Source: Pseudanabaena sp. PCC 7367
GTDB taxonomy: Bacteria > Cyanobacteriota > Cyanobacteriia > Pseudanabaenales > Pseudanabaenaceae
Length of the DNA stretch: 64,000 nt
Assembly: GCF_000317065.1 (NCBI RefSeq)
Contig: NC_019701.1
Span: forward strand, 3,234,001 to 3,298,000
Direction of reading: 5' to 3'
The first letter of the stretch is position 1; the number at the start of each line of letters is the position of its first letter. Of this stretch, positions 1-64,000 are shown in pieces. Made by a program: the position numbers and the translations under genes. The notes below the pieces were generated by a model. That model searched no databases. It saw nothing but the letters and a program-made list of their open reading frames with translations, and had not been told where the DNA came from.

Positions 1-217
1 ATGGTTAGTAGTGTGTGAGCCAGAGCAGCAATTACAGCGCTTAATTGCTCGTAATAACTTATCGATCGACCAGGCAAAGCAAAGAATAGATGCCCAAATG
101 CCCTTAGTAGAAAAAGTGCCTCTGGCGGATTACGTGCTGGATAATTCTGCCCAGCCGGAAGATCTATATGCTCAGGTCGATCGCTTAATTAGCGCCCAGG
201 AAAATAAAAATGCCTGA
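1..217 (+). CDS. coaE: Dephospho-CoA kinase, C-terminal part (cut by window edge)
   Basis: The reading frame is already open at base 2 and runs to a TGA at 215-217, so only the last ~70 residues are visible. They read W-L-V-V-C-E-P-E-Q-Q-L-Q-R-L followed by a Q-A-x-x-R-I segment and A-D-Y-V-L-D-N-S, which is the conserved C-terminal pattern of CoaE. CoaE phosphorylates the 3'-hydroxyl of dephospho-CoA with ATP, the last step of coenzyme A synthesis, in the cytosol. The P-loop and substrate-binding parts lie outside the window. An internal GTG at 11 is not the true start. Confidence 0.85.
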   Translation, partial: WLVVCEPEQQLQRLIARNNLSIDQAKQRIDAQMPLVEKVPLADYVLDNSAQPEDLYAQVDRLISAQENKNA

Positions 218-589
218 GAATCGATATTCTAATCTCGAAATTTAGACAAAAACGGTGTTTTTAGCGATCGCATTTGCCTATAAGCATAAAACCACAGCGA
301 ATCGAGAAGTTTTAATTAATTACCCAAAAAATAAAAAACAGCAGCAAATCTGCTCCTGCGTAAATTATTTTCATCTAAATGCCTGGTTAAAATTGAATTA
401 CCAAGGGCGATCGAGAAGATCAAAACTGCTATTGGCTTCAAAATCGCTACGAATTAGATTTACTTAGCGATCGCTATAAATGCTCTTAGTAATTTTTTAT
501 ATCTAGTTATATCTGGGAACATCAGCACGACATGGGAGTCTAACTGCACATCAGCCAAATAACTAATCAATTGGCGCAAAGTAGCAAGA
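218..589. other. Intergenic region between convergent coaE and pterin dehydratase genes
   Basis: No supported gene. A 70-codon frame at 255-467 lacks a ribosome binding site and recognisable protein features. Several GCGATCG motifs are present. No clear terminator hairpin with a T-tract was found. Confidence 0.5.
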
Positions 590-871
590 TCAAAATGAAT
601 TTACTCGCTTGGCAAATTCAAGATCTAAGTTACTAATGCCGCCAGCATCATGGGTGGTCAGGTCGATCGTGACATTGTTGTAAACATTAAACAGCTCAGG
701 ATGATGATTAATGCTCTCAGCCACCAAAGCAATACGGGTCATAAAGCCAAAGGCCTCATTAAAATCCTTAAACTTAAATGACTTATTAAGCTTCTCGTTC
801 TTGATTTCCCATCCTGTCAAGGTTGACAAACCATCATTAATGGCCTGAGGGGATAATTTTTCTACTGCCAT
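590..871 (-). CDS. 4a-hydroxytetrahydrobiopterin dehydratase (PCD/DCoH family)
   Basis: Predicted product is about 93 residues. It carries the family pattern G-W-E, then F-K-F-K-D-F-x-E-A-F-x-F-M-x-R-I-A-x-x-A-E and the active-site segment I-N-H-H-P-E, followed by N-V[13 protein letters not shown]. The family removes water from 4a-hydroxytetrahydropterins to recycle pterin cofactors; in cyanobacteria without an obvious aromatic hydroxylase the physiological role is often unclear. An upstream ATG at 928 would overlap the preceding gene, but ATG at 871 has a GGAG five bases upstream and gives the usual length, so I prefer it. It lies 31 bp downstream of the SpoIID-like gene on the same strand, so co-transcription is likely. 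Confidence 0.88.
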
Positions 872-902
872 AACTCCAAAATATTTAACGCCAAGTTTAG
901 AG

Positions 903-1715
903 CTAGGGTTGTTTGATTGGCTCATCACGGTACCACCATGCCAAGATCTGTGTCCAGTTCCAGCCTCTTTCAGCCATCTGTTGAGTCATTTCCTGATCCA
1001 GATGTTGGCCATCGGATACGGGCATGTAGCCATTACCCCAGCTAATCCAGTTGCGTGGCAACCTAGCTCTATAGTAACCCTTAAAGCCAGAGCGGAGCAT
1101 GTAGCCAGCCGTGGAAGCAACCGCATGATCGCTACGCGGGTGAATCAGTGGCTTGGTTTGAGAAGTTTTGGGATCGAAGCGAAAGAAACCCACATAAACC
1201 TGATCGCGGGTGTCGCTCACAAGATCATAGGGTGCGCCACCCCATTTATCCTGGCGTTGGGTATTAATCGCATAACTACGTGCCGCCACCGCCTGAGCCA
1301 TCAAAGCATCCATGTGCCAGCTAGCGGGCATTTCATTGGGGACAACGCTGCGTAAATATTGTTCGAGGGGCAGTACATTCACCGCCACAGCCTTACCCTG
1401 CCAGGACTGAACCACGATCTCCCCTGGATAGAGGTTTTGGCCAACTTGCACCAAGCCATTATTGGTGGGCACAATTGTACTAACCCGATCGACTGGGATG
1501 TTATACCAGCGACCTGGCTCTAAGCGATTTGCCTCTTGGCCATTGACACTCAGGGTTGCTGATTGGGTGACGGCAACTGGTATTTGAGATCCAGCATCTT
1601 CCTTAACCAAAATCCTGAGTACACTTGCGGCAGCAGGATGAGCAATACCAGCCAGCATCAGGAAAGCAATAGACAAGCCTAAAGTACGAATACTTTTTGA
1701 AATACTCTTGATCAT
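903..1715 (-). CDS. SpoIID/LytB domain protein, secreted
   Basis: 270 residues. Residues 10-30 form a hydrophobic signal sequence ending near A-A-A-S. The centre has the SpoIID/LytB hallmark L-P-L-E[12 protein letters not shown], then A-L[11 protein letters not shown] and [12 protein letters not shown]. Bacillus SpoIID is a lytic transglycosylase and LytB an amidase enhancer; cyanobacterial members probably act on peptidoglycan in the periplasm, which is inference. The C-terminal part ([18 protein letters not shown]) does not show the Ser-Ser-Gly-Gly stretch of many longer homologues, so this is the short form. It is the upstream gene of the pair with the pterin dehydratase. Confidence 0.85.
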
Positions 1716-2353
1716 TTAATGATTCTCACACCTATTGGGAATTAAGCGATTCAGCAGAAATAGTATTTTTATTCAATTAGGCTGCTTAAGATATGCCTAA
1801 AGTACAACAAAACCGAAATAAATCAAGTTGCTGCTTTCCTTGCCGTGAGGTCTCCCATATAACCAGAAATAATAACCTAAAAATGGCCAAATTTCCGATT
1901 TCCCTATCAAGATAGAAGTAATTATGCCAGTCAGTCTAGCATTTTGTGAAGATATTTTAGCGAAGAACGGCAAAAAGCTTGCTACAACTTAATTCTAGTC
2001 TTTGCCATCCCCAATCAATTGAGTTCTGGTCGGTGGCAAATTCAACACTGCTAAACCACTTGTAAACAAAATGACTGGTTTGCCTAACTTTTAGTGCCCC
2101 AGTCAATCTGCTTAAGCAACTCAGTTGATTACCTTTTAGGATGAGTTCAATAATGATCTCTAGCAACGTAGTAAGGCTCTCAGGCGATCCTTCCTGAGCA
2201 ACAACAACTAATCAGGTTGCAAAAATTCTGTTGCGCACTTAAATTAAGCTAATCTGCCGATACCTTAGTGTGTGGGTTCCAGACACCCACTCTTTAGCCG
2301 ATTCGATTCATTCCGCACTAACCAAATCCCCATAAATACATTAGGATGGAGGC
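1716..2353. other. Intergenic region upstream of rnpB and of the SpoIID gene
   Basis: 638 bases separating two divergent units, so it should contain both promoters. The only frame of any length (69 codons, minus strand, 1957-2166) has no recognisable features. No tRNA-like or terminator structure was seen. Confidence 0.5.
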
Positions 2354-2889
2354 GTAGGAGAGTAGGTGCGGTGGTTGCAGCACAACTCAAGGATTAACTA
2401 ATTCTTGGGCTCTGCTGAGGAAAGTCCGGGCTTCCCCAAAGGCTAGACTGCTGGGCAACTCCCAGGGCGAGCGATCGTGCGGAAAGTGCCACAGAAATAT
2501 ACCGCCATCTTGGCAATTCATAATTCATGAGCGCAAGCCACTGAGAATTAGGTTAAATAGCCTGATGAAATCACGGTTTAGCTGCCATGATATTGCATTT
2601 TTAGCTTAATCAAGAATGCTGAGATGGTAAGGGTGCAAAGGTGCGGTAAGAGCGCACCAGCAGGATCGGGAGATCCTGGCTCGGTAAACCCCAGTCGGAA
2701 GCAAGGCGAGTTGGAAAAAGAAGCTGCTGCCTTTATGATTCTTTTGCCAATTATCTGCGATCGGGCAACTGGTTGTAGATCTGAGCCGCTAGAGGTATCT
2801 GGCAACAGGTATCCCAGATAGATAACCGCCAGTAAAGCTTAGTTAATCAGTTTTGCTAACAGAACCCGGCTTACGGCTTACTCTTCTAC
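2354..2889 (+). ncRNA. rnpB: RNase P RNA (type A, cyanobacterial)
   Basis: Catalytic RNA of RNase P, which matures tRNA 5' ends. Universal blocks are visible: GAGGAAAGTCCGGGC at 2417-2431 (CR-I/P4 5' strand), ACAGAAATATACCGCC at 2491-2506, GGTAAGGGTGCAAAGGTGCG from 2626, and ACAGAACCCGGCTTAC near 2860-2875 (CR-V/P4 3' strand). The ends are placed from helix P1: 2354-2364 pairs with 2879-2889 over 11 bp with a single G-T pair. The result, about 536 nt, is longer than usual cyanobacterial RNase P RNAs, mainly because about 119 nt lie between ACCGCC and GGTAAGG, the P12 arm. Both short ORFs inside are spurious. Confidence 0.95.
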
Positions 2890-3395
2890 TACCTTAAAAT
2901 ATGCCTTGCTGAGATATTGACTTTGAGATATTGACTTAAAGTATCTAGTAATTGGGTAAGGAGAGGGCTAATCATACATTTACAGCCAGGGGTTAGTTAT
3001 ATGGGGCTGATCCCAGTTAAGCAAATTTTATGTTTTACTGTGCTTAAGGCTGTGATGATATTATGCAGAATTTAATTATGCAAAAAGGGCAATCGCAAAA
3101 CGCTACAGTTAGGTCTATGGCCAAAATATAGATCCATACCAATCGCTGATATTCCTTAAGTGATCTAGTTAAGTTATCTAAGGCTAACTTGGGGGCTCAA
3201 CCTAGAAATTGATCGAAATGTGCTGAATTGTGATTAACAATAATGTAGCTAATATCATTAATCAGCAGGATCTAATATTATCTATTTATCGATAATTAAG
3301 TTCAAAAATTAAGTTCAAATATTTTTCTAGCTACAATGCTTAATTCTCCTCGCTTAGTAAGTTTCACTGTCTCGGATATTTGGGATATTACTTAA
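2890..3395. other. Intergenic region between rnpB and the 7TM-HD gene
   Basis: 506 AT-rich bases. Apart from a 14-bp tandem duplication just after rnpB there is no supported gene, tRNA or strong terminator. The promoter of the downstream 7TM-HD gene is expected here but no confident box could be assigned. Confidence 0.5.
2910..2937. repeat. 14-bp perfect tandem duplication
   Basis: TGAGATATTGACTT occurs twice head to tail (2910-2923 and 2924-2937), about 20 bases past the end of the rnpB P1 helix. Confidence 0.9.
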
Positions 3396-5837
3396 ATGTC
3401 TATGGGAACGATTCCCAAACCATTGCAAAGATTGTTTTTTTGTCCGCCTAAGAAATGGATCGGACGAGCGATCGTGGGCTTAACCTTTGTTAGCCTGAGT
3501 GCTACTTTGAGTGTGCGCTTTTTGTGGGAGCCCCAGTTAAAAGTAGGCACATTTGTAACCAGAGATATTCGAGCGCCGCGTACCGCCGAAACAGTCGATC
3601 GGGAAGCCACCCGTGAGGCCAAAGAGCGGGCTAGACAGGAAGTGCCGCAAATATATCGGGTAGATAATACTGCCAGGGTGCGATCGGTACAGCATCTAGA
3701 AGAATTATTGATTGTGGGCGATCAAATTCGGGATGCGGTTGGGCCTAGCCCTTATATTGATACCAGCTTGCTTTCCTATGGCGTGCAGCTATATTTGCGC
3801 GAATGCCCAGAGCCAGTGTGGCAAGATTTGCAAAAGCGGGTTGAAACCCTTCAGCAACAACTAGAGCAATTGCAAACCGCTGACTCTTCGATCGCAAACC
3901 AAAATAATATTTATGGCCGGGTTGTCACAGAGTTGCTGCGGCGGCGGAATCTGATGTCTGAGGCAGAGTATCGTGACTTAATCAATCAAATTGAACAGGC
4001 CAGAGGACGCTATAAAACCGCAGTTATAGCTTTGGAAGCAGGGCCAGATCTATTCCAGGATTATTTATTAGACCTGCGTGATTCAGAATGGGATGTAGAC
4101 AAACAGGCTGCCCTTTTGGCTTTAAATAATTTGATGGCCGAAGGCTTAATTCCTGGGCTACCACCCGAGCTCAGGCAGTATCGAATTTCATCACGTCCCA
4201 ATCTGCCGATCGCAGAATACCGCCGTCAAATAATTATCGACTTACTTGATACTGTCTTAATTCCCAATCTAGAGCCGGATTATGTGGCCACTGATCAATT
4301 GGCTGCTAAGGCGGCTGAGGAGGTAGAAGCTAAAGTAATTACCCTTCAGGCTGGGGAAGTGATTGTGAGGGCTGGTCAACAAATTACCGAGAAAGAATTT
4401 GCTTTTCTTGATAGTTTGGGATTAGCTCAGCGTCGACCTAACTTTCTAGGGATCGTGATGGTATCTGGGGCAGTGGCACTGGCAATGTCAATTTTTGGCC
4501 TGGTTAATTGGCGGCTTGGTCATTTGCTTGGGGTGCGGCTGAAGCTAATGGACGTAGCCGCGATCGGCATCGTTTGCACCAGTGTATCGGTGGCAGCGGT
4601 TTTGCTGAGCCCGGCGGTAATTACTTTCATTCCCTTTGCCACGGTGGGCTTAATGCTAGGTAGTTTTTATGGCTCTCGCTTGGCCGCCCTAACTACAATT
4701 TTGCTGGCGGTGCCTTTGGTGGTGGGACTTGCCCCAACCGCGATCGCATTTAGCCCAATTTTAGTCGGTGCAATTTTGGCAGCTTTGTTAACCAATCGAC
4801 CCCATACCCGATCGCATCTGGCTACCGCTGGCATTTTGGTGGCAATTGTGCAGGCTGCTGCCTATGCTTTTGCTGCCCTGTTGTTCGCGCCCAACTTACC
4901 CCTGGTGGCCGTAGCGACATTAGCTTTGCAATATGCGGCCGGTGGCTTGGTTTGCTCGATCGTGGCTCTGGGGGCAATCCCCTATCTGGAGCAAGTTTCC
5001 TATGCGCTTACGCCAATTCGACTGGCAGAACTGGCCAACCTCGATCGCCCCCTATTGCGGCGGCTGGTCACCGAAGCACCGGGCACTTTCCAACACACTT
5101 TGTTTGTGGCAAATCTAGCTGAAGCTGGAGCCAGGGCGATCGGTGCGGATACCTCTTTAGTACGCACTGGCACTTTGTATCACGATGTGGGTAAAACCTT
5201 GCACCCAGAATTTTTTATTGAAAACCAAATGGGGCAACCCAATCCCCATGACAAGATCGATGATCCCTGGCGCAGCGCCCAGATTATTCGTGAGCATGTG
5301 ACCGGTGGGATCAAACTTGCCCAAAAATTCCGCTTACCGGAACAATTAATCGCCTTTATCCCAGAGCATCAGGGCACTATTACGATCGCCTATTTCTATC
5401 ACAAAGCCAAGGCGATCGATGACACTGTGACCGAAAACGATTTTCGCTACGAAGGGCCTATTCCCCAATCCCGTGAGACGGGCGTGGTGATGTTGGCAGA
5501 TGCCTGTGAGGCAGCATTGCGATCGCTGGGTAGTGATACCACCATCGATGAGGCCTATGCGATGGTACGGCGAATTTTTAATGCGCGATTGGCTGATCAT
5601 CAACTGCGCGATGCTAATCTTTCGCCCGAAGATTTAGAAAATATTATTCCGGTGTTTATTAAAGTTTGGCAAGAACGCAATCATGGCCGGATCAAATATC
5701 CTGCCCTGGCCAAAAAATTCGATCCAACTGGTTCTGAACTACCAGAGAAGAAAAAGCCACCAGAACCGTCTGAGCAATCTCAACAATCTGAGCAATTAAA
5801 TCAGCCATCACCGGAACCATCGCAGCCAAATTCTTAA
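3396..5837 (+). CDS. 7TM-HD phosphohydrolase, probable cyclic-di-AMP phosphodiesterase (PgpH class)
   Basis: 813 residues. One membrane helix near residues 25-45 is followed by a ~300-residue extracytoplasmic 7TMR-HDED-type region, a block of about seven hydrophobic helices (roughly 350-545) and a cytoplasmic HD domain. In the HD domain the metal ligands can be followed: H in F-Q-H-T, H596-D597 in Y-H-D-V-G-K, H in R-E-H-V and H in P-E-H-Q-G-T. PgpH enzymes of this architecture hydrolyse cyclic di-AMP to pApA, controlling K+ and osmotic balance; the cyanobacterial assignment is by family. The C-terminus is a Pro/Gln/Ser/Glu-rich tail of about 35 residues. It stands alone, with 500 gene-free bases upstream. 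Confidence 0.9.
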   Translation: MSMGTIPKPLQRLFFCPPKKWIGRAIVGLTFVSLSATLSVRFLWEPQLKVGTFVTRDIRAPRTAETVDREATREAKERARQEVPQIYRVDNTARVRSVQHLEELLIVGDQIRDAVGPSPYIDTSLLSYGVQLYLRECPEPVWQDLQKRVETLQQQLEQLQTADSSIANQNNIYGRVVTELLRRRNLMSEAEYRDLINQIEQARGRYKTAVIALEAGPDLFQDYLLDLRDSEWDVDKQAALLALNNLMAEGLIPGLPPELRQYRISSRPNLPIAEYRRQIIIDLLDTVLIPNLEPDYVATDQLAAKAAEEVEAKVITLQAGEVIVRAGQQITEKEFAFLDSLGLAQRRPNFLGIVMVSGAVALAMSIFGLVNWRLGHLLGVRLKLMDVAAIGIVCTSVSVAAVLLSPAVITFIPFATVGLMLGSFYGSRLAALTTILLAVPLVVGLAPTAIAFSPILVGAILAALLTNRPHTRSHLATAGILVAIVQAAAYAFAALLFAPNLPLVAVATLALQYAAGGLVCSIVALGAIPYLEQVSYALTPIRLAELANLDRPLLRRLVTEAPGTFQHTLFVANLAEAGARAIGADTSLVRTGTLYHDVGKTLHPEFFIENQMGQPNPHDKIDDPWRSAQIIREHVTGGIKLAQKFRLPEQLIAFIPEHQGTITIAYFYHKAKAIDDTVTENDFRYEGPIPQSRETGVVMLADACEAALRSLGSDTTIDEAYAMVRRIFNARLADHQLRDANLSPEDLENIIPVFIKVWQERNHGRIKYPALAKKFDPTGSELPEKKKPPEPSEQSQQSEQLNQPSPEPSQPNS

Positions 5838-5855
5838 TGGCATTAGTTTAAATGC

Positions 5856-5993
5856 ATGGGTGAAAAATTGTCCCAAAGTCTTGATCACTTGATCACCAGA
5901 TTGGATGAGTTAGATGAGGATGAACCTGTTTTAATATTGCATACCGATCGCGTTGAGTTAAAACATCGAATCAAACTGCCAATCGTTATTTAG
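5856..5993 (+). CDS. Possible small acidic protein (45 codons)
   Basis: An ATG at 5856 opens a 45-residue frame starting M-G-E-K-L-S-Q-S-L-D-H-L and ending at TAG 5991-5993, 18 bases after the 7TM-HD gene on the same strand. It is acidic in the middle (D-E-L-D-E-D-E-P) with a basic end. I do not recognise it and see no strong ribosome binding site. It may be a chance frame; position directly behind the phosphodiesterase is the only contextual support. Confidence 0.25.
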   Translation: MGEKLSQSLDHLITRLDELDEDEPVLILHTDRVELKHRIKLPIVI

Positions 5994-6185
5994 GTATTGC
6001 GTAAACGAGGGATGAAATTTCGGCATCACCCATATCAAAATATATGCTTGGTTTGGCCAATCGTTGAATAGTTGCATCATCCCGCCAAAACGCAACACCG
6101 TTATTTGAGCATTTCGGCAAGAAATCTGAGCAAGGATCGGCTAACAGTTTATTTATCAACTTATCAACTACTCCTCAACTTGAGC

Positions 6186-7166
6186 ATGAGTGCCAAAACC
6201 CTGAATCCAAGAGATCCTGTCCCTCAAATCAGCGCTAAAGACCTAGTGAGCCGCGATTGGTTGTGGCGCGGTTGGCAAACCCGTTATACATTTAAGCGCC
6301 CAGCAATAAATGCAATAAATACTGAAGTAAATAACGATCGCCCCGATCGCCCTGATCGCCCCCTGCCAATTTTGCTGATTCATGGCTTTGGTGCAGCGAT
6401 CGGTCAATGGCGCTATAACATCCCGGTCTTGTCGCAAAAACATGCTGTCTATGCCCTGGATCTGGTGGGTTTTGGCGGTTCGGAGAAGCCACCCACCCGC
6501 TATGTCACAAACCTGTGGGTAGAGCAGGTCTATGATTTTTGGCGCACATTTATTAACCAGCCGATGATCCTGGTAGGCAATTCGATCGGTTCTCTGGTGG
6601 CACTGATCGCCGCTAGCCAGCATCCAGAGATGGCCGCAGGGTTGGTGACCATTAGTCTACCCGACGTGGCGGTGCGCACCGAGATGATTCCCAAACCAGT
6701 CCGGCCGATCGTGCAAGCGATGGAAAAGCTATTTTCTGCGCCAGTTTTACTCAAGCCAATTTTTTATTTTGTGCGCCAACCCAAAGTAATTAAGCCCTGG
6801 GCGGGTGTTGCCTATGGCGATCCAAATGTGGTGGATGATGAACTGGTTGATATTATTGCGACTCCAGCCCAGGAACGCAAAGCGGCTGAGGCATTCTGTC
6901 GCATTGCTCGTGGTGTAATGGAGTCAGACTATGCACCTAATGTAGCCAGGGCGATCGCTGGGTTGCAAATTCCATTTTTGATCCTGTGGGGTACAAAAGA
7001 TCGGATGATTCCCCCTCAGGAAGGCCGCAGGCTCGTAAAATTTTCAACCCATGCCCAGTTGATCGAGCTGGAGGGTTTGGGGCATTGCGCCCATGATGAA
7101 GATCCGAAAACAGTCAATCAAGAAATTTTGAACTGGATTAAGAATCAATATCATAACCAGGCATAA
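6186..7166 (+). CDS. Alpha/beta-fold hydrolase
   Basis: About 326 residues from the ATG at 6186; an in-frame ATG at 6072 would add 38 residues of low-conservation sequence. The fold signatures are clear: L-L-I-H-G-F-G (oxyanion region), L-D-L-V-G-F-G-G-S, the nucleophile elbow G-N-S-I-G-S, the acid in L-W-G-T-K-D-R-M and the histidine in G-L-G-H-C-A-H-D. This is the typical cyanobacterial single-domain hydrolase related to epoxide hydrolases and chlorophyll-side-chain or lipid esterases; substrate cannot be read from the sequence. The insertion C-D repeat of HIP1-like codons near residues 55-60 (D-R-P-D-R-P-D-R-P) is locally repetitive. It is upstream of petB on the same strand with a 278-bp gap, so probably a separate unit. 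Confidence 0.85.
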   Translation: MSAKTLNPRDPVPQISAKDLVSRDWLWRGWQTRYTFKRPAINAINTEVNNDRPDRPDRPLPILLIHGFGAAIGQWRYNIPVLSQKHAVYALDLVGFGGSEKPPTRYVTNLWVEQVYDFWRTFINQPMILVGNSIGSLVALIAASQHPEMAAGLVTISLPDVAVRTEMIPKPVRPIVQAMEKLFSAPVLLKPIFYFVRQPKVIKPWAGVAYGDPNVVDDELVDIIATPAQERKAAEAFCRIARGVMESDYAPNVARAIAGLQIPFLILWGTKDRMIPPQEGRRLVKFSTHAQLIELEGLGHCAHDEDPKTVNQEILNWIKNQYHNQA

Positions 7167-7444
7167 TATTGGTAAGAGCGGCATTGAGACCTCGCCAACA
7201 CCAGATTAGCCAAAATTAGTTCCAGGCAGCCTGAGCTGAGCAGAGTAAATAATTTCAACAAAATTTAAGCTTCGATTAAACTGCCAGCTAAATTCCCAAA
7301 CAGGCTAAGATGATTGCTAAGATTAGGTTTAGATGGTCGCTTGTTAATAGTTCTGTTAAGATAAAATTTAAGAAGTATTACAATAAATACATCAATAATC
7401 ATTCTTCCCGTTAAACGATATTTGGTTTTAGGTTCTTTATATTC

Positions 7445-8092
7445 ATGAGTAAAGTCTACGAGTGGTTCGACGAGCGCTTAGAAGTCAGCGCCATTGCCGA
7501 AGACGTAACCAGTAAGTATGTCCCACCCCATGTCAATATTTTCTATTGCTTGGGTGGCGTTACCCTAGTTTGCTTCATTATTCAGTTTGCAACTGGCTTT
7601 GCTATGACCTTTTACTACAAGCCTACTGTGGCAGAGGCATTTAATTCGGTGAGCTATATCATGACCGAGGTCAGCTTTGGCTGGTTGATTCGATCGATCC
7701 ATCGCTGGTCTGCCAGCATGATGGTGCTGATGATGATTTTGCACGTGTTCCGGGTCTATTTGACCGGTGGGTTCAAGAAGCCCCGCGAGCTGACTTGGGT
7801 AACTGGTGTGGTATTGGCGGTAATTACTGTTTCCTTTGGGGTAACTGGTTATTCCTTGCCTTGGGATCAGGTTGGTTACTGGGCGGTTAAGATTGTGTCT
7901 GGCGTTCCCGCCGCGATCCCTGTGGTTGGTACAACGGTTGTTGAATTGATGCGTGGTGGCGAGGCAGTTGGCCAAGCAACCCTAACCCGTTTCTATAGCC
8001 TGCATACTTTTGTATTGCCCTGGTTTATTGCTGTCTTCATGTTGGCTCACTTCCTGATGATTCGGAAACAAGGTATTTCTGGCCCACTCTAA
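7445..8092 (+). CDS. petB: Cytochrome b6
   Basis: 215 residues, the usual length. Cytochrome b6 carries hemes b(n) and b(p) and the covalent heme c(n) of the thylakoid b6f complex, which moves electrons from plastoquinol to plastocyanin or cytochrome c6. C35 in I-F-Y-C-L-G-G is the covalent heme attachment site, and H86 (R-S-I-H-R-W), the histidine in L-H-V-F-R, and H187 and H202 in the last two helices are the axial ligands. Four membrane helices are visible. petD follows on the same strand after 258 bp, the standard cyanobacterial order. Confidence 0.98.
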
Positions 8093-8350
8093 ACCGTGGT
8101 TCTAGATTTGCGCTGAACTTATTGCCTGAAATGATTGATCTTAATTTTTTGTCTGGATTGCCTTTCCTAAAGTATTAGTTTTGGTTTTTGGTGCGTCTGA
8201 TCACCGATCGAACCTGAGCTAAAAATCTATAATTGATCAAGAGCAGTAATTAATTTACTTGTGATTCAAGATTAGTTACTGATAGACAATAAATCCCAAC
8301 CAGCAATATATTCTCTATTTATAAAGTTTGAAAGGAGAGTTGTTTTTAAT

Positions 8351-8836
8351 ATGTCCAAGATTGAAAAGCTGCCGGATCTTAGCGATCCTAAGCTAATTGC
8401 AAAATTAGAAAAGGGCATGGGGCATAACTATTATGGTGAGCCCGCCTGGCCCAATGATTTGCTCTATATATTCCCAGTCGTAATTATGGGCACGATCGCC
8501 CTATGTACTGGTCTTGCGGTGCTTGACCCTGCCATGATCGGTGAGCCTGCAAATCCCTTTGCTACGCCATTGGAAATTCTACCTGAGTGGTATCTCTATC
8601 CGGTGTTCCAGATTTTGCGGGTTGTACCTAATAAGTTGTTGGGCATCTTTATGATGACCGCTGTGCCCCTGGGCTTGATTCTGGTACCGTTTATCGAGAA
8701 TGTTAACAAGTTCCAGAACCCATTCCGTCGTCCTCTGGCTACGGCTGTGTTTTTGTTTGGTACTGCGTTCACGATCTACTTGGGGATTGGCGCTACCATG
8801 CCGATCGATGAGTCTTTGACTTTGGGCTTGTTCTAA
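8351..8836 (+). CDS. petD: Cytochrome b6f complex subunit IV
   Basis: 161 codons. Subunit IV binds plastoquinone at the lumenal site together with cytochrome b6 and corresponds to the C-terminal half of mitochondrial cytochrome b. The conserved P-E-W-Y (in L-P-E-W-Y-L-Y-P) of the quinol oxidation site and three membrane helices are present. A GAAAGGAGAG ribosome binding site sits about 13 bases before the ATG. The gene is followed by a strong intrinsic terminator at 8894-8938, so petB-petD end here. Confidence 0.98.
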
Positions 8837-8893
8837 GCTTTTTGTTGATTATCTAGATTTTCAAATATTTAGATTTAATTGAATAATTAAAGT

Positions 8894-8938
8894 CTTGCCC
8901 TGGTTCTAGCTTTCGGGTTAGCTGGGCAAGGTTTTTTT
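8894..8938 (+). terminator. Intrinsic terminator of petBD
   Basis: CTTGCCC (8894-8900) pairs perfectly with GGGCAAG (8924-8930), followed by G and seven T residues. It lies 58 bases after the petD stop. Confidence 0.85.
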
Positions 8939-9030
8939 ATTTTGCTTTTTACGGGTTTTGGCTTGATTAATCCCACATTCCGCGGTTAAGAAATAAAATA
9001 AGGTAATTTTGAAAAAGCCGAATCGAGCCA

Positions 9031-9351
9031 GTGGAAATTGCAGTAGAAAACATAGACCATCTGGGCATTGTGGCCGGACTCATCGATGAGATGGGTTTGG
9101 TCGATTGTATTAACAACAACAGTGTAGGCAAGCATCCAAAGGAGATCGTAAGCCCAGGTCAGGTAGTCAAAGTAATGATTCTGAATGGTCTGGGATTTGT
9201 GAGTGCGCCATTGTATTTGTTTGAGCAATTTTTTGTAGGCAAAGCCACGGAGCATTTGCTCGGGAAAGGGATTAAGCCAGAGCATTTAAACGATGACCGC
9301 TTGGGCAGGGTTTTGGACTTGCACTTGATATTGTTTTATATATTGACCTGA
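9031..9351 (+). pseudogene. Transposase N-terminal fragment (DUF4277, IS1634-like)
   Basis: A GTG at 9031 opens a frame reading E-I-A-V-E-N-I-D-H-L-G-I-V-A-G-L-I-D-E-M-G-L-V-D, then H-P-K-E-I-V-S-P-G-Q-V-V-K-V-M-I-L-N-G-L-G-F and H-L-N-D-D-R-L-G-R-V-L-D. This is the DUF4277 N-terminal domain of IS1634-like transposases. After R-V-L-D the sequence loses similarity and stops at 9351; full transposases of this type exceed 450 residues. A +1 shifted frame just after it (near 9330-9375) hints at degraded transposase sequence, but not securely. Confidence 0.8.
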
Positions 9352-9409
9352 CACTGCTGACGTTCCACTTTCCTGTTTGAACGTCTTTAGTGTCTTTCTT
9401 TTTTCCCGT

Positions 9410-9522
9410 TTTGATCTCTTTTTTTCTAGTTGTCGCTAGCCTCCCATGGCGATCTCATAATTCTGCTGGCGATCTGCTTTTTATGCCAAGTAATCGTCAT
9501 CCAGCCGCCAAGGTAATTGTCG
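9410..9522. repeat. 113-bp dispersed repeat, copy A (inside the IS remnant)
   Basis: Identical to 58640-58752 except for three positions (9420, 9475, 9476). It contains two imperfect direct copies of GCCAAGTAATCGTC / GCCAAGGTAATTGTC near its right end, two GGCGATC motifs, and a CTAG...CTAG pair at its left end. It sits between the two transposase remnants, so it either inserted into the IS or marks the internal deletion junction. There is no open frame through it. Confidence 0.92.
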
Positions 9523-9530
9523 TTTAATAC

Positions 9531-9644
9531 GTCCATTTGCTCCAAATCGCTGGCGTTAAGCAGATTGCCAATCTTACTGAACAGCGTTCACTAATCCTGA
9601 ATTTCCTGGGCGCTCCCTGTCAGAAATATTATCTACTTTGCTGA
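9531..9644 (+). pseudogene. Transposase C-terminal fragment
   Basis: From 9531 the frame reads V-H-L-L-Q-I-A-G-V-K-Q-I-A-N-L-T-E-Q-R-S, then L-I-L-N-F-L-G-A-P-C-Q-K-Y-Y-L-L-C and a TGA at 9642-9644, four bases before the right terminal inverted repeat. The ending C-Q-K-Y-Y-L-L looks like the end of the same transposase type. A TAA lies just upstream at the repeat boundary, so it cannot be translated with the N-terminal part. Confidence 0.6.
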
Positions 9645-9674
9645 CTAAACCGCGGAATGTCGGATCAGAACAAA

Positions 9675-10295
9675 TCAAGCAAGGCTTTTTTGCTGCTTAC
9701 GCTTCTTGATTAAGGTATAACCGCCAAACATACTACCAAGTGCAACTAAACCCAGAGTCGATTCAAATTCAAAAGGAATAGGTACAGCAGACACAGTTGG
9801 GCTTAGGGCGGTATTTATAGGTCGAGAAAACCCACCGGCTGAATAAGCTTCTTCGCTCGCTGCCGTTATATCAATTGTGCCACCCGCATTTGTTAACCCT
9901 GTTAAAAACTGAAGATTAAGAGTATAAGTGCGACCAGAACCACTAGTATCTGCAACGGTTTCTGAGATGTAGCTACTGGCGGTAGGGCTACCGGATGTGC
10001 TTGTGTAATTTATTGAAGTACCTGGATAAAAATTACTGTCCTGAAAGGGAAAAGTTGTGCCAGCACTGGAGACAATATTGATACTTGAATAGGTATTAGT
10101 ATCAGAGTCGTAGTCAAAGGAACCAGCTATAGTTGTGCCGTCAGTATATTGCACATTATTTAATGTCCAGACGATCGCTTCTGCTGAGGCTACATTGAAT
10201 CCAAGACTGCCAATAACTGCAGCAGCAGTAACAGCTGCTACATTTTTAACTATCTTTCGCATGCCTGATATCCTGATTTTTTGCAACAACTTCAT
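9675..10295 (-). CDS. Exported protein with PEP-CTERM-like (PFE-type) sorting signal
   Basis: 206 residues with a signal peptide (hydrophobic stretch ~18-38, A-S-A-E-A). The body is Ser/Thr/Gly-rich with no recognised enzyme domain. The C-terminus has the tripartite sorting architecture: V-P-I-P-F-E-F-E-S, a hydrophobic glycine-rich helix (L-G-L-V-A-L-G-S-M-F-G-G), and a basic tail K-K-R-K-Q-Q-K. This matches the cyanobacterial P-F-E-F variant recognised by exosortase-type enzymes (CrtA or cyanoexosortase); no exosortase gene is in the window. Such proteins are usually processed and released to the cell surface or extracellular matrix. It starts just beyond the IS remnant. Confidence 0.75.
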   Translation of the reverse strand: MKLLQKIRISGMRKIVKNVAAVTAAAVIGSLGFNVASAEAIVWTLNNVQYTDGTTIAGSFDYDSDTNTYSSINIVSSAGTTFPFQDSNFYPGTSINYTSTSGSPTASSYISETVADTSGSGRTYTLNLQFLTGLTNAGGTIDITAASEEAYSAGGFSRPINTALSPTVSAVPIPFEFESTLGLVALGSMFGGYTLIKKRKQQKSLA

Positions 10296-10410
10296 ATTTA
10301 TGCAAACATTAGCATAATCCGTGGATTGTCTGCAATCGATAATTATTGATGATTATTCAGTTTTTTATGCCAAGTGAATTGCGATCGTAAATCCTTTTAC
10401 CCATAGTTGT

Positions 10411-10430
10411 AGCTTCTAGAGCTAGAAGCT
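10411..10430. repeat. 9-bp perfect hairpin palindrome
   Basis: AGCTTCTAG-AG-CTAGAAGCT, with a two-base centre, 21 bases upstream of the truncated AEC gene. There is no T-tract, so it is not a standard terminator; an operator or remnant is possible. Confidence 0.7.
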
Positions 10431-10451
10431 GTTGATAGTTTTCCTGCGACC

Positions 10452-10802
10452 ATGCCGATCGACTGGACAATCGCCGGATTATTCTTGCTTAGGTTTGTGC
10501 CCGACGTGGTGCCGCGTATCCTGGGGCGATCGCTCTATTGGGTTGGGGTGCCGTTGCAAATTTTGGCGTTCACGCTGCGCACTGAGCTAGATCGATCGTT
10601 GTGGTTGGTTCCGGCGGTTGTGATCGCGGCTTTGATTGCCAGTATTGGCATTGCCTGGGGTTTTAGTTGGCGATTGCCCGTTGAAGATAAGGGCAGCTAT
10701 GGCTTTGGCGTAGCGATCGATTATCAAAACACCAACCATCTGGGCGTTTGCACTGGGAATGTATTTGCAGCCAAGTCAAATTCAGCCAACCTCAAACATT
10801 GA
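10452..10802 (+). pseudogene. Truncated AEC-family (auxin efflux carrier) permease
   Basis: 116 codons. Residues 8-70 read R-F-V-P-D-V-V-P-R-I-L-G-R-S-L-Y-W-V-G-V-P-L-Q-I and then W-L-V-P-A-V-V-I-A-A-L, which fit the first helices of cyanobacterial AEC transporters. A full-length member has about 300 residues and ten helices. After about residue 85 the similarity fades (Y-Q-N-T-N-H-L-G may be the remains of the conserved G-N-T-x-x-x-G segment) and the frame stops. It is most likely a non-functional remnant in the same decayed zone as the IS. Confidence 0.55.
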
Positions 10803-10869
10803 GATTGTGCCATTGTACGCATAATTAAATATTTCAGGCAAGCGTCGCTATATTAGGCAATATTGGGCA

Positions 10870-11415
10870 TCAGCTTGCATAAACCATAGACTCAGCTAAT
10901 TTATCAGCGATCGCCTGTCCCTGCACCAGTTCCACCAGCTTGAGTGCAAACGCCATTACTGTCCCAGGGCCGCGACTGGTGACAATCTTGCCATCTACCA
11001 CCACTGCCTCATGCACATATTCACCCACCTGCATGTCAGCTTCAGTGCCGGGGAAGGAGGTTGCCCGCTTGTCGGCCAAAACACCTGCGGCGGATAATAC
11101 GGTTGGTGCTGCACATACAGCAGCGGTTAGCTTCCCGGCCGCCACATGATCTTTCACGATCTCAATGATGCGTGGGTCTTCCCGTAGTGTCTTGGTGCCA
11201 GGGCCTCCAGGCAAAACCAGCAGGTCATAATCATGGGCTTTGATGTGCTGCAAAATCTGATCGGCCATGATTGTAATTTGGTGTGAACCAGTCACAATGA
11301 TCGAGTCCAGACCAGTGGTCATCACCTCGATCTCACCACGCCTAAGCACATCCACAATTGTGATCGCTTCTATTTCTTCAACCCCTTCAGCCAGGGGTAC
11401 TAGAGCTTTAGGCAT
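10870..11415 (-). CDS. DJ-1/PfpI family protein
   Basis: 181 residues, typical length for the DJ-1/YajL subgroup. Conserved glutamate is in A-E-G-V-E-E-I-E, and the nucleophile cysteine is in A-A-V-C-A-A-P, preceded by L-V-L-P-G-G-P-G. A conserved T-S-R-G-P-G-T follows. Family members act as glyoxalase III or protein/nucleotide deglycase-like repair enzymes and redox-responsive chaperones; the exact activity is disputed and cannot be told here. It stands alone on the minus strand, downstream of ndhJ with a 124-bp gap, so it could be read through from the ndh unit. Confidence 0.88.
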   Translation of the reverse strand: MPKALVPLAEGVEEIEAITIVDVLRRGEIEVMTTGLDSIIVTGSHQITIMADQILQHIKAHDYDLLVLPGGPGTKTLREDPRIIEIVKDHVAAGKLTAAVCAAPTVLSAAGVLADKRATSFPGTEADMQVGEYVHEAVVVDGKIVTSRGPGTVMAFALKLVELVQGQAIADKLAESMVYAS

Positions 11416-11539
11416 TATTAATTTGATTTAGCTATTTTAATTAACTTTTTGGAAAAGAGATTTTAAAGAATTTGATTTGCAAACAATAAAAATATTGCCC
11501 GAACAAAAGTCCCATAGAGCTTTAAAAGGCATTCTGGAC

Positions 11540-12061
11540 CTAATAAGCATCCTGAAGTTCATAGAAATCAGGCGTGACATAATCCTTGCGCATTGGCCAA
11601 CCCACCCAATCTTCCGGCATCAAAATTCGCTTCAAATTAGGATGGCCTTCATAGACAATGCCATACATATCATAGGTTTCGCGCTCTTGCCAATCGGCAC
11701 TTTTCCAAATCCAATAGACCGATGGACAAGTGGGATCTTCGCGGGGCAAGAACACCTTAACTCTCACTTCCTCTGGTCGATCGGCATTGTCATCAATTTT
11801 AGCCAGGTGATAACAGCTAACCAGGGCACTACCAGGGCCATCATCATAGCCGCACTGACACATCATGTAGGTGAAGCCATAGGCATATAAAGCAGTGGCG
11901 ATCGGAATTAAATAATCACGCTCCACCTTGATCATTGGTACACCCTGATGATCGGGTCCCAACGATTCATGGGCGAAGTTATTCTGATTCAGCCATTCCG
12001 AGACCTTACTGGTAGTGGCGATCGCGCCTTCTTGCTGCTCTTCTTTGTTCTCTTCTGCCAT
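11540..12061 (-). CDS. ndhJ: NAD(P)H-quinone oxidoreductase subunit J
   Basis: 173 residues. NdhJ is the 30-kDa-type subunit (NuoC homologue) of the peripheral arm of cyanobacterial NDH-1, which takes electrons from ferredoxin to plastoquinone for cyclic flow, respiration and CO2 uptake. The conserved [17 protein letters not shown] segment and the C-terminal [13 protein letters not shown] are present. It is the last gene of ndhC-ndhK-ndhJ; the 282-bp gap from ndhK is unusually wide and carries an 11-bp tandem repeat. Confidence 0.97.
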
Positions 12062-12299
12062 CTTGCTTGATTATTAAGTTTGGTTTTGCAATTATCTACA
12101 TATAAATATCCACCATCTGGTGGGGAAGCGGAAGGTTGATGCAAGCCAATCTGCTTAAAAACAGCCTGGTTGTTTTTGACTAGCAAAACAATATGGCATT
12201 TCTAGCGATCGAAGACTACGATAGATAGCCTGATCATTAAGTGGCGTAGCCAGGTTTAAAATTACTACCTGAGCCATTAGCTCACTAATAATTAAATTA

Positions 12300-12343
12300 T
12301 TACTAATCAATTACTAATCAATTACTAATCAATTACTAATCAA
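12300..12343. repeat. Four perfect 11-bp tandem repeats abutting the ndhK stop
   Basis: TTACTAATCAA is repeated four times without mismatch. The array ends at 12343, and the ndhK stop codon (TAA on the minus strand) occupies 12344-12346. It lies in the ndhK-ndhJ spacer and would be transcribed. Confidence 0.95.
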
Positions 12344-13090
12344 TTATTGTTCAGACTCTAAAGGTACTGTTTCCTTCTCGGCAATTTTAAGCGTTGGCAG
12401 CGGAATACCAGATTCAGCCAGGGCTTTAGGTGGTGAAATACGGGTTGGCGCTTCCAAATACTGGCCAGTCAGGATCGGTGCTACTACCTTCATCTCATGA
12501 TTAACGGTGTAATAGCGGTGATTGCGCTGGAAATTCGACCGTTGCTCAAATCCTTCGGCGCTAATTTTCTTGCGTAGCTTGATGATCGCATCCATGATCG
12601 CTTCAGGACGAGGTGGGCAACCAGGAATATAGGCATCTACCGGAATCAGCTTATCTACGCCGCGCACGGTGGTATAGGAATCGGTACTGAACATGCCGCC
12701 GGTAATGGTGCAAGCACCCATAGCGATCACATATTTGGGCTCAGCCATTTGCTCATAGAGCCTGACCAATGCCGGAGCCATTTTCATCGTTACCGTACCA
12801 GCGGTAATAATCAAATCTGCTTGGCGGGGGCTGGAACGGGGGATCAGGCCAAAGCGATCGAAGTCGAAGCGCGAGCCAATCATTGCCGCCACTTCAATAA
12901 AACAGCAGCTTGTGCCATAGAGCAGCGGCCATAAACTAGACATCCGCGACCAGTTGTAGATGTCATTGAGGGAGGTAAGGATCACATTATTAGATAGATC
13001 CTGAGAAACCCTGGTTTGGTCGATCGGGTTGATCAAACGTTGGGTTTGCTCTTCAATGCTTAAATCTAAGCCAACATTTTCAGGTTTCAT
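12344..13090 (-). CDS. ndhK: NAD(P)H-quinone oxidoreductase subunit K
   Basis: About 248 residues from ATG 13090, which overlaps the ndhC stop by ATGA; a longer start at 13117 would run 31 bp into ndhC and is less likely. NdhK binds the terminal 4Fe-4S cluster N2 near the quinone site. The cluster cysteines are visible in [18 protein letters not shown] and I-P-G-C-P-P-R-P-E. The C-terminal ~45 residues after the core are variable, as in other cyanobacteria. Translationally coupled to ndhC. Confidence 0.97.
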
Positions 13091-13446
13091 GACCACTCTA
13101 AGGCTCCTTTTCTCCAAGCGTATACAAGTCCTAGTACCAGGATAGCAATGAATATCAATGCCTCAATAAAGGCTAATAGCCCCAATTTATTGAAGGCAAC
13201 TGCCCAGGGGTACAAAAACACCGTTTCTACGTCAAATATCACGAATGCGAGGGCAAACATATAATAGCGAATATTGAACTGAATCCAAGCACCACCGATC
13301 GGCTCATTACCTGATTCATAGGTGGTACGGGTTGCGGCACTGGTGGTAGTTGGACTGAGGAATCGGGCTAAGACAATCCCAATTACAGGTACAAGGGCAC
13401 AAATGACTAAATAAACCAACAGATATTCATATCCATTCAGAACCAA
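13087..13446 (-). CDS. ndhC: NAD(P)H-quinone oxidoreductase subunit 3
   Basis: 119 residues, three membrane helices, homologue of NuoA/ND3 in the membrane arm of NDH-1. The conserved loop [12 protein letters not shown] and [15 protein letters not shown] are present. The frame stays open to an ATG at 13539, but family members begin close to [12 protein letters not shown] at 13446 lies eight bases after a perfect AAGGAGG, giving the expected length, so I take TTG as the start. First gene of ndhC-K-J. Confidence 0.93.
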
Positions 13447-13454
13447 TGCGCTTT

Positions 13455-13461
13455 CCTCCTT
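13455..13461 (-). promoter_or_regulatory. Ribosome binding site that decides the TTG start of ndhC
   Basis: AAGGAGG on the minus strand, eight bases before TTG 13446-13444. No comparable site precedes the upstream ATG at 13539. Confidence 0.8.
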
Positions 13462-13708
13462 GATCTTGTAGGTGTCCCTATATCTTAAGTATCCATATCT
13501 TAAGTATAAGAGATTGTAACTAATCGCAACCAGTTGCAATCAAGATGAAACTTGGATAAGTGACGAAATATTGCAAACTTAAAACTTTGATGTAGTGACA
13601 ATAGTATACTTGCTCTGCGGAGCTCAAACATAGCCCTGTCCATTTAATAAATTTTAAGTTAACCATTTGAAATTGCTATACAGCTATAAATAAAATTTAG
13701 GAGGAAAA

Positions 13709-14446
13709 GTGACTCAAGGCCTAGCCACTAAGCTGCGTGAAGGTACCGCAAAAGCCCACACAGCCGCAGAAAATGCTGATTTTATTAAGTGCTTCTTAAA
13801 GGGCGTAGTAGATAAAGAGTCGTACCGTAAACTAGTTGCTAACTTCTACTTTGTATATAAAGCGCTAGAAGAAGAATTTGAAAAGCATAAAAACCATCCT
13901 GTGCTCAGTAAGCTCTTTTACTCGCAATTGTGGCGGGAAAAAAGTCTAGAGCGCGATCTGACCTATTACTATGGTGCCAATTGGCGGGAAGTAGTTCAGC
14001 CCTCTGAAGCTTGCCAGAAGTATGTAGCCCGAATTCACGAAATTTCTGCCCAAGAGCCAGAATTGTTGGTCAGCCATGCCTATACCCGCTATATGGGCGA
14101 TCTTTCTGGTGGTCAAATTCTCCAGAAAATTGCTAAACAGGCGATGGGCTTGAATGATAGCGATGGTACGGCTTTCTATGAATTTGAAGCGATCACTAAT
14201 CATGGTCAATTCAAAAAGGACTATCGCAATGCGCTCGATACCCTGGAAGTGTCGCCAGAGATGCAAGAAAAGATTGTGGCAGAAGCTAATCATGCTTTCC
14301 ACTTGAATATGGAGATGTTCCAGGAACTGAAGGGTAATTGGGGACTGACCCTAATTAAGCTGAGTTGGAATTCACTCAAGGGTCTGGTGACTTCGCGCAA
14401 GAATGGCCGCACCCCTGCCCGTGCGTCTCAATCTACTGCTGGTTAA
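13709..14446 (+). CDS. ho1: Heme oxygenase (biliverdin-forming)
   Basis: 245 residues. It opens heme to biliverdin IXalpha, CO and iron using reduced ferredoxin, the first step to phycocyanobilin. The proximal histidine is H17 in K-A-H-T-A-A-E-N; the distal helix motif G-D-L-S-G-G-Q is present. Start is GTG with AGGAGG (13699-13704) four bases upstream. The C-terminus carries a basic K-N-G-R-T-P-A-R tail. A ferredoxin gene, the type of electron donor required, lies convergently 302 bp downstream. Confidence 0.96.
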   Translation: MTQGLATKLREGTAKAHTAAENADFIKCFLKGVVDKESYRKLVANFYFVYKALEEEFEKHKNHPVLSKLFYSQLWREKSLERDLTYYYGANWREVVQPSEACQKYVARIHEISAQEPELLVSHAYTRYMGDLSGGQILQKIAKQAMGLNDSDGTAFYEFEAITNHGQFKKDYRNALDTLEVSPEMQEKIVAEANHAFHLNMEMFQELKGNWGLTLIKLSWNSLKGLVTSRKNGRTPARASQSTAG

Positions 14447-14748
14447 AGCTTTGTTTTATGGTTTATTAAGAGTTGATTGAGATTAACAGTGATCTTAATG
14501 CCTAGCTAAACAATTACATATCCATTACATCTCCAAAGCAGCGATCGCGCTTCAGGTCTAGTCATCTTAGTTAACTAATTAAGAGGCGGCTTGGAGCGTG
14601 ATTTATTGGAGGTTTAATTTTTTTGAGAAGTCCCTAAATAGTTAAGAGCCAGGGTCTTAATCTTAACCCCAGCTCCTATTAATGAGTAAGCAAATCTAAA
14701 TCACCACAAGCATATTCAATTTTTATGGTGGCGAGTTAGATAACCGCC
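14447..14748. other. Intergenic region between convergent heme oxygenase and ferredoxin genes
   Basis: No gene. An imperfect stem (GAGCCAGGGT at about 14646 with ACCCCAGCTC at about 14665, two central mismatches) could serve as a weak bidirectional terminator, but no T-tract follows. Confidence 0.4.
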
Positions 14749-15063
14749 CTAAAACTTAGCAATGTTCGGCTCTTGGTGCGTCAAAACAGTGCAATCGGAG
14801 GTGGGGCTACCAATGCAAAGCAATCTGAACCCGGCTTCCCGCTGGCTGCTATTAAAAAACATTTCGGGGTTGCCGCCCTGCTCCTTGAGATCGCCTTCAA
14901 TTACTCTGCCAGTGCAGGTAGAACATGTGCCCGCGCGGCAGCTAAAGGGTAGTTTGATTTCCTCGTCTTCTGCTACGTCTAAAATAAATTCGTCTTCGTC
15001 AACCTCAAGGGTGACATCGAGATCATCTGCTTCGTTGATTAATCTAACTTGATAAACTGCCAT
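14749..15063 (-). CDS. Plant-type [2Fe-2S] ferredoxin
   Basis: 104 residues from ATG 15063 (M-A-V-Y-Q-V-R-L). The cluster ligands are C42, C47, C50 and C83, spacing C-x4-C-x2-C-x32-C in S-C-R-A-G-T-C-S-T-C and L-L-C-I-G. It is strongly acidic, as expected for photosystem I-type ferredoxins. Its sequence is more divergent than the major PetF (E-A-D-D-L-D-V-T-L-E, F-N-S-S-Q-R-E-A-G), so it may be one of the minor isoforms. An upstream in-frame ATG at 15123 would add 20 unlikely residues. Single gene. Confidence 0.93.
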   Translation of the reverse strand: MAVYQVRLINEADDLDVTLEVDEDEFILDVAEDEEIKLPFSCRAGTCSTCTGRVIEGDLKEQGGNPEMFFNSSQREAGFRLLCIGSPTSDCTVLTHQEPNIAKF

Positions 15064-15233
15064 ATGCACTTTAGTTCTAAATACTGCTGATTTTGATATT
15101 TTGAAGCAAATTAGCGGAATCAAGTATTTAGTTATACTTTCTTAAGCTCCTAGGCGATCGCCGTTGGTTACCCAAGATATACAATTGCGATCCAATGCCC
15201 CTATCTATCGAATGTTGGCGGATTGGCGGCTCA

Positions 15234-15545
15234 CTAATTTGATGATTTGGGTCGATCGCGCCGAAATGCCAAAATCATCAGCACCACGATCGCCACCTGC
15301 AACGCCAAGCTACCGAGATCTTCAGTAAGATTGCCCTTACCTGCCAAAATCCGCATCAAAAAAGTAAAGGCACCAATTAGCCCCGATGCAGCCAGCGATA
15401 GATACACAAATTTTCTAAGATTGCGATAGGGCGCTTTGGATTCAGCCTTGAGGCGGGCATATTTCTCTGGGTTTTCCTGGCGGAATTTCTCGGCTGCGGT
15501 TGGTTGGCGATCGGGGTTTAGTTCGTTATCTGGTTGGCTGGGCAT
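15234..15545 (-). CDS. DUF3493 family membrane protein
   Basis: 103 residues: a charged, Pro/Glu-rich N-terminal 40 residues, the conserved A-P-Y-R-N-L-R-K-F-V-Y segment, and two membrane helices (about 47-67 and 78-96). This is the architecture of the cyanobacterial and plastid DUF3493 family. Plastid relatives have been linked to photosystem assembly, but function in cyanobacteria is not something I can state. Downstream of nothing obvious; 170 bp from the ferredoxin gene on the same strand. Confidence 0.75.
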   Translation of the reverse strand: MPSQPDNELNPDRQPTAAEKFRQENPEKYARLKAESKAPYRNLRKFVYLSLAASGLIGAFTFLMRILAGKGNLTEDLGSLALQVAIVVLMILAFRRDRPKSSN

Positions 15546-16199
15546 ATTTTTTTAGCGATCGGATGGCATTAGAAAGTTACATAGCTTAGTTTATTGATAG
15601 TTTATCGGGGTTAGCGATTGAGTGGATCACCATAGGGCTATAGATTTATGCCGCTTTTACTTTTCGTGAATTGATCTATTCAGCTTTGGAGATGAATTTG
15701 ATTTAGGGCGATCGCTATTCTCTGGTCTAGTTAGTCTAATATGCCCAAATTTCAAACTTAGCCGTTGACGATATATTTGCTTCTAAAGCCCCATCGTGCT
15801 GAATGCAGAAATCCTCAAATATCGATTATAAACTCAGCAACTTGCTCAGCGATCGCCCCATTTAACCATCGAGCCTGATCATAATCTGATCATAAATTGG
15901 TGCAATCTGGTCATAGTAGTTAAACTTAGACATTTACATAAATTGGCCATAGACTCAGTTAAAATTGCCAGACTGGTCAACTGACCACATAAAACCTTGA
16001 CTTACAACCTAGGTCACTTCAATAATTTGACATAATCTAAATCGATCGCCCCATAACAAAAACGCGATCGCATCATAATCACTCCGCTACAGGGTAGAGT
16101 GAATATCGATAACAGGTTATTGTGCTCAATCAAGCATAGTTCAGCAGATCAATTAGTACATTAAATTAACTAACTTATTAAGTTTAAGGCTCAGCAATA
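15546..16199. other. Intergenic region upstream of malQ
   Basis: 654 bases with no supported gene. A perfect 14-bp palindrome, TGGTCA-AC-TGACCA (15974-15987), lies about 210 bases before malQ and could be an operator. Several CGATCG motifs are present. No tRNA or terminator was seen. Confidence 0.45.
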
Positions 16200-17735
16200 A
16201 TGCAATTTAAACGCTCCAGTGGAATTTTGCTGCATCCAACCAGCTTGCCTGGTGGACATGGGATCGGCGATCTTGGTAAGGCAGCATATGAATTTGTGGA
16301 CTTTCTAGAAAAAAGTGGCCAGAAACTATGGCAGGTCTTACCACTGGGGCCCACGGGCTTTGGTAATTCACCCTACATGAGCTTTAGTGCGATCGCTGGT
16401 AATTCCTTTTTAATCAGCCTCGATCTGCTGGCCGAAAAGGGTTTACTAGAGCAGGCAGATTTTGGCGAAATACCCGACTTTCCCACCACCACAATTGACT
16501 TTGAACTGACTAAATCCTATAAGGGCAAGCTGCTCAAAATTGCCTATGAGCGATTTATGAAAGAGCCACCCAGTGAATTTAAAACTTTTTGCGATCAGCA
16601 AGCAGACTGGCTTGATAACTATGCTATGTTCATGGCCATTTTGGAGGCCAATAAGGGAGCTAGCTGGCACAAGTGGGAAAAGTCGATCGCCAAGCGCGAT
16701 CCAGTGGCGATGCAAACCCAGACCAAGCTCCATAAATACAAAATCAATTTGCATAAATTCCTGCAATACGAGTTCTATTGCCAATGGCATCAACTACGCG
16801 AATATGCCAACGATAAAGGGATTCAGATTATTGGTGATATTCCTGTCTATGTGGCTCACAACAGTGCTGATGTGTGGGCTAACCCGCAAATTTTTGAGCT
16901 AAATCCAGAAACCTTTGAACCAGCCTTGATGGCAGGTGTACCGCCCGATTATTTTAGTGAGACGGGGCAACTATGGGGCAATCCGGTTTATGACTGGAAG
17001 TATCTCCAGAAGACAGATTTTGCCTGGTGGGTAAAGCGATTTAAATTTCTACTTCAGTTTGTGGACTACATCCGCATCGATCATTTTCGCGGCTTCGAGG
17101 CTTACTGGCAGGTGGAAGAGGGCGAAACCGTTGCCACTAATGGTAAGTGGGTTAAAGCACCTGGGGCTGAGCTATTCACCACGATCCGCAAGAAACTGGG
17201 CAAGTTGCCGATCATTGCCGAGAACCTGGGTGTGATTACCGATGAGGTGGAAGCGCTGCGACATCAATTTGGGTTCCCAGGGATGCAAGTATTGATGTTT
17301 GCCTGGGATGGTAATTTTGTGGATAATCCCCATTTACCCCACACCTTTGAGAAAATAAGTCTGGTCTATACCGGCACCCACGACAATGACACTACCGGTG
17401 GCTGGTGGGAGCGGGTTGAGGATTACCAGAAGCACAATCTCTATAAATATTTAGGCCACCAATTGATTGAGGACATTCACTGGACGTTTATCCGGATTGC
17501 CCTGGCTTCGATCGCTGATTTGGCCATTATGCCGCTTCAAGATGTATTCGGGCTAAATAATGTTGCCAGGATGAACAAACCGGGAACCCCTGATAACAAC
17601 TGGGCTTGGCGTTATGAACCAGATGCGATCCACAATGAAGATACAATCCGCCGCCTATATGAAATGGTGGAGATTTATGGCAGATTGGTTTACCCAGAGT
17701 CAAAGGATAAAGACCAGGAGAATGCGAATGATTAA
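16200..17735 (+). CDS. malQ: 4-alpha-glucanotransferase (amylomaltase, GH77)
   Basis: 511 residues, full length for GH77. It transfers alpha-1,4-glucan segments between malto-oligosaccharides during glycogen turnover in the cytosol. Recognisable are S-S-G-I-L-L-H-P-T-S-L-P-G at the N-terminus, the nucleophile Asp in R-I-D-H-F-R-G-F, the acid/base Glu in I-I-A-E-N-L-G, and H-D-N-D-T-T-G-G-W for the third carboxylate. Q-V-L-P-L-G-P-T-G and G-N-S-P-Y match family signatures. Start at ATG 16200. Single transcription unit with a long upstream region. Confidence 0.97.
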   Translation: MQFKRSSGILLHPTSLPGGHGIGDLGKAAYEFVDFLEKSGQKLWQVLPLGPTGFGNSPYMSFSAIAGNSFLISLDLLAEKGLLEQADFGEIPDFPTTTIDFELTKSYKGKLLKIAYERFMKEPPSEFKTFCDQQADWLDNYAMFMAILEANKGASWHKWEKSIAKRDPVAMQTQTKLHKYKINLHKFLQYEFYCQWHQLREYANDKGIQIIGDIPVYVAHNSADVWANPQIFELNPETFEPALMAGVPPDYFSETGQLWGNPVYDWKYLQKTDFAWWVKRFKFLLQFVDYIRIDHFRGFEAYWQVEEGETVATNGKWVKAPGAELFTTIRKKLGKLPIIAENLGVITDEVEALRHQFGFPGMQVLMFAWDGNFVDNPHLPHTFEKISLVYTGTHDNDTTGGWWERVEDYQKHNLYKYLGHQLIEDIHWTFIRIALASIADLAIMPLQDVFGLNNVARMNKPGTPDNNWAWRYEPDAIHNEDTIRRLYEMVEIYGRLVYPESKDKDQENAND

Positions 17736-17851
17736 ATTTGCTTAAATTGAGCCATATTCTAATTATTAGCTATTGGCGTTGTAGCATTTTGAAGACTCTT
17801 CACTCTGGCTAAAAATTGAGCAGACAAATCGAGCAAACGTGGGATATTGGC

Positions 17852-18454
17852 GTGGCATTTGATAGCATCTCGAAGGTAATCACAGGCATTAAAACCTCGC
17901 AGAAGGGTTGGCAAAAGCACTATCAGTTCCAAAAGATTGCTGCCCAATGGCCAGAGCTGGTGGGCGAGATGGTGGCGCAACAAACGCGGCCAACCGGAGT
18001 GCACGATCGCATCCTTAAGGTGGCAGTCTCTACGCCCCAATGGTCCCAGGCGTTGGCCTTTCAACGGATTAAGCTCCTGGAGAAACTGCAAGATTTTTTG
18101 CGAAAACCAGAGGCGATCGTGGATATTCATTTTTCCACTGCCCAATGGTACTCGTCGCCGCGATTGCCACCAGGCATGGATAAGCCATTGATCCTGTCTC
18201 GATCGGCCAGGGAGAAAAAAGATGGCAGCAAGGATCTTAAATCCAAACAAATTGCCAACCAGCCAACCGCAAGTATTCAATTGCAAATGCCGCCCCAGGA
18301 TGCCAAGGAAGCCTTTGAACGGTGGGCAAAGCTAATTAAGCAACACACTGCCAAATCCCCCAAGTGCGATCGTTGTGGTTGTGCCACCAGTGCAGCCGAG
18401 TTAAACCGCTGGCGCATGTGTCATATTTGTGCGTCCCAGCATTTGTTTAAGTAG
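17852..18454 (+). CDS. DUF721 / DciA-like protein with C-terminal zinc finger
   Basis: About 200 residues from GTG 17852 (A-F-D-S-I-S-K-V-I); a TTG at 17816 would add 12 residues without a ribosome binding site, whereas homologues begin near this point. The N-terminal ~100 residues match DUF721: a helix, then W-x-x-I-x-x-x-W-P-E-L-V-G-x-x-V-A, a K-H-like fold region, and V-x-x-P-Q-W-S-Q-A-L. DciA proteins load the replicative helicase DnaB in bacteria lacking DnaC, and cyanobacterial members have been shown to do so. The C-terminus has a C-x2-C...C-x2-C finger (C-D-R-C-G, then M-C-H-I-C-A), a cyanobacterial addition of unknown use. Confidence 0.78.
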   Translation: MAFDSISKVITGIKTSQKGWQKHYQFQKIAAQWPELVGEMVAQQTRPTGVHDRILKVAVSTPQWSQALAFQRIKLLEKLQDFLRKPEAIVDIHFSTAQWYSSPRLPPGMDKPLILSRSAREKKDGSKDLKSKQIANQPTASIQLQMPPQDAKEAFERWAKLIKQHTAKSPKCDRCGCATSAAELNRWRMCHICASQHLFK

Positions 18455-18665
18455 GTCGATTTCATGACTTTCATGACTAAGGTTCAGTTCGATCAAAACG
18501 ATCGCTAACGCATAATAGGGTTTTCACAGGATTCCTGGTGACAACAAATTAGGGTTGCAAGAAGCTGTCAGCTATATTGTTGAAAATTAATCCAGCTTCA
18601 ACAGACCTGAACAAAAAATATTAAGTGATCAAAATCTAAGCAATTAAATCAACGGACAAAATAAT

Positions 18666-19865
18666 TTGGAGCTAAAAACACAAACAATAGATCTAGCATC
18701 CCATCGCGCTCAATTTCCTGCCCTAGCCGATCGCTACTATTTTAACTATGGCGGTCAGGGGCCTTTGGCGAATTCAACCCTGAACAAAATCAGCGAGAAT
18801 TTTGGCAAAATTGAATCCCTGGGTGTTTTCTCACGGGCAGCTAATGCCTGGGATGTGGCGGAGAGTAATTTAACCAGAGCCACGATCGCCGATCAACTCA
18901 AAGCCCAGGCCAGCAATATTACTCTGACCGAGAGCACAACAGCTGGATGTAATATTGCGCTCTGGAGTGTAGATTGGCAACCGGGCGATCATTTGCTCAT
19001 CTCCGATTGTGAGCATCCCGGTATCATTGGCATTGCCGACCAGCTCAAGCAAAGATTTGGGATCGAGGTTAGCTTTTTCTCGCTGCAAGCATATTTAGAC
19101 CAGGGCACAGATGCGATCCTGGCCACGATCGAGCAAAATTTGCGATCGCACACCCGCATGATCGCCATCAGTCATATTTGCTGGAACACTGGCCATGTAA
19201 TGCCGCTCAAGCAAATTAGTCAGCTCTGCCATGCACATGATGTGCTGGTGATGGTGGATGCGGCTCAATCGGTGGGAGTTTTGCCGCTGGATTTGCCCGA
19301 CTGCGAAGCAGATTTTTATGCCTTTACTGGCCATAAATGGTGGTGCGGCCCTTTGGGGGTGGGTGGTTTATATGTGCGGGATCAGGCTTTTGATCAGGCT
19401 TTGCCCACCTATATTGGCTGGCGGGGGATTAAGGATTGCCAATTACCTGAACCGGGTACACAACCAGAAATCACCTGGCAGCAAGATGGCCAAAAATTTG
19501 AGATCGCCAGCACTTCCTATCCCCTTTATGGCGCCTTACGAGAGGCGATCGCCTATGCCAACACCTGGGGCAGCCAAGCCCAACGCTACGATCGGATTTG
19601 CAAGCTCAGCAAATGGTTGTGGCAGGAATTAGGTAAGTTGCCCAAGATTAACCTGGTGCGGCAAACACCACCGGATTCAGGGTTGATTGCTTTTACAATT
19701 AAAGAAAAAATACCGAGCCAGTTAATGACCGAATTGGAGGAAAAGGAAAATATCTTATTGCGATCGCTCAATAATCCCGATTGCCTCAGGGTTTCGATCC
19801 ATTACCTCACCACCCAATCCGAATTGGAGCAACTCCTGGCCATATGCTCAGAATTGGCAAGTTAA
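18666..19865 (+). CDS. Class V aminotransferase fold, probable L-cysteine/cystine C-S lyase
   Basis: 399 residues. PLP enzyme of the NifS/class V group; the internal-aldimine lysine is K224 in F-T-G-H-K-W-W-C-G-P, and the PLP-binding aspartate is in V-M-V-D-A-A-Q-S. Overall length and the N-terminal Y-F-N-Y-G-G-Q-G-P-L pattern resemble the cyanobacterial C-DES (cystine lyase) group, which breaks cystine to pyruvate, ammonia and cysteine persulfide and can supply sulfur for iron-sulfur clusters. It lacks the mobile active-site cysteine loop of true desulfurases as far as I can see. Start is a TTG at 18666 without a strong ribosome binding site, so the exact start is uncertain. Confidence 0.78.
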   Translation: MELKTQTIDLASHRAQFPALADRYYFNYGGQGPLANSTLNKISENFGKIESLGVFSRAANAWDVAESNLTRATIADQLKAQASNITLTESTTAGCNIALWSVDWQPGDHLLISDCEHPGIIGIADQLKQRFGIEVSFFSLQAYLDQGTDAILATIEQNLRSHTRMIAISHICWNTGHVMPLKQISQLCHAHDVLVMVDAAQSVGVLPLDLPDCEADFYAFTGHKWWCGPLGVGGLYVRDQAFDQALPTYIGWRGIKDCQLPEPGTQPEITWQQDGQKFEIASTSYPLYGALREAIAYANTWGSQAQRYDRICKLSKWLWQELGKLPKINLVRQTPPDSGLIAFTIKEKIPSQLMTELEEKENILLRSLNNPDCLRVSIHYLTTQSELEQLLAICSELAS

Positions 19866-20236
19866 TCAAGACCAAGAGCACAATTAGCAGCACAGCTCAA
19901 GACATTTGTAGAAGTCCATTAGAAGTCAACTCGTTAACAACTACCAACATTGGTCTTAGTTTGGTTTCGATAAGTTATGTCAATATGTCGGGACGCGGGA
20001 TGAATAGGCCACTAATGGCGATAGACTTGTTACTATGATTGCATAGCAATGTATAGATTACCTGTGATATCTTAGGGCTGGTCAGACCTACTTAACAATT
20101 GATAAGCGATCGATAAGCGATCTTTAGTTTTAGTAGGTTCTTAGAATTGAATTAAGAATTAAACTAACAACATCAATAATTCCCTTACCTTCACTATCTC
20201 AAACTATCTAAAGTCATCTAAAGCCATCTAAAGAAT
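19866..20236. other. Intergenic region before the CPBP protease gene
   Basis: 371 AT-rich bases with no supported gene. It ends in a short tandem repeat that directly precedes the CPBP start codon. Confidence 0.45.
20201..20233. repeat. 10-bp imperfect tandem repeat in the CPBP leader
   Basis: AAACTATCTA, AAGTCATCTA, AAGCCATCTA and a final AAG stand head to tail and end three bases before ATG 20237. No ribosome binding site other than the AAAG motifs is visible. Confidence 0.8.
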
Positions 20237-20827
20237 ATGCCCGACTCACCCCAAACCCCAGCCCTAACGCGATCGAATATCCTGGTGGGTATGGCGATCA
20301 CTGCCGTAGTGCTATTTGTGGTTGCCCAGTTATGGTTGTATGTGGGGAATTTTGCAATGGTGCCAACCACCTGGCAATGGCAACATTTATTGATAGGTTT
20401 GGGTGTGGGTGGATTAATTACCCTGCTCAGTAAGTTGGTTTATATGGCTTGGCCAGGTTACCGCGAAGCCGCTAATGTTTACCTGGAAATGGTGCTCAAG
20501 CCCCTGGAACTGCCGGATATGATCTGGTTGGGGTTGTTGCCAGGTTTCAGTGAAGAAATCCTATTCCGTGGCGTTGCTTTGCCTGGGCTAGGTATGAGTA
20601 TCCTGGCAGTAATTGTGAGTAGTATTGTGTTTGGGGCTTTGCATATGATCAGCCTCAAGCAGTGGCAGTACACGGTTTGGGCGATGACGATCGGCTTGAT
20701 TCTGGGTTTTACCACCTATTTCACTGGCAACTTGCTGCCGGCGATCGTGGCCCATGTGCTGACTAACTCAAGTTCGGGAGTAATCTGGAAGCTGAGCCAA
20801 CCGAAACAAACCGATCGCCAGACATAA
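20237..20827 (+). CDS. CPBP family intramembrane metalloprotease
   Basis: 196 residues with about five membrane helices. The family motifs are S-E-E-I-L-F-R-G (E-E-x-x-x-R), F-G-A-L-H, and a final H in A-H-V-L-T-N-S. These resemble type II CAAX prenyl proteases (Rce1-like), in which the glutamate and histidines bind the catalytic zinc in the membrane. In cyanobacteria related proteins have been tied to thylakoid and photosystem roles (Abi/SGH/BCF1 group), but the substrate here is unknown. Monocistronic on the plus strand. Confidence 0.88.
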   Translation: MPDSPQTPALTRSNILVGMAITAVVLFVVAQLWLYVGNFAMVPTTWQWQHLLIGLGVGGLITLLSKLVYMAWPGYREAANVYLEMVLKPLELPDMIWLGLLPGFSEEILFRGVALPGLGMSILAVIVSSIVFGALHMISLKQWQYTVWAMTIGLILGFTTYFTGNLLPAIVAHVLTNSSSGVIWKLSQPKQTDRQT

Positions 20828-21117
20828 CCTTGAGAAATCTTGCTAATTGCTGAATGGTCAATCAATGCCCCAATCAACACCCCAATCAACACCTCAGTTA
20901 ATCATATAGATATAATTCATAGAAATTTGATCCTTCGATCGGTTGGAACAAGCCAAATTTGAGTCAGACTGGATTAGATTAGGTATTAGGTATAAATTTC
21001 GTGACTAAGCAAGCTAGTTCGTTAAATTAGCAGTACAGTTTAATCAGTCGAATTAACTCATCAATTCAACGCATCAATAGCCACCACAAACAAAGCCAGT
21101 TAGTTTTATTTGTACGC

Positions 21118-22362
21118 ATGGATAACACAACCGACGCTCAAACCCCACAAGATATTAATACTCAAGCCTGGCGGCGATCGCTCCAACAATCACCCAACTA
21201 TTTCCGGCGTGGTTTTGGGCATACCGACGCAGCCGAAGCGACGATGAAAACTGAATATAACAGCGATCTGATTCAGACTATTCGTGAGCATAATTATGTT
21301 TACAGTGAAGGGGATGTCACGATCTATTTAGCTAAGTCGTTTGGTTTTTGTTGGGGAGTGGAACGGGCAGTGGCGATGGCCTACGAAACCCGTAGCCAGT
21401 TCCCTACCGAGCGGATCTGGATCACCAATGAGATTATTCACAATCCCTCGGTGAATGCCAGGCTGAAGGAAATGGCAGTGTTGTTTATTCCCGTTGATGA
21501 GCAGGGTAATAAGGATTTTACTGGGATTCAGCAGGGTGATGTGGTAATTTTGCCCGCCTTTGGTGCCAGTGTGCAGGAAATTCAATATTTAGAGCAAGTT
21601 GGCTGCACGATCGTGGATACGACCTGCCCCTGGGTGTCGAAGGTGTGGAATCGGGTTGAAAAGCATAAAAAATCTGACTTCACCTCGATCATTCATGGCA
21701 AGTATAAGCACGAGGAAACGATCGCTACCAGTTCCTATGCCAAGCGCTATCTGGTGGTGTTGAATATGGCTGAAGCGGAATATGTGGCTGATTATATTCT
21801 CAATGGCGGCGATCGGCAGGAATTTTTAGCCAAGTTCAGCCAAGCTACTTCAGCCGGATTTGACCCCGATCGAGATTTGCAGCACATTGGCATTGCCAAT
21901 CAAACCACCATGCTGAAGGGCGAAACTGAAGATATTGGTAAGTTGTTTGAGCGCACCATGATGCAAAAGTATGGCGTAGACAACCTTAATCAGCATTTTT
22001 TGGCCTATAACACGATCTGTGATGCTACCCAGGAACGGCAAGATGCCATGTTTGAGATCGTGGAAGAAGCCTTAGACTTGATGGTGGTAGTTGGTGGCTA
22101 TAATTCATCGAATACTACGCATTTGCAGGAAATTGCGATCGAACGGGATTTGCCTTCCTATCACATCGACAGTGCCGAGCGGATTTTGTCAGCACAGACG
22201 ATCGAGCATAAACCCCTGGGCAAGGAAATAATTCAAACCCATGAATGGCTGCCAGCGGGCAAAATCAGGGTGGGAATCACTTCGGGTGCTTCTACGCCGG
22301 ATAAGGTGGTTTCCGATGCGATCGAGCGGATTTTTGCCTTCAAAGACAGTCAGGGTGCATAG
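21118..22362 (+). CDS. ispH: 4-hydroxy-3-methylbut-2-enyl diphosphate reductase
   Basis: 414 residues, the long cyanobacterial/plastid form with a ~55-residue N-terminal extension ([16 protein letters not shown]). It is the last enzyme of the MEP isoprenoid pathway, reducing HMBPP to IPP and DMAPP with ferredoxin electrons. The three 4Fe-4S cysteines are in [16 protein letters not shown] and T-I-C-D-A-T-Q-E-R. dxr of the same pathway is also in the window but 14 kb away and on the other strand. A pentapeptide gene follows after 40 bp and may be co-transcribed. Confidence 0.97.
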
Positions 22363-22402
22363 CTCAAATCATCAAATCAATTCAAAGTAATTAAACTGGC
22401 CT

Positions 22403-23086
22403 ATGCAAACTCAACCGATTGATATGAGTACCAGTGATAATTCAATATTTTTTAGATCTCGGTTAAGCCGAGTGTTAATCAGAGCGATCGGTAAGTCTAT
22501 GCTGATGGCGATCGTGTTTGGATTTGGTATTTTCAGCTATGCCAGGATCGGGCAAGCCAATGTAAATAGTAATGTGCGGAAATTACTGAATCTAAATAGC
22601 TGTAAGGGGTGCGATCTGCGTGATGCCGATCTCAGTGGCGCGGATCTCAGTGGTGCTAACCTCGATCGAGCCAAGTTAAATGGTGCGGACTTGGAAGGTG
22701 CCAACCTGAGTGGGGCAAGCTTACGCCATGCTGATCTAGATCTGGCTAACTTAGCCCAAGCCGATTTAAGTAATGCCGATCTTAGTTTTGCGCATTTACT
22801 TAAAGCAGACCTGGAAGCAGCAAATTTAAGTGGTGCCAATTTACGCAGTGCCATGCTCAAGGAAACGGATTTGCAAAGTGCAGACCTGGTGGGCGCAAAT
22901 CTGGTGTTTGCTAATTTACGGGCTGCCGACCTGAAGCAGTCAGATCTAGGTAATGCCGATCTCAGTGATGCGAATTTGTATGGTGCGGATTTGTGGAAGG
23001 CGAATACTCTGGGCACTAAGCTAGAACATGCGATCACCTGCGAGGCGGTGATGCCCAGTGGTGCATCTTCATATAGCAACTGTTAG
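22403..23086 (+). CDS. Pentapeptide-repeat protein, membrane-anchored or exported, with cysteine caps
   Basis: 227 residues. A hydrophobic segment at about 30-50 is followed by a C-K-G-C pair and then some 25 continuous A-(D/N)-L-x-x pentapeptides, which should form a right-handed quadrilateral beta-helix. The C-terminus after the helix reads C-E-A-V-M-P-S-G and ends in a terminal cysteine 14 residues after the first. Orientation suggests the helix lies outside the cytoplasm. Function is unknown. A paralogue with the same cap pattern lies at 25355-26143 on the opposite strand. Confidence 0.88.
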   Translation: MQTQPIDMSTSDNSIFFRSRLSRVLIRAIGKSMLMAIVFGFGIFSYARIGQANVNSNVRKLLNLNSCKGCDLRDADLSGADLSGANLDRAKLNGADLEGANLSGASLRHADLDLANLAQADLSNADLSFAHLLKADLEAANLSGANLRSAMLKETDLQSADLVGANLVFANLRAADLKQSDLGNADLSDANLYGADLWKANTLGTKLEHAITCEAVMPSGASSYSNC

Positions 23087-23116
23087 GTGACATTTTTATT
23101 GATTTATTGATTTTAC

Positions 23117-23593
23117 TTATTCATCAACTAAAAGCATTGGCGGCCCTGCCTGGTTGCTAAGGGTATAGTCAGCCATAAAAACTGCTTCTTCGGTACTATA
23201 TCCACCATCTCTGGCCAGTCCCGCAAAATCGCCTCTGGATCTGGGGTATTCCACATAACCAACCACCTGACCAGCTTTGGTGAACACTAATAAACTAATC
23301 CGATCGCTTTGATAAATAGTAGTGGTGCGATCGGTTGCCCAGGCATAGCCCAGCGACTCATTGATCTGGTCGATCGAGGTATAGGGGGCAAAAATATAAA
23401 CCCGATCCCAATCAAGTTGTGTATAGGCGTTGGCCAGAATTAATGAATCTTGCGAATTTGATGGAAGTTGTTGAGCGATCGGATCTGGTTCTAATTTAAG
23501 GCTCGATTGTCCGCAACCTGTTAGTGCCAATGTTGCTAGCGCGATCGCTATGAGCAAACCACCCAGCCTTAATTCTCTAACTACGTTTAACAT
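23117..23593 (-). CDS. Hypothetical lipoprotein
   Basis: 158 residues. The N-terminus has a basic start, a hydrophobic stretch and the lipobox L-T-G-C-G, so the mature protein should be lipidated at C27 and sit at the membrane surface. The remainder (D-R-V-Y-I-F-A-P-Y-T, then a beta-rich domain with V-G-Y-V-E-Y-P-R) is not a family I can name. It converges on the pentapeptide gene, with a 30-bp gap between stops, and no partner gene is adjacent. Confidence 0.75.
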   Translation of the reverse strand: MLNVVRELRLGGLLIAIALATLALTGCGQSSLKLEPDPIAQQLPSNSQDSLILANAYTQLDWDRVYIFAPYTSIDQINESLGYAWATDRTTTIYQSDRISLLVFTKAGQVVGYVEYPRSRGDFAGLARDGGYSTEEAVFMADYTLSNQAGPPMLLVDE

Positions 23594-24085
23594 TTTGCGA
23601 TTTGCCCAAAGTTAAGTTGCTTAGACTTAAATTGATTATTTAATTTTCTATCTCATCTTGATCGGTGACTGGGGGCATAGATATTCATAGATATAGGAGC
23701 AGGCCGATCTGGAGATTGTGCCAATAATTTGGCGTTCTCTTTCCTTTGCCTTAGATGTATTACTTAGACGCAAGCCAACCGGATCATGTTTCGATCGGTA
23801 AAAAGATTCTGGCCAGGTCGATTGGAGCTAGTTCATATTGATTGTGCTGATTGTGCTGACGATCGCTAGAAATCCACTAAGTTCTTAGGGTTGCTATTCT
23901 AAAGCAAATCCTAAGACTACCGCCGCGATCGAAAAATTTGGATTAGTATATAGCTAGATTAGTCAGCATTTATTACTAGTCGGAGCTTTAAAGCTAGGAA
24001 ATTACCCTTTCATAATTTGGCTAATAGCTAGTCAAAAGTAATTCAAGTAAAAGTTTATTAAAGATCAAGAGAGATCAAACAACCT
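23594..24085. other. Intergenic region between divergent lipoprotein and small membrane protein genes
   Basis: 492 bases, divergent promoters expected. Nothing else supported; no tRNA or repeat seen. Confidence 0.45.
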
Positions 24086-24220
24086 ATGGAAGCACTGCTC
24101 GATTTTAAAGTAGTCCTCGCTGCCCTCACGGTAGTTTTTATTGTGACTACGTTGTTTTTCGGTACTCGTAATGGGTTTTACGACACCGATAATTATCATG
24201 GTAATGGCTCAGCCCATTAA
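24086..24220 (+). CDS. Small single-helix membrane protein (44 residues), unnamed
   Basis: ATG 24086 opens a 44-residue protein: a short acidic start (M-E-A-L-L-D-F-K), one membrane helix (V-V-L-A-A-L-T-V-V-F-I-V-T-T-L-F-F), and a polar tail G-T-R-N-G-F-Y-D-T-D-N-Y-H-G-N-G-S. This layout is typical of low-molecular-weight thylakoid subunits, and the codons and helix look under selection. It does not match PsbX, PsbN, PsbM, Psb30, PetM, PetN, PetG or PsaM as I know them. A purine-rich AAGAGAGA precedes the start by about 14 bases. It is too short for normal ORF cut-offs. Confidence 0.6.
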   Translation: MEALLDFKVVLAALTVVFIVTTLFFGTRNGFYDTDNYHGNGSAH

Positions 24221-24508
24221 ACTTGATTAATTAAATTAATTAAAGTTTAGGTGTTGCTAAATATTTAAAGCTAGATACTAATGCGTATTGCGATCGATTA
24301 CCGCTAGTTTAGTTGGAATCTCAGCCGTCTATGCTTTATATAGCTTGGAATTGATCCGGTTGGGCGATCGCCATTGTGCTGAATAGAATGTGGTATCACT
24401 TGCGATCGTTGACAGCAAATAGCCTCAAATCAGTCTATCCTAGCTAGCCTCACCTATGATATGCTAGCTAATCGGTCATTCATTTGAGAATTATAGACAA
24501 TTCAAGCT

Positions 24509-24778
24509 ATGGCACTTTTGCAAGAAGAAAAGCAAGAAATTTTTGGGAAGTATCAACTTCACCCCACCGACACAGGCTCATCGGATGTTCAGGTTGCCCT
24601 GCTCACCGAGCGCATTAATCAATTGAGCGCTCACCTAAAAGAGCATTCTAAGGATTTTTCCTCCCGGCGGAGCCTGCTCAAAATGATTGGGCAACGTAAG
24701 CGCTTGTTGGCTTATGTCCGTCGCCAAGACCTCAATCACTACAAAGAATTGATTCAACGATTGGGTATTCGTGGTTAA
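24509..24778 (+). CDS. rpsO: 30S ribosomal protein S15
   Basis: 89 residues, the usual size. S15 binds 16S rRNA helices 20-22 early in 30S assembly. Conserved T-G-S-S[11 protein letters not shown], H-x-K-D-x-x-S-R-R-S-L and R-R-x-L-L-x-Y are present. The PAM68-like gene follows after 15 bp and is almost certainly co-transcribed, a pairing seen in other cyanobacteria. Confidence 0.97.
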
Positions 24779-24793
24779 TTAGAGGCGATACAA

Positions 24794-25306
24794 GTGGCCG
24801 ATCGCAAAGAACGCATCCCCTTCGAGCCGAAGAAAAGCAAGAAGGCTCAGGCAAAACAACAAAAACAAAAAAGCCAGCCAGAAAATCAACGCAAGAAAGC
24901 TACACCATCGTCTAAATCTGCTACTAAGCAAAAGGTGGAGGTTGGTGGAGGCAAAAAGCCTGCGGTATCCGGCGATATTCCCCCAGAGGTGAATCGTCGC
25001 ATGGTGCGGCGGGCAGCCTTGTTTAGTGGTATCCCTTCTGCTTTAGGGGTGACGATTTTTGTGGCCAGCTACTTGGTGGTGGTCAATAAATGGGCTGAGC
25101 TACCCAATACAGCAGTGGTATTGGTGAGTATGCTTTGTTTTGGCCTGGGTGTAGTCGGCCTCAGTTATGGTGCTCTATCTGCTTCATGGGAGCCTGGTCG
25201 CAGCGGTGGCTGGTGGGGTGGTGAAGAGTTTGGTAAGAATTTTGGTTATCTGCGATCGGCCTGGAAGTCACAGCGAGATCAGAAAGCCGCTAAGCGATCG
25301 GAGTAA
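24794..25306 (+). CDS. PAM68-family photosystem assembly protein (DUF3464)
   Basis: 170 residues with a GTG start 15 bp after rpsO. A highly basic, Lys/Gln-rich first 60 residues are followed by I-P-P-E-V-N-R-R-M-V-R-R, two membrane helices (about 72-92 and 105-128), and the conserved E-P-G-R-S-G-G-W-W-G-x-E-E-F-G-K-N segment. PAM68 (sll0933 in Synechocystis) assists early photosystem II assembly around CP43/CP47 and chlorophyll insertion in the thylakoid. The basic region may contact ribosomes, which fits its position behind rpsO; that last point is inference. Confidence 0.9.
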   Translation: MADRKERIPFEPKKSKKAQAKQQKQKSQPENQRKKATPSSKSATKQKVEVGGGKKPAVSGDIPPEVNRRMVRRAALFSGIPSALGVTIFVASYLVVVNKWAELPNTAVVLVSMLCFGLGVVGLSYGALSASWEPGRSGGWWGGEEFGKNFGYLRSAWKSQRDQKAAKRSE

Positions 25307-25354
25307 TCAGAGCGATCGGAAAATCGGAAGAATTGAATCATAGGCAGCAAAACT

Positions 25355-26143
25355 TCAACAATTTTGATTATTAATCGTGCCATCAGGCATGGTTGTATTA
25401 CAAAGCCAGGCTTTGGTTAATTGGGGCGGAGCAACTACGGCATTAGCAAGATTCGCATCGCTGAGAATAGTTCCACTCAGGTCGGCACCAGTTAAGTTAG
25501 TGCTGCTTAAATTGGCGCTTTTGAGGTTGGCGTTGCGCAAATTAGCATTGATTAATTGCGCATTCAGTAAATTTGCATTCACCAAGCTGGCATTAATTAG
25601 CTGAGTATTGCTGAGGTTGGCGGCCACCAGATTAATATTTTGCATGTTGGCATTGATCAAAACAGCGCCCTGCAAATTAGCACTATTCAATCTGGCACTG
25701 CTGAGGTTAGCTGCCAGGAGGATCGAACCCTGAAGATTGGCGATCGCCAAGTTAGCGGCTTTTAGATTTGCATCCTGTAAATTTGCATCCTGTAAATTTG
25801 CATCTCTAAGATCAACATTACTGAGGTTAGTATTTTTGAGGCTAGCGTTTTGCAGATCCACATCCATCAGCTCTGCATCGATCAGGAAGGCATCATTCAG
25901 GTTGGCGCCTTGCAGTTTTGCTTCGGTCAAAATAGTGGCACTGAGATCGGCTCCCCGCAGGTTGGCATCAATCAGATCGCAGCGGGGGCAACTTCTATTT
26001 TTGAACAGTTGATTTAAATTGGCAGGATCGGCCTGAACCTGGCTAACGATTGTGCCAAATGTAATACCAAATGTAATAAATGTAGTGATGGTGGCGATCG
26101 CCAGGTCATTTGCCCATAGGGTTCTAAGGCAAGATATCAGCAT
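25355..26143 (-). CDS. Pentapeptide-repeat protein, second paralogue with cysteine caps
   Basis: 262 residues. A hydrophobic segment (about 15-35) is followed by C-P-R-C-D-L and some 33 pentapeptides, many of the A-N-L type, then C-N-T-T-M-P-D-G and a terminal cysteine. The cap spacing (C-x13-C ending the protein) is the same as in the 22403-23086 protein, though the repeat units differ (Asn-rich here, Asp-rich there). It converges on the PAM68-like gene with a 48-bp gap. Function unknown; the beta-helix is expected to be outside the cytoplasm. Confidence 0.87.
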   Translation of the reverse strand: MLISCLRTLWANDLAIATITTFITFGITFGTIVSQVQADPANLNQLFKNRSCPRCDLIDANLRGADLSATILTEAKLQGANLNDAFLIDAELMDVDLQNASLKNTNLSNVDLRDANLQDANLQDANLKAANLAIANLQGSILLAANLSSARLNSANLQGAVLINANMQNINLVAANLSNTQLINASLVNANLLNAQLINANLRNANLKSANLSSTNLTGADLSGTILSDANLANAVVAPPQLTKAWLCNTTMPDGTINNQNC

Positions 26144-26643
26144 GAATAAGAATTTTTATTCTGCTTTCTCTGCCGTTGTTAATGTCCTATACGCTGACTT
26201 TTTGGGATTGGATCTCTAGCTTGTTTTGTGATTTTGCCAAACTTTCTACTCTGCACTGAGGGGATGGCAGAGATAGCTTTAGCAACTGGCGTACAGGATT
26301 TTGAGCTGATATAAAATAATCCTCAAGTTAAAACATGGGTAAAACATAACCAAGGCCAGCTCGATTACATTTAGTTACGTTAAATAAATTGCCCTAAGCC
26401 GAGTGCCATCGCTTAGAATTGCAGAGAAGCTAAACTTGATTTAGGCTGTATACCCTTAGCAGTTAAATATTTTAGCAGTTAAATATTTTTGTAGCTAAAT
26501 ATCAATTTCCGTTATCTGCCCTAGATCAATCAATATTAATCATGTTGAATCTAGCGGCGATCGATCGGATTTGTTTTGATCTTTAGCTAATCAAGATTTA
26601 ACTCAACTCACCAAATACTTGTAAAGAAAGAAGGATAGAAAAC
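26144..26643. other. Intergenic region between pentapeptide gene and aroF
   Basis: 500 bases, divergent promoters. A 16-bp tandem duplication, AGCAGTTAAATATTTT twice, is at about 26458-26490. No gene supported. Confidence 0.5.
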
Positions 26644-27699
26644 ATGATTGTGGTAATCAAAGCTGGTACACCGGAAGTGGAAATAAGTCGTGTATGTGAT
26701 GAACTTTCCACCTGGGGCTTAACACCTGAGAAGATCGTGGGTAAGCATAAGGTAGTGGTTGGTCTGGTGGGTGAAACCGCTGAACTGGACCCATATCGGA
26801 TCGAAGAAATTAGCCCATTTATTGAATCGGTGTTGCGGGTAGAGCAACCATTTAAGCGAGCCAGCCGCGAATATCGCCACAATGAACCCAGCGAAGTGAT
26901 GATACCCACCCCAAATGGAGATGTGTATATCGGTGAACATCACCCGATCGTGGTGACGGCTGGGCCTTGCTCGGTCGAAAACGAGGAAATGATCGTTGCT
27001 ACGGCACTTCATGCTAAAAAAATGGGTGCTAAATTCCTGCGTGGTGGTGCCTACAAGCCGCGTACTTCGCCCTATTCATTCCAGGGACACGGTGAAAGCG
27101 CCTTATCTCTGTTGGCGGCAGCAAGAGAAGCCAGCGGCCTGGGCATTATTACCGAAGTGATGGATACACCAGACATTGACAAGATCGCCGAAGTGGCAGA
27201 CGTGTTGCAAATTGGCGCTCGGAATATGCAAAACTTCTCGTTGCTCAAGCAGATCGGTAAGCAAACCAAGCCAGTGTTGCTGAAGCGGGGCATGGCAGCC
27301 ACGATCGATGATTGGTTGATGGCGGCGGAATACATCATGGCTTCTGGCAATGCCCAGGTGATTCTATGTGAGCGGGGCATTCGCACCTTTGACAGCAAGT
27401 ACACCCGCAATGTATTAGATATTTCCTCGATCCCGGTACTGCGTCGGCTCACCCACCTGCCAATCATGATTGACCCCAGTCATGGTACTGGTTGGGCGCA
27501 TTTTGTGCCGAAGATGGCTCTGGCGGCGATCGCAGCAGGTACGGATTCATTGATGATCGAAGTGCACCCCAATCCCAAGAAGGCTTTGTCTGATGGGCCC
27601 CAATCGCTTACGTTTGAGCAGTTTGGCGAGTTGATGGATCAAGTTAAGCACATGGCGGCAGTAGTTGGTCGTGGCGAACGCGAACCAGCAATGGCCTAG
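26644..27699 (+). CDS. aroF: 3-deoxy-7-phosphoheptulonate synthase (DAHP synthase, AroF-type with ACT-like N-terminus)
   Basis: 351 residues. Condenses phosphoenolpyruvate with erythrose 4-phosphate, the first step to aromatic amino acids. Residues 1-70 form the ferredoxin-like regulatory domain of type I-beta enzymes; the barrel follows with V-T-A-G-P-C-S-V-E, G-A-K-F-L-R-G-G-A-Y-K-P-R-T-S-P, L-K-R-G, and D-P-S-H-G-T-G. The cysteine, lysine and metal-binding histidine/glutamate are all in place. Start ATG 26644 has GAAGGA nine bases upstream. Single gene. Confidence 0.96.
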   Translation: MIVVIKAGTPEVEISRVCDELSTWGLTPEKIVGKHKVVVGLVGETAELDPYRIEEISPFIESVLRVEQPFKRASREYRHNEPSEVMIPTPNGDVYIGEHHPIVVTAGPCSVENEEMIVATALHAKKMGAKFLRGGAYKPRTSPYSFQGHGESALSLLAAAREASGLGIITEVMDTPDIDKIAEVADVLQIGARNMQNFSLLKQIGKQTKPVLLKRGMAATIDDWLMAAEYIMASGNAQVILCERGIRTFDSKYTRNVLDISSIPVLRRLTHLPIMIDPSHGTGWAHFVPKMALAAIAAGTDSLMIEVHPNPKKALSDGPQSLTFEQFGELMDQVKHMAAVVGRGEREPAMA

Positions 27700-27954
27700 T
27701 TAGTAGTTAGCTAGTTAGTTAGTTGAAGTTGATTTGCGATCTGCGCCTTAGGTTTTAGCCCATCGGTCAGGTCGCAAATAGAATAAACCTCACCTTCAAC
27801 CCAAAACCATTCGTTAATCTGCTGACCGGTAATTTAATTGTTTGAATTTGCTGGGGCAAATGCGATCGGCATCAGTAAAAGCATGAGCAAAATACTATTG
27901 CGATCGTTGGCTCAAAACTCAGTCAAGCAATTATTTAGCTAGGGCAAAGCGCGA

Positions 27955-28974
27955 TTAATGGCTATGGCCATCGGGGTTGAGGTGTTCGAGGGAGTGGGGG
28001 CGCTCTAGTCCATGTTTGTGCATCAAGTTGCGATCGCCCATGATTTCAATTGCCCTACCATCGGCCACAATCTTGCCTTCATCCAGCAAAATGACCCGAT
28101 CGCACAGTTCCAAAATTAGCTCCAGGTCATGGGAGCAAACCAGCCTAGTTGCATTGGAAGCCTGCAAAAATTCAATTAAGCGCCGCCGCGATCGAATATC
28201 CAGATTGGCGCTTGGTTCATCATAAATAATCAACTGAGGGCCACAGGCCAACACCGAGGCGATCGCCACCATCCGCTTTTCGCCACCAGACAGATGATGG
28301 GGCGGACGCTGAGCCAGATCAGCAACACCAGTAAGCTCCAGCGCTGCTTGCACACAATGTGTGACTTCCTGAGCGGTCATGCCCATATTGATCGGCCCAA
28401 AGGCCACATCATCCCAAACTGAAGCGGAAAAAAGCTGATCATTGGGGTTTTGAAATACCAGGCCAATCTCGGAGCGGAATTTACCTGGCGCGATCGCCTC
28501 GCCAAACAAATTAACCTGGCCACTGGTGGCACTTAGCACCCCACAAATAATTAAAAATAAGGTGGTTTTACCGGCGCCATTGGGGCCAATCAAGCCAATT
28601 TTCTCACCTGCGCTAACCTGTAGATTAAGTCCCTGCAATACGTCGGCGCGATCGGCATAGGAAAAGCCAAGTTCGGCGATCGATAAAACTGTTTTTTCAG
28701 GGTCATTTAGTTGCTTTGCAGATTGTTCTGGCTTTATGGCGATCGAATCACTGAGGTGGGATTGCACCGGATGATTGTTTATATGATTTGAATTACCTAA
28801 CTCGCTCTGCCCCTGATCATTACTAATATGCTTGACTTCAGGCTGCTCCATTTCTGCGCCAACTAGTTGTTCAGACTCAACTTGGCGATCGATATGCTGA
28901 TCAGAATGATTAGCCTGATTAGTGAAAACGGCATTGTAGCGATCGCTTTGATCTGAAGTTAATTTATCTGTCAT
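27955..28974 (-). CDS. ECF/CbiO-type ABC transporter ATP-binding protein with long N-terminal extension
   Basis: 339 residues. The ABC core begins near residue 95: Walker [10 protein letters not shown] (about 129), Q-loop V-F-Q-N-P-N-D-Q, signature L-S-G-G-E-K-R, Walker B L-I-I-Y-D-E-P-S and the switch H in C-S-H-D-L-E. The V-F-Q-N-P-(N/D)-D-Q form is typical of energy-coupling-factor ATPases for vitamins, cobalt or nickel. The first ~95 residues are Asn/Gln/His/Ser-rich and unlike CbiO; the C-terminus ends H-L-N-P-D-G-H-S-H. Its membrane partner lies 213 bp upstream on the same strand. No S-component or CbiM/N is in the window, so the substrate is open; the His-rich ends favour a metal. Confidence 0.88.
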
Positions 28975-29187
28975 CTTGGGCGGGGATTAGCTGAGCTTAG
29001 CGGTGGGTAAATTGAACTACGATCGGATTTGGCCTGATTTGGCCTGATTCGGATCATAGCGATTAACGAGCGTTGGGGATGAGAATTTTAAGTCTAATCT
29101 TAGAGCAAGATAACCAGGGAGATAGATATTAGGGAGTATAGATATATTGCATTTAAGTTGAAAGTCTATTTTAAAGCAGTAATCCAA

Positions 29188-30012
29188 TTACCCGCCCAAT
29201 AACCCACCCAATAACCCATTAGTACCGAGTTGATATTGGGTTATGCCCAAACTAATCGCCGCCGCAATTGTTAAATACAAAGCGATCGCATCGCCGCCCA
29301 ACCAGGTTTTACGAATCGATCGCGGATTTCCAAAATCATGCCTATTCAATTGCTGCTCACTACCATAGCCCCGCAATTGCATCGCTCGATAGACCCGTTC
29401 CGATCGCTCGTGGCTGCGGATTAGCATTGTCCCCAACAAAGAAGCCAGCAAACCCAATGTGCGCCAGTTTAGTTTGCGGCCATTAAATCCCCGCAATCGC
29501 ATCGCCGTTTGCATCTTATTCAGGTCGGCGCTGATTTCGTGCAAATAACGATAGGACAATAGCAGCATATCAGTAAGGATACGGGATAGCCCCAGCGATC
29601 GCATCGCTCTGATTGTGGTCAAAAAGGTGCTGGTGCCGAACAGTACCAGAGTGATCGTCATGATCGCCAGAAAACGACAAATAATAATCAAGACGGCAAT
29701 GCAACCTTCCAGATATAAACTCAATCCGCCCCATTGCCACAGCACCGTTTCGCCAGACAAAAAAGGCACCAGAGCCACTACCCCCAGCATAAACAGACCA
29801 GGATATTTAAGCCGATCGCACCAGTAAGCAACGGGCAAGCGCGATAGACCGTAGCAAAGAATGGCGATCGCTAGCATAATTAAAATCAACCGCCAATCTT
29901 CCAGGCTGGCAAAGGCAAAAATTAATGCCATTAACCCAATCAGCTTGTAACGACAATCCCAGCGATGGATCGGTGAGTTTAGTTTGGCATGTTGATCGAG
30001 GCCATGTTGCAT
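29188..30012 (-). CDS. ECF transporter transmembrane protein (CbiQ/EcfT family)
   Basis: 274 residues with about six hydrophobic segments. The two cytoplasmic coupling motifs of EcfT proteins are visible as A-M-R-L-R-G-F and A-M-Q-L-R-G-Y, preceded by L-L-L-S-Y-R-Y-L-H-E-I. It couples ATP hydrolysis by the CbiO-like protein to substrate-binding S-component movement in the cytoplasmic membrane. It is the first gene of this two-gene minus-strand unit; the region upstream (30013-30323) is shared with the divergent DUF39 gene. Confidence 0.88.
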   Translation of the reverse strand: MQHGLDQHAKLNSPIHRWDCRYKLIGLMALIFAFASLEDWRLILIMLAIAILCYGLSRLPVAYWCDRLKYPGLFMLGVVALVPFLSGETVLWQWGGLSLYLEGCIAVLIIICRFLAIMTITLVLFGTSTFLTTIRAMRSLGLSRILTDMLLLSYRYLHEISADLNKMQTAMRLRGFNGRKLNWRTLGLLASLLGTMLIRSHERSERVYRAMQLRGYGSEQQLNRHDFGNPRSIRKTWLGGDAIALYLTIAAAISLGITQYQLGTNGLLGGLLGG

Positions 30013-30323
30013 GGTTTTGTTTGATAGCAGTCCGATTTAAAACTCTAGCATTTTGCTAACGCCGTTATTATTGAAGTCGCTTGAATATCCAATTAGTGAT
30101 AGTCCCGCATAATCATGTTAATCAGGGTAGAAATATTTGCCGATCGGTTTAACCGCAATGATTCGCTCCAATCCTGACAATTACCCCACAGCACCACTCG
30201 ATTAATTGTATGTGGCAGGCTATTGCTTAAGAAATCACTAGGCCTCAAAAACTTACAGGATAGAAATACTATGCTGATAGTCTGAACAAAGCGATCGCTA
30301 CCCCTACATTTAGCCCTGTCAAA
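30013..30323. other. Divergent promoter region between cbiQ-like and DUF39 genes
   Basis: 311 bases. A 79-codon minus-strand frame (30093-30332) overlaps the DUF39 start and has no recognisable features. No riboswitch (cobalamin or other) signature could be recognised here. Confidence 0.45.
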
Positions 30324-31499
30324 ATGCCCCAAACCGTAGCCCAGATCAACGAAAAAATTATTGCCAAAAAAGCCAAAGTCCTGACCGTCAATGAATTAAA
30401 AGCGCTAGTTGCCGCAGAAGGAGTCAAAGCCGCTGCCAAACAGGTAGACGTGATTACAACCGGCACCTTTGAGCCCACCGAATCAGCGGGGGCAATGATG
30501 AATCTGGGGCATACCGATCCACCGATTAAAATTCGTGCTTGCTGGATCGATGGCGTGCCAGCCTATGCGGGTTTGGGGGCGGTCGATCTCTATTTGGGCG
30601 CAACTCAGGAACTGATCCTGGATGCGGCGGTGGATGAAGAGGCGATCGATCGCGGCGGCGGCCATGTGATCGCTGACTTGATCGCTGGCAAAAGCTTGAG
30701 CCTACGCGCCAATGGTCAGGCCAATGACTGTTTCCCGCGCACCCTCTTGGAAACCACGATCAATAAAGACTCAATCAATCAGTTTTATTTGTATAACCCC
30801 CGTGGTCTGTATCAGAATTTTATTGTGGGCGTGAATGGGGGCGATCGCCAGCTCTATACTTATCTGGGGCCATTGCAACCAAGACTGGGTAATGCGGTAT
30901 ATTCCAATCCTGGCGCAGTTTCGCCGCTGTGGAATGATCCTGATCTGCGATTGATTGGCGTGGGCACGAAGGTATTTATGGGCGGTGGAATTGGTTATAT
31001 TTCCTGGGAGGGGACGCAGCATTTTCCATTGCAAAAGCGCTTACCAAATCGCACGCCGATCGGCCCGGCTTCCACTCTGGCCTTGATTGGTGATGCTAAG
31101 CAAATGAGTCCCCAATGGGTGCGCGGTTGTTATTTCCGTAATTATGGTTCGGCGTTGATGCTGGGGGTGGGGATTCCATTGCCAGTGATCGATGAGGAGG
31201 TAGTGGTAATGGCAGCGGTTCAGGATCAGGATTTGATTGCGCCAGTGATCGATTTTTCGATCCCCCGTCGGGTGCGGCCTACCTTTGGCTCGGTTACTTA
31301 TGCACAGCTTAAATCGGGGCGGATTACGATCGATGGCCAGAAAGTTCGTACCGCGCCATTGGCGAGTATTTATTTATCAAATCAGGTGGCAATCATGCTC
31401 AAGGCATGGATCGAGGCAGGGAAGTTTACCTTAACTGAGCCGGTGGCGATGATCCCAGCCGATCGCCCCTTTGTGCCCCAGGATGCGCGGGAATTGTAG
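30324..31499 (+). CDS. DUF39/HcyBio family protein, homocysteine biosynthesis
   Basis: 391 residues with no added CBS or ferredoxin domain. The family pattern I-T-T-G-T-F-E-P, M-N-L-G-H-T-D-P-P-I-K-I, N-D-C-F-P-R and G-C-Y-F-R-N-Y-G is clear. Methanogen DUF39 proteins make homocysteine from aspartate semialdehyde and sulfide (aspartate semialdehyde sulfurtransferase), together with a ferredoxin-domain partner. Here cysteines are at C73, C136 and near 270; the region T-F-E-P-T-E-S-A-G, where I recall a catalytic cysteine in the archaeal enzyme, has none. No partner gene is adjacent. Its activity in this organism is therefore inference. Confidence 0.78.
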   Translation: MPQTVAQINEKIIAKKAKVLTVNELKALVAAEGVKAAAKQVDVITTGTFEPTESAGAMMNLGHTDPPIKIRACWIDGVPAYAGLGAVDLYLGATQELILDAAVDEEAIDRGGGHVIADLIAGKSLSLRANGQANDCFPRTLLETTINKDSINQFYLYNPRGLYQNFIVGVNGGDRQLYTYLGPLQPRLGNAVYSNPGAVSPLWNDPDLRLIGVGTKVFMGGGIGYISWEGTQHFPLQKRLPNRTPIGPASTLALIGDAKQMSPQWVRGCYFRNYGSALMLGVGIPLPVIDEEVVVMAAVQDQDLIAPVIDFSIPRRVRPTFGSVTYAQLKSGRITIDGQKVRTAPLASIYLSNQVAIMLKAWIEAGKFTLTEPVAMIPADRPFVPQDAREL

Positions 31500-31665
31500 C
31501 AATTAAGATGCTGTTGATTTAGCAAATAAGCAAAGATTCTGGCTGTCCTTACCGCCCTTTGATCTAGATCAATATGAAGCGAGGCAAAATAGAGAAAGTA
31601 GCTTAACTACATCATTGCTAAATCATTGCTAATCACCTTGGGCGCAAGTAATAAGAAGGGGAAAT

Positions 31666-32373
31666 ATGAACAGCGGTAAAAATAGGTTTGGGCAATTAAT
31701 CCAGCGGATCGGCTTGGGGCTGACTGGCGCGATCGGCATCTCGCTGGTATCAATGGCTGGCAATCCAGCGTATGATCGGTTTGCTAGTTTCGATCGCCTT
31801 GCTGTGATTAAAACTGCTTCAGCTCAATTATTTGATGGCCCAGTCGATCGCTTGCCGCCGATCGAGCGTGATTCATTGCGCAAGGGTCGGGCTGTGGTGA
31901 ATGGCGAAGATGGTAAATATGTGGGTAGGGTTTTGGTGACTGCTTCGCCGGAGGTGGTCTGGCAGGTGCTCACTGACTATGATAACTTTGAAGAGTTTAT
32001 CCCCAATCTTACTTCCAGTGAGGTTCTTGAAGACAATGGCGATCGCAAAATTGTGGAGCAGGTCGATAGCCGCCAGTTGTTTATTTTAAATATTAAATCC
32101 ACCACCCAATTAGAAATTAAGGAAAAGGCGCAGGAGCGGATCGATTTTGAACTGGTGGCAGGGGACATCGAAAGCCTGGTGGGTTCCTGGCAAATTGAGC
32201 TGGTGTCGGAATATCCAGGCGCAACACCGACGCAGGTTTTGATTACCCATTCTGTGGATGCGATCCCTGGTTCGGGTGTTCCCAATGGGATCTTTTTTGA
32301 GATTTTGAAGGGGTCGATCAATGAAACGCTTAGCGCTATTAGTGATGAGATATTGGTGCGCAATGGCAATTAA
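31666..32373 (+). CDS. START/SRPBCC-type (polyketide cyclase-like) exported protein
   Basis: 235 residues. A hydrophobic N-terminal segment (about 14-34) suggests export or membrane anchoring. The rest fits the SRPBCC lipid/aromatic binding fold: G-R-V-L-V-T-A-S-P-E-V-V-W-Q-V-L-T-D-Y-D, F-E-E-F-I-P-N, and the long C-terminal helix. Ligand and partner are unknown. An AGAAGGGGAA site lies about seven bases before ATG 31666. The gene ends in a TAA that overlaps the upp stop on the other strand. Confidence 0.8.
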   Translation: MNSGKNRFGQLIQRIGLGLTGAIGISLVSMAGNPAYDRFASFDRLAVIKTASAQLFDGPVDRLPPIERDSLRKGRAVVNGEDGKYVGRVLVTASPEVVWQVLTDYDNFEEFIPNLTSSEVLEDNGDRKIVEQVDSRQLFILNIKSTTQLEIKEKAQERIDFELVAGDIESLVGSWQIELVSEYPGATPTQVLITHSVDAIPGSGVPNGIFFEILKGSINETLSAISDEILVRNGN

Positions 32374-33020
32374 CTAGTCCCAAAAGCTCGATCGCCCGCA
32401 TCACCCAGCCCCGGCACGATCCAACCCTTCTGATCAACCACCTCATCAATATTCGCCGCAAAAATGTTAATTCCCGGATACTGTTGATTAATCTTCTGCA
32501 AGGCCGGCGGCGCACAAACCACACAAATAATCCGAATCATGGCCGGATCAGCGCCTCGCTCCACCAGCATTTCCAGCGTAGACATAATTGTGCCCCCAGT
32601 GGCCAACATCGGTTCAGCGATCAGCACGCGGGTTTGGGGTGCAAATCGATCGGGCAGGCGATTTAAATAGCAACTCGCCTCCAACGTTTCCTCATCCCGC
32701 ACCCAACCCAGATGATAAATACTGGCGGTGGGTAATAGCTCCTGGCAACCATCCATGATTGCCAACCCTGCCCGCAAAATCGGCACGATCGCAATCGGCG
32801 TGGACACATCCATAAACTGCCCAGTCATGGCTTGCAACGGCGTTTCGATCGCCACCTCCTGCACCGGCAACCACTCGCGGATCGCCTCATAGGTAAGCCA
32901 ATGGCCAATTTCCTTCATTGCGGTACGAAACAGAGCCACAGGAGTATTTTTATCCCTGGCCACGGTCAGCCAATGGCGGATCAGGGGATGGGGCGGAACA
33001 TATACGCGCAGTTGAGCCAT
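32370..33020 (-). CDS. upp: Uracil phosphoribosyltransferase
   Basis: 216 residues. Converts uracil and PRPP to UMP in pyrimidine salvage. The PRPP loop is visible as L-I-A-E-P-M-L-A-T-G-G-T (the family has D-P-M-L-A-T-G-x-S/T, so the first acidic residue is Glu here), with I-P-I-L-R-A-G-L and the uracil-binding C-terminal segment G-L-G-D-A-G-D-R-A-F-G. Stop codons of upp and the START-like gene share the sequence TTAA at 32370-32373. Single gene, divergent from a long gene-free region. Confidence 0.95.
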   Translation of the reverse strand: MAQLRVYVPPHPLIRHWLTVARDKNTPVALFRTAMKEIGHWLTYEAIREWLPVQEVAIETPLQAMTGQFMDVSTPIAIVPILRAGLAIMDGCQELLPTASIYHLGWVRDEETLEASCYLNRLPDRFAPQTRVLIAEPMLATGGTIMSTLEMLVERGADPAMIRIICVVCAPPALQKINQQYPGINIFAANIDEVVDQKGWIVPGLGDAGDRAFGTS

Positions 33021-34315
33021 AGATGATTAGGTTTCTTCGATCGCTAGGTAGTATCAAGTTGAATTTAGTAATTGGCTTAGGGTTAAACCAAAGCCCTGCC
33101 TAGTTTAGCGCGGTTTGTGGCATTGGGCACGCTTTTAAAAGCAGCGATCGCCACAGCCACCATTTAAAATTTGTTATATTAAATCCATAAAGTTTAGTTT
33201 GTGGGTAATAAATAGCTAACCATCCAGGCGGTGGGGAAGATAACGGCGATCGCGTTGGCAAAGCAAGAAACTTTTAGGCAATTTGATTAGTCTAAATGAA
33301 TATCAGGATGGTTAATCAAGATCCATAAATTCAATCAAACAGTCCGATCGCTAATCAAAAAAGAAGCTGCTTCTAAATTAGCGAATCAATTGAATTAGAT
33401 AAAGCAGCAAAGCTCTATAACTTGTCAATCTGCTCTAGATGCAAGTAATAAATCAACCTTACTAAGTTGTTAAGTATTGAATAATTGCTAATCTCAGGTG
33501 ATTCTGGTCGATCGCCGATCTAATCTCTAGCTTGCTCTAGCGTAGATGTATATCGTATGGAAGGCTAATGATTGTGCTTTCACAAATGCTTGTATTGATC
33601 CCAAAAATGTGAATAGCGATAACCAGCCAATTACGATAGTCATAAATAGATGTGTGAGTAGTAACTATTGCTACGCAATTAAATATATTGAATGGTCACT
33701 GATTTTGATTGCGAATATTTGATTTAACTTGCTGGGAATGTAATGTTTGCAAATAGTTATGCGATTGATTACTTAGATTGATAATTAGTTTAAGGCTAAG
33801 TATTGGCGATCGCCCTAAAGCTGTTTGAGTCAGGCATATAAGTGCGAATCATAACGATCGGAGTTAATTGACCAATTGAATTAACCACCGTCTTAAGTTC
33901 GCAATAAATATGTTGCAAATGCTACATATTTGCCCGATTAATTGTTAGTAAAAAGCCACACAAACCCAGCAATAAGTGTAATTAAATACATTAATTTAAG
34001 TCTTGTCCCTGATAATTAATCAAGCGATTTAGATCGCTCTGCAGATACATTGATCGATTTTGACAATGTGCTAAGTTTATTCAATCTTGAATTTTTATTA
34101 CAATTCATCCAGAAGTGCGCAATTTATGTATGGCGAGCAAGCATACAGGCGTGGGATTAAAATAATAATCCTCGTTATTCTTGGCCTATCTAACCTCAAA
34201 TAATTGATGTGATGCAGGTGGGTCCGTGATTCTGGGAATTAGTTGATAGAGGTTTAGGGTCTAGTGAATTCTAAAAAATCCACAACTCGACTTCATTAAC
34301 ATTCAGGAGGAGAAC
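33021..34315. other. 1.3-kb gene-free region between upp and nblA
   Basis: AT-rich. It holds a 9-bp inverted repeat (TAACCATCC 33217-33225, GGATGGTTA 33306-33314) around an 80-nt loop, and one GTA-N8-TAC site (33661-33674). The longest sub-threshold frame is 58 codons (ATG 33546 to TGA 33722), Cys- and Asn-rich, with no recognisable features or ribosome binding site; I do not call it a gene. No tRNA was found. Its length suggests a regulatory leader for nblA or an unrecognised non-coding RNA. Confidence 0.5.
33661..33674. promoter_or_regulatory. Candidate NtcA binding site (GTA-N8-TAC)
   Basis: GTAACTATTGCTAC fits the NtcA consensus exactly. It is 642 bases upstream of nblA, a gene class induced by nitrogen starvation. 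No TA-N3-T box lies at the usual 22-base distance; TATATT is 9 bases downstream. A match of this simplicity is expected by chance about once per 4 kb. Confidence 0.3.
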
Positions 34316-34519
34316 ATGAGCAGTAATAATAACCTACCGTTGGAAAAGCAGTTTGCCCACAGTACGTTCTGCCGTCAACTTGATGAAATTGATTTAGACG
34401 CAGCGAAGAAATTGTTAGAAGATTTACACCTGCTGTACCTAGGGCAGCAATCGCTTTTCGCCAAAATGATTAAGCAAGGCGAATTTGGTAGTAACAGAAT
34501 TGATTTTGAAGCCAGTTAG
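34316..34519 (+). CDS. nblA: NblA-like phycobilisome degradation protein
   Basis: 67 residues, the NblA size. The pattern L-P-L-E-K-Q-F-x-x-x-x-F-C-R-Q-L followed by a second helix (A-A-K-K-L-L-E-D-L-H-L-L-Y-L) and Q-Q-S-L-F-A-K-M-I-K fits the two-helix NblA fold. NblA binds phycobiliproteins and directs them to Clp protease during nitrogen or sulfur starvation. A strong AGGAGG (34305-34310) lies five bases before the ATG. The gene has a very long upstream region and no co-transcribed neighbour. Sequence is divergent enough that a specialised NblA paralogue is possible. Confidence 0.82.
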   Translation: MSSNNNLPLEKQFAHSTFCRQLDEIDLDAAKKLLEDLHLLYLGQQSLFAKMIKQGEFGSNRIDFEAS

Positions 34520-34549
34520 AGCTAGCTAGATTGATGCTCAATTTTGGCT

Positions 34550-35587
34550 CTAGTCGGGATCAAATGTGATCGCTTCTCGCACTTTAGGATCAATACCCAT
34601 TCCCTGCATCCACCCAGGATAAAGCTTAGGCGGTGTAGTCAGGGCATCTAGTTGCTCGATCTCTAGATCATCTAGTTTCAATTCGCTGGCACCCAAGTTA
34701 TCGATCAAATGTTGGATTTTGCTAGCTCCCAAAATTACAGATGAGATAAAGGGCTTAGTTAAAATCCAGGCGATCGCCACTTGGGCAGGGGAAGCATTGT
34801 GGTTATGGGCAATGCGGCGCAACTGTGTCACTACCTCATAGCCTTGATCAAGGTCGATCGGTGGGAATTCAAACTTATTGCGTCTGGCTTCGTCTGGGAC
34901 AGGCGTATCTCTAGTATATTTCCCGCTCAGAAAACCGCTGGCCAAAGGGCTCCAGACTATTATGCCTAACCCAGCATCCTGTACAAATGGTACTACTTCA
35001 TGCTCAATATCTCGACCCAGCAGCGAGTAGTACATTTGCGCTGAGACAAACCGAGCATAATCATAACTTTCTTGCATTTCCACCATTTTGGCTGCTTCCC
35101 AAGCTGGGTAGTTGGAATAGCCGATATATCGCACCAAACCACGCTGCACCAGGTTGTCCATGGCTCGCAGGGTATCATCTAGGGGCGTGAGTGGATCGGG
35201 GATGTGTAATTGGTAAAGGTCAATATAATCCGTGCCCAATCGCTTGAGGCTAGCTTCTGCAGCGGCCAAGATGCGGCGATAGGATAGCCCGGTATCGGTC
35301 AGGGCATTACCGGTGCGAAAGCCTACCTTGGTGGCAATCACAACCCGATCGCGGAATGGGGCTAATGCCTTGCCCAAAATAATTTCCGATTGTCCGCCCG
35401 TATAAGCATCGGCGGTGTCAAACAAATTAATTCCCGCATCCAGAGCCCTGGCCACCATCTGGTCAGCCATTGCCTGGTCAATATCATTGAAAACACCTGC
35501 CACCAGCTCGCCCACCCCAAAGGTCATGGCTCCAAATGACAGCCGTGATACCACTAAACCTGTATTGCCTAAGGTTGTGTACTGCAT
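34550..35587 (-). CDS. Aldo/keto reductase
   Basis: 345 residues, TIM-barrel NADPH oxidoreductase of the AKR superfamily. The catalytic tetrad is readable: Asp and Tyr in F-D-T-A-D-A-Y-T-G-G, Lys in V-I-A-T-K-V-G-F, and His in Y-Q-L-H-I-P-D-P. R-Y-I-G-Y-S-N-Y and the C-terminal S-V-I-L-G-A-S-K-I motif (2'-phosphate binding) also fit. Substrate is unknown; relatives reduce aldehydes and ketones, or are annotated as voltage-gated channel beta-like. It converges on nblA with a 30-bp gap. Confidence 0.93.
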   Translation of the reverse strand: MQYTTLGNTGLVVSRLSFGAMTFGVGELVAGVFNDIDQAMADQMVARALDAGINLFDTADAYTGGQSEIILGKALAPFRDRVVIATKVGFRTGNALTDTGLSYRRILAAAEASLKRLGTDYIDLYQLHIPDPLTPLDDTLRAMDNLVQRGLVRYIGYSNYPAWEAAKMVEMQESYDYARFVSAQMYYSLLGRDIEHEVVPFVQDAGLGIIVWSPLASGFLSGKYTRDTPVPDEARRNKFEFPPIDLDQGYEVVTQLRRIAHNHNASPAQVAIAWILTKPFISSVILGASKIQHLIDNLGASELKLDDLEIEQLDALTTPPKLYPGWMQGMGIDPKVREAITFDPD

Positions 35588-35924
35588 ATACTCCTTCCAG
35601 TGCTCAGCTTAACTTAGCGATCGCCCTACGACTCTTAATTTCTTAATCCAACTAATTCAATCAATCAATCAATTTATTTATCATGCCGCTGCTGTTTATC
35701 CTCTGGATTAACATAAATACCTATATCAATGCCTGCGATTGCTCAAGTTAACTTAAGCGCCTCAAACAACAGCATTAATAATGTAAATAACGGCACAGAT
35801 ACTTTCTCGCTTGATTCCTAACAATAATTAATTTTCTGGCTTAGCACTTAACCTGGTTCGATCGCTGTAATTTCGTCGCAATACCTTCAGTCAAGCAACT
35901 AAGTAAGTAACTAAATAACTAGCA
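35588..35924. other. Intergenic region between dxr and the aldo/keto reductase gene
   Basis: 337 bases, both flanking genes on the minus strand. A short TCAA/TCAATCAATCAATCAATT stretch lies near 35655-35672. No gene or terminator seen. Confidence 0.45.
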
Positions 35925-37088
35925 TCAACACATAGCCATCACCTGCTCAGCGGTTATTTCTCTAGCCCAGGTGTCCGCTGCCAAAATATCCTCCAGACTG
36001 CAATCGCTCTCACTGTTGTGCTGGGCACAGACCGCTTCAATTAGTTGGGGAATCTGGATAAACTTAATTTTTTCTTGTAAAAATAGCTCTACTGCTTTTT
36101 CATTAGCCGCATTCAAAACCGCCGGCATTGTACCGCCAGTGCGTCCAGCCGCATAGGCCAATTGCATACAGGGATATTTACGATGATCAGGAGCAAGGAA
36201 AGTAAGACTAGCGCATTTAACCAAATCCAGGGGTTCCCAATCGGTGTAGATGCGATCGGGATAGGATAGGGCATAAAGTAGCGGCAATCGCATGTCTGGC
36301 CAACCTAATTGCGCCAACATGGAGGTGTCTTGTAGCTCAATTAGGGAATGAATAATGCTTTGGGGATGAATTACAATATCGATCTGGTCATAGTCCAACC
36401 CAAATAAATAATGGGCTTCGATCACCTCTAAGCCTTTGTTCATCATGGTGGCGGAATCGATCGTGATTTTGCTGCCCATCGACCAGTTTGGATGTTTGAG
36501 AGCATCGGCGATCGTTACATTGGCCAACTCCTCAACTGGTAGATCGCGGAATGAACCACCAGAGGCGGTGAGCAAAATTCGCCGTAGTCCTTTCTCTGGG
36601 ACACCCTGCAAACATTGAAAGATGGCGGAATGTTCTGAATCAGCCGGGAGGAGCTTCACCTGATGTTTGGCGATCAATGGCATCACCACTGGCCCCGCTG
36701 CAATCAGGGTCTCTTTATTGGCCAGGGCAATATCTTTACCTGCTTTGATCGCGGCCAGGGTCGGCAACAAGCCCGCACAACCGACAATGCCCGTAACTAC
36801 TGCTTCCGCATCACCATAGGCCGCCACAGTTTCTACGCCTTCTTTCCCGGCCAGCATAATTGGCTTGGGCTCCACCTCAGCGATCGCCTCTTTCAGCTCG
36901 GCTAGTTTGGTTGCATTGGCGATCGCCACTATTTCTGGCTTGAACTGCCTAATTTGGGTTGCAAATAGCTCTACATTACCCCCCGCACTCATCCCTACGA
37001 GCCGGAATTTGTCTGGGTGATGCTCAACTATATCCAGGGTTTGCGTACCAATAGAGCCTGTAGAACCAAGCAGGGTGATTTGTTTCAT
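35925..37088 (-). CDS. dxr: 1-deoxy-D-xylulose 5-phosphate reductoisomerase
   Basis: 387 residues, full length. Converts DXP to MEP with NADPH, second step of the plastid-type isoprenoid pathway. N-terminal Rossmann motif [16 protein letters not shown], the metal-binding [13 protein letters not shown], and T-A-S-G-G-S-F-R-D are all present, with H-P-N-W-S-M-G[13 protein letters not shown]. ATG 37088 starts directly at the family N-terminus (M-K-Q-I-T-L-L-G). Single gene. Confidence 0.98.
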
Positions 37089-37302
37089 AACTTAATTTAT
37101 GAGAACGTTTATAAAAATTTTGATCGGCAAGCGATCGCTGATAACTAAGAATCTATATTTTTTTAGTAAATACCTTGCTCTAGTTTATCGTTGAGCGGTA
37201 ACGTTCACACATCTAGTTCCTAATCGATCGCTCTAGTAATGCAAGGCGCATGTATGCTAATCTAGTAAACCGTGTGCCAATTTTGGAAAGTTTTTAAAGC
37301 CG

Positions 37303-37428
37303 ATGAAAGTAATGAGTTCGCTGAAATCAGCCAAAACTCGCCACAAGGACTGCAAAGTGGTGCGTCGTCGTGGCAAGTTATATGTAATTTGCAAAAGCAA
37401 TCCTAAGTTTAAAGCTCGTCAAGGTTAG
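37303..37428 (+). CDS. rpmJ: 50S ribosomal protein L36, type B
   Basis: 41 residues: [11 protein letters not shown]-x-R-H-K-D-C and then [23 protein letters not shown]. This is the type-B (YkgO-like) L36, distinct from the short zinc-ribbon type A that sits in the ribosomal operon; it lacks the C-C-C-H zinc set although two cysteines remain. In other bacteria the type B form replaces the zinc form under zinc limitation. It is too short for usual ORF cut-offs. It is monocistronic, divergent from dxr. Confidence 0.93.
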
Positions 37429-37603
37429 TCTTTGTGCGGCCAATCGAGTTAGTTAGAATATTTGCTTGATTGGGGTCGATCGCGGCCCTGATTTTTTTGC
37501 GTTAAATTCCTGGTGAGGCAACCGATCGCTAAGATTTATGTTTGCTGATGTTTACGAGTGGGGGATTGGGTAGGCTGCGATCGAAAGGTATTCACAGAAC
37601 ACG

Positions 37604-38122
37604 ATGGCAAATCATAAAAAAAGGTGCCGATTCTACAGCATAAGTGGGTTAATCATACTTAGCTTAATCATGGCAATCGTTATACAAATACCTTTCGAAC
37701 ACTCAAACAGAACAAGACAGTCAGAGGCGAAGACATATGTTGCTGCAATGAATAGGGCACAACAGGCATATTTTCTAGAAAATAGTTTTTTTGCTGGCAA
37801 CGTTGACTCATTAGAGCTTGGTATCCCGATTGAAACTGAGTATTATACTTATTCAATCAACTTACAAGCCGACCGAGCAACAGTCCAAAACATTGGCCAA
37901 TCTAAAAGAGACGATGCCAAAAGCTACATCGGACTTGTCTGGGTGACCCATCCTGAAAGTGAGTTATCCCCTTTTGCCATTCTCTGTGAAGATGATCAGC
38001 CCTCTGCCGCGCCTGTAACAGAATTCAAACCGATAGAGCCAGGAAACCAGATCACAGATGTAAACTGTCCTCCAGGTTACGTTGATGTTAATTTATTGTT
38101 CTCAACAAAGAACACAATTTAA
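37604..38122 (+). CDS. Type IV pilin-like G/H protein with degenerate N-terminus
   Basis: 172 residues. A basic start and one hydrophobic helix (about 13-30) precede S-E-A-K-T-Y-V-A-A-M-N-R-A-Q-Q-A-Y-F-L-E-N, the hallmark of the cyanobacterial pilin G/H family. A cysteine pair (L-C-E-D-D and V-N-C-P-P-G-Y) fits the C-terminal disulfide of such pilins. The prepilin cleavage motif (G-F-T-L-x-E) is absent: the helix reads S-G-L-I-I-L-S-L-I-M-A and lacks glutamate at +5, so it may not be processed or assembled. HIP1-like CGATCG sites are absent from this gene, unlike its neighbours, which may indicate transfer. Confidence 0.78.
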   Translation: MANHKKRCRFYSISGLIILSLIMAIVIQIPFEHSNRTRQSEAKTYVAAMNRAQQAYFLENSFFAGNVDSLELGIPIETEYYTYSINLQADRATVQNIGQSKRDDAKSYIGLVWVTHPESELSPFAILCEDDQPSAAPVTEFKPIEPGNQITDVNCPPGYVDVNLLFSTKNTI

Positions 38123-38223
38123 AAAACTGTGCAGCGTGGCATAATTTTCATTTCTGCTTGCCTATTTATCGGGTCTGGTTTCTGGTTTATATTGAGTAAC
38201 TTAAATAAAAGAAACTAAACCCA

Positions 38224-38721
38224 ATGGCATCAATCGTTAGCTCCGTCATCTGTCCCGTCTTGAAGTTGTGGTTACGATCGCAGGCCGACGCAGTAGAAAA
38301 CCTGGAAATTGAGATCGCGGGGCGCAGTAAGCAGATATTGGGCGGTAATATTCCCAAAGCCCTGGTGTCGGGGGAATCATTAATTTATCAAGGGTTACAT
38401 ATTACCAACGTTGACCTACGAGCAGAAAACATTAACCTGAATATCCCCCAAATTCTCAAAGGCGAAGCGCTAAGGTTGCTAGAACCGATCGAAGTGAGTC
38501 TAGATATGCTCCTGGCCGCCCATGATCTACAAAAATGCCTGGCCAGTCCACTATTGACCGAAGAATTAGGCTATCAACCCCAGGCTCAAACCGATGCAGA
38601 AATTGGCGAGTTTATGGCGATCCTGCTCAAAAAACTAGGCGATCAGTTTATCTTGCACGACCTGAATGTACAAAATGGCGATTGCCGCTGTCTGGGTGCT
38701 TTTATGATCTCGGCCACCTAA
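38224..38721 (+). CDS. DUF2993 (LmeA-like) protein
   Basis: 165 residues. A common cyanobacterial family, beta-rich, of which mycobacterial LmeA is a phospholipid-binding relative. Visible features are A-D-x-V-E-N-L-E-I-E-I-x-G-R-S-K-Q-I-L-G-G, I-T-N-V-D-L-R-A-E-N-I and the end H-D-L-N-V-Q-N-G-D-C-R-C-L-G-A-F. There is no signal peptide in this short form, so location is uncertain. It follows the pilin-like gene by 100 bp. Function unknown. Confidence 0.75.
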   Translation: MASIVSSVICPVLKLWLRSQADAVENLEIEIAGRSKQILGGNIPKALVSGESLIYQGLHITNVDLRAENINLNIPQILKGEALRLLEPIEVSLDMLLAAHDLQKCLASPLLTEELGYQPQAQTDAEIGEFMAILLKKLGDQFILHDLNVQNGDCRCLGAFMISAT

Positions 38722-39105
38722 GATCATTGCTTAGCCAGCTTTTCCCGCTTCCGGTAATATCAACCTCTGTAGATCGGCATAAACTTAATAAAGGTTTCAT
38801 CTTCCCTAGGTAGCATTACTTACAATTTCCCCCATGATCTAAGTGTGACTGTAGTAAACTACCAATGGCAAATATTGCAAAATTATTATTAGGGCTAGCC
38901 AGTTTTAGTTGAATTAGTTGAATTAACAAAGCTTTGGTTAGCTTATTTACTATTTTCTGCCGCCATTTAAATAACTATTTAACTATTAATTATTACAAGT
39001 CGGGCAATTATAGCGATCGATTCGATCGGCTAAATTGAATTAAATCAACGTTAATCTAGGTTTTTAGGTCAAATAGAGTCAAATTAGAGTCAACAACTTC
39101 CAGAT
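38722..39105. other. Intergenic region before ndhF
   Basis: 384 AT-rich bases containing presumably the ndhF promoter. No gene or structured RNA was recognised. Confidence 0.45.
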
Positions 39106-41172
39106 ATGGATTCTTTGTATCAATATGCATGGCTGATTCCCGTGTTGCCCCTCACGGCGGCATTTATAATTGGGATTGGGCTACTAGCCTTTAGTGAAAT
39201 TACCGCTACCAAACTCAGGCAAGCCAGTGCGATCCTGAGCGTTTCAGCGATCGGCGCAGCAATGTTTTTGTCGGTTGGCATCCTGTGGAGTCAAATCCAG
39301 GGACACGACACCTACTTACAGGCATTTGAATGGGCGAAAGCTGGCAATTTCCATCTCAGCATGGGATTTGTAATTGATCACCTCACCGCGGTGATGCTGG
39401 TGATTGTGACCACAGTTGCTTTTCTGGTGCAGATCTACAGCGATGGCTATATGGCTCATGACAAGGGCTATGTAAGGTTCTATGCCTATCTCAGCCTATT
39501 TAGCTCTTCAATGCTTGGTCTGGTAATTAGCCCCAATCTGGTGCAAATCTATATCTTCTGGGAATTGGTGGGGATGTGTTCATACCTGCTAATTGGCTTT
39601 TGGTACGATCGCAAGAGTGCGGCCGATGCCTGCCAGAAGGCGTTTGTGACCAATCGGGTCGGTGACTTTGGCCTATTGTTGGGGATGCTGGGTCTCTATT
39701 GGGCGACTGGTTCATTTGAGTTTGAAACGATCGGTGCAAACCTGACCGCAGCAGTTGAATCGGGCTCGATCAGCGTGTTCCTGGCGGTTTTGTTTGGCAT
39801 TCTGGTATTTATGGGACCAGCGGCCAAATCAGCTCAATTCCCGCTGCATGTGTGGTTACCCGATGCGATGGAAGGCCCTACGCCAATTTCGGCATTGATT
39901 CACGCGGCCACAATGGTAGCTGCGGGCGTATTTTTGATCGCACGGATGTTTCCAGTGTTTGAGGAGCTGCCGGCAGTGATGAATACGATCGCCTATACGG
40001 GGGCGTTTACGGCTTTTCTGGGCGCAAGCATTGCAATCACTCAGAATGACATTAAAAAAGGTCTGGCCTATTCCACCATTTCCCAGCTTGGTTACATGGT
40101 GATGGGGATGGGTGTGGGTGCCTATGGTGCTGGTCTGTTCCACCTGATGACCCACGCTTATTTCAAGGCCATGCTATTCCTTTGCTCTGGCTCGGTGATT
40201 CATGGCATGGAGGGTGTGGTTGGCCATGATCCCGATGTGGCACAGGATATGCGGGTGATGGGTGGTTTGCGTAAATATATGCCGATCACGGCGATCGCCT
40301 TTTTTACTGGTACGCTAGCGATCTCTGGCATTCCGCCCTTTGCTGGGTTCTGGTCAAAGGATGAAATTCTTTCTGCCACCTTCAATGCCAATCCTGTCCT
40401 GTGGGTAGTGGGTTGGTTAACCGCTGGGATCACGGCCTTTTATATGTTCCGGATGTACTTCAGCACCTTTGAGGGTGAGTTTAAGGGTACTGACAAGGAA
40501 CTATTGGCAATGGTAAAGGCGGATAATTCCGGGGTGGCGATCGCTGGCCACAATGATCAAGAAAGCCATGAAAGCCATGATAGTCACGCTGATCATGCTG
40601 GCCACGACGAGCACCATGCCAGTGAACCCCATGAATCGCCCCTGTCGATGACCTTCCCGCTGATGGCCTTGATTGTGCCGTCGATTTTGATTGGGTTGGT
40701 GGGTACACCATTTGGTAATTTCTTTGAAGAATTTATCCATGCACCGGGCGAAGTGGTAGCACCGATCGAAGTGGGTGTGCCAGCAGACATTGGCGAGTTC
40801 TTGACCCTGGGCGGGGCTAGTGTGGCGATCGCCTTGGTGGGGATTGTGCTGGCGGTATTGATGTATTTAACTAAGAAAGTTTCTGCCGAATCGATCGCCA
40901 AGCAGATTAAGCCGTTGTATCAAATCTCAAAACAGAAATGGTACTTTAACGAAATCTATGATCTGGCCTTTGTAAAGGGATCGCGCCGCCTGGCTCGTCA
41001 GGTTTTGGAGGTTGATTCCAAGATTGTCGATGGGATCGTTAACCTGGCTGGGTTTGTGACTCTGGTTTCCGGTGAAGGCTTGAAATATTTTGAGAATGGC
41101 CGCGCGCAGTTCTATGCCCTGGTAATTTTCCTCGGTGTGTTGGGCTTGGTTGTATTCTCAAATATCAGCTAG
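39106..41172 (+). CDS. ndhF: NAD(P)H-quinone oxidoreductase subunit 5 (NdhF1 type)
   Basis: 688 residues, about 16 membrane helices. Antiporter-like proton-pumping subunit at the distal end of the NDH-1 membrane arm; similarity to the respiratory/cyclic-flow NdhF1 (short N-terminus, M-D-x-L-Y-Q-Y-A-W-L-I-P) rather than the CO2-uptake forms. Key charged residues are in F-W-E-L-V-G-M-C-S-Y-L-L-I-G-F-W and A-K-S-A-Q-F-P-L-H-V-W-L-P-D-A-M-E-G-P-T-P-I-S-A-L. A cytoplasmic or lumenal loop at residues 482-511 contains nine histidines. The final lateral-helix region is present, so it is full length. Monocistronic. Confidence 0.96.
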   Translation: MDSLYQYAWLIPVLPLTAAFIIGIGLLAFSEITATKLRQASAILSVSAIGAAMFLSVGILWSQIQGHDTYLQAFEWAKAGNFHLSMGFVIDHLTAVMLVIVTTVAFLVQIYSDGYMAHDKGYVRFYAYLSLFSSSMLGLVISPNLVQIYIFWELVGMCSYLLIGFWYDRKSAADACQKAFVTNRVGDFGLLLGMLGLYWATGSFEFETIGANLTAAVESGSISVFLAVLFGILVFMGPAAKSAQFPLHVWLPDAMEGPTPISALIHAATMVAAGVFLIARMFPVFEELPAVMNTIAYTGAFTAFLGASIAITQNDIKKGLAYSTISQLGYMVMGMGVGAYGAGLFHLMTHAYFKAMLFLCSGSVIHGMEGVVGHDPDVAQDMRVMGGLRKYMPITAIAFFTGTLAISGIPPFAGFWSKDEILSATFNANPVLWVVGWLTAGITAFYMFRMYFSTFEGEFKGTDKELLAMVKADNSGVAIAGHNDQESHESHDSHADHAGHDEHHASEPHESPLSMTFPLMALIVPSILIGLVGTPFGNFFEEFIHAPGEVVAPIEVGVPADIGEFLTLGGASVAIALVGIVLAVLMYLTKKVSAESIAKQIKPLYQISKQKWYFNEIYDLAFVKGSRRLARQVLEVDSKIVDGIVNLAGFVTLVSGEGLKYFENGRAQFYALVIFLGVLGLVVFSNIS

Positions 41173-41219
41173 ATTCACTAGCAACAGATTGAATCTAACT
41201 GAACTTGATCCAAATTATT

Positions 41220-41264
41220 CTCCCTATTTCCGATTGCCGTTACGGTATGGAGTGGGGAGTTTTT
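41220..41264 (+). terminator. Probable terminator of ndhF
   Basis: CTCCC (41220-41224) pairs with GGGAG (41255-41259), with an inner CCG/CGG pairing, followed by five T residues. It lies 47 bases after the ndhF stop. Confidence 0.5.
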
Positions 41265-41535
41265 ATCTATGATCTCAATTTCTATTTGCTCAACCGCAGC
41301 TTTTTCCCTCTCGATCGCAGCCTACCCAATCCCCCACCCGCAAATATCAGCAAACATAAATCTTAGCGATCGCCGCAATTAAATTAAAACCATTTGAACC
41401 GATCGCCAAGTACCCAAGTCTTAACCTATGTATTGAGTGTATTGAGTTGATATTGAATCAATATTTAGGCAATCAGCTTAAAAATTGAGAAAACCGTAAA
41501 TATGTTAAGTATGTGGATTGGTTGGACGGTCATCA

Positions 41536-42198
41536 ATGATCAGATTCAACCAACCAATGACCGAAGTATGGGGGATACCAACCGCGATCGTGATTTCTGC
41601 CAGTAGCCCAGTTAGCTCAAGTCAGCCAGAGTCAGATGATTACCTGGTGCAGCAATGCTTGCAAGGTAATAAACAAAGCTTTGGCCAGCTCTATCAACGC
41701 CATCAAACCAAGGTGCGATCGACCCTCTATCAGCTTTGCGGCCTGGATGGGTTAGATGATCTGGTGCAGGATGTGTTCCTGCGTGCCTGGAAAGGATTGA
41801 GCAAATTCAAACGCAATGCCCAATTTTCCACCTGGCTCTATCGGATTACCTGGAATGTGGCTTGCGATCGCCGTAGAGCCTATGCCAAAGATCGTGCCAG
41901 AAGTGTAGCGGTTGATGATGAGCAACTGCAAAACTTTACTGATCCAGAGTTTGCAGGTCAGGGTAGCGATCGGAATCATGGTCTTGCCCAATTGCATTAT
42001 CAAGATCTAGTGCAACGGGGATTGATGCAACTGAGCATAGAACACCGCACTGTATTGGTTTTGCATGACTTAGAAGAACTACCCCAAAAGGAGATCGCCC
42101 AAATTCTGGGCATCCCGGTGGGGACAGTCAAATCCCGTTTATTTCATGCCCGCAGCAGTCTGCGTAAATTTCTAGAATCACAGGGAGTGGAACTATGA
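41536..42198 (+). CDS. ECF-type RNA polymerase sigma factor
   Basis: About 220 residues from ATG 41536 (a TTG at 41518 is possible). Region 2 is L-Y-Q-R-H-Q-x-K-V-R-S-T-L-Y, D-D-L-V-Q-D-V-F-L-R-A-W-K and F-S-T-W-L-Y-R-I-T-W-N; region 4 is L-P-Q-K-E-I-A-Q-I-L-G-I-P-V-G-T-V-K-S-R-L-F-H-A-R, separated by a ~45-residue linker with no regions 1 or 3. A ~35-residue N-terminal tail precedes region 2. Its TGA overlaps the ATG of the next gene (ATGA), indicating translational coupling to a membrane protein that is probably its anti-sigma factor. Confidence 0.92.
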   Translation: MIRFNQPMTEVWGIPTAIVISASSPVSSSQPESDDYLVQQCLQGNKQSFGQLYQRHQTKVRSTLYQLCGLDGLDDLVQDVFLRAWKGLSKFKRNAQFSTWLYRITWNVACDRRRAYAKDRARSVAVDDEQLQNFTDPEFAGQGSDRNHGLAQLHYQDLVQRGLMQLSIEHRTVLVLHDLEELPQKEIAQILGIPVGTVKSRLFHARSSLRKFLESQGVEL

Positions 42199-42656
42199 GT
42201 AAGGCGAATTTTGAGAACCAAGTAGATCAAAACTTGATTGCTTTTATTAAGCAACACAAGCCGATCGCCCCACCTTCCACTGTCAATCTAGAGCAACAAA
42301 TTATGGCGCAGATCGATCAACTACCCGTGGCAGAAGACTCGGCTGTGGTGGTTAGCCAACCTGGCCAAAGCAAGCTCCGTCAGCTAGTTAAGGGGTTGTG
42401 GTTATTGCCAGCGATCGCGGTTGGGGCAGGGATCTTTTGGGCTAGTAATCGCCAGCCTCAGTTTGCGATCAGCGAAGCGGAAAGCTTGGAGATTGAAGCG
42501 GCGTTGCTCAGCAGTTGGTCAGGGGCGATCGACTACGATCTTGATGCGGTTGGCGATCCCTATGCAGAACCAGTCACACCGGAGCTATTTAAGGATAGCT
42601 TTGACGGTGAAGAGAGTGATCGTGATACTTCTTTAACAGAATCAGTTGGGGAATAA
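42195..42656 (+). CDS. Putative membrane anti-sigma factor
   Basis: 153 residues. A cytoplasmic N-terminal ~65 residues is followed by one membrane helix (about 70-85) and an acidic extracytoplasmic tail rich in Asp/Glu. Short single-pass proteins coupled by ATGA to an ECF sigma gene are typically its anti-sigma factors. The usual zinc-finger (H-x3-C-x2-C) motif of ZAS anti-sigmas is absent, so this is an atypical one. The assignment comes from context, not from a recognised domain. Confidence 0.65.
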   Translation: MSKANFENQVDQNLIAFIKQHKPIAPPSTVNLEQQIMAQIDQLPVAEDSAVVVSQPGQSKLRQLVKGLWLLPAIAVGAGIFWASNRQPQFAISEAESLEIEAALLSSWSGAIDYDLDAVGDPYAEPVTPELFKDSFDGEESDRDTSLTESVGE

Positions 42657-42768
42657 TTGCAGCCATTCTACTCCAACCTCCAACCAATTCAGAATTAGGC
42701 TTAGCTCAATTTGCCCAGTTTATTCAAGTTGTCTAAATACACGGCTAAAGCTCAGGTTTACCCCCGGT

Positions 42769-42808
42769 AATTCAATGCAATTCAATGCAATTCAATGTGA
42801 TTCAAGGC
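42769..42808. repeat. 10-bp imperfect tandem repeat
   Basis: AATTCAATGC twice, then AATTCAATGT and GATTCAAGGC, four units head to tail in the spacer between the anti-sigma and Spy-like genes. Confidence 0.85.
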
Positions 42809-42848
42809 AATTAAATTAGTCGAAAACAATTTTCATAGAGGTAAAACT

Positions 42849-43376
42849 ATGTCTCGTTCAATTGATCCCAAGCAAAGTAACAAAAGTATGATGTTGGGTG
42901 TATGTGGCGCGTTGGCGATCGCTGCCTTTGCTGCCCCCATCCTGTCGCAAAATATGGCAATGGCGCAGGAATTTGAACAGCCACTTTTGGCACAGGGTTT
43001 TGAAGGGCCAGAAGCAGGCAGGCGGGGTGGCAGGCTGCTGGAGGAGTTAGATCTTTCTGATGCTCAAAAGCAAGAAATTAAGGAAATTCACGATCGCGGC
43101 CGTAGTCAATCTCAATCGCTTAGAGAACAACTGCGCCAGGAACAGGAAGAACTCAAAAACTTGATGACTGGCACTGCTTCTGAAAGTGCGATTCGCTCTC
43201 AATTTAATCAGGTGAAATCGCTGCGCACCCAACTGGCGGATATCCGGTTTGATCACATGATGGAAGTCCGCGCGGTGATGACTCCAGCCCAGCGGCAAGA
43301 GTTTGCCCAGTTAATGGAAGAACGCCGTGAGCAGTGGCGTGGTCGTCGTAATAACGGTCGTCGTCGATCGCGCTAA
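42849..43376 (+). CDS. Spy/CpxP-like periplasmic protein (LTxxQ family)
   Basis: 175 residues. A signal peptide (hydrophobic stretch ~18-38) is followed by a largely helical, charged domain with L-L-E-E-L-D-L-S-D-A-Q-K-Q-E-I-K-E-I and V-M-T-P-A-Q-R-Q-E-F-A-Q-L-M, two copies of the L-T-x-x-Q-type motif. Spy is an ATP-independent periplasmic chaperone and CpxP a stress-sensor adaptor. A GAGG lies eight bases before the ATG. Placed 192 bp after the sigma/anti-sigma pair, it is a plausible target and feedback partner of that sigma factor. The C-terminus is very basic (R-G-R-R-N-N-G-R-R-R-S-R). Confidence 0.83.
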   Translation: MSRSIDPKQSNKSMMLGVCGALAIAAFAAPILSQNMAMAQEFEQPLLAQGFEGPEAGRRGGRLLEELDLSDAQKQEIKEIHDRGRSQSQSLREQLRQEQEELKNLMTGTASESAIRSQFNQVKSLRTQLADIRFDHMMEVRAVMTPAQRQEFAQLMEERREQWRGRRNNGRRRSR

Positions 43377-43739
43377 TTAATTTTGTAGTCGTTAGCGAGA
43401 TTAACTGGTTTAGCTGATTCAACTAATTTCAAATCTAGTTAAACCGTCTTAATGAAATGCTCGAAACTGATACCACTCAAGGAGCAATACCATAAGCGAT
43501 CGGCTGGATCAGCGTCAAGTTCAATTGATTTCTAATCAACTTCAAATATTAAAATAAGGGGAGCGAAATTGCCCTACTCGCATTCCCTTATTTCTATTTA
43601 TTTTATTAATATCGAATTATTAATGTCGAAGTTGAGGCAGATTATTAAGCTCGGAGCACTTCAGGTTATACCTGGCTAGCTATGGCAGCCACCAAATATG
43701 AGGATCGCAAGGACTCAGCGAAATCCAGCTAAACAGGCA
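43377..43739. other. Intergenic region between convergent Spy-like and ATPase genes
   Basis: 363 bases; contains a hairpin at 43553-43592, described separately. No gene. Confidence 0.45.
43553..43592. terminator. Hairpin between convergent genes, probable terminator
   Basis: AATAAGGG (43553-43560) pairs with CCCTTATT (43585-43592), with an inner GCGA/TCGC stem. T/A-rich sequence follows on both sides, so it may act for both strands. Confidence 0.5.
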
Positions 43740-45524
43740 CTATGAGTTTTTATTGAGTGTCTGTTGAATTTTCTGGCGATATTCTTCATATTGGGAAGAA
43801 TTCAATGGCGAGTAGTTTAGGTTTTTAAACAGACCAGTTAACTGGACAAAACATTCACGCACAGCCTCTTTGCTATCGAAGACAAAATCCGTATCTAGCA
43901 CAATGTCGCAAACCATCCCAAAGGCCTCTTTTTGGCGATCGGTACTGGTTGAGGCATCCACATCATCAAAGGCATCCTGTTGCAGGTAAACCATATCAAT
44001 GAACAGAGCCTTTTGGAAGGTGGCATAATCTTCTACCGAAATACCCTCTTCACCGGTTACCTGAATCATTTGATTGATCCCATCACCACGTTGCAATAAG
44101 TCCTTACAGGCTTTAACCCGATCGACCCAACCGTGGGAGAAGTTTTCTTCAAAATAGCTTTCCAATTGGTCTAAATAGCGAGACCAGGAAATTAAGGGTT
44201 CGATCGCGGGATAGAAACGTCGATAGGCGCGGTTATAACTCAGTCCCAAAAAGGTTTTTACCGTTGACATGGTCGATTGGGTAACTGGCTCTTCAAAGTT
44301 GCCGCCCGCTGGCGAGACACTACCAATGATCGACAGGGAGCCCACCGATTCATCGCGGGTTTTAAATACCCCAGCTCGTTCATATAATGCCTTGATATAG
44401 GAGTCTAGATAGGCAGGGAAAGCTTCTTCACCGGGAATTTCTTCCAAACGCCCAGACATCTCGCGCAAAGCCTGAGCCCAACGGCTAGTAGAATCAGCCA
44501 AAATCAATACATCTAGACCCATCTGGCGGTAATATTCACCCAGGGTAATACCGGTATAAACCGAAGCTTCACGGGCAGCCACCGGCATACTGGAAGTATT
44601 ACAAATTAGAATTGTGCGCTCCATTAATGGGCGACCAGTGTGGGGATCGGTAATTTGTGGAAATTCAGTCAGGGTCTCTACCACTTCGCCAGCCCGCTCA
44701 CCGCAAGCCACAATAATCACTACATCGATCGATGAGTGTTTGGCAATTAGCTGCTGCAAAACGGTTTTACCCGCCCCAAATGGTCCTGGCACACAGGCTG
44801 TACCACCCTTGGCGATCGGGAAAAAGGTATCAATAATTCGGATCGTGGTGTTGAGTAGCTCACTGGGAAACAGCCGCTCGATCGTGCGATTGCTACCCAT
44901 TTGCTCGGTCAATGGTTTCTTGACCGGCCAGGTTTGCACCATAGTTACATTTTTGCTCTTGCCCTGCTCATCGGTGACTCTGGCTACTATGTCACTGACC
45001 TTAAAGTTACCTTCCTGGATGAACTCAACGGTAACACTACCCTTGAGATCAAATGGCACCATTACCTTGTGTAGGATTGAACCTTCGGGCACAGTACCCA
45101 ACACATCCCCAGCGATGAGGCGATCGCCACTGCGGGCTACGGGCGTAAAAAACCATTGCTGATTGCGATCGAGCGCATCCACATACTCGCCCTTGGGCAG
45201 AAAGAAGCCATGTTTTTCGGCCAACACATTCAAGGGACTTTGCAAGCCATCGAACACCTTGCTCAGCAGGCCTGGCCCAAGTTCCACCGAGAGCATCTCG
45301 CCAGTGCAATCAACCTTGTCACCAACCCTAACGCCTTTGATGTCTTCGTAGACCTGCATGTCGGCACGATTGCCCCGAATCCGAATCACCTCAGACTTGA
45401 GGGTTTGCTCACCATTTTTGATGTAGGCAACCTCATTTTTAACCAAGAAACCGGACTCTAGTTCGACTGTGGCGATGTTGCCATTAAGACCAACTACACG
45501 GGCGACGCTGCTTTGACCACTCAT
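43740..45524 (-). CDS. V/A-type ATPase catalytic subunit A, orphan
   Basis: 594 residues, full length for V/A-ATPase subunit A. The N-terminal beta-barrel is followed by the A-specific non-homologous insert, Walker A G-P-F-G-A-G-K-T (residues 247-254), G-E-R-A-G-E-V-V, Walker B D-V-L-I-L-A-D-S-T-S-R-W and E-I-P-G-E-E-A-F-P-A-Y-L. The subunit binds ATP at the catalytic site of a hexamer with subunit B, and works only with the other V1/A1 and membrane subunits. No such gene is next to it: 360 bases and Spy downstream, 542 bases and a cupin upstream. Cyanobacteria normally rely on F-type ATP synthase. Ribosome binding site AGAAGGT lies about 12 bases before the ATG. Confidence 0.92.
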   Translation of the reverse strand: MSGQSSVARVVGLNGNIATVELESGFLVKNEVAYIKNGEQTLKSEVIRIRGNRADMQVYEDIKGVRVGDKVDCTGEMLSVELGPGLLSKVFDGLQSPLNVLAEKHGFFLPKGEYVDALDRNQQWFFTPVARSGDRLIAGDVLGTVPEGSILHKVMVPFDLKGSVTVEFIQEGNFKVSDIVARVTDEQGKSKNVTMVQTWPVKKPLTEQMGSNRTIERLFPSELLNTTIRIIDTFFPIAKGGTACVPGPFGAGKTVLQQLIAKHSSIDVVIIVACGERAGEVVETLTEFPQITDPHTGRPLMERTILICNTSSMPVAAREASVYTGITLGEYYRQMGLDVLILADSTSRWAQALREMSGRLEEIPGEEAFPAYLDSYIKALYERAGVFKTRDESVGSLSIIGSVSPAGGNFEEPVTQSTMSTVKTFLGLSYNRAYRRFYPAIEPLISWSRYLDQLESYFEENFSHGWVDRVKACKDLLQRGDGINQMIQVTGEEGISVEDYATFQKALFIDMVYLQQDAFDDVDASTSTDRQKEAFGMVCDIVLDTDFVFDSKEAVRECFVQLTGLFKNLNYSPLNSSQYEEYRQKIQQTLNKNS

Positions 45525-46066
45525 ATTGTGCTGATACCTTCTGGGAATACTTGACGATGAAAGGAACGTTAAAAAAATTTCGGGCTGGAACTTATAAAGA
45601 TATTTTTGTTTTTTTTGGACTTTAGCGTAATCACACTATGCCATTCACACTATGCCATCCTGACTAATACTTAACCAACTTAAATCATGAAGGATGGCCA
45701 TCAAAATCAGGTTAATACCTAATTAATACCTAATTAGCTCGACATCGATCATAATTTTGTGGCTGCCTATTAGTTTAGTTGAATTTGGAGCATCAGCTTA
45801 GTTGACCTCGGCGATCGGACTAACTAATGAACCATAACTAGACAACAGAACTAGTCTACCTGGAAAGGAGGCGATCGCGCTAAGTCCCTCTGACTTTTTA
45901 GCTGGTGCAGGTGCTAATATCAGCTCCCCTCAATTGATAATTCAATTGATAATAATGTCAACACAATGTCAGGGCGGGTTTTAAATACTTGAGCGCCCCG
46001 ATTAACTAACAGAATTTGATGTGGCTATAACCCAATTAATCTAGTCTCTAAAGATGCCAATGGAGC
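45525..46066. other. Intergenic region between the cupin and V/A-ATPase genes
   Basis: 542 bases, both flanking genes on the minus strand. An 11-bp direct repeat (TTAATACCTAA twice near 45713) and an AAAGGAGG motif at about 45865 are present, the latter with no following frame of note. No gene. Confidence 0.45.
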
Positions 46067-46759
46067 CTAAAACAACTTGGCAGTATGGTTAATCGGATCA
46101 AATGTGTACCGCTGTTTATAGTTGGTCAGGCCATATAAATTAAAAGTGATCGTGGGCTCTTCGCTGACCACTTCCACATGGTGGATCGCTTCTGGCGTAA
46201 AGCTAATTATGTCACCGGGGTTAATGATTTGCTCACCCACCTGCTCAATTCGATCGCTCTGATCGCTGCGATCGCTTGGTTTCTGTTCGTCGGCAAACCC
46301 TTTTTTAGGCGATTTGTTAGACGATCGTCGCCAGACCACGTTTTTTTCCTGGCCATTTACCAGCGCTACAATTCCCCAGGTGGCATGGTTGTGGATTTTT
46401 GACTTACGACCTGGTAACCACACCACTGTTTGCACTGTAAGTGGGAAATCGGGCTCTTCATAAAGGGTTAAAACCGACCAACCCCGCTCCGGATTAGGGG
46501 CTTTATATTCTCCTTGCAGCCAATAGGAACTATTCAACAATCGCCTGACCAAAGGTCGGATTTGCTCTAGCCGCTGGCGATCGTCATCATAGCGCCACAA
46601 TATGTCCTCGATATCAGTTAGGAACCGATAGAGTCGGTAGGTTTGCCCTGAATTTTCCCATTGATCTTCAACAACTGGGCAGACCTCCAATTGGCCATGA
46701 TCATTTACCAACCAATCATTATTTTCAAAATTCATCTGCCGTTTCATCTGCCGTTTCAT
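46067..46759 (-). CDS. Cupin protein related to cysteine dioxygenase
   Basis: Up to 230 residues. Cupin motif 1 is visible as H-N-H-A-T-W-G-I-V-A-L-V-N-G-Q-E, and motif 2 contains N-P-G-D-I-I-S-F-T-P-E-A-I-H-H-V, so three His and a Glu are available to hold iron, as in thiol dioxygenases. An insert rich in Asp/Ser/Lys (S-D-R-S-D-Q-S-D-R) separates them. Substrate is unknown; cysteine dioxygenase-like function is inference. Three ATG codons (46759, 46747, 46735) occur within a triplicated 12-bp repeat; the last gives the most family-like start. Confidence 0.75.
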   Translation of the reverse strand: MKRQMKRQMNFENNDWLVNDHGQLEVCPVVEDQWENSGQTYRLYRFLTDIEDILWRYDDDRQRLEQIRPLVRRLLNSSYWLQGEYKAPNPERGWSVLTLYEEPDFPLTVQTVVWLPGRKSKIHNHATWGIVALVNGQEKNVVWRRSSNKSPKKGFADEQKPSDRSDQSDRIEQVGEQIINPGDIISFTPEAIHHVEVVSEEPTITFNLYGLTNYKQRYTFDPINHTAKLF

Positions 46760-46768
46760 CTGCCGTTT
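46733..46768. repeat. Three perfect 12-bp tandem repeats carrying start codons
   Basis: CATCTGCCGTTT occurs three times in a row (46733-46744, 46745-46756, 46757-46768). On the minus strand each unit contains ATG, so the cupin may start with M-K-R-Q-M-K-R-Q-M or any shortened version. Confidence 0.95.
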
Positions 46769-47281
46769 AATAGGTTTAACGCTTTTGTGGGGCTTTAAAC
46801 ATGCTTAACTTAAATTTAAAGGGATGCAACTCATATACGTGACCCCAAAGGCGATCGGATCTGTGCCCAGCTTATAAGCCAAAGATGAAAATGCTGCCAA
46901 CAAAAAATTTCAAATATCTGTCTGAGCTGATATATCTCTGAATCGATTGCTGGATCATTAAATCATCCTACCAACGAGTAACGCCTGGAAACCAGTTATC
47001 AAAGCCTTTTAGCTTGTTTGCCAGCTTATCTATAAACGGGTGAATAGCTTTTTTCGATCGCCAATGCTATATTTTGGGTACATGTGCTTAGCTTAACCTA
47101 AGCTTAATTAAATTCAGGTATTAAGTTTGGATTGCTTAAGCATATATAAATTTAAACTAATCCAACTTTATCCCCGTCTAGTGGAATATCTGTGTGTGGT
47201 CTGACGCGAAAGCTAATTGTCCGATCGCACTTAAAAACATTGTTGAAATTGCTTTAAATAGTTTGTGGAGAAATCAAAAGT
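46769..47281. other. Intergenic region between the cupin and DPCAA-repeat lipoprotein genes
   Basis: 513 AT-rich bases, divergent promoters expected. No gene, tRNA or strong structure recognised. Confidence 0.45.
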
Positions 47282-47713
47282 ATGAAGGTTAAATATTTTG
47301 CCTCTGTGGCAGTTGCTTCTATTTTGGGACTTGGCCTAGTCACTTCTTGCGCCCAACCAGAAACAACCACCCCAGCCGATCCGGCTGCTGAGCAGGAACA
47401 AACTAATGAAGCTGAGCCAGCCGCAGACACTACTACTGAAGATCCCTGTGCCGCTGAAGATCCTTGCGCCGCCAAAGATCCCTGTGCCGCCAAAGATCCC
47501 TGTGCCGCCAAAGATCCCTGTGCTGCTGAAGATCCTTGCGCCGCCAAAGATCCCTGTGCCGCTGAAGATCCTTGCGCCGCCAAAGATCCCTGTGCCGCTG
47601 AAGATCCTTGCGCCGCTAAAGACCCCTGTGCCGCTGAAGATCCTTGCGCTGCCAAAGACCCCTGTGCCGCTGAAGATCCTTGCGCCGCTAAAGACCCCTG
47701 CGCTGCTGGCTAA
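47282..47713 (+). CDS. Lipoprotein with 15 DPCAA hexapeptide repeats
   Basis: 143 residues. A signal peptide ends in the lipobox V-T-S-C, giving a lipidated Cys23. Residues 24-52 are Thr/Pro/Glu/Ala-rich. From residue 53 to 142 there are 15 exact repeats of (E/K)-D-P-C-A-A, in which the first residue is E,E,K,K,K and then alternates E/K. Every repeat contains one cysteine, so the mature protein has 15 evenly spaced thiols plus the lipidated one. Cys-Pro repeats of this type suggest metal binding or disulfide-linked assembly; function is unknown. It stands alone. Confidence 0.85.
   Translation: MKVKYFASVAVASILGLGLVTSCAQPETTTPADPAAEQEQTNEAEPAADTTTEDPCAAEDPCAAKDPCAAKDPCAAKDPCAAEDPCAAKDPCAAEDPCAAKDPCAAEDPCAAKDPCAAEDPCAAKDPCAAEDPCAAKDPCAAG
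47438..47707 (+). repeat. 18-bp coding minisatellite (15 units)
   Basis: GA(A/G)/AAA-GA(T/C)-CC(C/T)-TG(T/C)-GCC/GCT-GC(C/T) units repeat 15 times; the later part alternates two unit types, giving a 36-bp higher-order period. Differences are mostly synonymous third positions, suggesting recent expansion with purifying selection on the peptide. Confidence 0.95.
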
Positions 47714-48197
47714 TCATCTCTAAGTCAGGCTATTGATGTGCATAACCTCTAGCAGCATTTAATTGTGGCGATATTATGGTGAGCGATCGGTACCACTTTT
47801 AGCCGATCGCTGCCATGCCCAAAACTTAAGTGAATTAATGTTCTACCCCCTTTGCTTTGAACCCTGATGCTGGTTGATTGATCACTAGTCAGGCGGCAGG
47901 GGGATGTTTTTTACATTAGCCAACTATTAATTCATAGAATTCATAAAACTTGCGCTTGGCCGGTAACCTATAATAGGATTTGGCATTGTGCTATATCACT
48001 TAGCTTAGGCAAACATAGCCTTTGGTGATTTATGCTCCCATAATCCAATAAGATTAAATAGCTGCCACGATCGCAGCAAATATCGATTGCGAATAGCTTT
48101 ATCACGTATGACATTTCTATCGCCAAATGGCTCACAAGTAGCTATAAAAGCCCAAAACCTTGCATAGATTGATTATTTAGGTTTATTTAGATAACCC
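47714..48197. other. Intergenic region between the DPCAA gene and the DUF3134 gene
   Basis: 484 bases. It holds a 9-bp HIP1-containing hairpin, AGCGATCGG with CCGATCGCT (47782-47790 and 47803-47811), and a terminator candidate at 47846-47912. No gene. Confidence 0.5.
47846..47912 (+). terminator. Possible terminator of the DPCAA lipoprotein gene
   Basis: CCCCCT (47846-47851) pairs with AGGGGG (47898-47903), with an inner CCTGA/TCAGG pairing, and six T residues follow at 47907-47912. The loop is long, so the call is tentative. Confidence 0.45.
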
Positions 48198-48434
48198 ATG
48201 CGCAATCCTTCCCTCAGAGAACAACCCCGCCGTCAGCCTGCTCCCGTTGTATCTACCAAGCAAACGGTTTCCATTCTTGGTTGGCTCCAGCAAAACAATC
48301 GCTTACTTGAGCGCGAGACGGAGATCGGCTTTGAGTATAAAAATGAAAGCCAGGAGCTAGATGCACTTGTGGTTGGTGATAACTACGAAGATGACGACGA
48401 CGATGATGATGATGACGACGACGATGATGATTAG
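48198..48434 (+). CDS. DUF3134 family protein with poly-aspartate tail
   Basis: 78 residues. The start M-R-N-P-S-L-R-E-Q-P-R and the middle S-I-L-G-W-L-Q-Q-N-N-R-L fit the small DUF3134 family found in cyanobacteria. The last 15 residues after Y-E are all aspartate, encoded by mixed GAC/GAT codons. Function unknown; the acidic tail could bind cations or basic proteins. A terminator follows at 48498-48527. Confidence 0.78.
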   Translation: MRNPSLREQPRRQPAPVVSTKQTVSILGWLQQNNRLLERETEIGFEYKNESQELDALVVGDNYEDDDDDDDDDDDDDD

Positions 48435-48497
48435 GCGATCGGCTTAAACCGATTAACTTGAGCAAATCTTAGGTTGCCCTAATCCACCAAAAGTTAG

Positions 48498-48527
48498 AAC
48501 TAGCTATAGACAGAAGCTAGTTTTTTT
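48498..48527 (+). terminator. Intrinsic terminator of the DUF3134 gene
   Basis: AACTAGCT (48498-48505) pairs perfectly with AGCTAGTT (48515-48522), and a run of T residues continues to 48527. It lies 64 bases after the stop. Confidence 0.75.
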
Positions 48528-49153
48528 GGTATGAATGGCACGATCGCTGAGTGAAGCCCCTGTGACCTATCTGTCAAGATATCTAATATCTAAGGCGGAT
48601 GTGTTCTGGGATTGTTTTGTGCATTAATAGGCATGTACAGAAGAACATATGTGAATCTTCTTAACTCTGGTAAGGCTGGTTCCAGGCGATCATTTCAAAA
48701 GTTAAATATCTAAGCTCGAATAGCCCAATATTTGATCATCAACATCCCTATAAATTAAGTGGTCTAACCCGCCCTGTTTAATTTAATTGGCTCTGGTGTG
48801 AGAATAACTATGGCTAGGACGATCTATCTAGCTCACCCATTAGTAAATCAAATAAGTTAAGTTCAGGTTTTGGCCTGAGTTTCAACTTAACTAATAGTGA
48901 ACAAATGGCTGGCTTTAAATATTTAGATGTAGTGATTTAGATGTGGTGGTTAGATCCCATACCAAATATTTGGAACATGATATTTGGAAAATGGACAGCT
49001 AACTAATTGACTTGATAGTTTGACTTGATGGTCATTGCCTAATTCTGAATAAGCCATCTAGGTATTAAAAAGTATTAAAAAGTAAATAATTAAGATCGTA
49101 ATTTTGATCGCTTTGACCCGGTGGGTAACGTGGTGTGTGAGTAGTGAAAACGC
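48528..49153. other. Intergenic region upstream of mraY
   Basis: 626 AT-rich bases with short direct repeats (AGTATTAAAA twice near 49067). The mraY promoter is expected here. No gene or structured RNA recognised. Confidence 0.45.
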
Positions 49154-50263
49154 ATGGTTGATACAGGAGTACGCGTAAAGAGGGCGCAATCGCCGTCGGG
49201 ATCGATGTTGGCGTTTGTTTTGGCTCTAGGCTTAATTTCTTTGATTCTGGGTACTAGCTATTTTTTCCCGGCTGTACCTGGATTTGGCATATTAATCCCC
49301 CTAATGCTCAGCAGTATTGGTGTGGTGTTGTCTGGCAAGTTTGTGATTCCGATGTTACGGAAAGTCAAGGCGGGACAGATTGTGCGTGAGGATGGCCCTC
49401 AGGCTCATCTGGCTAAAACCGGCACGCCTACAATGGGTGGGATTTTTATTCTGCCAGTGGGATTGTCGATCGCGCTAATTTGGTCTGGGTTTAATCCAGC
49501 CGTGATAGCAGCTTGTTTGCTTACCTTTGGGTTTGGTTTTGTTGGTTGGTTAGATGATTGGTTGATCCTGCGCTACAAGTCCAACAAGGGCGTATCCCCA
49601 ATGGCAAAACTGGGGCTGCAAACACCGATGGCGATCGCATTTTGTCTGTGGTTAAACCATTATCTTTCTATTAATGGCCAATCGATCGGCCTGGTGAATT
49701 TGCCGTTTGGTTGGGCTTTGCCACTGGGATTGCTGTTCTGGCCGCTGGCTTTGTTTGTGATTTTTGGTAGTAGTCATTCTACTAACCTCACCGATGGTTT
49801 GGATGGCTTGGCTGGTGGGACTGGGGCGATCGCCCTGTTGGGTATGGCGCTGCTGGTTGGTGCAACTCACCCTGAGCTGGCAGGCTTTTGTGCATGTCTT
49901 AGTGGTAGCTATCTTGGTTTCCTGTGGCATAATCGCAATCCGGCCAGGGTATTTATGGGAGATACTGGTTCGCTGGCATTGGGTGCAGCCCTTGCCGCCA
50001 CTGCCCTGATTACTAATACGTTATGGGGTCTGGTAATAGTTGGCGCTTTATTTGTGTGGGAATGCCTTTCAGTGATCGTTCAGGTCAGCTACTTTAAATC
50101 AACCAAACGATCGACGGGCGTTGGTAAAAGGTTGTTTAAGATGGCTCCCTATCACCACCATCTGGAGCTAAGTGGCTGGCATGAGACTCAAATTGTGGCT
50201 ACTTTTTATATTGTTGGTATGGCGCTGGTAATTTTGGCGATCGCTTTAAATTATTTCAGCTAG
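49154..50263 (+). CDS. mraY: Phospho-N-acetylmuramoyl-pentapeptide-transferase
   Basis: 369 residues, ten membrane helices. Transfers phospho-MurNAc-pentapeptide to undecaprenyl phosphate, giving lipid I. Diagnostic motifs: T-P-T-M-G-G-I, L-D-D-W (after G-F-V-G-W), the Mg-binding N-L-T-D-G-L-D-G-L-A-G-G, G-D-T-G-S-L-A-L-G, and the His-rich A-P-Y-H-H-H-L-E-L-S-G-W loop. It stands alone rather than in a dcw cluster, as is common in cyanobacteria. ATG 49154 gives a ~12-residue polar leader before the first helix. Confidence 0.97.
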   Translation: MVDTGVRVKRAQSPSGSMLAFVLALGLISLILGTSYFFPAVPGFGILIPLMLSSIGVVLSGKFVIPMLRKVKAGQIVREDGPQAHLAKTGTPTMGGIFILPVGLSIALIWSGFNPAVIAACLLTFGFGFVGWLDDWLILRYKSNKGVSPMAKLGLQTPMAIAFCLWLNHYLSINGQSIGLVNLPFGWALPLGLLFWPLALFVIFGSSHSTNLTDGLDGLAGGTGAIALLGMALLVGATHPELAGFCACLSGSYLGFLWHNRNPARVFMGDTGSLALGAALAATALITNTLWGLVIVGALFVWECLSVIVQVSYFKSTKRSTGVGKRLFKMAPYHHHLELSGWHETQIVATFYIVGMALVILAIALNYFS

Positions 50264-50515
50264 CTTTGCTTCTCACCATAGCTAGGTTTAAGGCATTGCA
50301 TAATTCAGGGATGATAAGGTCAGCATCAAAAATCCAAACCCATTATCAATCGCGGTTAGCATTGACTTTGTTTCTCCAATCATCCCGCTGATGCGCAACG
50401 CCAGGTTTAACAGTGATTGCGATCGGCGCAAGTGAGCAAATGAGCGATCGCAGTAGCGACTAATCAAGCTAGCCTGCTCTTGATTTTTAAATTCAATTAT
50501 TGATATCTACTCCTA

Positions 50516-50561
50516 AGCTCATGCATGGTTGTTGTTGCAACTAGTCATGGGCTTTTTGTTT
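50516..50561 (+). terminator. Possible terminator downstream of mraY
   Basis: AGCTCATG (50516-50523) pairs with CATGGGCT (50546-50553) including one G-T pair, followed by TTTTGTTTT. It is about 250 bases after the mraY stop, so assignment is tentative. Confidence 0.45.
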
Positions 50562-50642
50562 TGCATAATTGTATCTCTGCTCAAATTTACGTTACTGCTT
50601 CTGATCAATCCTCTCGATCGCCACAATTTATAATCAATCATT

Positions 50643-53600
50643 CTAATTGGTATTGAGCGAAGCATTCAGCGCCTGGGCAATGCGATCGCGGGATTCAGAC
50701 AAATGAATTCTGGTGTAGTCATCCAGATTGCGTCTACCCATTACACCTTCCAAATCAGCTTTGAGCTGGCGCAACTGATAGCGGGCGATCGCGCGGGCAT
50801 CTTCGGGGGCTCCGGCGGTATAAATTAAAGCCACGGCATCGGCAAGGTCAGCGGCACTATCCAGGTTGCTGGGTCGCAGGGCAATGCTAATTAAAATATT
50901 CATATGTTGGCGCTGCAACGATCGGCGGATGCTGTTGATCGATTCAAGTTGGCCGCTAGACAATTCTGACCAGATTTGTTGCTGGAGTGTAGAAAATAAT
51001 TCAGGTAAAGTTAAAGCCTGTCCTGGACTGGTTTTTAATTCATTATCACGCAATCTGGCGAGGCGATCGGCGGACAGCAAATCAGCCAAAACGATCGTTT
51101 GCAAAAATTTAATCCGCTCATGGATCGGATAGGTATAGGCCGAGAAACTAGGTGTTTCGCCCCAATGGGACCACCGGGATGGAGCCAGTCGATTTAAAAA
51201 TTCGGGCGAGAAGTCAAAGGCATCGGCAGCAAATACATTTTTGTTGATTACAGCCAGGGCTTCCCGTTGTTTGCTAGCTGGAATTGGTTCAAAGGGCAAT
51301 CGCCCCACCGCATCCCCAGACTTATAGCGATTGAATCTCTGGCCACCAATGTAGTTGGGCAAGAACATCGCATTGCGGAAATAGTAGTTAAATACCCGAT
51401 CGAAGGCAACCCGTACATCATCGTAGCTTTCGCCTCGCCCCGGATAGCGGGTTTCGATTTTGCGCCACATCTGCCGCGCATTGTCCATTTGCCACTGGGC
51501 ATAGGTAACCAGGTCATTACTAAGATCAAATAAATTGGTGTGGGGATCGAGACCACCATAAGTATCCTCATCAGTAGCATAGGCCAGATCAGCTTCGGGG
51601 GCACGATTGGCAATCCGGTTGAGCTGGTTTTGCTCTTGGGCGGGAATAATCACATCCTCGAAGGGAGTATAGCCATAGGCGATCGCCCATTCATCGTAGG
51701 GGCCAACCACACTGGTGAAATATTCACCCTGCTCAGTGCCACTTGGCGCAATATTCACCGGATGATAGTCCATCACCGAGGCAACCAGACCTTTTTGCTT
51801 GGTGATCGCCGGATCATTCAGTTCCGCAGGGCTCAGCATCGCACTAGCGCGGAAATTATGTCGCAATCCCAGGGTATGCCCCACCTCATGGGCAGTTAAC
51901 TCCCGCAAAAACTGGTTGACATAATCCCGTGATTCCTTGCTGCTGGGCAATGCATTTTGCAAAAGAGACATCGATAGGCTACCGGTGGCCAATTCCTGGG
52001 CTGCTGCCATCCCAAAACACATTTCATAGGCTTCAGGCAGTTCTTGCCGATCGACTTGATGAGCCTGCTGAAAACGACGTAACAAATTAGCCTGTGCCTG
52101 GTTGGGGTGGGCAAGCTGGCTTTGCAGCGATCGCATTGCATCACTGGTATTACAGGTAAAAGGATTACCAGTTAACTTGGTAAAGACCTGGGGCAAGAAT
52201 GGTATCGCTTCGGTCTGTTGCACCAAATCTCGATAACGCCCCTCCGTAAATTTGACAATATTTGCATCAATAATAATATCTGCATCCAGAATTTGCCCAG
52301 TGAGCGGATTCACCCGCGATGGCCCCATCGCAAAAGCGGTGTCGATCGAATTGAACCACCGGATAGTGTTGTAGCGAACATCTTCCGGGTCCCAGGTGGC
52401 ATCGTCGGGCATTTGCTTGATTACGATCGCATCTTTGAATCCAACTTTTTCAAAGGCATGATTCCACATTAGCGCCCCCTCGCGGATGGGATCGCGGTAT
52501 TCATTGGGGACAGTATTTTCAATCCAGAATACGATCGGCTCTTTGGGGGGGGATAGGGCTGCTGCTGGATCTTGTTTTTGTAAATGCCAGCGCTCGATGT
52601 AGCGCACAAATGAGTCACGCCCTTGAGTCGAAAAATCCTTATAAGCGGAAATGAAATAACCGACCCGATTGTCGGCCAACCTTGGCACATAGCCATTGTA
52701 GCCACTGTTGTCGGGCAATTGGGAAATGCTGTAGCGCACCTTGAGATCGAAGGAGCGATCGTCGGGGAGCGATCGGTTAAACAGGCGGCTCTTAGTCGGA
52801 TTTTCACTGGCGAATTGATAAACCAGTTCGGTTTCCACATTCAGCGGCAGTGCCTTGGCCACAGCAATATAAGAGTTGTCTTTACTAAGGCTATAGGAAT
52901 TATCAAACACATAGGCAAAGCGGCTGTTCAGATTGGCTAAGTCATTATTTAGGAGCTGCTTAAAATCAATTAATAGATGACTATTCTGCGCATGGATACT
53001 CAAAATTGGCACCGAGGCCAACACCGAATCACTGAACGATTGCCGCACCGATCGCACTTGGGGATCATTGGCGCTGGCGCGAAAATTGATATTGGGCAGA
53101 ACTAATTGAATCGAGTTGTTCACCCGCCGCAATTGGAACAAAAAGTCATTAACGGGTAAACCGCGATAGAGCCCTGCTTCACCCACACCAGAAGCCAAGC
53201 TAGCCACCAGCAAAAAATTGCGATCGAGCTGGTTGGGGTCAAGCTCCAGGTAAAGCTTTTTATAGTCGTCCTTGGCATAAATTGTAAATAGACCTGCTTG
53301 CTTTTCGGTATCCTTAATTACCTCAGCAAACGGCTTTAGATCGTCATCTGTTGCAGATTTATCGTCTTTATTGTCCTTTTTCTCATCTTTCTCATCCTCA
53401 AGATCAGGCTTGTCGGCTTTTTTCGGTTTGGCCTGATTAAGCTGGTTGAGATTAGGCAGAGACTGGGGCAATTGGGGCGATCGCAGCTCCTCAGCAACCC
53501 TCCTCTTTTGATTTCCCTGGGTATTAATTTGGGACATTTTGGCAACATTCTGCCCCCACAATTGCGCTGGTTGAACTAAATATGAGCAGGCGATCGCCAA

Positions 53601-53645
53601 GATCAAACTCAAGCCAACCCATCGCCAGAAGTGCCGTTTTGTCAT
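50643..53645 (-). CDS. Large exported zinc-dependent metalloprotease (metzincin, DUF4953/DUF5117 family)
   Basis: 1000 residues. An N-terminal signal sequence (about 8-28) is followed by a 60-residue Lys/Asp/Glu-rich linker, then the DUF5117/4953-type region and the catalytic motif H-E-V-G-H-T-L-G-L-R-H, with zinc ligands H586, H590 and H596 and catalytic E587. A Met-turn is seen as S-V-M-D-Y-H-P. The protein is likely periplasmic or extracellular; family members are poorly characterised and substrates unknown. Monocistronic, converging on mraY, with a long region upstream. Confidence 0.9.
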   Translation of the reverse strand: MTKRHFWRWVGLSLILAIACSYLVQPAQLWGQNVAKMSQINTQGNQKRRVAEELRSPQLPQSLPNLNQLNQAKPKKADKPDLEDEKDEKKDNKDDKSATDDDLKPFAEVIKDTEKQAGLFTIYAKDDYKKLYLELDPNQLDRNFLLVASLASGVGEAGLYRGLPVNDFLFQLRRVNNSIQLVLPNINFRASANDPQVRSVRQSFSDSVLASVPILSIHAQNSHLLIDFKQLLNNDLANLNSRFAYVFDNSYSLSKDNSYIAVAKALPLNVETELVYQFASENPTKSRLFNRSLPDDRSFDLKVRYSISQLPDNSGYNGYVPRLADNRVGYFISAYKDFSTQGRDSFVRYIERWHLQKQDPAAALSPPKEPIVFWIENTVPNEYRDPIREGALMWNHAFEKVGFKDAIVIKQMPDDATWDPEDVRYNTIRWFNSIDTAFAMGPSRVNPLTGQILDADIIIDANIVKFTEGRYRDLVQQTEAIPFLPQVFTKLTGNPFTCNTSDAMRSLQSQLAHPNQAQANLLRRFQQAHQVDRQELPEAYEMCFGMAAAQELATGSLSMSLLQNALPSSKESRDYVNQFLRELTAHEVGHTLGLRHNFRASAMLSPAELNDPAITKQKGLVASVMDYHPVNIAPSGTEQGEYFTSVVGPYDEWAIAYGYTPFEDVIIPAQEQNQLNRIANRAPEADLAYATDEDTYGGLDPHTNLFDLSNDLVTYAQWQMDNARQMWRKIETRYPGRGESYDDVRVAFDRVFNYYFRNAMFLPNYIGGQRFNRYKSGDAVGRLPFEPIPASKQREALAVINKNVFAADAFDFSPEFLNRLAPSRWSHWGETPSFSAYTYPIHERIKFLQTIVLADLLSADRLARLRDNELKTSPGQALTLPELFSTLQQQIWSELSSGQLESINSIRRSLQRQHMNILISIALRPSNLDSAADLADAVALIYTAGAPEDARAIARYQLRQLKADLEGVMGRRNLDDYTRIHLSESRDRIAQALNASLNTN

Positions 53646-54150
53646 GCTTTATGTCGCTTTAGATGTGTAAGGGATTTGGTGCGAAGTAATTTTTTACTTA
53701 AGTTGCGATCGCCACAGGTTAGAATCAGGGGCGAATTTGCATTTTAAGCGCTCATTTAATCAAGCTTGGTAAATCATTGCCAAAATTTTAAAATTCATTG
53801 CCGTTAGGGCTAATAAATCGTCAAAATCAGCCAGATTAATTACCCTTGGGTATTAACCATTAGATTTGCTGGCTTTTAGTCAATCCACAGCAAATTTAAT
53901 CTAATTATGTTGTGGCCTAGTGCATTTTCAAGAGACTTCTTTGGCATGGGCACCTAGTAGAGCAAAGCATTTGAGTTAATACTTGCACAACATCTCGATT
54001 GAAATAGCACTAGGGAAAATCAGATTTGTTCTTGCTTGTCCCCGTGCAATGAAGAATTTTTAGCAGCGCTTAAATACATCCTTTATATTTTAGCCAAATA
54101 AATTTGTTTAATTATTGGTTTGTTTAAATAAAACACAAAATAAAAGAAAA
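53646..54150. other. Intergenic region between divergent metalloprotease and binding-protein genes
   Basis: 505 AT-rich bases with divergent promoters. No gene; nothing structured was recognised. Confidence 0.45.
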
Positions 54151-55431
54151 ATGAATAGGTATATTAATCAGCTTATTAATCAGCGGGCGATCGCCAAATT
54201 CAGGCGCATTGCGACTACGCTTTTTGTCTCATTTCTGGCTTTTACCCTGGTGGTGGCCTGCCAGCCGAATACGCCGCCTCAAACCCCTACACCCGATAGT
54301 AATCCCGGCACAACTGAACCCACCACGGGCGATCAAGATGGCATCCCGATCGGCATTGGCGTGGCACAAACCAGTAACGTGGCGCTTTTGGGGCAAGAAG
54401 AAGTAATCGGCGCAGAGTTGGCTGGCACTTATTTTAATGACCAGGGCGGGGTGGATGGCACACCGATTAAACTTGTCTTTCAGGATACTGGTGGCGATGA
54501 GCAGGGCACCATTAACGCCTTCAATACGCTGATGAACCAGGATAAGGTGGTGGGGATCGTGGGGCCAACCCTATCTCAGCAAGCCTTTAGCGCCAACCCG
54601 ATCGCCGATCGCGCTGGGGTACCGGTGCTGGGGCCTTCAAACACAGCCAAGGGTATCCCCCAGATTGGCGAATATATCGGTCGGGTGTCTGCACCGGTGG
54701 CCGTAGTAGCTCCAAATGCCCTGGATGCAGCATTGGAGATTAACCCAGACATTAGCAAAGTGGCGGTTTTCTTTGCCCAGAATGACGCATTTAGTAAATC
54801 GGAAACAGAAACTTTCCAGGAAGCGGTCACCGCCAAAGGCTTAGAGACAGTCACGGTGCAGCGGTTTCAGACCACCGATACCGATTTTCAATCCCAGGCC
54901 ACCAATGCGATCGGCCTTGATCCTGATCTAGTGATTATTTCCGGTTTGGCAGCGGATGGCGGCAACCTGGTGAAGCAATTGCGGGAACTGGGTTATGAGG
55001 GCTTAATTATTGGCGGCAATGGCTTGAATACCTCTAATTTGTTTCCAGTGTGCAAGGCGCTGTGTGATGGCATTTTGATCGCTCAAGCCTATAGCCCTGA
55101 ACTGGACAACGAGATCAACCAGGCGTTTCGGGCTGCCTATCAGGCCAAAACCCAGCAAGAGCCACCCCAATTCAGTGCCCAGGCGTTTACGGGTGTACAG
55201 GTCTTTGTGGAAGCGTTGCGGGTAGTCAACCAGGACACCCCGATCGCGGATTTGCCCTTGCCTGAATTGCGCACCAAGTTACGCGATGCCATTTTTGCTG
55301 GCACCTATCAAACTCCCCTGGGTGAAATTTCCTTTACCGCAGAAGGAGAAATTATCCAGCAGCAGTTTTATGTGGCCGCGATCGAAATGAGTGAGGATGG
55401 TGAACAGGGAAAATTTAAGTTTATTAAGTAG
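54151..55431 (+). CDS. ABC transporter substrate-binding lipoprotein (branched-chain amino acid/HAAT type)
   Basis: About 426 residues from ATG 54151; an upstream TTG at 54115 is less likely. Signal peptide with lipobox V-V-A-C-Q is followed by a Thr/Pro-rich linker. The type I periplasmic-binding fold is recognised by G-I-G-V-A-Q-T-S, G-A-E-L-A-G-T-Y-F-N-D-Q-G-G-V-D-G, V-V-G-I-V-G-P-T-L-S-Q-Q-A-F and V-P-V-L-G-P-S-N-T. Family members bind leucine/isoleucine/valine, other amino acids or urea. No permease or ATPase genes are adjacent, so this is an orphan component. Confidence 0.9.
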   Translation: MNRYINQLINQRAIAKFRRIATTLFVSFLAFTLVVACQPNTPPQTPTPDSNPGTTEPTTGDQDGIPIGIGVAQTSNVALLGQEEVIGAELAGTYFNDQGGVDGTPIKLVFQDTGGDEQGTINAFNTLMNQDKVVGIVGPTLSQQAFSANPIADRAGVPVLGPSNTAKGIPQIGEYIGRVSAPVAVVAPNALDAALEINPDISKVAVFFAQNDAFSKSETETFQEAVTAKGLETVTVQRFQTTDTDFQSQATNAIGLDPDLVIISGLAADGGNLVKQLRELGYEGLIIGGNGLNTSNLFPVCKALCDGILIAQAYSPELDNEINQAFRAAYQAKTQQEPPQFSAQAFTGVQVFVEALRVVNQDTPIADLPLPELRTKLRDAIFAGTYQTPLGEISFTAEGEIIQQQFYVAAIEMSEDGEQGKFKFIK

Positions 55432-58548
<3,117 letters not shown>

Positions 58549-58639
58549 TTAGTTCGGCAAAGCTGTATTGCTGTGCGCTTTAAATCACTATCACTATAAG
58601 TAAAACAGGATTTGGAAGGGGTGCTTAATTGCATCCCTT

Positions 58640-58752
58640 TTTGATCTCTATTTTTCTAGTTGTCGCTAGCCTCCCATGGCGATCTCATAATTCTGCTGGC
58701 GATCATCTTTTTATGCCAAGTAATCGTCATCCAGCCGCCAAGGTAATTGTCG
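58640..58752. repeat. 113-bp dispersed repeat, copy B (downstream of apcE)
   Basis: Same orientation and 110 of 113 positions identical to 9410-9522. It begins 92 bases after the apcE stop. The flanks differ from copy A and there are no IS inverted repeats here, showing the repeat is a unit in its own right. Confidence 0.92.
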
Positions 58753-59297
58753 CCTAACATCTATTTTGCTGTAATTTACTCTAGCTCTTATTCACATGCT
58801 TATTGTCACCCTGCTAGGGCTCAAACAGCATAATTGAGCTAGCTTTGAGGCATTGCAATCATAAGTTTAGATTAGGAATTTAGATCAGGAATTTACAATT
58901 CCGAACATGACTGTCTTCCTCTGAGCGATGAAAAAGATAAAAGGATTCGGTGGGGCTGCACTTGGCTTGGTTATCTGGCATCACCTAGCTTTAGGAATAG
59001 CAAAGTCAGAATTGCAAACATTAATATAAAGGTAATAGGAGATGGCAATAGCTATTATTTCCCAATCATCTCTCCGCTGTACAATGTCGGGATATTTCGA
59101 TATATTTTAGAACTTGAGCGATCGCTGGCTATGTGGTCAAAGCATCACAAAAATGTCAGCATTGATGTAGTTAGTGAATCAATCAATCACTAACCAAGGG
59201 GCTTACACTAGTAAATCCTTGATTTATTTTCCACCCAAAATATTCAGTTAACCTTTAACAGTAATTAGAGCTTAAGCAGAATTAGGAATTAGGAATT
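58753..59297. other. Intergenic region between the repeat and ldh
   Basis: 545 bases. A 33-codon frame (58928-59029; M-K-K-I-K-G-F-G-G-A-A, partly hydrophobic) was seen but is too short and unsupported to call. AATTAGG/AGGAATT short repeats occur just before ldh. Confidence 0.45.
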
Positions 59298-60290
59298 ATG
59301 CTGGATCAAATATTTACGCCGATTGGCGATTCTCTCCCCTTAGTTTCTCAAGACCTACGCAAGGCTGCAATCATTGGGGCAGGACAGGTTGGCATGGCAT
59401 GTGCCTACTCAATGTTGATTCAAAACACCCTAGACGAGCTGATCATCACCGATATTAACCAGGAAAAACTGGAAGGTGAAGTGATGGATCTAGTGCATGG
59501 TCTGTCTTTTGTAGAGCCATCTGTAATTAAGGCTGGCACGATCGAAGATTACCAGGATCTAGACCTGGTGATTATTACCGCCGGAGCCAAACAGCACCCT
59601 GGCGAAAGTCGCTTAAATCTGGTGCAGCGAAATGTCGAGATTTTCAAAAGCATTGTGCCAGAAGTGGTTAAACGATCGCCCAATGCGATCTTGCTAATCG
59701 TCAGCAATCCAGTGGACATTATGACCTATGTGTCCCTCAAGCTATCTGGTTTACCAGCTTCGCGGGTAATTGGTTCGGGTACGGTTTTAGATACGGCTCG
59801 ATTTAAATATTTGCTTGGCCAAAAACTAAAACTAGATTCACGCAATGTGCATGGTTATATTTTGGGAGAGCATGGCGATAGCGAAGTAGCTCTGTGGAGT
59901 GAGTTACACATCGGTGGCTCTCGTTTAGATCAACTGATTCCTAATTGGCGCGAGCCAGAGGTTTATGATCAGCTAGATCAGGTTTATAACCAGGTCAAAA
60001 ATGCGGCCTATGAGATCATTCAGCGCAAAGGGGCAACTAGCTATGCGATCGGCCTGGGGGTGACGCAGATCGCACAGGCTATTTTGCGTGACCAGAACCA
60101 TATCTTGACTGTCAGCAGCCTGATTAAAGACTTTTATGGCATCAATGATGTTTGTTTTAGCATTCCTGCTGTGGTCAATCGTCAGGGGGTGGAGCGGCAA
60201 ATTGCGATCTATCCCAGTGACGAAGAACTAGCCCAACTGCGAAAATCAGCCCAGTTACTGAAGGAAATCACGAGTGGAATTGGATTTTAG
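59298..60290 (+). CDS. ldh: L-lactate dehydrogenase
   Basis: 330 residues. NAD-binding start [12 protein letters not shown], substrate-loop [30 protein letters not shown] and catalytic G-E-H-G-D-S-E. The Gln in A-G-A-K-Q corresponds to position 102 of lactate dehydrogenases; malate dehydrogenases have Arg there, so lactate specificity is favoured. It reduces pyruvate to L-lactate, regenerating NAD+ in dark fermentation. Fifteen extra N-terminal residues (D-Q-I-F-T-P-I-G-D) precede the fold. Monocistronic. Confidence 0.93.
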
Positions 60291-60683
60291 TCTAGATTTT
60301 TAGTCTAAGTAATCGATCGCTGTGGGGAATCACTGGGAGTGAAATCTGGCAGTACCAGGTGACACTCGCTTAGATCTGGCGAGACTGAGCCCCAATAATC
60401 GTTTCAGGCTATCCCGCTGTTTATCAGGCTTATTAAAATGAATCACTTCGTTGCGATCCGTGATTCAAGTAACACTACTTTTCTCAATTGATTGAGATCT
60501 CATTCCCATTGAGATACGTCTGAGTATTTGCTGAATTATGCGATCGCTCATGCCATCAAATCCCCCGTTTCGATCGTAATGCGCCTGGGAAAGGATGGAG
60601 GGGGAGATTGGTTTTTTTCATCAAAATTTTATCAATAAACTTCTTGATTTAAAGGCTAACTTGTATAAAAGAAATTGAAATTA
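60291..60683. other. Intergenic region downstream of ldh and of the Rhs gene
   Basis: 393 bases between convergent genes. No immunity-type ORF follows the Rhs gene here. No clear terminator was seen. Confidence 0.5.
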
Positions 60684-63600
60684 CTAACTTACTGAGCCTG
60701 CAACGTTGAAAGTAAAGCCTGCAGAAAAATCGAAAGACAAACCTATCCCAAGACCAACAATGAATCCAGTACCACTACTATCAGCTTCAACATAACCTGA
60801 TTGGAATCCTCCTGCTGAGAAAGTACCTGTTAGATATGTGCCAGTAAGTCCTGTATAGCCTAAAAATCCTCCTGCAAAACTTCTCGCAACGCCTCCGTCT
60901 GAATTTGGCAGACTAACAAAGTTTGGCAAGTTTGTTACATCTACAGGTGATGTGCCAGTAAATCCACCAACGCTCAACACTGATAAAGCATTACTAGACG
61001 GTAAACTACCTACTAGGTTAGAAGTAACAGTAATGTTTCTGCTGACAGCATTAACAGGAATTCCCCGGAACTTACTTGATACAGGCAAGAAGAAAGGATC
61101 TGATTTAGCATTTATGAAGGATGCACTAAATTGTGATGATGTCGCACTGACAGGATTGGCAAGTTTTTCTATGAACTCTTTAAAATTGAAAATTGACCTC
61201 ACAGAAGAAATAATTGGGGCAAGAGTGTTTAGCCCCGTAGCAAAAACTTCGCCTTCCCAGTAAACTAAATTATTATTTTTAAGCCTTTCATAGTAAGAAG
61301 CATCTTTTTGAACTAAGGATAGTGTCAGTCCACTTAGTGCCAAACCAGCCCATATTGCAGTCTCTGCTGCTACATTCAGATCAGAACCTTCAAGAATACT
61401 CTGAATTGTTTGTGACGCAACAAGTTCATTTATATTGAAAGCGCCAGTAGGATCAATATAAGAAATGGGATTATTAAATCCATACTGATAACGATGCTTT
61501 GACATAGGGTTCTCCAAATCCCCCTCAAACGGATCAACACTGGGGAACCTGCCTAAGTTCGGGTCATAGTATCGTGCCCGCAAGTATTGCAGATCCAGAT
61601 TGGGATCAAATTGCTCACCGCGATAGAGGTAATTATTCGTAGCCGTGCCAGTGGAATTGAGCAAATTACCATAGGCATCATAATCATAGGTACTCACCAC
61701 CCCACCCAGGTCATCGCTTAGTTGCCGCACACCACTGTGGGCATCCGAGAGATAGAACAGCGATTCACCATTCCGTTCCTGCGAGATGAGATCCAAACCA
61801 TGTACATACGATGCGATCGGATCGCCATTAGGGGCATATTCTTCTAACACCTCTGGATAAGGGCGAGTCGTATCGATCAGGAAGCGGGTTTCCTCGCCAT
61901 CCACGATCGAAGCTACCCTGATCCCACTAGCATCATATTTGTAGTCAATTTCCTTAATGCCATTTACATCGGTGATATCCGCCCCCACCAACTGATTCAT
62001 CGCATCCCAATCATAAACCACCTGGCGATCGGGATTATTAGCGCTGAGCAAATTGCCGTTATCATCATAGGCATAGGTAGTCTCTACCCCATTCAAGAAC
62101 GAAGTTAAGAGGCGATCGTTATCATCGTAGGTGTAGGTAGTGAGCCCCTCGATCGAATCATCACGGCTGAGGCGATTGCCCACCTCATCATAGGTATAAG
62201 TAATTGTGCGATCGCCATTGACCGGGTCAGTAATTGTCTCCTGGGTCAGGCGATATAAATCATCGTAGGTAAATTCAATGATCCGACCGCTGGATTCTTC
62301 CACCCTGGTGCGATTGCCCAGTTCATCCAGGGTATAGATATAGCTGGATAAAATATTTCCATTAGCATCGGTATTAGTAACACCAACTAAACGATTGAGA
62401 TCGTCATAACTCATCGTCTCAGTTACACCATTAGCTAATATAATCTGAACTAAATTACCCGCATCATCAAATTCGTAGTCGGTTACCTCGCCATCCTTAG
62501 AAATAGTGTCAATTCGATTAACCTCATCATAGGTGTAGGATGTGGTGCCAGTGGGCGTAGTAATCGATTCGATCGCGCCACCGGAAACGTAGGTATAACT
62601 GATTTCAGTACCGTCAGGTTCGAGCCTGGAAGCAAGGCGATTGCGATCGTCATAGTTATAGGTAGTGATGCCGCGATCGTCAGCGTAGGTGGCTAGCTGT
62701 CCTGAATCATAGTAAGTATATTCAAACAGTCGGCTCTCATTGACATAGTTCTTCGCACGAAGGCGATCTAGCTCGTCATATTCAAATTCAATTACATCAC
62801 CATTGAAATTGGTAATACGATCAACCCGCCCAACTTCGTCATAGCTCATCTCCTCGCGTTGGCCTAAGGGACGTTCGACCGCAATCCGTCTGCTAAGGCG
62901 ATCGTATTCATATTTAGTAAGGCGATCGTTGGCATCTTTTTGCTGAATCAGATTGCCTAGCTCATCATAACTATATTCAGTGCGTTCACCATTCTCATCG
63001 GTAACTGCCACCAGGCGATCGAGCACATCATATTCATACTGGCTGCTGCGGCCAGCTTGATCAGCTAAAGAAGTAACATTACCAAACTGATCGTAAACTA
63101 CAGCAATACTCTCGCCATCAGGAGTCTCTACTCTGGTAACCCGGTCTAACTCGTCATAATCAAATAAGGTAGTGCGACCGAGGGGATCGGTAGTGGCGAT
63201 CGATCGACCTGCAGCGTCATAAACTGTGGTAACTGAATCATTGAGGGTGTTACTTGAGCCAACTAACTGACCCGCCGCATCATAAATTAGCTCAACCGGA
63301 TCGCCATCTTCATCCGTTAATCCTGTAGCTAAACCACGCTGATTATAGTCAGACAGGATTCTTTGATTGTCAGACAAATCCCCTGGTGTATCATCCGGCG
63401 AGATAGTCTCAGTGACGAGGTTGATCGGATTATAAACATAGTTAGTTGTCTTGCCACTCGGATCAACGATCGCCGTTCTATTCCCCACCACATCATATTC
63501 ATTCCTCAATCGCAAGTTATCTAACAAATCACCAGGTGTTCCATCTGGGAAAATAGTTTCCGAAGGGCGATTCAGATCGTCATATACCTGCTCAGTACGG

Positions 63601-64000
63601 CGACCCAGCGGATCGATAACCACGGTGCGATTGCCATTGCCATCATACTCAAACCGAGTCAAATTATCTTCCGCATCTAGAACTGAAGTGACTCTATTAT
63701 CATTATCGTAGGTTACTGTGGTTGTGAGTGTTCTCTCTCCCTCGGGAGTAGTTTGGGTTCTGGTCTCGGTCAGTGGGTTGCCATTCTCGTCATAAGTTAG
63801 GGTGGTCTCGTGACCTAGGGCATCAATTAGGCTGCTTAAATTACCAAAACTATCGTAGTTAAACTCGGTAATATCTCTACCGGCATCCTCAACAATTAAC
63901 TTAACCCTGCCAACAGGATCGTAAATGTAAGAGCGAGTATAACCAGTAGCATCAGTTTCCGCAGTTAGATTACCTCTACTGTCATATTCATACGATGTGG
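60684..64000 (-). CDS. Rhs/YD-repeat protein, C-terminal part (5' end beyond window)
   Basis: The frame is open through the window edge at 64000 (T-V-T-Y-D-N-D-N-R-V continues upstream), so at least 1,100 residues are present and the start is outside. It consists of tandem Y-D repeats (G-N-x-x-x-x-x-D-x-x-G-R and Y-x-Y-D variants), ending in the Rhs core Y-L-R-A-R-Y-Y-D-P-N-L-G-R-F and Y-G-F-N-N-P-I-S-Y-I-D-P-T-G. Such proteins form a beta-cocoon enclosing a C-terminal toxin or are large surface proteins. Secretion signal and delivery domains are not visible. The last 250 residues form a distinct tip. Confidence 0.9.
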   Translation of the reverse strand, partial: TSYEYDSRGNLTAETDATGYTRSYIYDPVGRVKLIVEDAGRDITEFNYDSFGNLSSLIDALGHETTLTYDENGNPLTETRTQTTPEGERTLTTTVTYDNDNRVTSVLDAEDNLTRFEYDGNGNRTVVIDPLGRRTEQVYDDLNRPSETIFPDGTPGDLLDNLRLRNEYDVVGNRTAIVDPSGKTTNYVYNPINLVTETISPDDTPGDLSDNQRILSDYNQRGLATGLTDEDGDPVELIYDAAGQLVGSSNTLNDSVTTVYDAAGRSIATTDPLGRTTLFDYDELDRVTRVETPDGESIAVVYDQFGNVTSLADQAGRSSQYEYDVLDRLVAVTDENGERTEYSYDELGNLIQQKDANDRLTKYEYDRLSRRIAVERPLGQREEMSYDEVGRVDRITNFNGDVIEFEYDELDRLRAKNYVNESRLFEYTYYDSGQLATYADDRGITTYNYDDRNRLASRLEPDGTEISYTYVSGGAIESITTPTGTTSYTYDEVNRIDTISKDGEVTDYEFDDAGNLVQIILANGVTETMSYDDLNRLVGVTNTDANGNILSSYIYTLDELGNRTRVEESSGRIIEFTYDDLYRLTQETITDPVNGDRTITYTYDEVGNRLSRDDSIEGLTTYTYDDNDRLLTSFLNGVETTYAYDDNGNLLSANNPDRQVVYDWDAMNQLVGADITDVNGIKEIDYKYDASGIRVASIVDGEETRFLIDTTRPYPEVLEEYAPNGDPIASYVHGLDLISQERNGESLFYLSDAHSGVRQLSDDLGGVVSTYDYDAYGNLLNSTGTATNNYLYRGEQFDPNLDLQYLRARYYDPNLGRFPSVDPFEGDLENPMSKHRYQYGFNNPISYIDPTGAFNINELVASQTIQSILEGSDLNVAAETAIWAGLALSGLTLSLVQKDASYYERLKNNNLVYWEGEVFATGLNTLAPIISSVRSIFNFKEFIEKLANPVSATSSQFSASFINAKSDPFFLPVSSKFRGIPVNAVSRNITVTSNLVGSLPSSNALSVLSVGGFTGTSPVDVTNLPNFVSLPNSDGGVARSFAGGFLGYTGLTGTYLTGTFSAGGFQSGYVEADSSGTGFIVGLGIGLSFDFSAGFTFNVAGSVS
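60687..61436 (-). other. Variable C-terminal tip of the Rhs protein (250 residues)
   Basis: Begins right after D-P-T-G-A-F. Its first ~90 residues are helical; the last ~65 are Gly/Thr/Ser/Phe-rich (S-A-G-G-F-Q-S-G-Y-V-E-A, L-S-F-D-F-S-A-G-F-T-F). No known nuclease, deaminase or ADP-ribosyltransferase motif was recognised. No CGATCG motif occurs in it, whereas the core upstream has many, consistent with separate origin. Confidence 0.65.

Follow-up and report, generated by a model that had tools for sequence, protein, structure and literature searches.

A stand-alone cysteine-hexapeptide lipoprotein beside a thiol-dioxygenase-like cupin in Pseudanabaena sp. PCC 7367, a candidate extracytoplasmic polythiol

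The window, i.e., the whole stretch of 64,000 nucleotides analysed from Pseudanabaena sp. PCC 7367 (genome of 4.89 Mb in two contigs), harbors a short gene for a predicted lipoprotein built of cysteine-bearing hexapeptides, next to a divergent gene for a thiol-dioxygenase-like cupin. The features considered are the following, residue numbers being those of the lipoprotein.

41518..42198, + strand: ECF sigma factor gene, about 5 kb upstream of the array
46067..46759, - strand: thiol-dioxygenase-like cupin gene, cytosolic-type product, divergent from the array
46760..47281, no strand: divergent intergenic region between cupin and array
47282..47713, + strand: array lipoprotein gene, ATG start, 143 aa
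Residues 1-22: signal peptide
Residues 20-23: lipobox VTSC with Cys23
Residues 24-52: acidic linker
Residues 53-142: array of 15 (E/K)DPCAA units
47439..47708, + strand: DNA repeat array, 18-bp unit with a 36-bp higher-order period (7.5 x 36 bp)

The ECF sigma factor gene is followed by one whose product, a short membrane protein, is its likely anti-sigma factor (42195-42656, +), and by one for an exported LTXXQ/Metal_resist protein of Spy/CnrX-like type (42849-43376, +) lying 4 kb upstream of the array, and this row of three genes (41518-43376, +) recalls the CnrYXH metal-sensing systems. A second array protein of the same genome, carrying a YHS domain, likewise adjoins an ECF sigma/anti-sigma pair. 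Closer to the cupin, a 594-aa product (43740-45524, -) looks like the catalytic subunit A of a V/A-type ATP synthase; V-type ATPase genes are uncommon in the cyanobacterial phylum. On the 3' side of the array, a 78-aa ORF (48198-48434, +) carries a C-terminal aspartate run that corresponds to a DNA repeat (48377-48431).

The lipoprotein of 15 cysteine hexapeptides announced in a preliminary description of this DNA was recovered in full, with Cys at every sixth residue across 15 exact DPCAA units and a total of 16 Cys, i.e., 15 in the array and the lipobox Cys23. The 18-bp unit and its 36-bp higher-order period were also found by Tandem Repeats Finder (score 449). An alternation of acidic and basic charge had been proposed as well, and only part of it stands: the E/K change is the sole amino-acid variation among units, but its order (E E K K K E K E K E K E K E K) is not strictly alternating. 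The 18-bp unit occurs in nine DNA versions that differ at six positions among the 15 units, five of which are synonymous third positions and one the E/K change (pS 0.56 vs. pN 0.04). Such a repeat is far beyond chance expectation.

One antisense frame of the array is also stop-free and equally constant, with a single variable residue column, so that the repeat alone cannot fix the strand and a strand call from unit variation was rejected. The coding strand is instead fixed by the signal peptide, the lipobox and the same-frame fusions present in relatives. The sequence VTSC, placed after a signal peptide, fits the bacterial lipoprotein pattern [LVI][ASTVI][GAS]C, and a lipobox-type Cys is also found in array proteins at other loci (L017, L196, L201, and L202). 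From these sequence features, the gene is judged genuine and its predicted product is a lipid-anchored exported protein. Profile searches of this protein against Pfam and NCBIfam matched no family, and a single-sequence AlphaFold model yielded no fold (pLDDT 47), which predicts a disordered chain. Its origin as a truncated array-YHS or array-thioredoxin gene was rejected, as tblastn found no remnant of either domain downstream and as stand-alone arrays recur in unrelated genera. A recent origin of the whole locus by duplication from the paralogue was rejected too, the upstream regions having no significant similarity.

Arrays of the (N/D)PCA(A/S/G)K type were found in Cyanobacteria, Proteobacteria, Rokubacteria, and Nitrospinota. 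In a phylum set of 386 cyanobacterial genomes, 25 matched at E < 1e-5; reading of the ORFs revealed true PCA-type arrays in 15 of these and one more cut by a contig end, arrays with other units (CALLNN, CDEKSR, and TNPCTR) being left out of the count. The window array was matched in 14 of 38 genomes of the family set, one match (G030) being weak. A DNA pattern of two and a half units occurred in at least 117 stretches of the genome collection, and the matches listed for it include Beta-, Gamma-, and Alphaproteobacteria, Rokubacteria, Nitrospinota, and cyanobacteria. Some weak plasmid matches at 25-43% identity (Cupriavidus copper resistance protein B; Staphylococcus, Rhodococcus, and Spiroplasma) were taken as compositional. 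The window protein carries 15 units behind its signal peptide and in the frame used by fused relatives, where at least four such units define the module; it is the stand-alone form of a widespread cysteine-hexapeptide array module.

The unit number varies among relatives, as the preliminary description had predicted: four Picosynechococcus strains have eight units, the protein of one of them being a rearranged version of 94 aa, and strain NIES-970 has 12. The same description had named absent or frame-broken repeats in close relatives as telling against it, and neither is the case. On plasmid pAQ7 of Picosynechococcus PCC 7002, the array (L201 9012-9308; NC_010474.1 183289-183585) is annotated on the wrong strand: SYNPCC7002_RS16885 is an antisense ORF and the lipoprotein lies on the opposite strand. 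The same error affects the annotations of PCC 7117 and PCC 73109, whereas PCC 8807 is annotated correctly. Some thioredoxin proteins (L072:9323-9838 and L022:8751-9311) retain array remnants whose units have lost Cys (NPGAAK and NPYAAK), which suggests that arrays may decay when short.

The least probable of the readings considered is that of a flexible surface spacer, in which Cys would merely crosslink or anchor the chain and the array would expand by neutral DNA slippage. The predicted disorder and a repeat DNA prone to copy-number change are consistent with it; nevertheless, Cys and Pro are conserved in all units against a background of variable third bases, the same motif recurs in several phyla with redox partners, and Cys-less units (NPYAAK and NPGAAK) are confined to short thioredoxin-fused or array-less copies.

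In cyanobacteria, the array follows the signal peptide and is either fused to a thioredoxin-like CxxC domain, fused to a YHS (seleno)protein domain, or stand-alone. The fused thioredoxin-like domain has a WCxxC motif (PF00085, 8e-13); no array-thioredoxin gene was found in the genome of PCC 7367. The YHS form is represented in this genome by the paralogue (C2:952167-952457, -), in which nine units precede a YHS domain (NF041384, 3e-52), and the PCC 7367, G207, and G251 genomes each carry an array-YHS gene away from the stand-alone array. This paralogue resembles the NF041384 family in carrying the YHS domain after the array, whereas the window gene has neither a YHS domain nor a downstream remnant of one, and the curated description of the family omits the array. 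Metal-binding YHS/TRASH domains have a ligand set of one Asp and three Cys (PMC4626032). In each of 11 array-YHS proteins, the YHS part has instead a single Cys, in YGGYC, and a copper reading through this domain was thus rejected. The YHS (seleno)protein family includes selenocysteine forms, Sec replacing a Cys (GxU), and DUF3179, a recurrent array neighbour, likewise has Sec forms (PMC13188914). With the single Cys of the YHS part, these forms are a pointer to thiol/selenol redox chemistry.

In Proteobacteria, arrays are fused to a SoxA/TsdA-type monohaem cytochrome (PF21342, 3e-11; the SoxA model itself scores 3e-9, under its cut-off) or to cytochrome P460, and short stand-alone arrays adjoin array-cytochrome genes. 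Next to array-cytochrome genes of this phylum lies DUF6969 (loci L079-L152, e.g., L148:5529-6227), which has an invariant YYHxH...EHGHFH motif pointing to a metal site and is probably a metal enzyme of the array-cytochrome system. Its AlphaFold model is confident (pLDDT 92) and has no fold match in the PDB (best E of 0.76 in Foldseek and best Z of 3.9 in VIA), so that the fold was dropped as a functional clue, nothing solved resembling it.

Gene neighbours were clustered from 1145 predicted proteins around 26 cyanobacterial loci and 80 other loci, mostly proteobacterial, taken among the matches listed for the DNA pattern. The cupin is found at 17 of the 26 cyanobacterial loci, a histidine kinase, usually adjoining a response regulator, at 15, and CcdA/DsbD_TM at 14; ECF sigma factors (6/26), anti-sigma factors (4/26), TrxB-like proteins (4/26), DUF3179 (3/26), and AhpC/TSA (3/26) follow. 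At the 80 loci among the matches listed, the recurrent neighbours are DUF6969 (26), sigma factors (11), DUF3179 (11), DUF302 (10), MerA-like disulfide oxidoreductases (10), and YeeE/YedE (7). Across the approximately 106 loci, no metal transporter, metal ATPase, RND pump, or metallochaperone recurs, and a P-type ATPase motif is present at a single one. CcdA and exported thioredoxin cluster with the array in many relatives: G021, for instance, shows in order a thioredoxin, a stand-alone 10-unit array, an array-thioredoxin gene, and CcdA, from which its cupin and two-component genes diverge. In PCC 7367 the CcdA and thioredoxin-like genes lie away from the window.

These partners bear on the idea that the array Cys act as a sulfur carrier, holding persulfide or thiosulfonate as multiple equivalents of the SoxY swinging-arm Cys and passing it between thioredoxin, SoxA-type, or TsdA-type enzymes, with the thiol dioxygenase and YeeE/DoxX on the same sulfur route. 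The proteobacterial fusions to SoxA/TsdA-type cytochromes and the YeeE/YedE Sulf_transp neighbours speak in its favor, as do a DoxX neighbour in Leptolyngbya and the thiol-dioxygenase neighbour in cyanobacteria. We consider it unlikely, given that arrays are not recurrently flanked by a complete sox or thiosulfate locus, that the PCC 7367 genome shows just the dioxygenase, and that the SoxY swinging arm is GGCGG, with no likeness to DPCAAK.

The cupin is a near-obligatory companion of the array in cyanobacteria. It aligns with solved thiol dioxygenases for mercaptosuccinate (9e-13), cysteine (3e-12), and 3-mercaptopropionate (1e-10), and its HxH pair and third His match theirs (HNH and IHH positions vs. 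8vni), i.e., the three-His iron site of these cupins is present by alignment. Unlike these named enzymes, it is predicted by homology, and a Pfam search gave no family above cut-off. It occurs in 15 of 16 array genomes of the phylum set vs. 69 of 370 others (Fisher 5e-10), an association that stands at about 7e-5 when counted by genus and is not otherwise corrected for kinship. In the family set, the cupin is present in all 14 array genomes vs. 9 of 24 others, or 13/13 vs. 10/25 without the weak G030. Both genes are at most 5.3 kb apart in all 15 genomes and at most 1.5 kb apart in 12; in the window, the stand-alone array lies 0.5 kb from the cupin, and stand-alone arrays within about 1.5 kb of one are also seen at L196, L197, L201-L203, L205-L207, and L022. 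Array-only lipoproteins adjoin the cupin in G207 and G251, the cupin of the latter being read as two ORFs, and on the plasmids of Picosynechococcus PCC 7002, 7117, 73109, 8807, and NIES-970, and Leptolyngbya BL0902 also has an array-only protein beside it. In PCC 7002 the cupin gene of the pair is SYNPCC7002_RS16005. Near the plasmid pairs, DoxX is found in BL0902 and a weak match to MauE in PCC 7002; a VTT-domain protein and pyridine-nucleotide disulfide oxidoreductases (Pyr_redox) are further neighbours. Ergothioneine biosynthesis genes egtD/egtB lie a few kb from the pair on pAQ7 (L201 1526-3834), another link to small thiols. The cupin has no signal peptide by eye and is probably cytosolic, whereas the array is exported, so that their linkage could reflect shared regulation only.

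An oxygenase-like gene that so nearly always accompanies the array could also modify its Cys before export, the cupin in cyanobacteria or DUF6969 in Proteobacteria acting as MNIO does on bufferins. The near-obligatory pairing is in line with this, together with the frequency of DUF6969 among the matches listed (26/80) and its invariant motif. We regard such tailoring as improbable, as the solved structures related to the cupin carry the names of small thiols, no relative of DUF6969 could be detected by fold, and MNIO is absent. Bufferins and EGKCG oxazolins are MNIO-modified exported Cys-repeat peptides (PMC12452194). Like the arrays, bufferins are exported low-complexity Cys-repeat proteins whose length varies with repeat number, and both recurrently have DoxX and ECF sigma genes in their vicinity. 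Unlike them, the array has (N/D)PCAAK instead of EGKCG units, no predicted beta-helix, and cupin, CcdA, and thioredoxin genes in the place of MNIO. Membership among bufferins was rejected for the window protein, whose DPCAAK unit has no Pfam match and which shows neither EGKCG units nor a DUF2282 domain, on the ground that the PCC 7367 genome has no MNIO gene (PF05114, DUF692); a PF05114 search over 20 array genomes gave a match in a single one and none in the other 19. The array is thus not a bufferin, though it may work similarly.

Regulatory sequences differ between the window and its relatives. Where a two-component system is linked, YTCAT-N6-YTCAT occurs between cupin and array 20 times over all regions tested vs. 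2.1 expected, spacers of 4, 5, and 7 not being enriched. The linked response regulator and kinase have copper/heavy-metal and stress families as their nearest matches by score, below cut-offs, and near many array relatives both the score and the DNA half-site of the response regulator are like those of CopR, whose site in Synechocystis is TTCATN4-5TTCAT (PMC4182526). The intergenic region 46760..47281 of the window carries an 11-bp-period direct repeat AGCTTAA; the YTCAT-N6-YTCAT element is absent from it, save for one degenerate site, and no two-component genes are linked to the window array, so that this copy is probably under other control. CopM and CopRS of Synechocystis (PMC4335983, PMC4182526) offer a parallel, i.e., a periplasmic binding protein under a two-component system, with TTCAT half-sites shared by the promoters of array relatives. 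In contrast, no homology to the array is shown, the spacing is N6 vs. N4-5, and no copBAC-like efflux genes lie near arrays.

Binding of Cu(I), Zn, Cd, and Hg is another property of Cys-rich disordered peptides. An envelope metal sponge is accordingly the main rival to a redox role: the array would chelate copper or another soft metal in the manner of metallothioneins, copper-storage proteins, or bufferins, and thioredoxin and CcdA would keep the ligands reduced in relatives. The 15 thiols and the CopR-like regulator of relatives keep this reading in play, the YTCAT half-sites, the DoxX and ECF sigma genes that recur near arrays as near copper-chelating bufferins, and the upstream LTXXQ/Metal_resist protein being further points for it. 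We nonetheless find it doubtful. Metal ATPases, RND pumps, and metallochaperones do not recur beside arrays, the YHS part misses the metal ligand set, and the CopR-like element has another spacing and is missing at the window. Moreover, classical metal clusters, including those of metallothioneins, use CxC/CxxC spacing, whereas the window array has C-x5-C only.

The preliminary description had left metal binding and redox buffering side by side; the redox half gains from the thioredoxin-like CxxC and YHS fusions and from the thiol-redox neighbours, namely CcdA, thioredoxin, TrxB-like proteins, the cupin, DoxX, and disulfide oxidoreductases, and the metal half found little support. Fusions and gene neighbours point to thiol/sulfur redox more than to a plain metal store. 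We favor, at a probability of roughly 45%, the view that the window protein is an extracytoplasmic polythiol in a thiol-redox module, a chemistry inferred from its anatomy, fusions, and linkage. The exported, lipid-anchored, disordered chain would offer a dense flexible pool of exposed thiols, in which the even C-x5-C spacing would suit numerous exchangeable sites acting independently better than a single folded metal cluster. The array Cys might accept oxidising equivalents, or sulfane or small-thiol adducts; in relatives, the linked CcdA-thioredoxin route would keep the array thiols reduced or return them to that state, while the cytosolic dioxygenase would handle low-molecular thiols that are formed or set free in the same condition. 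This proposed route of relatives resembles the trans-thylakoid CcdA-HCF164/CCS5 pathway (PMC3842002) and DsbD/Scs-type systems, where CcdA and an exported thioredoxin-like CxxC protein carry reducing power across the membrane; unlike these, array loci add a polythiol, thioredoxin-fused or stand-alone, and a thiol-dioxygenase-like gene.

Exported Cys-repeat proteins are already known. The literature searched contains the array motif in no paper, and a search by guessed locus tags retrieved nothing on the array of PCC 7002; the DPCAAK-type unit, its fusions, and its thiol-dioxygenase link, as read from sequence, were thus not found described. More tentatively, (N/D)PCAAK arrays as a whole could be undescribed cross-phylum exported polythiol cofactor domains, in which numerous identical, exchangeable Cys would carry reducing equivalents or sulfur for a dedicated envelope thiol system. 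Their partners would be thioredoxin, CcdA, and YHS in cyanobacteria and, in Proteobacteria, SoxA/TsdA-type cytochromes, and they would be run with a thiol dioxygenase that may act on the array or on thiols released from it. The module recurs in several phyla on quite different redox domains and has no profile entry. A polythiol carrier would represent a new type of envelope redox part, and a metal sponge a bufferin-like class devoid of MNIO enzyme. In either case, the near-obligatory link between cupin and array provides a testable context for an orphan cyanobacterial thiol-dioxygenase-like family, and as the pair is present in Picosynechococcus PCC 7002, a model strain, the question may be tested there.
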